64,000 bases of DNA from Hypomesus transpacificus (taxonomy: Eukaryota; Chordata; Actinopteri; Osmeriformes; Osmeridae). Every line of letters begins with the position of its first letter. The stretch's first letter is position 1. Made by a program: the position numbers and the translations under genes. The notes under the pieces were generated by a model. It was not told the DNA's origin and ran no database searches. It was given only the letters and a program-made list of their open reading frames with translations. Positions 1 to 64,000 of this stretch are shown one piece after another. The stretch lies in assembly GCF_021917145.1 (NCBI RefSeq), contig NW_025813796.1, forward strand, positions 124,001-188,000, given 5' to 3'.

Positions 1-1411
1 TCCTTTTTTTTAAGGTGAAATGGAGTTATTTCATTTTCGCTTAGAGCAGCATTTTCTTTCCTCATGCTACACTTCAGTGGTATTAATTAACTGGCAAGGC
101 GCGCCAGCCATGCCACCCAAGGAGCAGCGGTGCCCACAGGCCCATGCAGCAAGACGAGTCATGTTCCAGTGCTTTCCACTCGTTTCATTTGGGTGGTTTT
201 TAATTAATGAGTCGTTGATGGAACCCTGTGGAGGATCATGGGTATTCTGAGAAAGGTGGAAAAGGGGGGGAAGGGAGGTTTAATAGGAATGCATGGGGAA
301 GAAGACTCATTCGATTCAAATTTTAAAAGCCTATTTCCAAATTCAGTTCCCCCACATGGATTTAAAGTGTTAGATGTGGATAAAGTGGTAAATATGGACT
401 ATCCCTATTGTTACAGGATCCTTGTACAAGAGTGGCATTGTGAAGGCTTATTAGTTACACTTTGTGTGAGAGAGAAAGGAAGAAAGAAATCATGGCTGTA
501 TTCCTGACTCAAAATTCAATGATTTACGAGTACCATAATAACAGAAACAAAACGTTCTTCCATTGCGCAGACAGGAAGCATATTCTTGCCTATCAAAATA
601 ATTACTCTCTTACAGTATAAAATTGAAAGAGAGGTCTTGTTATGCCAGCTCAATGAGATCCAAAAAAAACACAGAGAGAATGGGAAGGTGGTACAATTGG
701 GAAGGTTAAGAGGGTGTCCGTGACAGTGGGCTTTCAACAGTTGGAGAGACAGTCTTCTGGAACCTTCCTCAGTCTCACTTCCTCCCCTCCTCACCCAGCT
801 GTGCTTGCACCTGCAGGCTGAACAGGGCCCTAGGGTTAGACAGGTGGGTGCCTCACATCTAACCACTGATTACACGTTTGTGGGGGGGGGGGGGGGGGTT
901 AATAGACCACGTAGCATTGCTGTGATTAGTCTTAACCACATGATGACACCTAGAGTCCATTCATCAAACCACAACTTGGGGACAGCCACCCAGATGCGAC
1001 AGGGAGAACCAATCGATCACCCCCCCACCCCCCCCCGCCGAGGCTTCAAAACGCTGCTTCTCAGTCAACCCCAGAACTATGACCGGCGGAGCAGCATGTG
1101 TGAAGGTATTGATTAGGGGACGCATGAAGGAAGCTTACAAGAAATTCCAACAGCTGCTCTTTTGATTAGCCGTCTGCCCCCGAAACACACACTGCATTGG
1201 AAGAAGGAGCTGGATCGTCAACAGCGTTGGATGCACGCGTTTGCAGGACTAACCCAACCGAATGGCTCATGCTCATGCGCTGTGTGGCTGTTCTCTCATG
1301 CACAGCAAAGTCACCCGCGTGGAAACTCCGGAGTGACTCGGAATGCGAGCGTAGATGCTCTGGTACATAGGTGCAACACGGCGAATGCAGACTAACGTCT
1401 GGCTTCCGCAG

Positions 1412-1564
1412 TTGTTAGATGATGAGACGTTTAGAGAGCCTCCTCTCCAGCTCTTCAGCAGTCAGGAGGACCTCGGCTCTGGATCCTCTCTTCCCTCCTC
1501 CCCCTGGCGCGGCACCCCACACGGTGCACAGCTGGCGGAGTTAACACACCTTCCTCCAGTTCAG
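1412..1564 (+). other. Possible orphan coding exon (51 codons)
   Basis: An acceptor-like cttccgcag is followed by 153 open nucleotides encoding Leu-Leu-Asp-Asp-Glu-Thr-Phe-Arg-Glu-Pro..., rich in Ser, Leu and Pro, and ending in CAG before gtactt. The length is an exact multiple of three. I do not recognise the peptide and found no partner exon, so this may be chance. It could be an exon of a gene lying mostly to the left of the window. Confidence 0.25.
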
Positions 1565-2842
1565 GTACTTTGATCTCAATTTCACAACACCCCCCCCCCC
1601 CCCCACCACCACCACCACCCCTCTACCAAATCTGCCCCCCAATAGTGGGCCTATAGAGGCTGGTACACTGCCACGTGTGTGTGTGTGTGTGTGTAAGCCT
1701 TTCTACATTGTGTGTCTCACTGAGCAGAATGGTGGGCATGGTTCAGGCATGGCATTAATCACGCTATAGGCTAGTGCTTTGGGGGGGAGCTTTTGACTCG
1801 AGCACAATTGTGCTTTAGTCAAGTGTGCTCGGTCACAAGGGCTTGGGCTGGGCAAAGGCTTCGCTGTGAGGCAAGACTGGTCGGGATCGGAAGGTGCGTG
1901 AGTGGATTACTAAACTAGAGGGAGTTTCAGGAGCTAGCACAAAGATGTAGTTAGGATCACCCTACTCCTCTGCACTCAGACACTCTAACTTGCTCTGTGT
2001 GTGTGTGTGTGTGTGTCTGCTTGGGTGTGTGTGTGTGGAGGAGAATCATGAACCAGCGACATTTCAGGAGAAGCTGGGCCAAGCTGAATCACCTCCCCCG
2101 ATCACCCTTCTCGACGTTCCTCACGTTTGTTCCCTGCCGTGCCCTCCGAAACACCAGCTGCACCTGTCATTCTCCTGGGCTCTCACTTTGGAAAACCTCT
2201 ACTGCCCTCTTCTGATAGCTATGTGCACTGCAGTACCATTAGGCCTTTCGTAATCTTCAACCTTCTGTCGCTTCTCCTCAGCTCTAACCAGCACTTCAGT
2301 CTTCTTCTCTCGCACGGTGAGCACAAGTGCGCACATTTCTGGCACCAATGGATCTTGGCCTGCAAGGGGGCCTGAATTGGGATTCAGGTAGAATTAAGTT
2401 ATACTGTAGGCAATGTAATAAACTGACAATGCAGCTTAAAAGACAATCAAAATCGGATTATGCCTTGATATGTTGTTGTCTAGCCTGCCTGTGATGTAGA
2501 AGTCTTCACCCCTCTTTGCTGTGATTTTTTTTCCCATCTCTTTTCATTTCTCGTAGAATTTCTTTTTTCAGAACTTCATTTCCTCTGCCCACCTCCCAAT
2601 CATATCCTCCAGTATTCGTTTTTTACGTTTTCCACCAACTGAATCTCCGTTTTCATTTTTCTTCCCTTTCTCTCTACCCAAGCTCCTTCCTTACCTCATC
2701 AAGAATCTGCTTTAAAAGCACAATTAATATATCTCTTTTGCTATTTGTAGCATTGTGTTGTCATACCACCATACTTCGCAAAGTCTTTCAAAGAACAAAA
2801 TCATTGAAGTTTCACTTTCAAGAAAAGAAAGACTATTTGACA

Positions 2843-3049
2843 GTCTAGTCCAGGGGTGTCGAGCTCCGGTCCTCGAGGGCCGCTGTCCTGCATGTTTTAG
2901 ATGTTTCCCTGATCCAGCTCACCTGATTCGAATGAATGGTCGTTATAACAACCCTTTTAATTGAATCAGGTGTGTTGGAGCAGGGAAACATCTAAAACAT
3001 GCAGGACAGCGGCCCTCGAGGACCGGAGTGCGACACCCCTGGTCTAGTC
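2843..3049. mobile_element. Palindromic non-autonomous hAT-type element with 8-bp target duplication
   Basis: The 191-bp element (2851-3041) starts CAGGGGTGTCGAGCTCCGGT and ends with the near-perfect reverse complement. The arms pair over about 80 bp each, so it folds into a long hairpin. It is flanked on both sides by the identical 8-mer GTCTAGTC (2843-2850 and 3042-3049). An 8-bp target duplication is the mark of the hAT superfamily. No transposase is present. The perfect duplication and near-identical arms suggest a fairly young insertion, about 1 kb upstream of the ulk1 start. Confidence 0.85.
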
Positions 3050-4047
3050 TATATACCCACGACCGCCAGATGTCGTCTTTTTTGTAATGTTCTATTCGAG
3101 TTTTCTTTATGCTAGAATTTGACCACTTACTGTTGTCGGCTATGTTTTACGGTTTGGTATTTTGATTCACTTCTACTCGTTCATTATGCTTTTGAAAGGA
3201 ATGTATTTGTAAAAACCTTTGAATAATAAATAAAAAAATAAATGAAACACATAGAAAATATAGGCTAGATCATTCAAAATACTTTCAATTATGCTGAATG
3301 CTACCAATTTCATTTCGTCAAAAAATAGTAGACGGAATACTTAATCATGATGTATTGGTAAAGAGCTAGTTGCCTGCTGGGATACGGAATTATTAGCTAG
3401 ATTAGCTAGCAGGCTACTGTTAGCTGGCTAACGTCAAGCTCCAAGAAGCCAAGTAGATCTGCACAGCTTCCTTTAACACGTCAAAATACAGATGTAGATC
3501 TGAGCATGCGCTGTGTTGCAGAGTCTGCAAAGCTGTCTCTGGAGAAGGTCTTTGTTGAGGACCAGCGAAAGAAAAGGATTGGACTGTTCGCTGTAATGTT
3601 TTATTGAATCGGAAATACTGGAAACATTGACACACGCAGTTGTCAATGATCGTGTATTGTCATTTTGTTAATACTTAATTTATTTAGTTCATTGCGACTG
3701 AGCGAAGCTGGCTTTCCTCTGTATACAAACAAACCTAAGGCTAACAATTTAAGGTGGCACATCAAAGATTTTTTTGACACAGTCATTTTCTGAATATAAT
3801 AGGGTCAACGCTGTAGTAAATACTGGGAATAATGAATTGCTGAAAGGAGCTGGACTCCTTCATATTTCACTTGCTAACATGAGAGAAGAAAGTCATTTCA
3901 CGGGAAAGAAGCTGATGGCAAGCGAAAGAAGGGGTCAACTTTCCTGCTGTCTCGACTATACGGAGGAGAAAGTGACAGCGAAGAGAAGCGACCTGCGACA
4001 ATACGGCCCTTTTCATTTGATCTCGAAGTAAAATTTGGTCTGGAGAC

Positions 4048-20835
<16,788 letters not shown>

Positions 20836-22220
20836 GGATGCTGCAGTGCACCCTGGGATGCTTTTATCGCGATGTCAGTCGTCAACACAGCTACCGTCAC
20901 CGTCCCCAGTTCATCTAATCGACCCCTCCTTCACACCATCTTGGTATCCCACTCCACATTCCACATTATGGTCTCTGAACCGGACATGGGACAGGTGACA
21001 ATGGTCATGGAGGGGAACAGAGACCGGATCCGCACTGGACCAATATTGGAGACTTGACTGCCTCAGAGCATTAAAGAGGACCCGTTCCCCCGGATGGATT
21101 AGTGTCCATGCAGTTCGACAGCTTTATGAAGTCTCATACTCACAGACTACTACGTCCTAGGGGGGCCCTTCAGCCGTCGTTGCGAAACAGACACAGGCAC
21201 ACAATTTGGTCCCACCAGTGAGTAGGCGCAAAGCAATCAGTAACGATTAGTCATTAATTAGGCCACTGGCTGAGAAAACTCAGTTGAGACTTTTTTGCGC
21301 GAGATATATCCTTCTTTTGTTTGGCTTTGAGGTCATCATAAATGGTGTCGTTATTTCATTGGAAGCTTACCTTTGGAATTTCTGATATTTTGCATTACAA
21401 ACCTGATTGTGGCATACATTTATGAAGTCACAGAAATTACAGTCGTTAGCTTTTAAGTTGTTTGAAACCAAAAGTAAGATCAATTCTAGTGACAGACCTA
21501 GAAAAGTCATTGTGGTGGGAGTCCTTTATCTTTCCACATTTGGCTTGTGATCGACTCTATTGGCCATATAAAGGTCGATGTGTTTCCTTCAGCCCATTAA
21601 TATGGAGCGAGAGAATGTACTGAGGGACTAAAGCTACAGTACTTTGATACAGACTGGAACTGGGCCAATTCAAGAATTTCACCAAAGTATTTGATGGAAG
21701 CCATGTTGAAAGACAAGCTGGAACTGCTATTCCTTATACAGCTTTGGAGTCATAAGGCTTGAGATACTGTATATCCCGATCACCATTAATCAGCTATGTA
21801 GGAAACAGAATGTTATTTTAACCAGTATATGCCAGAAGTAGCGCTTTGTGGTTTAGTCCGACCAAGGAATATTCTCCATATAGAGTTATACATTTCTGGC
21901 ATTGATATTTGATTACATATGACATTTTAGTTCAACTTAAATAATCTATTTAGATTCTCTGTGTCGTTTGAGTGCAGCAATCACAATTTGTTTGAATGTA
22001 GGGCTGCTTGACAGAACGAAATCAGCCCATAGTTACTAAACACTGAGAGCCCAGAACTTTCTAGAACTGTCATCAACTGGGCAAAGCGTAACTATCTATG
22101 AATACAAATAGGTGTTATTGCACTGTTTGTTTTCTTCAGTACTGTTCAGAAAAGTAATTGGATGAGACTCAGAAATGTACATGCTGTTTTGTTCAGGAAC
22201 TTATTAGATGGATTTTAGCT

Positions 22221-22226
22221 AATAAA
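22221..22226 (+). other. Possible ulk1 polyadenylation signal
   Basis: AATAAA about 1.39 kb after the ulk1 stop codon. Another copy within a later AT-rich stretch (near 23274) is also possible. Confidence 0.35.
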
Positions 22227-23447
22227 ATATTTTTTTTAGTAGTTTTGGATGGTTTTGTTATATGTTGATGTGTGATTGAGTGTTGACAGGAAAGTGGCAT
22301 AAGCTATTAAACCTTTGACAGGTGCCTTTTGAAGGGGAAAAAACTAAAAACAAAATTTGGACTTGTTGTATTGATTATTATGTGTTTGTTTCTATGTGTT
22401 GTTTTAAAGTCATGAAGAGTGATGATTGTGGTGGATTTTTGAAGTAGTTTATTAATTGTAGTGGATTGGACGCATTTTTTCCTGATTTAATTGAGCTATT
22501 AGTAGTTTTTTCCCCTGACAACATATTTTTGAACACTTTACCCTCGTCTCCCTACCTTAACCTTAATTTTTCTAGTGGTTAGTAGCAACATATATATATC
22601 TGAAGTGTGCGTGCATGTGTGAACTAGAGTTTGTGATACATACAGACACTTTATAATTTGCTTAATGGAACAGAGACACTGATTATCAAGCAGTGATATA
22701 TTCACGAAATCCCAAAGTCCTGGTTAAACAAATCTATATTGTCAGGAAAACTAAGGCTCTAGTTGGAATGTTGGTCATGTTGTGTTTGGACCAGAAAAGA
22801 GCAAGGAATAAGTTTGTTGTCTGTATCTTTTGGCTTGCCTGCAATTTGTCTCTTGTTTTTTATTTATTTTATTTCTCCTTTTAGCGTCTGAAAGTTGTAA
22901 CAGATATTGCACACAGCCAATGTCATGTAAACAATGTTTAGTTTGTGTTATACATTCCAAATGAATGTTAAGTCTAGTGTCTCAGGTAGGGTTTCTACTG
23001 ACCACACTATGATCGCCCTGAATCTCCTAATCACCGGCTGATGGAAGGCATGATGATGTCTCACCTGTAAACATTGGTCACCGTCTTATTTTAATCATCA
23101 GTGATGATGTTGGTCAGAAATCTGAAGCAAACATACAACATAAATTGGAAAACTGTCAAAGTAATGGTCACAATGTAAGGCCGTGATATTAAATGTTTGT
23201 CAAAATTATTCTGCACTCGAATTCTGTACTCGTTGTTATGATTCTGCATTCCATTTATATAGATAGGCTGATAATAAAATGTATGCTCATTCAATAAATT
23301 ATTGTTCAAGAACAAATCTCATCGTGAACATTTATATTGTTCAGTTGTGCACTCAATATAGCCTACTCAAAATATCTGAATGTTGCATTACTTCACTCTA
23401 TTGCTAGTAAATGAGGATTGTAAACAACTGATATTGAGGTTCTGTCT

Positions 23448-23543
23448 GTCTATGTATGTATGTATGTATGTATGTATGCATGTATGTATGTGTGTATGTG
23501 TGTACGTATGTGTGTATGTGTGTACGTATGTATGTACGTATGT
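23448..23543 (+). repeat. (TATG)n microsatellite
   Basis: About 24 tetranucleotide units with TGTG, TGCA and TACG variants, in the ulk1-ube2g1 intergenic region. Confidence 0.9.
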
Positions 23544-24174
23544 ATAAACATGGAGAGCATTTTCCCATAACGCCCACCCATCTAAAGACCTCTACACACT
23601 ATCGATTAAATACTGTTGTCAGGTATTAAATGGTAGGAGAATATAAATAACTATACAAACTATTTTACTGTCTGTATGATGTAGCTTTTGTTTCGAGAGG
23701 TATAAAATGAATAACATTTTCGAAGATTATTTTAGTTGTCTGTGTTTCTGTTCATTTGTTACGCCGGGACAATAGGCCTATGTTTAAATACAATTCATTT
23801 AATAACGATTGAATTCATACACGCAATCTGCTCTTAAAAGTTAATTCAATAAAAATGAATGTGTAGCCAACAATGGTTAAATCATGCTATTTTGCTTAAT
23901 TCCATCCCACTATTCTTCTATCAGATATACAAGATTGCTACAGCAGGGATAGGCTGACAGAACTCCGGGTTGAAAACCATTGCGGCAATGCGCATGCGAA
24001 CTTGTTGGAGTATTTAGCTAGCTGCTAGCTAGCCTGCTTTGTAACTTGAGTTGTTCACTCATCAGTCAATAAGGCCTCGTTAAAACGTCGGCATATATTG
24101 TCTAATTACTTTGTATTCATTGTATTAGATTTAATATTGGTGACATTACTGGTATTGTCTTTAGCCCACATAAA

Positions 24175-25552
24175 ATGACCGAACAATCATCACTGCTGCT
24201 TCGAAAACAACTGGCAGGTAAATAGGCGGTGTTATTTGCTAGCTAGCCACGCACCACCCTAGATAGCTACACAGCCTGGTGGAATGGTACCTAGATACTG
24301 CAGTTGTCATTGCTAAACATACAACATTGTAATTCAGCTAGATATCCACATTTATGTCCAATCAAGCTAGTAAGCTATATAGCTGCTGCTAGCTAGCTAT
24401 CTGTGTTTGTTTAGCTAAACTTCCTAGCTAAGCACATGGCATAGCTGTCAGTTGTTGGGTTAATGTCAGGTATCCTAGCTTTCTACTGTACATTCAATCA
24501 TATATTTCACATAGCTGTCTAGCTAGCTTGGCCTCAGCAAGCATGCCAACAACTTATATCTTAGTTAGAAGTAGATATGCCATGCTTAACTTTCCGAGTC
24601 TTTGTCATGTGTCTAAATTTAGAGCTCAACAAGAACCCAGTGGAAGGCTTCTCTGCTGGCCTCATAGACGATGATGACATCTACCAGTGGGAGGTGGTCG
24701 TCATTGGACCTCAAGATACACTGTTGTGAGTTGGATAAATGACTGATGCAGTATGTTCTAGTCTCACTCTTCTGTTTACCTTGCCACCCGACTGATATGT
24801 GATGCCTATTCTTTTTTTTTTTATTCCAGTGAAGGAGGATTCTTCAAAGCATACTTGATTTTCCCTCATGACTACCCCCATAGACCTCCCAAGATGAAAT
24901 TCATCACGGAAATCTGGCACCCGAACGGTAATGTTCGTCTCTGCTACAACCGCTGTCTACATGTTCATAATATCATCATTCTGTACCCTCTTCTGGGGAA
25001 TCTTAACCAAGCCTCCCTCTTTCCACTCCCCGTTAGTTTCAAAGAATGGAGACGTGTGCATCTCCATTCTGCATGAGCCCGGAGAGGACAAGTTTGGCTA
25101 TGAGAAGCCAGAGGAGCGCTGGTTGCCCATCCACACAGTGGAGACTATCATGATCAGTGTCATTTCCATGCTAGCTGACCCCAACGGAGACTCACCTGCC
25201 AACGTGGACGCAGCTGTAAGTCGTTCAGCTCATGCCACACATTTACATTTAGTCATTTAGCAGACGCTCTTATCCAGAGCGACTACACAGTAAGTACAGG
25301 GACATTTCCCCCGAGGCAAGTAGGGTGAAGTGCCTTTTCCAAGGACACAACATCATTTTGCAGTCCAGGAATTGAACTGGCAACCTTCTGATTACCGGTA
25401 CATGGTCATTGTGTGCGTTACGATATGTTGTGTGATTTCTGAGCAACTGTTGTTGTGCCTTGCAGAAAGAGTGGAGAGAGGACCCGACAGGAGAGTTTAA
25501 GAGAAAGGTGGCTCGTTGTGTGAGGAGAAGTCAGGAGATGGCGTTTGACTAG
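24175..25552 (+). CDS. ube2g1: Ubiquitin-conjugating enzyme E2 G1, complete
   Basis: An E2 enzyme that takes ubiquitin from E1 on an active cysteine and builds chains with E3 ligases. Exons 24175-24217, 24623-24725, 24830-24927, 25037-25215 and 25466-25552 join in frame to 169 residues, one less than human UBE2G1. The UBC fold is intact, with HPN at the end of exon 3 and the active-site Cys89 in GDVCIS. The acidic insertion HEPGEDKFGYEKPEER after the cysteine is the signature of the UBE2G/UBE2R group. The C-terminus KEWREDPTGEF is the G1 form. Teleosts can carry two copies and the paralogue is not decided. A donor-like gtaagt follows the stop, so a 3' UTR intron is possible. Confidence 0.97.
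25239..25395 (-). mobile_element. tRNA-derived SINE (reverse) in ube2g1 intron 4
   Basis: Reverse copy of the window's SINE family: the tail comes first (catttagtcatttagcagac), then the body and the degraded head (gcaaccttctgattac). It starts about 24 bp after the exon 4 donor. Confidence 0.85.
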
Positions 25553-26877
25553 AGGTCTTCTGTCTCATAGTAAGTGCCTTGCCGTTTCAATATGTTTCAG
25601 TTGCGTTAAAGTAAATGAGCAATTTCTCGTCTCCAAAATTAAAACTTGCATTTTAATCGTTTTCTTTTGAATTTCCCCCCAGATTCGTTTCAATCATGTT
25701 GCTCTTCAAACAGACTTTTTACACCAGTATTTTACTCATAGGAAGGAAGATATACCCACCATTTGGTTTTGTTTTGTAAATAGGGTCTGATCTGATTACC
25801 ACCAGGTAAATGATGTAGGCAGAACATGCATCCTATCCTCGGAGTGAGCCCAGTTTTCTCAGTTTTGTGTGTTCTTTATTTATTTTGACAAGTATTCCAA
25901 CCAACCAACAACATGCACGTTCTTTTCATTTGTTTTAAGAGCTTGTTCTTTATTTTGACCTGCCACTGAGCCATGTATCCTATACTTATTTCTTATGCAA
26001 TTTTGGAGGTTGGAGCATTTGAGGTCATATGGAGCATGGAGGAGGAGGAATTGATACAGATGGGCAATGGCTTTCCTTGTCCCTACTCTTAAACTCTGGA
26101 ACCTACCCTCTCCAAAGTGTTCTGCAAAGACCCCTTGATCTCTTCTCATGGGGTCAACACACTGTTGCCTTAAGTTGTTTCCCTTAAATCAAAGGAAACT
26201 GTCTCCAGTGATGTCAATGACTGGGTCAGCACTCATCTCTTCATTTTTTGGATCAAGATATTCTTTTGGACAAACCAAAAAGCTATGAATCTCAAGAATG
26301 AGGGACAGAGAATATTTTTTTGTAATCAAGATCTCAGCTCTAAAGTACTATTTTTTGTGTATGTAAATATTATGAACTGTACCACAGGTATGTGATTTGT
26401 GCTTTTTGTTTAATTTCCCTTTTGGAGAACCCCCATGTCTTAGTTAGCACTGCATATCCATGAACGTGATTAGAGAAAATTGTAATCCAGTTATATATTT
26501 CAGACATTTTGTTTGGGAAGGTGTATTTTAGCTTGAATCTGGTTGGAAGTCAAGTACATATTTGAGGGTACGTCTATTAACCTTTCAGCAATATCTGCAT
26601 GTGTACAGGAATTTAGCATAGAATATGAACAGATCTGCATCCAAGTCCTTCTAATTAATATCGTGAACCTGACTAAACAATGCTTATACTTTTTTGGAAG
26701 AAGCAAAATGATCCAGATACCATTCTGAAGGTTTGACTTATTTTAACTACTAAGGCTCAATGGGTTGGAAGCCCAGTCTGGTGTTGCCCTTTTCTCCTTT
26801 GATGTGGTTTTAATCGCAGCCCTACTTGTCTTCTGTTCAGGTTTCTGAACATTTAATGCAGATTTGCTTTTAGATTT

Positions 26878-26883
26878 AATAAA
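26878..26883 (+). other. Probable ube2g1 polyadenylation signal
   Basis: AATAAA in the AT-rich 3' UTR about 1.3 kb after the stop; a second copy lies at 26997-27002. Confidence 0.5.
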
Positions 26884-27202
26884 CATTTCTCAACTTCCAG
26901 ATTTGATTTATTTGAGGAAAGTATTGATGAAATGAACACCTTGTTACTACAACTACCAAGTTCATGTTATTCTGTAAAATTAGCCGTAGCTTTTGAAATA
27001 AAATTGCAAATTGAATATGGAAGAGAGATTTAATATGCAGCAAATACTAAACCATGAATCGTAACTATTACTTTACGCCCTGGAAAATAATCTTTGTATA
27101 ATTTGCACTCTGGTTAGCCTGTGTGTTTTGGGGTAAATTACCAAAGGGATTAGTATGTGTTCAGAGTGCAAATCACACAATGATAATCGTAGGGGGGACC
27201 CC

Positions 27203-27275
27203 GTGGTGTAGTGGGTTGAGAACGAGGGCCTAAACCTCTATAACATGGGTTCAAGTCCAGCACAGAGCGTAGTGC
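27203..27275 (+). repeat. tRNA-related sequence (degenerate)
   Basis: tggtgtagtgggttgag resembles a polymerase III A box and gggttcaagtcc a B box, spaced as in a tRNA gene. An anticodon-like arm (gagg/cctc) lies between them, but the acceptor stem does not pair. More likely a SINE head or tRNA pseudogene than a working tRNA. Confidence 0.5.
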
Positions 27276-27301
27276 CCGAATCCCTGTAACCGCAGCGTAT
27301 T

Positions 27302-27370
27302 CCCGACTGTCCAGATCCCCTCTCCCAACTGTCCCACCAGGAAAGACAGTTGGGTATCTGGACAGTCGGG
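27302..27370. repeat. Long hairpin (inverted repeat)
   Basis: The arms cccgactgtccagat (27302-27316) and atctggacagtcggg (27356-27370) are perfect complements. Inside them cccaactgtc (27324-27333) pairs with gacagttggg (27345-27354) around an 11-nt loop. A 7-nt bulge lies on the left arm. It sits directly after the first tRNA-like unit. Confidence 0.85.
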
Positions 27371-27469
27371 CAGTACAATGTGGCCACAGGAGTCTAAAAA
27401 TAATTTTTCTGTTTTATTTATAAGATCATTTTTATTTATAAGTCAAAGAGCAAAAATTGGGCTGGAAGA

Positions 27470-27545
27470 AGATCCTTCCGATAGATTTGAACACAAGACC
27501 TCCCACACAGAAGCCCACATCCTTAACCACTGGGCTGTCAGGAAT
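27470..27545 (-). repeat. tRNA-related sequence (degenerate, reverse)
   Basis: On the minus strand agcccagtggttaagg resembles an A box and tgttcaaatc a B box, about 30 bp apart. No closed cloverleaf is visible. Confidence 0.45.
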
Positions 27546-27639
27546 CATAACAATCTTCACTCAACATTTAAATTTGACATTGAACTATCTAGTTGTAACA
27601 ACCGGCAGAGTTGGGGTGTCAGAAAACCACAAGAAAGCA

Positions 27640-27730
27640 GGGCTCCACTGTTAGCTCAGTGGGTTAGTGTGCATGCTCTGAAAACTGGGACAGTATCACA
27701 ACACCCTGGGTTCAAATACAGCCTCCACCC
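27640..27730 (+). repeat. tRNA-related sequence (degenerate)
   Basis: ttagctcagtgggttagtg is a near-perfect A box and gggttcaaatac a good B box, but the spacing is longer than in a normal tRNA gene. Read as a SINE head or tRNA relic. Confidence 0.5.
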
Positions 27731-27927
27731 TTTTTTTGTATGTCTTCCTCCATCCATTATTTTCCTGTCACACTTCAATTAACTGTCTTGGAATTTAGTA
27801 CTGGACTAAACTACTGGTAACTCTTCAACGAAGAGTCTACTGAGTCGTAGAGCCTAGCGGGACTTAAATAGGAAGTGATGTAAAACATACTACGTAAAAG
27901 AATGTTTTACTCGAATGTTTTAATAGT

Positions 27928-27933
27928 TTTATT
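27928..27933 (-). other. Probable arpc3 polyadenylation signal
   Basis: TTTATT on the plus strand (AATAAA on minus), 116 bp beyond the arpc3 stop codon. Confidence 0.6.
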
Positions 27934-28048
27934 GAATCAAGCACCAGCTTAACATGATAAATGAAATCACAATGGTATGTCTTTGCAATTGTTGCATTAT
28001 TCAGTATAAAAATCAAGATCCGGATAACCACTGGTGGTCCTGGGTGGT

Positions 28049-30336
28049 CTACTGTCCAGGAGCTGACAGGCTTTTGTTCATGAACTGTTTCTTTACAAAG
28101 CACACCCACCACTGAAACAGAGAAAGGGAGAGAGAGAGAGAGGGTCAGAATCACTTCACTCGGCTCACAGTGCTGAGCAGAGTCGACACATTTCAGCTGG
28201 CTCGGTGTTCGCATCATTTTCAAATGATTGTTAGCTGACTGTTAGCTGTAAATGGTTGTCTTGGGACAGACAGGTTAAAGGTCAGGGTCTCACCTTGCTG
28301 GGTTTGTCTGTCTGGGGGTCAAACACACGTTCGCATAGCCTCAGTCCGGTCTCCTGCCGGATCTGCTGCAGGTATGCCCTCATGGTCTCTGATGATAGAA
28401 CAAAGATCCATCTATGAATTAACAACCTGTGTTGTGACATCCATCCACATGTAAATCCAGCCTTGTAGTACTTGATGCATCAAGATTTATTCGTACTACA
28501 CATCCTGCCAGTTCTTTTCCAACTACAGGGAGGAACCAGCAAAAGATTTGTAAGCCGTTTTCCTCAGACAAATTGACAACTGCGTAACAAGTGGCCCTAA
28601 GCAGTCACTACACAAGATCCCAACCAATCGATATCCTTACCCCCTTCCTGTTTGCTGCTGGGTTTGGCATACATGGCATTGAGGGGAAAGCCAGGTTCTC
28701 CTGGGATGGGGAAGTTAGTGATGCCCAGAGTGTACATCTCCTTCTGTCCCTGCCCTTTAGAGCTGCACTACAAACACAGGGAGAACAAAGAATGTTCAGC
28801 ATACAAAAAAAAACGTTTTGGATCAACTACCATCGGATTCTAGCTTAAAGTCGATATATTTTTGTTTTAGTGGGATCCAGGTACCTTCTGCAGCTTCTTT
28901 AAGCATTCGGATATGTACAGGGTGACGTAGATCAGTGTCCTGTCTGCCTCGTTCTGAAAACCAAACACACAAGTAATTCCAGTTAAAGCAGATACACAGA
29001 TACTCTTTAATGGCCATACAATGGCCAGTCATGGCCCTAGAGCAGTAAGTGAAATGGTTAAACTGCTGTGAAACTACTATGTACGGCCTGCATCACCAAA
29101 GGCCACATTCATAGAGGCAGGCTGGGGCATGTGGGATAACCAGCAACAACCTAAGGGAGAACACTACAGAGCTTAATTTACCTTGGCCAAATATTTGAGT
29201 GACTTTAACACTGAGTATTCAAGAGAAAATATAAATGTATTACTTTACAGGAAATGGGCATCAATTGTAGTAACCTCTGCAATAGTAACTTCTTCACTGT
29301 AGTCTGCCATACCTTGATTTCATAGTTCTTGAAGAATACGTTGGCTTTGAAGTAATAGATGGCCTCTTCAATGATGTCTGTATCTTTGGCTGTTAATTAA
29401 GCATGGTTAGTATACAGAAGTGGAGTAGTTATTTAGTAAAGGGAAGAGGATGTAGACCAACTCATGATACCAAATAAGGAAGCAACATGCAGCTTTATCC
29501 TAGCCTGTGATGAAACAAAATAGGGCTTTCTTCTGGTAAGGTATTATAAGATGTAGGATAGATCCCTATAATCAAAACATGTTGTGTCCAAACAGACAAT
29601 TAAGCTAGTCCTCTGCATTGAGTTGACTAGGAAAGATATACAACATTTCGAGGGCCACCTCTCCATGTATTTTAACAACCTTTGAGTTTTAGACTTACTC
29701 TTGTCTGAAGCAGGGCCCTTGAACTGGGATTTAATGGGTAGCATAGCCATGTTTCCAACTAACTGTGTGTCAGAATCCATCAGGCTGGAGTGGTACGCCT
29801 GTGAAGGAAATCATAATGGAAATCAAATCACAATTGACAGTAGTTAAATATCGCCATCATCCATATGAGGACTTGACTCACATCAGTATTGTTTATGCAA
29901 GAGTACTTTTTTAATGGGTTAAGGCGGCCTGAGATTTTTTGCAATGATTGATAACCAGTTGGCGTACACGAAAGACAACTCAAGAATCTAGTAAAGTAGT
30001 TAGATTAGGCTACGTGTAAGCAAGCTAGTCTATACGGTGACAGTAGCACAAGCAGTTGCAATCAAATGTGAGTGATTGCGCGTCAAGATCATAATGCCTC
30101 TGATCGGTTAAATAGCTATTTTTATGTGTTGGTAGCTATTATAAATGAAGCATTGTTTTGCAGTTTCTGGTTAGCTAGGAAGCTAATTGTACAGTGGTGG
30201 CTGGTAAAATCAAGAGCATACGGTGGCTCAGCAATAAAATCCCAGTTGCTTGTTTTACAAATAAACTATACTCAACGCAAACATAACAATAATTTACATC
30301 GTGGAATATATGATTTTAAATTAGACTTACCGGCAT
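28049..30336 (-). CDS. arpc3: Actin-related protein 2/3 complex subunit 3, complete
   Basis: The p21 subunit of the Arp2/3 complex, which nucleates branched actin filaments at membranes. Exons on the minus strand: 30331-30336, 29699-29798, 29313-29389, 28885-28953, 28641-28767, 28294-28388 and 28049-28111. They total 178 residues, the same as human. The first coding exon holds only ATG CCG. Family landmarks are the N-terminus [28 protein letters not shown] in the centre, [17 protein letters not shown], and the C-terminus ending [10 protein letters not shown]. All introns are GT-AG. It is convergent with ube2g1 and in tandem with gpn3; the arpc3-gpn3-fam216a-vps29 order matches human 12q24.11. 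Confidence 0.98.
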
Positions 30337-31018
30337 TTTGAACAGTTATTTTGTAAATCTTCCTCAGAAAAATGTCAGTGGTGCAAGACACTGCTTCCGC
30401 TTGTCCCACCCAACAATTTTTTACAGGAAGTGGTTTAATGTAATGCATTTAAATGTCACAAGATGGCGACAAAATTATGGTTTAGCAATAGGTCTATGGT
30501 TTAGATTCAAAATTGGGTACATTGAAATCAAATGAAAGCTCTCAGTTGAATATTTTCAGTGCCAAATGGACACAACTGAAACGAGTACTCATGTATTACA
30601 ATTAAAATAACTGAAAACCGTAACATTTAAATTGGGGCATTGGGCAAAATGTGTTTTGGGATTTTACCTACAAAATCTGAAATTACACAATAACGCCCCC
30701 CTGCCTTTATACAGTAGCTGTGGAAGTGCACCATTCCGTTTCATCATTTTACAATATTTTATTAAAAAATATAAGCAATATATTCAAAAACTTGTCATTT
30801 TCTTTCAGTTTCTTCAATGTTTTGAAGAAACAGTAGGTAGGTAACATGTGTAATGTAATTGGATGGAGATGTTGTTTGGCAATACCCTTTTATCTAAATG
30901 ACAAATAATGACGCAACCTAAATAATAAACTGAGGAATAAATACTACAGTTCCATTGAAATGTCTTCTTCAAAGTGTGAGTATGTGTTTTTTCATTTTTT
31001 CCTCATCCAAGTCTTGTG
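30337..31018. other. arpc3 upstream / gpn3 3' region
   Basis: 682 bp between the arpc3 start and the gpn3 stop, both minus strand. It must hold the arpc3 5' UTR and promoter and the gpn3 3' UTR. A gpn3 poly(A) signal (TTTATT on plus) lies at 30758-30763. No gene is seen. Confidence 0.6.
30758..30763 (-). other. Probable gpn3 polyadenylation signal
   Basis: AATAAA on the minus strand about 256 bp after the gpn3 stop codon. Confidence 0.55.
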
Positions 31019-33337
31019 TCAGCCTTCTGATTTGTCCTGGAATAATTCATCATAGTTTGTGTTGCTGGGATCCTCATCATTCTCCTAGGGATAGACGTGA
31101 CGTTAAAAAAATAAAGTGTACTATAATTTTTTAAAAATCAATAAAATATACAATTAAATTATGACATGTTATTCATTTATCCAAAACGTGCATATAGAAG
31201 GTAGGAAACTATGCATTATTCACCTTTGGCTCCTTAACCTCCAGATCTTCTCCATACTGAATGGAAAAGTCGATGTGCTGCAACACTATATTGATGCCTT
31301 CCTCGTCTGTGCGGTCAAAAGGCAGGAACCTTACCATGCTGTAGTCATCAATCTAGAGAGTACATATATATGTCAGATGGCTGAGCGGTTAGGGAGTCAG
31401 GGTTTTAATCAGAAGGTTGTTTGTTCGATTCCCGGCCATGCCAAATGACGTTGTGTCTTTGGGCAAGGCACTTCACCCTTTACTTACTGCAAATCGCTCT
31501 GGATAAGAGCGTCTGCTAAATGAACTAATAATGTACTATATATATTAAGTATCATTCCAGAGCATTCCCTAAATACAAAATTAAATAAACTCTTCACTGA
31601 GGAGAGAAGGATCAATTTGACAGTCAGTAATGCCGTTTCTGACCAGACTTGTATTCACTGATCTATGGGATCTTACCAAACCACAGATAGCTTTGGTCAA
31701 CTTCTTAAATCTCTTGCTTCTGATGCTGGCTGCGTTGTCTTGCATCATTGAATACATGTCTGGGTCCATGTATCTGTGAGGAAGAAGGTAGATCAATAAC
31801 TACTAGCATAAACTGAAGAAGCCTAGACAGATATACTGTATAACAACAGACACACACTCATTTTTGTCCCACTCTGATACCGGTACCTACTTTTCAATCT
31901 CCTTCTTGGCATTGGGACTGAGCAGGTCCATCTTGGTCATGATGTTGACCTGAGGGATTTCCAGGGACACCATGGCACTTAACGCAGCCATGACACCTGA
32001 GATGAACTAGAAAAGAGCATCCAGAATGGGTTCAAGCCTCAATGAGCAGCTCTGATTCCACATCATGTTTATCATCAGATTTTCACTGAATTCAGTATAA
32101 TTGTTTATTTCAAGTCACAATCTGAAAAGTCGTAACTGTGAGTCATATAAAGCGTCAACGGGGGTCTTTACCTTGAAAGTCTCCACCATAAACTGCGAGT
32201 CGACCAGGAAGACCCCACAAACACGGAACTCCCACTGCTGGAGCTGTTCCACGAGCTGTCTCATGACAGGAAGGTGTGTGTAGAGCTCTATCTGACCTGC
32301 ACCCAAAGGACCATTATCATAAGTAACAAACACAACTACATTACATTTAGTCATTTAGCAGACACTCTTATCCAGAGAGACTTACAGTAAGTACAGGGAC
32401 AGTCCCCCCCCCCCCCGAGACAAGTAGGGTGAAGTGCCTGGCACATGTCATTTTGCATGACCGGGAATCGAACCAGCAACCTTCTGATTAATAACCCGAC
32501 TCCCTAACCGCTCAGCCATCGGCTGACAACTAGTTCTTACAACCTCGTCAGTGATAATATGATACCCGTCCTTGTCCTTGAATGAATATAGTCTGTGACT
32601 GGCAGCTTACCTGGACAATCGAACAGAATATAGTCATCCTCCACGTGACCCAGACTCTCCTCAAGCCAATCAAAGTTGTTGGCAAAGTACTCCATGCAGA
32701 AGACTAGACCTCCATTCGGACCAAAGCGCAAAGAGTCATCCTCCATGACATCGTCAACCTGGATCAGCTCACGGATGTCTGCGGAGATGTAAACATCTTG
32801 TGAACCGAACCATAAACAAACACAGGTGTATTCGGTAAAGCGTGGGTTCCTCACCTGCCATGACAGGGTAGTTAAAATGTTCAGCTGCTGGATCCAGGTT
32901 GACCACCTGTATAGAACGGTGAATGGCCTCTGCATGCTGAATCATTGTAGTACAGTAGGTACTCTGAAATGGGAACAAATTGTAAGATAAGGATATAGGT
33001 AGAGAAAGAGAGGTAGGCGTAAGTAAGGAGGTTTCGTTTTGGAAAGCTTAAAACGCAATTGCTGCAAAAGGGGACAAGTAACCTACTGAAATTACAAAAG
33101 TGCTGTAAACCTGAAATTATCGGAGCAAACTTTGTACTCTTACTGTCTAGTTGATTTTATGTAATTGAAACCAGTCACATCAGATATTAAGAGATAATAA
33201 TGACATTTGCTTGCTAGCTAGCTAATTTCAGCATCACCACAGCCAGGACATTAAGTTTACAGTACGTTAGTTTGGGGGAGATACAGTACCTTGCCACTTC
33301 CCGCCGGGCCCATCACAAGTTGAGCGTAACGAGGCAT
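31019..33337 (-). CDS. gpn3: GPN-loop GTPase 3, complete
   Basis: A small GTPase that, with GPN1, is needed to assemble RNA polymerase II and bring it into the nucleus. Exons on minus: 33290-33337, 32855-32963, 32611-32778, 32172-32296, 31891-32006, 31677-31773, 31224-31352 and 31019-31084. They join to 285 residues; human is 284. The P-loop GPAGSGKST is at 10-18. The Gly-Pro-Asn loop that names the family is at 72-74. The G3-type stretch is [11 protein letters not shown] and the base-recognition motif TKMD is at 174-177. The acidic C-terminus ends [10 protein letters not shown]. It starts 393 bp from fam216a in head-to-head arrangement. Confidence 0.98.
31372..31528 (+). mobile_element. tRNA-derived SINE fragment in gpn3 intron 6
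   Basis: Clear head (gatggctgagcggttaggga) and tail (ctctggataagagcgtctgc); the middle is shortened. Antisense to gpn3, close to exon 7. Confidence 0.8.
32338..32526 (-). mobile_element. tRNA-derived SINE (reverse) in gpn3 intron 3
   Basis: Full-length reverse copy: tail catttagtcatttagcagac, a C run (32403-32416) in the middle, B-box complement gaatcgaacc, and the head end ccgctcagccatcggctgac. It has the same sense as gpn3. Confidence 0.85.
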
Positions 33338-33730
33338 TTGACACTCCTGTTCTGGACAGAACTATCGTAACAGTAACCCTCCCACGTTTTTTCAAATGGC
33401 TAAGTGCTTCGACACAAGCGGTTATACCTTCATATTATTTATATCCCTTATCAACAACATGTTTATAGTAGGCAACCATTTTTTTTAACCATGAGTGTAG
33501 GTATAGCTGCCGTATTGCACCAAAAAGCTCTCGTAAAGAAAATGCGATTCCGCTCAGCGGCGTACATTGAAATCGTGGGCTGTGCGATTGCTGCGACGGT
33601 TGGGTCCGGCCAAAGCTATAGGCGTTCATAATTCGGTCTTGCATTTTATTTTATGAATGAATAATATTGCCTCTTGATATGAAAAAGCAAGGGACTTTTG
33701 CTAACGTAGTCAAATTCCACCACAACGTGC
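33338..33730. promoter_or_regulatory. Shared head-to-head promoter of gpn3 and fam216a
   Basis: Only 393 bp separate the two start codons on opposite strands, too short for independent full promoters. Human GPN3 and FAM216A have the same arrangement. No TATA box is evident. Transcription start sites cannot be placed from sequence alone. Confidence 0.6.
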
Positions 33731-35891
33731 ATGGACATCAACAGGACAGCCCTATGTCTAGGTGAGACTATTACTGAGTTTTGGGTGACTTTTGGTTGGT
33801 TGTTTTCCCCATGATGATTCTAAAAACATTTAACACTATCAAAGTATTTTAACGATGATGTAGATCTCGTAAATTGTGTACGTTATCAATGTCGACTATA
33901 TCGCCCAAAACAGAATAGCCTAAAACAAATGGGAATGAAACCAAATCTGTGATGTAAGTGGTGATAAAAACAACAGCAGTAGTGAAGGAAAACTGTACGG
34001 GACAAAATCAAAGAATATTGTGTCTTTATTGCAGGTATACTGGATTGCAGTACTCCAAAAGAGGTACATTTACATTCAGTTAAAACAAGTTTGGACAAAA
34101 GATGCTACATTGTGTGGTTTGTCCAAAGCTATGTTGGCCTATTGGAGACACCTGTGGCAGGCTGCCATCTAAGGAAACCAGAGGAAACACAACACCCAAA
34201 ATTGGTCCAAGGACAGTGTTGGTAACAAGAGGATAATTTACTGCCTCTGTGATCCCATTAGAGTCCTTTGGCTCATCCCTTAAGCTAATGAGGTCATCAA
34301 CCTATTGACACAAATCGAACCAACTCGATGCGTATAGGGCTGATTTAGACATTATGATCCCGTGAAGTCAGATATTCTTTCATTCCTCTCTTTGCAGCAC
34401 CGGACAGTGTTAACCTCAGCAGTGGTTTAAGAACATTGAGACTGCCAGCACCCAGTCGACATATGAAAACCATTCACATACCCAAGACTATGGCAAAGGC
34501 TCCCTATCTAGCGGTGCAGCCAGATGTATATTCAATATTAAACAATATTTGAAGGTAAATGCATTGGAAGTGAGGCATTCTCAATCTCTGTGTGTCATTC
34601 CCAGAACTCTTATCTGACACCTGGTCAGAGGCGGTACCTGCATACCATTGCAGACACCTGCAGCATGGAGCATGTGCACAAGCTCATTCAGCAGCACTAT
34701 ATGAACGTGTTGCACAGGTGTATTCAAGCAGGTGAGACAGCCAAGCCTAAAAAAGACTAACACAGACACGTAATGAAGCGGTGCGGGAACAGCCCAGACT
34801 GACTTTAGAGAAGTCTAGACATAAAAGGCTGTTGTTGGTATTAATGATTGTGGCATTGTGACTTTTGTGTTACTTCTGTCTGAAGGCCAACATCTGGTGA
34901 AGGATGACATAATGGAGAACCTGGAGGTTGAGTCATTGCCCTATGAACATGAGAGTGAGATTCAGAAACACTCTGGTCCAAAGAACCGTGAACGGAAAGG
35001 TTCCGTGCTTTCTGGGAAAACCACTCTCCCGAAAATCCCCAATCGACATTTGAGGTAGGTCCCAGACAAGCAAATAAGCTGACACTTTGACGTCATGAAA
35101 GGCTGGGTCCTGGAGGGGTGCTACCAGAATGCTACATTCCCGGAGGTGGCTGCAGCCCTGAGCAGCTGTGGCTCCCTCTGCTGGGGGAGTTGGGAGCTCC
35201 ATCCCTCCCTCAAAGCGGGGCATTCCCCCACACCTGGGTCTGATCAGACCCTGATGACCTAAAGGGTTTGGTTAAAGAGGGATCCACAGTTAGTTGTTGA
35301 GAGTGGGGTTTGGTGAAGAGAAGGATTCCTATGCCTAGAAGAGGCGCCGTATACGGGTTTTGAAATCCTATGTAAGATTTGGAGGTTTTTGGTTAATTCT
35401 GAGGATCTGTAATAAACCCCTTGTTTTTGTTCGACCTCGGTGTCCTCACACTATTTTGAGCTGTCCCGCTGAGGGCTATGTAGCCTCTCGTGGCGTCACA
35501 ACACGATGACACGATGTCACTACATGCAATTTTGTCCAACACCACAGGACATTCTCTGACAACTCGCCGTCAAAACAGAGGAAGGCCAAGAAGCACACTG
35601 CTAACAGAGTCGCCACGATGAAAAAACCCAAGCCTAGACGTAAGTGTGGGACAGTCGGTGTGGCTTACTGACACCTGACAGCGATTCAGTAATTACAATC
35701 ATTATTAGTGAGTCATGATTATCTGACGACGTGTCTTTGCTCCAGGGTTCGAGCTGTGGAAGGATGACCTGCCCTTTGACCTGGAAGCAGATGACTCGCT
35801 GAGTGAATGCCTGAGCTCACTGTCTATGAGGGAGGAAGAGTATGATCACATGGGATTGACAGCATCCCCTGTCAATTTACCTGATTTATGA
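33731..35891 (+). CDS. fam216a: Fam216a-like protein, complete model
   Basis: A vertebrate protein of unknown function. Exons 33731-33761, 34398-34525, 34605-34731, 34886-35054, 35548-35639 and 35746-35891 close in frame to 230 residues. The conserved core is IPKTMAKAPYL followed by LTPGQRRYLHTIA and a Tyr-Met-x-Val-Leu stretch, as I recall for FAM216 proteins. The middle is basic (KQRKAKKH, KKPKPR) and the C-terminus acidic, ending ASPVNLPDL. Exon 3's end at GAT|gtatat was chosen because the later donor gtaaat follows an in-frame stop. The N-terminal exon is the least certain part. Position between gpn3 and vps29 supports the name. Confidence 0.85.
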
Positions 35892-35980
35892 GAACACACT
35901 GCTGGGCCTGATTTAAACATTACAGCTGCCGTAAGTCTTACTACATAATGAGAACACACTTCTGACAGTGATATGAGATT

Positions 35981-35986
35981 TTTATT
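35981..35986 (-). other. Possible vps29 polyadenylation signal
   Basis: AATAAA on the minus strand, 374 bp after the vps29 stop. Confidence 0.45.
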
Positions 35987-36057
35987 ATGGGACAAATTTG
36001 AATAAGATAAACTACAGGGAAAATTCCAATGTCTAAAAGAAGTCATTGCATGAGGGA

Positions 36058-36063
36058 AATAAA
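36058..36063 (+). other. Probable fam216a polyadenylation signal
   Basis: AATAAA followed by an A run, 166 bp after the fam216a stop. Confidence 0.55.
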
Positions 36064-36359
36064 AAAAATGGCACCAAATATTTCTTTAATGACATTATGC
36101 ACATACATGTGACATTATTGCATTCTCTACAGACACCAGGTTGGATGGTCAAATACAAGCGAATGCCGATGACATATAAACAATATCATACATTTCTTTT
36201 TAGAGTTAAGTTAGCAAACAGTTATGGTACAGCATTAGCATTGTGATGACAATTGGAGCTGCAGGTGGAAAGGAATGAAACGATACACAAAGTGAACGAC
36301 AACAGCCCATGCCTCCACCCTCCCTCCCTACCATTCTACCTCCCCTCCCTCCACTTGCT

Positions 36360-38989
36360 TTAGGACTTCTTGTACTCGATCCTCTCCACTTTGACATCAT
36401 CTCCAATGAGCTGATAGACATACGTGACCACTGTGGAGGCTTGGATGTCCATCAATACAAAGGATGGGATGATGTTGCTGTAAAGAAACATGAAAAGAGT
36501 GGTCGTTCGTTAGGATTACAAACCACTCAGTCCATTCGCTTTTTACGGGACAGAATCTTCTGGAAGTGGATATCAAGAGAGCTATTCGCTCACGTACCTT
36601 TCCAGTGCGTTGTAGGCGCCCGTGGCTGAGCCGGGGTTGATGTAGAACTTGTTCTCGTTCTCAAAGGCCTCAAACTTATGCGTGTGTCCTGAGATGAGGA
36701 TGTCGACGTCGAGCTGCCTCTGCAGCAGGGCCAGGCTGGCCATGTCTCCCCAGGGGATCACTTGGTGGCCGTGGATGAGGCCGATCTTAAACTGACCCAC
36801 CGTCACAACCTTCTGTTCTGGATAGTTCAGGTTCTGTGGAACAGGCACACGGAGCAGTTCAATTCGAACGACCTGCTCGGATCATTCTCATTTCACCTTT
36901 CTAATAAATGGCATTTTCCATTTTTATATTATAGAAGGCATAAAACATAGATAGGTGATGGGGTAGACAGGAGGTCAGGTACTGTAGATGGGACTTAAAA
37001 TTAAATTAATTAGATTTAAATCAATTTCAATTTAATTAAATTTAAATGAACGCAGATACAGACCTCGTCAAAGTCTCCCCTGACGATGTGCACGTCCCCG
37101 GCCAAGGTCTTCAAGTAGTCATAGCTCTCTTTGGTGCAGAGGTTGCCCGTGCAGAGGATGTGCTGGATCTTGCCTGGGACCAGCAGCTTCTTGAACTTGG
37201 CTGGCAGGGTGTTGCATCGGTGGGGAATGTGCAAGTCACCTAACACCAGGACCAACTAGCAAGCAACAGACAGTTAATGGGTAAAACGGTAAGTTAGGAC
37301 AAATAATAGAACGTTTTTTTCGGACTGTACCCACTCTTAGCAAGGCCACAGTATGCAGGCTATCACAGGCAGAGCTAGTCTTACTTTGTTTCTCCACAAA
37401 AGCTTTATGTGGAAGACAATCATGGGACAAACAGGATGATTGGATTTTCTACCTAACCACCATAAGCATTCATGATACCACAGGACAAGAATAAGTACAC
37501 TTCAATAGCCTCCTTTATATCATTCTCATATCTGATTTAGAAGTATATACAGAAACAGCATCAGTCTATATTGGAATAACAAGTGAAAAGTGAATAGAAA
37601 AGTGAAAATGTACATTCAGAGATTGAATGTCAGCACCATTTCACAATGATCATTTATGCTATAAGCCTATTTATTTTATACTGTGCCTTTCACTTCATGA
37701 ACACCATAGGGGGTATAAAAAGATGGACGGGGGCACTCAATAGTTGGAGTTTACACTGGATGCCTCAACAGCACAAACCATAAAACACAGCATTACAGTT
37801 GACACATTTCTGGGGGTTTTAAACATCATATTTGAATTCATTTATATCCTACATTAAAGGCTGAGCAGCCCACACAGTTAGGAGAGTGTTTATAAAAAAA
37901 ATAATCGAATCAGATTACTGTATATTCTTAATATGTTGCTTTATTATATTGTATCCTAGCACAATGCTGGCTGACACTGCTGACACTTGCTGACGCTGCG
38001 GTGGTTCTACAGTCCCTCAACCCGACCCCGTTGTCAGTGTGCACGACAGAGCAACAGAAGACAAGAATAACAGGACACACTGGGGGGGAACTTACCCGAT
38101 GACCAGCCTGTACACAACGTAGAGGTTCATTGGAGGGAGGGGAGGGTGGGAGGGGAGAGCGTGAGACAGGTGAGAGGCATGACGTGTGCAGAGATTGCGA
38201 TGATGCATAATCAAAGATTTCAAAAGAAAACAGGTGGGACAAGAGGGGAAAACTGAAATTAGAAAATGAAAAGTGGATGGATTAAGTAAGTATTCATTCC
38301 AAAAGATTAGAGGTGATGGTAGTTAATTTGTTAATGGATGGTTAGTGATCCACACAACAGCGTGACAGTGTCTGGTGCACATCTAGCATCACGTATAACT
38401 CTAGCATCACGTATAACTCTGTTGTGATTGAAATGTGGAATTCACCAGCAATCTTAGACCTGCCAAGCAGCCTAACATCATTCTAGGTAGTGTCAAATGT
38501 GTTTATCTTTTTGGTTAAGGATGATAAGGTGTTCGGTGCTTATAGTGGCATAACGTTCCATTTGAAGATATGGACATAATATTACAGCTAGCCAAACGAA
38601 ATGTGTGGCTCACTGCCTAGCAAATGTTGCTGATGTAGCTACCAAGTGTAGTACAGTAGTGCGAGTGACTGATTATCTGTTACACGCAGAAACAAACATC
38701 AAGCTCATCAAATGATGAACTGAAAATAAAACACCGTGCAAGTGGAAAAAGGTGAATAGGGCTGAAACTTGTTCTAGTTCGCTTTTACAGATCACTTTTT
38801 CATCTGTCATGTGATCGTTCATCCACCACGGGCTAAATAGCTGACCAATGTTCCGGTTTGAAAACAAATCTTAAACACAAACGATCTAAAAGCATATTGT
38901 CCGTTAAGCCTGAAGCAACTGAAATTTGGAGCACAAACAGTCAATAAAATGGCCAGACATGAGATTCTTTGGTTCTTAAGACTTACCAT
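36360..38989 (-). CDS. vps29: Retromer subunit Vps29, complete
   Basis: Core subunit of retromer (with Vps26 and Vps35), which returns cargo from endosomes to the Golgi and plasma membrane. Minus-strand exons: ATG alone at the end of exon 1 (38987-38989), then 37064-37255, 36598-36833 and 36360-36477. The short isoform starts [15 protein letters not shown] 12-nt alternative exon (38096-38107) gives MAGHR-LVLVLGD, the other isoform known in mammals. The metallophosphoesterase fold is intact: Asp8 and His10, TGN, GDFDE, HGHQ and GHTH are all present. The C-terminus IEYKKS differs from human only in the last residue. Between fam216a (convergent) and noc4l (tandem). Confidence 0.97.
38096..38107 (-). 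other. vps29: 12-nt alternative microexon of vps29 (Ala-Gly-His-Arg)
   Basis: On the minus strand the sequence reads tgtgtacag|GCTGGTCATCGG|gtaag: a perfect acceptor, four codons (A-G-H-R), and a strong donor. Spliced between the lone ATG and the next exon it gives MAGHRLVLVLGD, the exact start of the longer mammalian VPS29 isoform. It lies about 840 bp upstream of exon 2. Confidence 0.9.
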
Positions 38990-39370
38990 TTTCTATTCTG
39001 CTGTATCTGCTTGCCAAACTCAGGAAGCGACTACGTACAATAACGTAAGGTGCGTAGACCTACGTCAAACTCTCAGCCAATTGAATGTGAGTACGCCTAC
39101 GAACGCCAATCAGGGACAATATTCGTGTGTTGCTCTCTCCATAAAATAAACTGGACTCAAAAGAAGTACCTCGGAAGAACTCATAAAATAACATAATAGT
39201 ACAATTCCAACAAGCTACCTAATACGTTTGAAAATTATAGTGAAGCAAAGCTCGACATCGTTTTTTAACGGTTTATTGTATAGTTTGTCACCAAAAGTAA
39301 ACAAAAAGGAGTATGGGGAGAGAAATACATGTAGGTGGAAGAAGTGAATCAAGATGTCAAAACAACAATT
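38990..39370. other. vps29 upstream / noc4l 3' region
   Basis: 381 bp between two minus-strand genes. It holds the vps29 5' UTR and promoter and the noc4l 3' UTR, with a noc4l poly(A) signal at 39272-39277 (TTTATT on plus). No gene is seen. Confidence 0.6.
39272..39277 (-). other. Probable noc4l polyadenylation signal
   Basis: AATAAA on minus, 94 bp after the noc4l stop. Confidence 0.6.
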
Positions 39371-40250
39371 CTACTCCAGGGAGAAATGCCGGCTCAAAAC
39401 CCCTCCACATCCCTGCAGCAGTTCAGTGGCTGGTTCAAACTCCAGTGGCACCCCCTTGTTCGTTTTCTGCTTCAGGTCTCGCTCTATTAGCTGTGAACAA
39501 GCATGAGCACACAAAACACACACAGTAAGAGCATGCATGCTGTACATATACAGTTCACCACTGTCCGGACACTGAAGAGGCAATATGATCATTGGAACCT
39601 ACCTCGTAGGTGGACAGTTCCAGCAGATCACTGATGTCATCCTCCTTATCGCCCAGGGGCTTGTTGATTGCCATGGCAGCTTTGGCCACATCAGGATGGT
39701 AGTGCTTCTGCAGGGTCTGTACAACGGAACAGTGGACAGTGATTAGAGTCTATCTACTGGTATGTTGATGACATCACAGCTTGACTCTTTTCCAAACCTG
39801 TACTACACACCTGAAATTCCCACAGACTGCTGTCCAGGGCGTGGCACTGGGCCGGGTCTTCCTCCTCCATAAGGTATGGGTCATCGCAGGCCACTATCAC
39901 GACACATACACAATCATTTATCAGCATGGAGACAAGCCGATGCAAGCCGTGACCTTCTCAAAAGGGAGCGAGAGAGAGAGAGAGAGAGAACCACCAGTAC
40001 CATCGACTGCACTCGGCCGGTGAATGAGGACTCTGCAGGCGGGGTGGCGGCGGATGAGGTTGCAGATGAAGGGCAGTAACATGAGGAGAGCAGTAGGGGG
40101 CGCCGTGAGGGCCAGGCGGGCCAGGCGTTTGGCAAAGGCTGCCACTAAGTACACAGGCAGGTGACTGGCAAGGATTGTGGAGAAAGAGAGAGTGAGGAAG
40201 GGAGAATAGTCATATGACAAAAGTAGGATGACTTTCAAATATATATTTTT

Positions 40251-40283
<33 letters not shown>

Positions 40284-42937
40284 CCACCCACACAAAAGTA
40301 TTTTTTCCTTATAGCCTTTGCTCTCTAACCCTCTACGAGTGCTAAAGAATCTAGTGCTAGACATCAATGGTGGCGAGAGAGAAAGCGGGATCTTACGAGG
40401 AGGAGAGGAAGAGGTTGGTTAGGTGGAAGAATCTGGCTCTGTACTTGACATGAAAGATAGAGGGGTCCAGCAGATTGTACAGCTTCTTATAAAAATCTGG
40501 ATAATCTCTGCAGGGGGGGGAAAGGAAAAGTAGGCGTCATCGCTTAATGCCTGAACACAAACCACACGGGGTTATGTCAACCTAATCTAATCAAAATCAC
40601 ACAGTTACATATCTACGGGACACACGGCTGAACAAATACAGACAAGGTAGGTCATTGTGTTTGTGGATGACTCACAGATTGTGTTGATGTATCAGTACAA
40701 ACAAGCCATTGAGGGCCAGAAGGCTGATTGCCCCTCCTGTATAAGAAGACAGAAAATGTAAGATGATGAAAGTCCGCCTCATGTTCAATGTGCAGTAATA
40801 GTCATATTCATTTTGTGAGCCCATTCAAAACAGCACAAAAGTAACTTGTCAAATCCAGCAGATCAGTGAACAGTCCATCAGTGGTCGTGTGCACGTGCGA
40901 CTAACCGACATCATAGGCCGCAGTCAGGAAGTCAATCAGGAGTGTGGGCTGGCTCATGTGAGGCAGGATGGAGTCATGCAGGATTACCAGCACCTTCTTG
41001 TACATGCTGCCTGGTAACTAAGCAACAGATAGCAGTGTTTCAATGTTATAGCAGTGTGGATGAGAACAGCTGCTGGCAACAACAACAAAAGAGAATAAAT
41101 GTGAAACAATATTTAAAGACTTGATGTCATAGTACTTATCTAGTTTTACCTTATATTTCAAAAATCCGAGCCACATCCGCTCAAATGCACGCTTGTGTTC
41201 CTGACGGGGAGAATTCAAAATAGAATTGGGATCAGACTAAATTACATGATGTGATGTTAGTGAGAGGTTCTGCTTACTTTCAGTTTAGCTGCTTTCCAGT
41301 CTTTGTGTTTAGCTGTTGAATACAAAAATATATATATATGATTGTTGAAACATGTATGTCATGTGTTACATTTAGCCTACCGAGTACGTAATACGAATAA
41401 CAAATACAGGGGCTGACCTTCTTGTTTGACCATAAAGTTGGTGAATTCTGATTCTTGGCTTGGGAGGATGATGTTGGACAGCAGGATGAAGACATTGTTT
41501 TGGTAAACGGGCATCACTGCCTGAGAAGACCATTTAGGAGCAGCCAATCAAAAACAGTGGCACACCATAAACACAAGCCCAAGGGAAGAGCACCCCACCA
41601 AGTGTCACAGAAACTAAACGTGCCATGACCTTTTATTCACTTAGCAATTAGCAAAGGCATTTCTCCAAAGCAACATACAAATAGTGTCTAGGCAACAGAA
41701 CCGGGCAACGACCGCCATCTAGTCATTGGTTTCACGCTTGCTTTGATGAGGCAGACGTACCCCTTTGTTTTTTTCCATGACCTTGACCACGTTCTCCCGG
41801 ACAGAGCTCATCACGTAGTAGCACACGTCTTCCATCTCCAAGAACTCCTGAAACCTGGAAATGAGCAGAGCCATGTCCTCCGTCTGAGAGAGAAGCCGTT
41901 CCACCGCGGCCTTGATCAACTCTCTGGGGAAACTGTAGTGTTCGCTCCAGTCCAAGTCCTGGAGAGGGAACTTTCCTTCCACCTCTGCGAACTTCATCAG
42001 TGTACACAGAGCGGTCTCCTATATCAGATCAGAGGAAAGCAATTCAGCAATTACGCAAATCAATTAAGTAATGGTTCATTAGAAAACGATTCTGATCCTG
42101 TATATTTTGTGGGGGAGGGGTATTTGTAATGGGACAATACAACGTTCATGTAATAGAGCATGTCCTGATTGATAGAATAGGCCTACAATTTACCTTAATC
42201 TGAAATGATTCATGGCTAATGTGTTCCAGTAGCAACTCCACGCAACTGTTGTACCGATGGCGCATAAACATGCTGTACTTCTCGTCTGCAGTGTGGGTAC
42301 CTGGAATATAAACACAGAACTCAAGACTGAGAAACTGTCAACAGACGCTTGTGGCACATGAATCCATGTCAGAGCTAACTGTATTAACGACCAACCTTCC
42401 AACCTATGTATTTTCACCCTCGACAAAAAAACATCTGTTGTCATTTACATTTTGTTTTCCATCGTCTATATTCATCAACATATAAATCACATTATTTACG
42501 TGCACAATTATACTTGCCACTCAACATCTCCTCTTCCTTGGGCAGCTGCCCCACAAACAGGGCGCATCGCTCCAGTAAAGTGCAGAAAAGTTTGCTACAT
42601 GAATTTGCAGCAGATATCAAGTCTTTCTCTTTGTCTGACTGAAAAGTAAAGAGATTAATTTGAACAGTAGTAAACAAAACGTGTCCAATAAATATCTGAT
42701 GGTAGCATAGTCAGTTTAGCTCGCTAGTTAGCTGCAATGAGATTACAAAAGGAGTACAAAAGAAGAACTGGTGAAATTCCATACCTGAAGAAATTCAAGG
42801 ATGTCAAAAACATCATTAGCATGTTTTCTGCTCTGAATAATTAAGTCTACTTTACTGCTTAAATCTGTTTTAGGTTGTTTAGCATGATTCTCTTTAGGGC
42901 TGTCCTGCCTCACGTTGCGCTTCTTGGACGTCGCCAT
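39371..42937 (-). CDS. noc4l: Nucleolar complex protein 4 homologue, complete
   Basis: Noc4 works with Nop14 in the nucleolus in making the small ribosomal subunit. Minus exons: 42785-42937, 42518-42638, 42194-42300, 41761-42018, 41418-41520, 41278-41312, 41150-41200, 40906-41017, 40676-40736, 40397-40507, 40001-40164, 39811-39893, 39603-39716 and 39371-39490. They close in frame to 530 residues; human is 516. Landmarks: a basic N-terminus (MATSKKRN), helical repeats in the first half, then the CBF/Mak21-type domain with FERMWLGFLKYKLP, RFFHLTNLFLSSSHLP, FAKRLARLAL and LLPFICNLIRRHPACR. Intron 2 uses a GC donor (gcaagt). It is tandem with pus1; both are human 12q24.33 genes. Confidence 0.96.
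40258..40290 (+). repeat. (CA)n microsatellite in noc4l intron 10
   Basis: About 30 bp of CA dinucleotides, near exon 11 of noc4l on the opposite strand. Confidence 0.85.
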
Positions 42938-43544
42938 GTTTCCTAGATCTCGCTCGTTGAAAAGAAACTAAGTAATTGTGTTATTTCGCCCCCTTGTGGT
43001 CACAAAATGGTGCTGTTCATGATGGGATGACCCCTGAGCAAATGTGAGTACTTTTTTACTATCGGTACAATTATTTGTATCATTCAACAAAGAAAAATCA
43101 ATAAAAATCAAATGCAACTGCATGTCACAAATATAAAGAAACTAAAAAAAAAGTATACCTCATTTTAACTAAAAGCAAGGAATGCTACTTCTGCTTTTAG
43201 GCAGGATTGCTCATTCCTCCCTTCACTACTCCAACTCCTAATGTAACTAACCTGATTCAGCAAATCAATTAATACATTAGGATCAGGTGCATCTACATCC
43301 ATGAGGACAAACTCATACAATAAACAAAAAAATGCAGCTGAAAAACATCTGAATTGTTGTTGAAAGGATTTGCACTTGAGGTCTGGCTTTATAAGAACAA
43401 TTGTTTATTTTTGTATTCCATAATTGAGCAAATAATTTCCAATGACTATAACCAGTCCCCTATGACTAAAATAAAACTCAATTTGTATATATAAACCGCA
43501 AATTAGTAAAGTACATTGTATCCCTGGTTTGTGTGGCATGTGAC
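42938..43544. other. noc4l upstream / pus1 3' region
   Basis: 607 bp between two minus-strand genes: the noc4l promoter and 5' UTR and the pus1 3' UTR. A candidate pus1 poly(A) signal is at 43404-43409 (TTTATT on plus). AT-rich and otherwise empty. Confidence 0.6.
43404..43409 (-). other. Possible pus1 polyadenylation signal
   Basis: AATAAA on minus, 136 bp after the pus1 stop. Confidence 0.45.
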
Positions 43545-45217
43545 TCAGTCTGATCCATCACCTTCATCTTCATCCTGGAAAACAGGAAAAAAAAGGTTAA
43601 TGAGTACTTAGGATGTTATTACTATATATATATATATATTGTCTTAAATACTTGTCAATTTTTTTTTTTTAATTAACTGCTTTCTTGTTGACCCACCAGC
43701 TTCTTATCCTTATCTTCCCGTACCCCTGAAGCTGTGGCCTCAAAGTCGTGCAGGGTCAACGTGGCCATCCAGCTGGCCATGGAGCCTTCCTGGGCCTCGG
43801 TCTGCACGATGCTGGGGTAGATGTGCTCCTCCTTGAAGGCCTGGATCGAGTCCTCCTCCTGGGTCCATTCCAGCCTCTCGTGGATGCCGTCCCCACCAAA
43901 GCGTTTATTGTACCTGTCAAAGTGGACCTTCTCCAGCACCAGCCCCAGCCCCGGGGCCTTAGGCACATCCACCTTCTCCTCCCCCCAGCTCTTCTGCAGA
44001 ACTTCGTCCCCGGCGTAGCCCTTCATCACTGCGATCACCAGACCGATCATCTTCCTGATTTGGTGCATCATGAAGCTTTGGCCTCGCACGGTGACGACGG
44101 CAAACTCGGTGCCGCCGCGCACAAAGGGGTCGCCGCACGACATCTCGGTGATGTAACGGCGGGCGCTGGGGTCTTTCGGAGCCTTCTGTGATGTGAAGTT
44201 GTGGAAGTTGCGGGTGCCCTTGTACTGGGCAAAGAGACGGTTGACTCTCTGCAGTGTCTCTGGCTCTAAACGGAAGGCAGCGGAATTCTGGGTGTCGTAG
44301 TCCTTTGGAGCAAAGGCCACACTGGGAAGCATGTAAGAGTATGTGCGAGCGTCACAGTTGTTTTTGGAATTGAAACCCCCCGTGACTCTCTTGAAGCCTA
44401 TTGAAATAAAAAAAAATAGAAGCAACTAGAAGATGAGTGTAACTGAGACCATGTGCCTCATATTTAGAGTAATCCACACTGAATCTGACATAAAAGGCTT
44501 CATATTTTCCAACCGCACTGTATTTGACAATGTAATCTCACCTAGCACTCTTATTTGTGCTGGAAGATAAGAGTTGATTTTCTCGACTATTTCTTCAATC
44601 AGCCAAAGTTTCAGCGATACCACTTGACCAGCAGCAGAAACACCCTTACAAAAAAAAATAAAAAATACGTTTTGAGAATGAATGCACGGCATGTCTAGAT
44701 TTATGTATATTCATACAATACAGTAAACATATCAAACAGCAACTACTCAAGAGTTCTTCCAAACTATGCCTACCAATGTTCATACCTTGTCGGTTCTCGC
44801 ACATCTTTGGAAAGACATTTTCTTCATGTCATCACCATGGTTTTCCGGAATGCATCCAGCCTTTATAAGTGCCGTGATCAACTCATCTTCAATGGTCATG
44901 AACTTGCAAGAGCCAGAATTTCTCTAAACACAAATGTCCAAACCAAGACATAAGGTAACGACAGTGACAGATAATCTATGTGTATTTAGACCACTTGAAA
45001 ATAAGATAGCTACCTGCATGCCATAGTACCCTTTTCCTGAATAGGCCATAAGAAGAACCACTTTCTTTTTAGGGTATTTCTTCTCATCCGCAGCTTGATC
45101 CTCCTCAGTTTTCACCTTCTTCGAGATGTGCCCATTCTCTCCCAAGTCCCCGCTTCCTTCCTCAACTCGCTTCAGTGACTTGGCGGTCTGCATGTTCTCA
45201 CACTCGTTGCTCATCAT
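43545..45217 (-). CDS. pus1: tRNA/mRNA pseudouridine synthase Pus1
   Basis: Converts uridine to pseudouridine in tRNAs and some other RNAs, in nucleus and mitochondria. Minus exons: 45014-45217, 44786-44923, 44542-44644, 43697-44397 and 43545-43574 join in frame to 391 residues. The TruA-family catalytic motif is ARTDKGVSA, with catalytic Asp113 near the end of exon 2. Other landmarks are [41 protein letters not shown] and [11 protein letters not shown]. Two adjacent ATGs (45215-45217 and 45212-45214) are the first methionines in this exon. A mitochondrial leader from an upstream exon, as in mammals, is not excluded. The C-terminus is acidic (DEDEGDGSD). Head-to-head with mob1b. Confidence 0.96.
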
Positions 45218-46472
45218 CCAACGGGACCCCACAAACTTGTTAAGGCAACCTAATCAGAATCGATTTTATTCGCCATGAATGTTTGCACAAACAAGGAATT
45301 TACTTTGGCAGGGAGGTGCATACATTAAACATATAGGAATATTGGAACTTAGCATGGACATATAGAACGCATTCTTAACGAGATAACTCAACGAGCATTA
45401 AACTCTATCCTCACAGAGAATACCTGGGAATTGGTCTTGGTATCGCCTTATATACCCTCAAGAAGTCTGCCTTTTATATTCTGTCCTCCACATCTTAGAA
45501 GGCAGATCAGAGGTTGGGCACATCTTTCAAAGGGTCAGTTCAGAGCCTGCACGAGTTTGAGAATGGCAATATCACGCAAGCTTGAACTGGTTATGGAATA
45601 CAGCTAGGGAGAAAAGACTCGCAAGTTCTGACCAATTCCCACTAGACAGACAGAAGGGTCAGTTAAAAGGTAAAATCTACAGTTGGCTTCAGATGATAGT
45701 TGAATCTACAGTGCACAAGATGTGTAGTACAACTGTTCCTACCAGGCTTACCTTTACAATTGATTTTCAATAATCGTGAACTTGCTAAGACACTCAATAA
45801 CGGACGAATTGTCAGCATATCTTGAAAAGCGATGGGGTGAACAGTAACGGAGGCAAGTAGGTCAGCTGCCTCATTCCCATCCAGCTAATCTGAGCTAACT
45901 AAACTTAGCATCAAATAACAGGGTTCCGCTAGCGAGTTTTTCTAGCCAGCCGTTCAAGATAGCAAAATGAATAGAGATAAAAAAAAACTTTTAGACGCTG
46001 CACTCACGAACTATCATCAAAAATGGATGTCCCAATCGCGACCTAGCACGTTAGAAGTAGCTAGCTACAGTATACATATTTGTAATGTAAATAGCCTAGC
46101 TAGTGGTACATCAAGTGGGAACACACATGGCTACACGAAACTTTAACCTTTCTATCGCGAGAGTGGATATAAAATAGGGTGCACGCGCACTCACTCACTG
46201 TGCACACGTCTCCTCTGATCTGATGTTAGCTAGCTGGAAGCTATCCCGCGACGTCTTTTCATAAATGCTGTACATTTTTGCCTGTGGTTCCAGAGTGGTT
46301 AGTCGACGTTTTCTGCAAGGGGATAACTGTTAAAGCTAAAGTCCACGTTTTTGAAAATCTTCTGATTCTAGCAACAACAGGCCAGCAACTGGACTATAGC
46401 TAGCTACTACTGACCACAGCAGCTTGACTTCAGTTTTAAGACCGAGGCCTCGTTCTCCCTGTCCTCAGAAAG
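45218..46472. promoter_or_regulatory. Divergent pus1 / mob1b upstream region
   Basis: 1,255 bp separate the two start codons. The right half is rich in TAGC motifs (for example gttagctagctggaagctat near 46224) and contains cgcgag and cccgcgacg patches, as expected around a promoter. The left part, about 45247-45345, looks like a dispersed repeat. Start sites cannot be fixed from sequence. Confidence 0.5.
45247..45345. repeat. Possible dispersed repeat
   Basis: The stretch atcagaatcgattttattcg and what follows (cacaaacaaggaatttactt) has the look of a sequence scattered in teleost genomes, recalled rather than checked. There is no second copy in this window and no clear ends. Confidence 0.3.
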
Positions 46473-49400
46473 ATGAGCTTTCTATTGTAAGTTTGTTAGC
46501 TAACAGATATCTACTGTGGATCATTGTGTTGGAAGTTTAATAACCCTTTCTTTTAATGTTTTGGTATTTGTTTTGGGTGAACTGAGCGACATTTAGCGAG
46601 TCCATTAACTGGCAATACAAATGACCTGGGGATTTTGTTTTTTGTTTGACTGCTTCTTCAGCAATATTTATGATTTTAGAATAATGGCTAGCCGGTTACT
46701 GTGGTACTGTAGTAGATGACTTTCTTTCCATAGTGTAGCCTGTTTTACTATTCAGAAACTGACGTAGCCTACAAATTAACTAATAGTATGAGCCCTAACT
46801 TAGGGTAACCCTAACTGCGTGTTAGTTCAACAGTCACTTGATTAGGGAAAGCTGCCAGTGCTGCTACAAAATAACACGTCTGACAGATAAATTCTCGTTG
46901 GACTGAAGTTGACAGTGCTTTTCAACATTTAAAGTTCAGCTGAACTGGAAATAGACCAAGCTAGGGTCTAAGCATTTGCCCTGTCTACGATTTTGCTGGC
47001 TGCCTCACAAGTACTGCTTCAAAGTGCGTGCTATGGTAGCCAATGGGATGTACATTTACATTTTACATTTATTCATTTAGCAGACGCTTTTATCCAAAGC
47101 GACTTCCAAGAGAGAGCTTTACAGTGCATAGGTCACTGATAATAACAACAAGATAGCCCCACAGCATTGCGGGTAGTCAAAAACAAGAAGTACATATTGT
47201 GAACAACCAAAAAATAGTGCTAAAGGGAAGAAACCATAAGAGCATGTAGTTAAACAAGTTAAAATTACACAACATTAATCTCTAAGTGCAGGTGTACCTG
47301 TAGGAAAGCAATAAAAATAGGATTAACTAAAATAGAATACAACAGTTTAAATCAGCTACCACTAACCAACAAGAGCAACAGTCTAAGCAGGAGTCATTGT
47401 GATACTTGAGGAAACTAGCGTTGGGTTCAGCAAACTATTCCTAAATACCATTGTACTCCCGGAACAAGTGCGTCTTGAGCCTTCTCTTGAAGGTGGAGAG
47501 ACAGTCCGTGTCTCTGATGGAGGTGGGGAGTTGATTCCACCACTGGGGTGCCATGTAGTTTCAATGTGTACTTATTTATTAAACTATAATGAAGGCATGA
47601 CAAGGCATATGATATGTGTTGGTATCAAACATGTATAAGTCATATGATGTTGAATGGTATGGGGACAGCCACTGAGTCCAGAAGATGGAAAGAAGTGGCT
47701 GGTAAATCAACATCTCTCTCAACACACAATTTGCCTATTCTACGTCATTTTTTTATGTTTATTGTCTCACAGTGGCAATCGGTCGTCCAAGACTTTTAAA
47801 CCCAAAAAGAACATACCAGAGGGCTCTCATCAATATGAGCTTTTGAAACACGCCGAGGCTACGCTGGGAAGTGGAAACCTCCGAATGGCAGTCATGCTCC
47901 CGGAGGGAGAGGATCTGAACGAGTGGGTCGCAGTCAACAGTAAGGGGCTAATCTGCACATCTCCATCTTCTATACACATTTAGTAAGGGGCTAATCTGCA
48001 CATCTCCAGATTCTACACACATTTAGTAAGGGGCTAATCTGCACATCTCCAGATTCTACACACATTTAGTAAGGGACTAATCTGCACATCTCCAGTTTCT
48101 ACACACATTTAGTAAGGGGCTAATCTGCACATCTCCAGTTTCTACACACATTTAGTAAGGGGCTAATCTGCACATCTCCAGATTCTACACACATTTAGTA
48201 AGGGGCTAATCTGCACATCTCCAGATTCTACACACATTTAGTAAGGGGCTAATCTGCACATCTCCAGTTTCTACACACATTTAGTAAGGGGCTAATCTGC
48301 ACATCTCCAGCTTCTACACACATTTAGTAAGGGGCTAATCTGCACATCTCCAGATTCTACACACATTTAGTAAGGGGCTAATCTGCACATCTCCAGATTC
48401 TACACACATTTAGTAAGGGGCTAATCTGCACATCTCCAGATTCTACACACATTTAGTAAGGGGCTAATCTGCACATCTCCAGCTTCTACACACATTTAGT
48501 AAGGGGCTAATCTGCACATCTCCAGATTCTACACACATTTAGTAAGGGGCTAATCTGCACATCTCCAGATTCTACACACATTTAGTAAGGGGCTAATCTG
48601 CACATCTCCAGTTTCTACACACATTTAGTAAGGGGCTAATCTGCACATCTCCAGCTTCTACACACATTTAGTAAGGGGCTAATCTGCACATCTCCAGATT
48701 CTACACACATTTAGTAAGGGGCTAATCTGCACATCTCCAGATTCTACACACATTTAGTAAGGGGCTAATCTGCACATCTCCAGCTTCTACACACATTTAG
48801 TAAGGGGCTAATCTGCACATCTCCAGCTTCTACACACATTTAGTAAGGGGCTAATCTGCACATCTCCAGCTTCTACACACATTTAGTAAGGGGCTAATCT
48901 GCACATCTCCAGATTCTACACACATTTAGTAAGGGGCTAATCTGCACATCTCCAGCTTCTACACACATTTAGTAAGGGGCTAATCTGCACATCTCCAGCT
49001 TCTACACACATTTAGTAAGGGGCTAATCTGCACATCTCCAGATTCTACACACATTTAGTAAGGGGCTAATCTGCACATCTCCAGATTCTACACACATTTA
49101 GTAAGGGGCTAATCTGCACATCTCCAGCTTCTACACACATTTAGTAAGGGGCTAATCTGCACATCTCCAGCTTCTACACACATTTAGTAAGGGGCTAATC
49201 TGCACATCTCCAGATTCTACACACATTTAGTAAGGGGCTAATCTGCACATCTCCAGATTCTACACACATTTAGTAAGGGGCTAATCTGCACATCTCCAGC
49301 TTCTACACACATTTAGTAAGGGGCTAATCTGCACATCTCCAGCTTCTACACACATTTAGTAAGGGGCTAATCTGCACATCTCCAGATTCTACACACATTT

Positions 49401-52400
49401 AGTAAGGGGCTAATCTGCACATCTCCAGATTCTACACACATTTAGTAAGGGGCTAATCTGCACATCTCCAGCTTCTACACACATTTAGTAAGGGGCTAAT
49501 CTGCACATCTCCAGCTTCTACACACATTTAGTAAGGGGCTAATCTGCACATCTCCAGATTCTACACACATTTAGTAAGGGGCTAATCTGCACATCTCCAG
49601 CTTCTACACACATTTAGTAAGGGGCTAATCTGCACATCTCCAGCTTCTACACACATTTAGTAAGGGGCTAATCTGCACATCTCCAGCTTCTACACACATT
49701 TAGTAAGGGGCTAATCTGCACATCTCCAGATTCTACACACATTTAGTAAGGGGCTAATCTGCACATCTCCAGCTTCTACACACATTTAGTAAGGGGCTAA
49801 TCTGCACATCTCCAGCTTCTACACACATTTGGTAAGGGGCTAATCTGCACATCTCCAGATTCTACACACATTTAGTAAGGGGCTAATCTGCACATCTCCA
49901 TCTTCTATACACATTTAGTAAGGGACTAATCTGCACATCTCCAGCTTCTACACACATTTAGTAAAGGGCTAATCTGCACATCTCCAGCTTCTACACACAT
50001 TTAGTAAGGGGCTAATCTGCACATCTCCAGCTTCTACACACATTTAGTAAGGGGCTAATCTGCACATCTCCAGCTTCTACACACATTTAGTAAGGGGCTA
50101 ATCTGCACATCTCCAGCTTCTACACACATTTAGTAAGGGGCTAATCTGCACATCTCCAGATTCTACACACATTTAGTAAGGGACTAATCTGCACATCTCC
50201 AGTTTCTACACACATTTAGTAAGGGGCTAATCTGCACATCTCCAGCTTCTACACACATTTAGTAAGGGGCTAATCTGCACATCTCCAGATTCTACACACA
50301 TTTAGTAAGGGGCTAATCTGCACATCTCCAGCTTCTACACACATTTAGTAAGGGGCTAATCTGCACATCTCCAGATTCTACACACATTTAGTTAGGGGCT
50401 AATCTGCACATCTCCAGATTCTACACACATTTAGTAAGGGGCTAATCTGCACATCTCCAGATTCTACACACATTTAGCAAGGGGCTAATCTGCACATCTC
50501 CAGCTTCTACACACATTTAGTAAGGGGCTAATCTGCACATCTCCAGCTTCTACACACATTTAGTAAGGGGCTAATCTGCACATCTCCAGCTTCTACACAC
50601 ATTTAGTAAGGGGCTAATCTGCACATCTCCAGCTTCTACACACATTTAGTAAGGGGCTAATCTGCACAGCTTCTACACACATTTAGTAAGGGGCTAATCT
50701 GCACATCTTTCTACACACATTTAGTAAGGGGCTAATCTGCACATCTACAGCTTCTACACACATTTAGTAAGGGGCTAATCTGCACATCTCCAGTTTCTAC
50801 ACACATTTAGTAAGGGGCTAATCTGCACATCTCCAGATTCTACACACATTTAGTAAGGGGCTAATCTGCACATCTCCAGCTTCTACACACATTTAGTAAG
50901 GGGCTAATCTGCACATCTCCAGATTCTACACACATTTAGTAAGGGGCTAATCTGCACATCTCCAGATTCTACACACATTTAGTAAGGGGCTAATCTGCAC
51001 ATCTCCAGCTTCTACACACATTTAGTAAGGGGCTAATCTGCACATCTCCAGCTTCTACACACATTTAGTAAGGGGCTAATCTGCACATCTCCAGCTTCTA
51101 CACACATTTAGTAAGGGGCTAATCTGCACATCTCCAGCTTCTACACACATTTAGTAAGGGGCTAATCTGCACATCTCCAGTTTCTACACACATTTAGTAA
51201 GGGGCTAATCTGCACATCTCCAGTTTCTACACACATTTAGTAAGGGGCTAATCTGCACATCTCCAGCTTCTACACACATTTAGTAAGGGGCTAATCTGCA
51301 CATCTCCAGTTTCTACACACATTTAGTAAGGGACTAATCTGCACATCTCCAGCTTCTACACACATTTAGTAAGGGGCTAATCTGCACATCTCCAGATTCT
51401 ACACACATTTAGTAAGGGACTAATCTGCACATCTCCAGATTCTACACACATTTAGTAAGGGGCTAATCTGCACATCTCCAGCTTCTACACACATTTAGTA
51501 AGGGGCTAATCTGCACATCTCCAGCTTCTACACACATTTAGTAAGGGGCTAATCTGCACATCTCCAGATTCTACACACATTTAGTAAGGGACTAATCTGC
51601 ACATCTCCAGTTTCTACACACATTTAGTAAGGGGCTAATCTGCACATCTCCAGCTTCTACACACATTTAGTAAGGGGCTAATCTGCACATCTCCAGATTC
51701 TACACACATTTAGTAAGGGGCTAATCTGCACATCTCCAGCTTCTACACACATTTAGTAAGGGGCTAATCTGCACATCTCCAGATTCTACACACATTTAGT
51801 AAGGGGCTAATCTGCACATCTCCAGATTCTACACACATTTAGTAAGGGGCTAATCTGCACATCTCCAGCTTCTACACACATTTAGTAAGGGGCTAATCTG
51901 CACATCTCCAGCTTCTACACACATTTAGTAAGGGGCTAATCTGCACATCTCCAGCTTCTACACACATTTAGTAAGGGGCTAATCTGCACATCTCCAGCTT
52001 CTACACACATTTAGTAAGGGGCTAATCTGCACATCTCCAGTTTCTACACACATTTAGTAAGGGGCTAATCTGCACATCTACAGCTTCTACACACATTTAG
52101 TAAGGGGCTAATCTGCACATCTCCAGCTTCTACACACATTTAGTAAGGGGCTAATCTGCACATCTCCAGATTCTACACACATTTAGTAAGGGGCTAATCT
52201 GCACATCTCCAGCTTCTACACACATTTAGTAAGGGGCTAATCTGCACATCTCCAGATTCTACACACATTTAGTAAGGGGCTAATCTGCACATCTCCAGAT
52301 TCTACACACATTTAGTAAGGGGCTAATCTGCACATCTCCAGCTTCTACACACATTTAGTAAGGGGCTAATCTGCACATCTCCAGTTTCTACACACATTTA

Positions 52401-55400
52401 GTAAGGGGCTAATCTGCACATCTCCAGCTTCTACACACATTTAGTAAGGGGCTAATCTGCACATCTCCAGCTTCTACACACATTTAGTAAGGGGCTAATC
52501 TGCACATCTCCAGCTTCTACACACATTTAGTAAGGGGCTAATCTGCACATCTCCAGTTTCTACACACATTTAGTAAGGGGCTAATCTGCACATCTACAGC
52601 TTCTACACACATTTAGTAAGGGGCTAATCTGCACATCTCCAGCTTCTACACACATTTAGTAAGGGACTAATCTGCACATCTCCAGATTCTACACACATTT
52701 AGTAAGGGGCTAATCTGCACATCTCCAGATTCTACACACATTTAGTAAGGGGCTAATCTGCACATCTCCAGCTTCTACACACATTTAGTAAGGGGCTAAT
52801 CTGCACATCTCCAGCTTCTACACACATTTAGTAAGGGGCTAATCTGCACATCTCCAGCTTCTACACACATTTAGTAAGGGGCTAATCTGCACATCTCCAG
52901 CTTCTACACACATTTAGTAAGGGGCTAATCTGCACATCTCCAGTTTCTACACACATTTAGTAAGGGGCTAATCTGCACATCTCCAGTTTCTACACACATT
53001 TAGTAAGGGGCTAATCTGCACATCTCCAGCTTCTACACACATTTAGTAAGGGGCTAATCTGCACATCTCCAGTTTCTACACACATTTAGTAAGGGGCTAA
53101 TCTGCACATCTCCAGATTCTACACACATTTAGTAAGGGACTAATCTGCACATCTCCAGCTTCTACACACATTTAGTAAGGGGCTAATCTGCACATCTCCA
53201 GTTTCTACACACATTTAGTAAGGGGCTAATCTGCACATCTCCAGATTCTACACACATTTAGTAAGGGGCTAATCTGCACATCTCCAGTTTCTACACACAT
53301 TTAGTAAGGGGCTAATCTGCACATCTCCAGATTCTACACACATTTAGTAAGGGGCTAATCTGCACATCTCCAGCTTCTACACACATTTAGTAAGGGGCTA
53401 ATCTGCACATCTCCAGTTTCTACACACATTTAGTAAGGGGCTAATCTGCACATCTCCAGATTCTACACACATTTAGTAAGGGACTAATCTGCACATCTCC
53501 AGTTTCTACACACATTTAGTAAGGGGCTAATCTGCACATCTCCAGCTTCTACACACATTTAGTAAGGGGCTAATCTGCACATCTCCAGATTCTACACACA
53601 TTTAGTAAGGGGCTAATCTGCACATCTCCAGCTTCTACACACATTTAGTAAGGGGCTAATCTGCACATCTCCAGATTCTACACACATTTAGTAAGGGGCT
53701 AATCTGCACATCTCCAGATTCTACACACATTTAGTAAGGGGCTAATCTGCACATCTCCAGCTTCTACACACATTTAGTAAGGGGCTAATCTGCACATCTC
53801 CAGCTTCTACACACATTTAGTAAGGGGCTAATCTGCACATCTCCAGCTTCTACACACATTTAGTAAGGGGCTAATCTGCACATCTCCAGCTTCTACACAC
53901 ATTTAGTAAGGGGCTAATCTGCACATCTCCAGTTTCTACACACATTTAGTAAGGGGCTAATCTGCACATCTACAGCTTCTACACACATTTAGTAAGGGGC
54001 TAATCTGCACATCTCCAGCTTCTACACACATTTAGTAAGGGGCTAATCTGCACATCTCCAGATTCTACACACATTTAGTAAGGGGCTAATCTGCACATCT
54101 CCAGCTTCTACACACATTTAGTAAGGGGCTAATCTGCACATCTCCAGATTCTACACACATTTAGTAAGGGGCTAATCTGCACATCTCCAGATTCTACACA
54201 CATTTAGTAAGGGGCTAATCTGCACATCTCCAGCTTCTACACACATTTAGTAAGGGGCTAATCTGCACATCTCCAGCTTCTACACACATTTAGTAAGGGG
54301 CTAATCTGCACATCTCCAGTTTCTACACACATTTAGTAAGGGGCTAATCTGCACATCTCCAGCTTCTACACACATTTAGTAAAGGGCTAATCTGCACATC
54401 TCCAGTTTCTACACACATTTAGTAAGGGGCTAATCTGCACATCTCCAGATTCTACACACATTTAGTAAGGGACTAATCTGCACATCTCCAGCTTCTACAC
54501 ACATTTAGTAAGGGGCTAATCTGCACATCTCCAGATTCTACACACATTTAGTAAGGGACTAATCTGCACATCTCCAGCTTCTACACACATTTAGTAAGGG
54601 GCTAGTCTGCACATCTCCAGATTCTACACACATTTAGTAAGGGGCTAATCTGCACATCTACAGCTTCTACACACATTTAGTAAGGGGCTAATCTGCACAT
54701 CTCCAGCTTCTACACACATTTAGTAAGGGGCTAATCTGCACATCTCCAGATTCTACACACATTTAGTAAGGGGCTAATCTGCACATCTCCAGCTTCTACA
54801 CACATTTAGTAAGGGGCTAATCTGCACATCTCCAGCTTCTACACACATTTTCATGACCTTCAAGACGTTTCCCCTAAATATCACTCCCTGCCCCAAGCAC
54901 GTCACATCACCCGCATAACATGTTAAGCCTTTCGTCAGATTTTTGCAAATGGATCGGAGATGTGTCAGCAACCTCGTTTTTCACTTCTGTAGAGTCAACT
55001 TTCAGCTCAGTTCACTGTCAGGAGAGGACATTAACATTCACTCCAAGGAGTGCTATGTTGGCTAGGGGAGAGACAGACCTCTTTGTACTGCCAGCTCTTT
55101 TGTTTGAGGTCTTACATTAAGTTAAATGACTTTGCCAGCGGATGTCTTATTTCCTGTGTAGCACGCATCCAGTGACCTCACTCTTGGAAAGTCTGATGTT
55201 CTGTGGTGAGATCAGCAAACAGTAGACTGACCTTAGCTTTGACTGCAGGTCCCACAATGTCTGCACGCGATCCTCTATCTATGCCATAAGGGAAGACTTG
55301 AACATGAGTCTCGTCTTTGAGATGCGACTGTGCTATAATACTGCATGTGATTGGGAGTTGACACAACCTGTATGTTACGCGGAGACTGTTCACTCTATGC

Positions 55401-56812
55401 TTTTCTTATTGGATAGCCACGTATAAATGTTTGAGCGCACACGAGAGGGTCCTTGACGAGTGTTTCTTTTCCAGCTGTGGATTTCTTCAACCAGATCAAC
55501 ATGCTCTATGGCACCATAACAGACTTCTGCACCGAGGAAAGCTGCCCTGTCATGTCCGCTGGGCTCAAGTAAGGGTCTGCATAAATACGTGTTGAAAGAC
55601 GGGTTGGATGTTTGCATGTTTTTTTTATTTTTTATGATCCAACGATTATTGCAACTTCTCTCGTATAGGTATGAGTACCATTGGGCAGATGGAACCAACA
55701 TCAAGAAGCCAATCAAATGTTCAGCTCCCAAGTACATTGACTATCTAATGACCTGGGTGCAAGACCAACTCGACGATGAGACGCTTTTCCCATCCAAAAT
55801 AGGTATGAGTTGTAGTCTTGCAGTCCATTTCGGTTAAAGATTGTATTGCACTCAATCGCGTTTTTCTCGCTCTCAGACCCTGCCGTGTTTGTCTGTGGCT
55901 ACCATGTGATCTCTTACGTTGGTAACACTTTAGATGAGCTCACCAAATTCATAATTTATTAACCACTTTGTTACCTATTAGTTATTTATTTATTGTTTAT
56001 ACAAAATGTATCATTAGTAAAGCATTTGTTCACACGGTTAGGGTTCGGGTTTAGGGCTAGGGTTTAGGGTTTAAGTTTTGGTTAGGGTTTAGCTTTTTTT
56101 AGCTACATTTTGTATGAACAACAAATAACTAATGGTGAACAAACCGTTAACTAATAAGTAACAAATTGGTTAATAAATTATGTATCATTAGTAAAGCTAA
56201 ACCCTAACCAAAACTTAAACCCTAGCCCTAAACCCGAACCCTAACCCTAACTCTGTGAACAAATGCTTTACTAATGATACATTTTGTACGAACAACAAAT
56301 AACTAAAGGTGAACAAACCGTTAACTAACAAGTAACAAATTGGTTAATAAATGATGAATTTGGTGAGCTCATCTAAAGTGTTACCCTTCCGTTTTCACCC
56401 CAAGGTGTGCCCTTCAAGCGGAACTTCATGTCGGTGGCTAAGACCATCCTGAAGCGCCTGTTCAGGGTCTACGCCCACATCTACCACCAGCACTTTGACT
56501 CTGTGATGCAGCTTCAGGAGGAGGCTCATTTAAACACGTCGTTCAAACACTTCATCTTTTTCGTACAGGTAAAGTAAACCGCAACATGCCAAGAGGTGTT
56601 GGGTAGGTGTCTGTGGACGACGAGTGTTAGGAAGAGGGTTTTGCAAATGTTGTCCCCGGAAACGAAAGGAGACGAGGGCTGAAACGAGTGAAAACGTGAT
56701 CAAGGAAACTGTTGTATTTTCTTGTGTTTTACAGGAGTTTGGCTTGATTGACAGGAAAGAGTTGGTCCCGCTACAGGAGCTGATTGAGAAACTGACAACC
56801 AAAGACAGATAG
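46473..56812 (+). CDS. mob1b: MOB kinase activator 1B, complete
   Basis: Hippo-pathway scaffold that binds MST-phosphorylated sites and activates LATS and NDR kinases. Exons 46473-46486, 47773-47939, 55475-55568, 55669-55802, 56405-56568 and 56735-56812 give 216 residues, exactly the family length. Thr12 and Thr35, the MST sites, are present, as are zinc ligands Cys79 and Cys84 (DFCTEESCP) and the HIYHQHF histidines. Diagnostic MOB1B residues are SFLFG, LRMAV, EWVAV and TDFCTEES. Two substitutions from human: Leu for Pro in SAGLKYEY and KR for PK in PFKRNF. The start lies in a 14-nt coding first exon. Intron 2 (47940-55474) consists mostly of a 161-unit tandem array and intron 4 mostly of a palindromic element. 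Followed by dck, as in human 4q13.3. Confidence 0.97.
47045..47552 (-). mobile_element. Dispersed repeat (probable LINE 3' end) in mob1b intron 1
   Basis: The longer of two copies (other at 14.6 kb). The tail on the left is catttattcatttagcagac then cgcttttatccaaagcgact. The far end carries gaggtggggagttgattcca. The tail resembles the SINE tails in this window. It ends about 220 bp before exon 2. The LINE assignment is inferred. Confidence 0.6.
47940..54850 (+). repeat. 161-unit, 43-bp tandem array anchored on the mob1b intron 2 splice donor
   Basis: 6,911 bp of head-to-tail 43-bp units starting GTAAGGGGCTAATCTGCACA and ending in cacattta. Unit 1 starts at the very first base of intron 2 (exon 2 ends ...GTCAACA at 47939). 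The last unit lacks its final A and runs into unique sequence at 54851. Only two units are short, by 6 and 5 bp, near 50.66-50.71 kb; allowing for these gives 161 units exactly. Units differ mainly at one position (cagAttc, cagCttc or cagTttc) and by rare ggac, ctacag, aagg or gcaagg changes. There are no spacers, so this is a minisatellite and not a CRISPR array. Confidence 0.98.
55913..56393. mobile_element. 465-bp palindromic element with telomere-like arms in mob1b intron 4
   Basis: The element (55921-56385) has terminal inverted repeats GGTAACACTTTAGATGAGCT ... ending ctaaagtgttacc. The flanking 8-mers cttacgtt (55913-55920) and cttccgtt (56386-56393) are identical except one base, indicating an 8-bp target duplication and the hAT superfamily. 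Inside, the left arm carries ttagggtt/gggtttaggg runs (about 56036-56095) and the right arm their complement (about 56200-56253). No transposase is present. Confidence 0.8.
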
Positions 56813-57178
56813 GCTGCGAGGTATTCCTGCAGCCTGTGGTCTATACTTAGTTTGCACAGATACCCACCCTATGAGAGCTATTGTATGCAGTACATGAGGA
56901 AGTGTTCTTGATATGGCCAGGATTGAGGAAGGCTGTACTTCTGTTAGGCACCTGGAGATACAGTATGGAGTTAGCCTAACCCATTAGCGCTAGCTTTTTG
57001 CTGGTACATTTATTAACCTATATTAACAGTTTCGGCGAACTCAAGAAACGTATTCCTTTTCTGTTTGCATTTATCTTCAAATGATTGGAATATCCCTACT
57101 ACAAGTGAAGAGGTACATACATTAGGAAGGTTCTAGTGGTACAACAGTGTGAACAAATAAGTTGTTGGTGCCATTCCG

Positions 57179-57205
57179 CCCCCCCCCCCCCCCCCCCCCC
57201 CCCCC
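57179..57205 (+). repeat. Homopolymer C run (27 C) in the mob1b 3' UTR
   Basis: Twenty-seven consecutive C. Its complement could form a G-quadruplex; length is likely unstable. Confidence 0.95.
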
Positions 57206-58472
57206 AACTAGATTTCCTGACTAGAGTCAATGAATAACCCAATATCCTGCTTAGGTCTTGAACTACTGTTATAGAATGACAAGACCTTTACTTATCGAGT
57301 CCCTTAAAGTCACCAGTAACTCCACATTCCCAAGTGCCTAACATGGCTCACGTTCACTCTCCATCTGGTACAGTAGACCTTTTACGCTAGGATAAAACGA
57401 ACACTTAGTCTAGGAAAAGAGAGTTTTAGCCCTACTCAGATTCATGCAGAACCCCCCTCCCCCCCTTCCCAGAACACACGCAATATATAAATCTGTGTTT
57501 TTTTATGGTTAGAGTTATGATCTTATCAGCTTCACATTTCCTAAACATTTATAACCCATAGGATGCCTCTGTCTTGTATTATCTTACCAGCCATGAAGCA
57601 CTTTGTAAAACGTTTTTAAATTCTCGCCCCTCCATTTTTTCCTTGAATGTTGCTCCCACGTTATTTGTTCCCGCACAGAATGTCAATGCAATGCTTAACT
57701 ACCCAATGAAAGATGTGATTTCTTATGCTTTTGTATGGTCGTTTTGAGTTTGGTAGTGCCGTGCTTCAGAGAGCAGACGCATGGACATCCCAACATGAAA
57801 ATGGATTGTACTATGCAAAAAACGTATGCTAGGTTTACACTGGAGATGAAAAGCATTGATTATTTTAGTCATGTACTTCTGACCATTTAACAATAATTGT
57901 GGAACAATTGTTTTTGCTCTTCTATTTTTCTCTTTGTTTTACCTAAAAGTGATAGCACTGAAGAGTGAGTATGCAGTAAGGGTTGAAAGCAATGAATTTC
58001 ATTGTTTTTCTTTTTTTAATGTTATTTTCTAAACTTGTCTTTATTGGGAAGATGTGAAATGTATGAGATGTAACCCACAGAGCATAGGGTTTGGTGTTTC
58101 TTGGAAAGCATATTTTATAAGCATGGTGTGATCCTTGGGTGTTGTTAGCCCAGTTTTAAAGGGGACTTTCGCCTTTACCCTACTACCCCTTACGTCTACT
58201 AAATGCTTTGTTGTCATATAGTCTAGCTTATACGTTAGAAATTGAATGTGATTGTTCATCAGACAACCTGAAACGTTGTAATTGTAACAAAGCCATCTAT
58301 TTGTCATGCCTCTTTGCTCTATGAAAAATCTAAATACACATGGCACAAGTTGATACTGTACCTATAGTGTATATTCCCCTGGCTGTAATATAATCAAATG
58401 AATCGGTTGTAAATAATGTGGTTGAGAGGGTTTTCAAAGCTACTGAATTGAATGAATGCTGTTTACAAGGCA

Positions 58473-58478
58473 AATAAA
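58473..58478 (+). other. Probable mob1b polyadenylation signal
   Basis: AATAAA about 1.66 kb after the mob1b stop and 260 bp before the dck start codon, followed by a GT/T-rich stretch. Confidence 0.6.
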
Positions 58479-58737
58479 GAGGATCTTTGAAAGCGTTGGT
58501 TATTTTTTGGTATCGTTAATACTCAATTTGCTCCAACTGTAGCCTATGAATAGCTTAGTGAATGAGTGAGCAGTCGGGGCAAGTGAAGTCAGTGGAAACA
58601 TTGATGTGGGCGGAGTTAGGCAATTGCCACATCTTTGGCAGCTGTTTCCGTATGGCGCGAAAGCTTCAAACCTTCACCGGCGCTCAAGACATAACTTATT
58701 TGCCAGTAGACAACGTCTACATTTGTCGTTTAAAACA

Positions 58738-62285
<3,548 letters not shown>

Positions 62286-64000
62286 ACCGCAGCAGATGAT
62301 TGGTGCCTGTGTGGAGAACAGAAGCCAATCACAGGGATGATTAAACTGTGATTGAGGAAATGTTGTCATTACAACTATGTCTTTCATTCACTCAAAGCAT
62401 TTTAAATGTACTTATCTTATAGCTTAAGTGTACTTGCCTTCAAGGCCATTTTTGTAAAGATTTTTTCTTACGTGTGTTTTATATATTATGACCAATGTTC
62501 ATGGGGAAAGGAAATAAAAAGAATACATTTATAGCGATATGATGGTGGTTTCCCTAACTGTTTCAATGCGACATTTGTAAACTTGTTTTATTTATGAAGG
62601 CTCCTATATTAACTTTTGATGAGCAAATCTGCTGCTGCTGTTGGGGTCCAGTATGATATGGAATTTGTGTTGGGTTGTTACAACGTCAATATCTTTTCTT
62701 TGACATTATATTCCTGACATTGTCAAAAGTGTTTATATACAGTATTAATCTATAAGATTATGCCATTTACGCCATAGTACCATCTAGGGCCAATGTCAGT
62801 ATTTGACCACTTCTCAAAAAGGTAATGTGGTATATTGTTTTGTAACATAGAACATCTGAAGCACCTTAGATTTGCTGAATAAGCAAAAGACACACGATTC
62901 ACAGAGATGTGCACCATGCAATAAGGTAACTAAATGTGAAAATTACAGTTATTTGGTTTACCAAAACCCTGGTGTTGTAGATGTGTATAATTATTGCAAG
63001 CTGACTCAAGAGTAAGCATACAAATGACCGTTAAATACAGGTTGAACTTGAAGAACTTCACTGTTTGCAGTCCTGAAATGTAGCCAAGTCATATGTCTTC
63101 TTGTCAAGTGAACTTAACCGTTGTGTGTGTTAATATTTGTGTGTGTTAATATGTGTGTTACTTACACAATATTCACGGGTCTGATATGCTCACAGTATTA
63201 TTGGGGTTTTACAACAATTACAGCCAAAATCGTTTATGTAAATGGTTGGGGTAGAAAATTACATTTCTTACATTGTATCAAATTAATGTATCACTTGTTT
63301 ATTGTAATATCACTGTGCTGGTTCCGTCGGGCCATTTAGTAGTGTCACACAAGACGGTAAAAAGTGCGGTTAAAGGGAGGAGAAATTCAGACTTGCAGGG
63401 AGACAGACAGGCTCTTGGTGCTATGTTCAGCAGCAGAAAGAAAGACAGAGTGAAGGCACATACAAACCATTTTAATTCATTTGTAGTTTGTCCCTTACAC
63501 ACACCGGTACTTCAATTACCCCTGCATGGCTCCGTCGTACCATTGGACCTGACATACCATATAGTACATTTGAAAGTGGGGTGCTGTGTGCGCTGCATAA
63601 ATTAACTGTATTTGTAAGTCTTCCAAGAAAACGACACACGGCCAATGTTCTCAAGCTGAAAAGTTATTGAATGTAAAAAATATGTTTTATTAAGCATAAT
63701 AAATCAGTCCCATAGACCAGAACTCCAATGAGTTAAAGGTGAGAGACAGTGAAAGGGGTTTATAACAACCCAGAGTAGCGTCGTTTTCTGACCTCTACCT
63801 CCCACTCGTGGCGTGACGTTACAAGAAGGAAGGTACTTAAAAATGGAAAGATACACGCTGGGCTCGCAGTACTTCTTCATTCTTAGGCAACAGCGTAATA
63901 AACTACAACGGAAATTCGAGGATTTTTCAAATAATGGAGTGATTAGGTCTAACAACATGATTTACATAGGTGTTACTTTATGTTTAGTTTGTAGCATCGA
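62286..64000. other. dck 3' UTR and downstream region, no gene recognised
   Basis: The dck 3' UTR probably ends near the AATAAA at 62513. Beyond about 62.55 kb I see AT-rich sequence and only short open frames (up to about 110 codons) without recognisable motifs or convincing splice sites. Confidence 0.6.
62513..62518 (+). other. Probable dck polyadenylation signal
   Basis: AATAAA 228 bp after the dck stop codon, followed by AT- and GT-rich sequence. Confidence 0.65.

Follow-up and report, generated by a model that had tools for sequence, protein, structure and literature searches.

A 161-unit minisatellite repeating the exon 2 splice donor of mob1b in Hypomesus transpacificus

Intron 2 of mob1b opens with a 6.9-kb minisatellite in which the 5' splice-site sequence of exon 2 is repeated through 161 units, and our best reading is that this is a tolerated intronic minisatellite, an extreme case of an already known type. 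With a probability of roughly 0.75, the array is an ordinary intronic minisatellite which starts at the donor by chance, splicing is faithful and the copies beyond the first are wholly or almost silent. The gene lies in a window of 64,000 nucleotides (the whole stretch that was analysed); we take it to be mob1b, the names mob1b and mob1a being assumed here, as the analysis itself does not separate the two. The features are as follows, in window positions, with a slash marking the splice junction in motifs.

46473..46486, + strand, mob1b exon 1, coding part (gene model)
47773..47939, + strand, mob1b exon 2, 167 nt, its final base A being the first array base (exon/array boundary, 216-residue frame)
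47939..54850, + strand, minisatellite, 161 units of AGTAAGGGGCTAATCTGCACATCTCCAGCTTCTACACACATTT (43 bp; TRF and unit census)
47940..47945, + strand, authentic 5' splice site (donor 1), ACA/GTAAGG (216-residue frame; splice position and phase shared by a MOB1 paralogue)
54851..55474, + strand, remainder of intron 2, 624 bp, array-free
55475..55568, + strand, mob1b exon 3, phase 1 joint A/CT (216-residue frame)
55669..55802, + strand, mob1b exon 4 (216-residue frame)
56405..56568, + strand, mob1b exon 5 (216-residue frame)
56735..56812, + strand, mob1b exon 6, coding end (216-residue frame)

Results

The six joined exons encode a protein of 216 residues, and the translation of exons 2 and 3 matches Pfam Mob1_phocein (E 2e-24). 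Exon 2 ends at 47939 (GTCAACA/GTAAGG), a placement based on the continuity of this protein and on the MOB1 paralogue, where intron 2 has the identical splice position and phase and carries no array there. The introns flanking exon 2 measure 1286 nt upstream and 7535 nt downstream. The final A is the sole base common to exon and unit, which bears out the sequence-only reading that the array starts at the end of exon 2 and overlaps it by at most one base. The copy number given there was also reproduced: TRF reported a single array at 47939-54850 (period 43, 161.0 copies, 97% matches) and a census of units cut at CACATTT likewise gave 161, this number coming from one assembly and one contig. All are 43 bp in length (159 units) save for unit 64 (37 bp) and unit 65 (38 bp).

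The units comprise 16 sequence variants in a non-periodic order, and those of 43 bp have a mean pairwise difference of 2.13%. A block of 19 units is found both at unit 85 and at unit 129, and recurrences of shorter blocks are seen as well. With a unit of between 10 and 100 bp repeated head to tail, homogenised and specific to the locus, the array has the properties of an ordinary intronic minisatellite; when a 301-bp query was compared with the genome, the single place beyond the array among the matches listed was the exon end of the MOB1 paralogue. Recursive-splice (ratchet) sites were considered and rejected, as in these an acceptor AG runs straight into a donor GT (AG/GT) and thereby regenerates a donor, whilst at the unit junctions, TTTAGTAAGG, the AG and GT overlap by one G, and the junction into unit 45, TTTGGTAAGG, is without AG.

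The description of the later units as 160 near-identical donor copies holds for the great majority, with TTA/GTAAGG exact in 155 of 160, against ACA/GTAAGG at the true donor. The other five deviate, with GTAAAG in two, GTTAGG in one, GCAAGG in one and TTG/GTAAGG in unit 45, so that GTAAGG is intact in 156 and GTAAG occurs 157 times in intron 2, true donor included. When donor strength is expressed as U1 pairing energy, which is not a standard splice-site score, the true donor and the 155 copies are alike weak at -5.0 kcal/mol, and unit 45 pairs better than the true donor (-8.5). No constraint on the donor positions was detected when the hexamer was compared with the remaining sites of the unit (3 of 6 variable versus 7 of 37; Fisher p 0.13). 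The RNA fold is not unusual, the first units faring worse than their shuffles (z +2.0), and neither AATAAA nor ATTAAA is found in intron 2.

Translation of every donor choice confirmed that only the first donor yields the 216-residue protein; the predicted product is 107 residues for donor 2 and 74 for donors 3-161. The in-frame TAG expected after 14 residues is met from donors 3-161 but not from donor 2, which escapes it because TA joins C, the shifted frame stopping at 107 residues. For all 160 later donors the predicted stop lies >55 nt before the last junction; use of donors 2-161 would thus be expected to leave a stop located where decay is anticipated, and the proposal that they lead to a truncated product or decay is upheld for the predicted products.

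Three further arrays in this genome open at coding-exon donors, in septin-8-like, GABA-A alpha-2-like and DOCK6-like genes, each with its start, as in mob1b, either on the 5' splice site or slightly ahead of it. The septin-8-like array has about 20 units of 30-31 bp and is split by an insert, the GABA-A alpha-2-like array has 45 units of 20 bp and takes in 13 bases of the exon, and the DOCK6-like array has three donor copies 25-27 bp apart. In the septin and GABA-A arrays the copies out-pair the true donor with U1. These two are the ones that start at a homology-supported coding exon in a sample of 13 donor-bearing arrays, drawn from among the AGGTRAG matches listed. Elsewhere in the sample, one array has only masked sequence upstream and one is antisense to a neighbouring teneurin exon (Pfam E 7e-13; its 47.9 bits fall slightly short of the cut-off of 50); for five, including the minus strand of one locus, one or two open frames gave no Pfam match, and in four, including the plus strand of that locus, no open frame leading to the donor exceeds 34 residues. 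The full list for AGGTAAGT (22 matches) represents eight arrays, two of which resemble AGGT microsatellites; one of the six that were fetched, the DOCK6-like array, starts at a coding exon (solved-structure match E 3.8e-11; in Pfam only a sub-cut-off match to SeqA_N, E 0.04), the other five having been judged by inspection of their frames. Short or untranslated exons would escape this check.

A special origin of such arrays from splice donors is not borne out genome-wide. Initial counts were suggestive of a class of donor-seeded minisatellites (8829 for AGGTRAG versus 2555 for its reverse), and this candidate was removed by three composition-matched permutations and their reverses. Tandem triples of AGGTRAG (gaps 5-35) gave 10465 matches and the reverse 2292, against 7325 and 2628, 2641 and 10668, and 4629 and 11407 for the controls, one of which, GTGARGA (7325), contains GTGAG and hence is not clean. 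AGGTRAG is therefore third of eight motifs, with two of seven controls commoner (10668 and 11407). The test is crude in both directions because copy number within arrays dominates the match counts. Triples of AGGTAAGT are rare, at 22 versus 121 for the reverse, though ATGG-like repeats may have raised the latter figure. By chance, about 176-396 arrays starting at coding-exon donors would be expected genome-wide, given 10 arrays in 124 kb (counting the mob1b array and some microsatellite-like ones) and an intron count that we assume, and we found three such arrays besides that of mob1b.

Discussion

The array probably originated in a single tandem duplication of a 43-bp segment that comprised the final base of exon 2 and the intron as far as position +42, with growth to 161 copies then proceeding partly through the copying of many-unit blocks. 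Its start at the donor would be a matter of chance, since minisatellites abound in this genome and some first duplications are bound to fall at exon edges. Exon 2, at 167 nt between long introns of 1286 and 7535 nt, would be recognised as an exon; faithful splicing is then most likely, because the donor closest to the preceding acceptor would prevail, leaving the other copies silent or almost silent. The cross-exon proximity rule reported in PMC9225289, by which the upstream of equal donors is favoured when flanking introns are long, offers a way for the first of 161 donors to be chosen, although it was established with two. In that account, splicing was confined to the upstream donor in five minigenes built with flanking introns of 365 nt and two identical strong donors. 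Other results of that source count against the present reading: at near-equal strength the upstream donor wins in 60% of events, with no strength filter the downstream donor was preferred by the majority of events in each of the four intron classes, and once donors were weakened exon skipping predominated in the larger constructs (PMC9225289).

The closest known system is human IFI6 (6-16, G1P3), whose splice-donor minisatellite is said to have been described by Turri et al. in 1995 (NAR 23:1854) and reportedly has 26 copies of a 12-nt unit, starting near the end of exon 2. In the mob1b array, too, a 5' splice-site sequence recurs in tandem from unit to unit, 156 of the 160 later units keeping GTAAGG, and the array sits at the end of a coding exon, unit 1 opening with its last base. 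The suggestion that there is no described case is thus overturned, as the IFI6 minisatellite supplies several splice donors, two downstream repeat units being reported to act as such (PMC4526556), whereas in the mob1b array, of 43 bp by 161, the later units are candidate donors. Tandem repeats in fish introns are also reported for growth hormone and MSTN-2 of the gilthead sea bream, the MSTN-2 block, 150 bp in one or two copies, occupying the 5' end of intron 1; the available portion of that source does not take up repeated splice donors (PMC3045353). Tandem segments bearing splice signals also feature in the Rogers model, in which introns arise through tandem duplication of AGGT-bearing segments, as in a fission-yeast case of 24-bp repeats with an intron across four copies (PMC4974935). 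There the duplication creates a new intron, whereas intron 2 of mob1b is older than its array, as the MOB1 paralogue has an array-free intron at the same site and phase, and intron gain by this route was rejected. Among the matches listed, the literature on Mob1b and introns held nothing on such an array, and the available portions of PMC12771815, PMC11506328 and PMC8724738 gave no usable precedent.

Unlikely, though the most credible of the alternatives, is a leaky array of the IFI6 kind, in which low, copy-number-dependent use of later donors would lead to premature stops and decay and lower mob1b output, length variants shifting its level. It would draw on the near-identity of the donors, on the stop lying >55 nt upstream of the last junction in 160 of 160 cases, and on the finding that of two donors the stronger usually wins, in 86% of events (PMC9225289); long flanking introns, on the other hand, favour the upstream of equal donors. 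The weak true donor (-5.0 kcal/mol), the stronger unit 45 and the downstream units reportedly used in IFI6 transcripts (PMC4526556) all count against the chance reading, and the last two speak for leakiness. More doubtful again is a copy-number dial, by which 160 weak donors would compete for or load U1 and allele length would set the share of productive mRNA. If true, array growth would be self-insulating, for an intron 2 stretched to 7.5 kb, as against about 0.7 kb before, would enforce exon definition and protect the array's own first donor.

That the copies were selected as a U1 decoy or sink, tuning splicing or shielding the transcript from early 3' cleavage, we regard as highly improbable. 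The intact GTAAGG of 156 later units and the 157 GTAAG in intron 2 would suit such a role, but the donor sites are no less variable than others, recent homogenisation (2.1% divergence) accounts for the uniformity of the units, the intron has no AATAAA or ATTAAA in need of protection and the paralogue has no array at this site; together with the unremarkable RNA fold, this argues against the proposed tuning of Mob1b by decoys. An error of assembly, in the array or its length, carries an equally slim chance: the array is known from one contig, yet its 16 variants follow a non-periodic order inside an intact gene, and an assembly of 376 contigs for 437 Mb is probably built from long reads.

The mob1b array is an extreme example, provided by nature, for a question of current interest, namely how the spliceosome chooses one among many equal 5' splice sites. 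With variants in allele length, and with the GABA-A and septin arrays, whose copies out-pair the true donor, the cross-exon proximity rule could be put to the test in living fish.

Results

The array at the start of mob1b intron 2 (47939-54850) is a single minisatellite of period 43 with 161.0 copies and 97% matches (TRF), which when cut at CACATTT gives 161 units (159 of 43 bp, one of 37 and one of 38) in 16 variants, the 43-bp units differing pairwise by a mean of 0.92 bases (2.13%). Its first base is the final base of exon 2 and its 3' end is CACATTT, 624 bp short of exon 3. The sequence-only reading had described an array of this striking scale running from the end of exon 2, and both TRF and the unit census bear it out. 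The host gene has six coding exons, giving a 216-residue protein, and exons 2 and 3 match Mob1_phocein (Pfam, E 2e-24); the label mob1b and the fish origin were assigned by that reading and are presumed here, being consistent with the known proteins. The features around the array are:

Flanking mob1b, minus strand: pseudouridine synthase gene (PF01416, E 1.6e-12)
Downstream of mob1b: deoxynucleoside kinase gene (PF01712, E 8.9e-7)
55921-56385, mob1b intron 4: fold-back element, inverted arms of 64 nt, 94% complementary, flanking oppositely oriented telomere-type repeats that resemble TTAGGGTT

Unit order within the array is non-periodic, and blocks of units recur: 19 units at 85 and 129, 12 units at 23 and 27 (these two overlap), and shorter blocks of 9 units (71 and 112) and 8 units (50 and 83), which is the pattern that growth by multi-unit block copying would be expected to leave. 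Since a MOB1 paralogue on contig C270 of the same assembly, which we take to be mob1a, has an array-free intron of ~0.27 kb at the identical position and phase (ACA|GTGAGT), mob1b intron 2 is, on comparison of the two sequences, older than the array. The 301 bp spanning the array start matched at least the copies within the array itself and one further site in the genome, the exon end of this paralogue.

The true donor is ACA|GTAAGG, and 155 of the 160 later units read TTA|GTAAGG; the remaining five comprise TTG|GTAAGG (unit 45), TTA|GTAAAG (two units), TTA|GTTAGG and TTA|GCAAGG. In modelled pairing to the U1 5' end, the true donor and the 155 copies all score -5.0 kcal/mol, as against -8.5 for unit 45. 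On this rough scale the true donor does no better than the copies, from which it differs in exon context and position. Translation of the spliced frame gives 216 residues from donor 1, 107 from donor 2 and 74 from donors 3-161 (159 cases). The in-frame TAG pointed out earlier is indeed the stop for donors 3-161, but donor 2 avoids it, at the cost of a shifted frame. With every alternative donor (160/160) the stop precedes the last junction by more than 55 nt, as is usual for targets of nonsense-mediated decay.

The suggestion that the copies act as U1 decoys tuning Mob1b was considered alongside other routes to regulation. Three of six sites vary in the donor hexamer versus seven of 37 in the rest of the unit (Fisher p 0.13), so that site variability gives no sign of constraint on the donor positions, a comparison with little power in a recently homogenised array. 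As neither AATAAA nor ATTAAA occurs in intron 2, blocking of early polyadenylation by the array would have no obvious target, and no unusual RNA fold was found at the array start (z +2.0; an equally or more stable fold in 194 of 200 shuffles).

Repeats at exon donors were also found elsewhere in the genome:

L043, C1 ~128 kb: septin array, 3.6 + 16.2 units of 30-31 bp, interrupted by an inserted element
L026, C1 249 kb, minus strand: GABA-A array, 44.8 copies of 20 bp
L061, C100 164.7 kb: DOCK6-like exon, three tandem donor-region copies from the exact splice site

The septin and GABA-A cases are two of 13 donor-bearing arrays among the matches listed, all on contig C1, seven of which were covered by a Pfam search of donor-strand frames; the DOCK case comes from the complete AGGTAAGT list, which holds eight arrays, and sequence was retrieved for six of these. 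The first donor of the septin array, GAG|GTGGGG, closes a septin exon (Pfam E 2e-13) which, joined to the start of the next exon, matches Septin-8 (E 9e-35). The insert (~0.5 kb, SINE-like by eye) splits this array, which is thus probably the older of the two. The GABA-A array begins 13 bases before the exon end, its 20-bp unit taking in those bases and the donor, and the exon is identical to a GABA-A receptor alpha-2 chain at 51/51 residues. The DOCK6-like exon was recognised in a search of solved structures (E 3.8e-11), with no DOCK match in Pfam, and its three-copy repeat is perhaps an early-stage array.

Arrays also adjoin 3' splice sites, as at L050 (C1 1.38 Mb), where the sense-strand units carry CTTACCTCC ~20 nt upstream of a teneurin exon acceptor. 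At L025 (C1 209 kb) a 68-bp unit in 3.1 copies holds an acceptor-like CAG followed by 16 nt and then by an AG|GTGAG donor, and is possibly a tandemly copied micro-exon.

Discussion

Genome-wide, the donor-like motif AGGTRAG forms 10465 tandem triples (gaps 5-35) against 2292 for its reverse, an apparent enrichment which is undone by six further composition-matched motifs (7325, 2628, 2641, 10668, 4629 and 11407; that with 7325 contains GTGAG and so is not a clean control), among which AGGTRAG ranks third of eight. Because of this rank, and because other arrays start at real donors, the donor start of the mob1b array is probably not special. A TRF sample of 124 kb, made up of the window, 10 kb next to it, 10 kb from the locus of the paralogue and four more 10-kb stretches chosen arbitrarily, held 10 arrays with a period of 10-100 and four or more copies, counting the mob1b array and some that are microsatellite-like. 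Bony fish typically have 200,000-225,000 introns. With this intron number and a density of 40-80 arrays per Mb (the measured value is 80.6, and 40 allows for doubtful arrays), 176-396 arrays are computed, with wide error, to start by chance between -20 and +1 relative to a donor. Hundreds are thus expected and one is no surprise; arrays as long as 161 copies must be rarer.

Exon 2 (167 nt) has an intron of 1286 nt before it and one of 7535 nt after it, so donor 1 would be chosen by the proximity rule, under which, in the available text of Carranza, Shenasa and Hertel, the upstream of two near-equal donors is preferred between long flanking introns (PMC9225289). The same text reports exclusive use of the upstream donor in all five minigenes that combined two identical strong donors with 365-nt introns. 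On the other side it reports a preference for the downstream donor in most events of all four classes when no strength filter is applied, the stronger donor prevailing in 86% of events, and mostly skipping of the exon in larger constructs with weakened donors (PMC9225289). The main risks to this choice would be exon 2 skipping and leakage to unit 45. It is most likely that the mob1b array is an ordinary intronic minisatellite seeded by chance, its extra donors being bypassed through exon definition.

Among the papers listed in literature searches, with most subscription journals outside their coverage, none dealt with a mob1b array. A splice-donor minisatellite in human IFI6 (Turri et al., 1995) is cited in the accessible parts of PMC4526556, PMC2572611 and PMC2915984, and in sea bream, according to the portion available of PMC3045353, introns of GH and MSTN-2 contain repeats, that of MSTN-2 lying 5'-terminally in intron 1. 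By anatomy alone, the mob1b array would be a new extreme case of the IFI6 kind. For IFI6, two downstream repeat units are reported, in the available text, to act as donors (PMC4526556).

Candidate competing copies behind true donors are not confined to mob1b in this genome, because copies in the GABA-A array (21 TAG|GTAAGG at -9.9 and five AAG|GTAAGG at -10.0, versus the true TTG|GTGAGT at -8.9) and in the septin array (16 GAG|GTGAGG at -10.2, versus the true donor at -9.4) out-pair their true donors in modelled U1 pairing. With its 26 better-pairing donor-like copies, the GABA-A array may lend itself to testing better than mob1b does.
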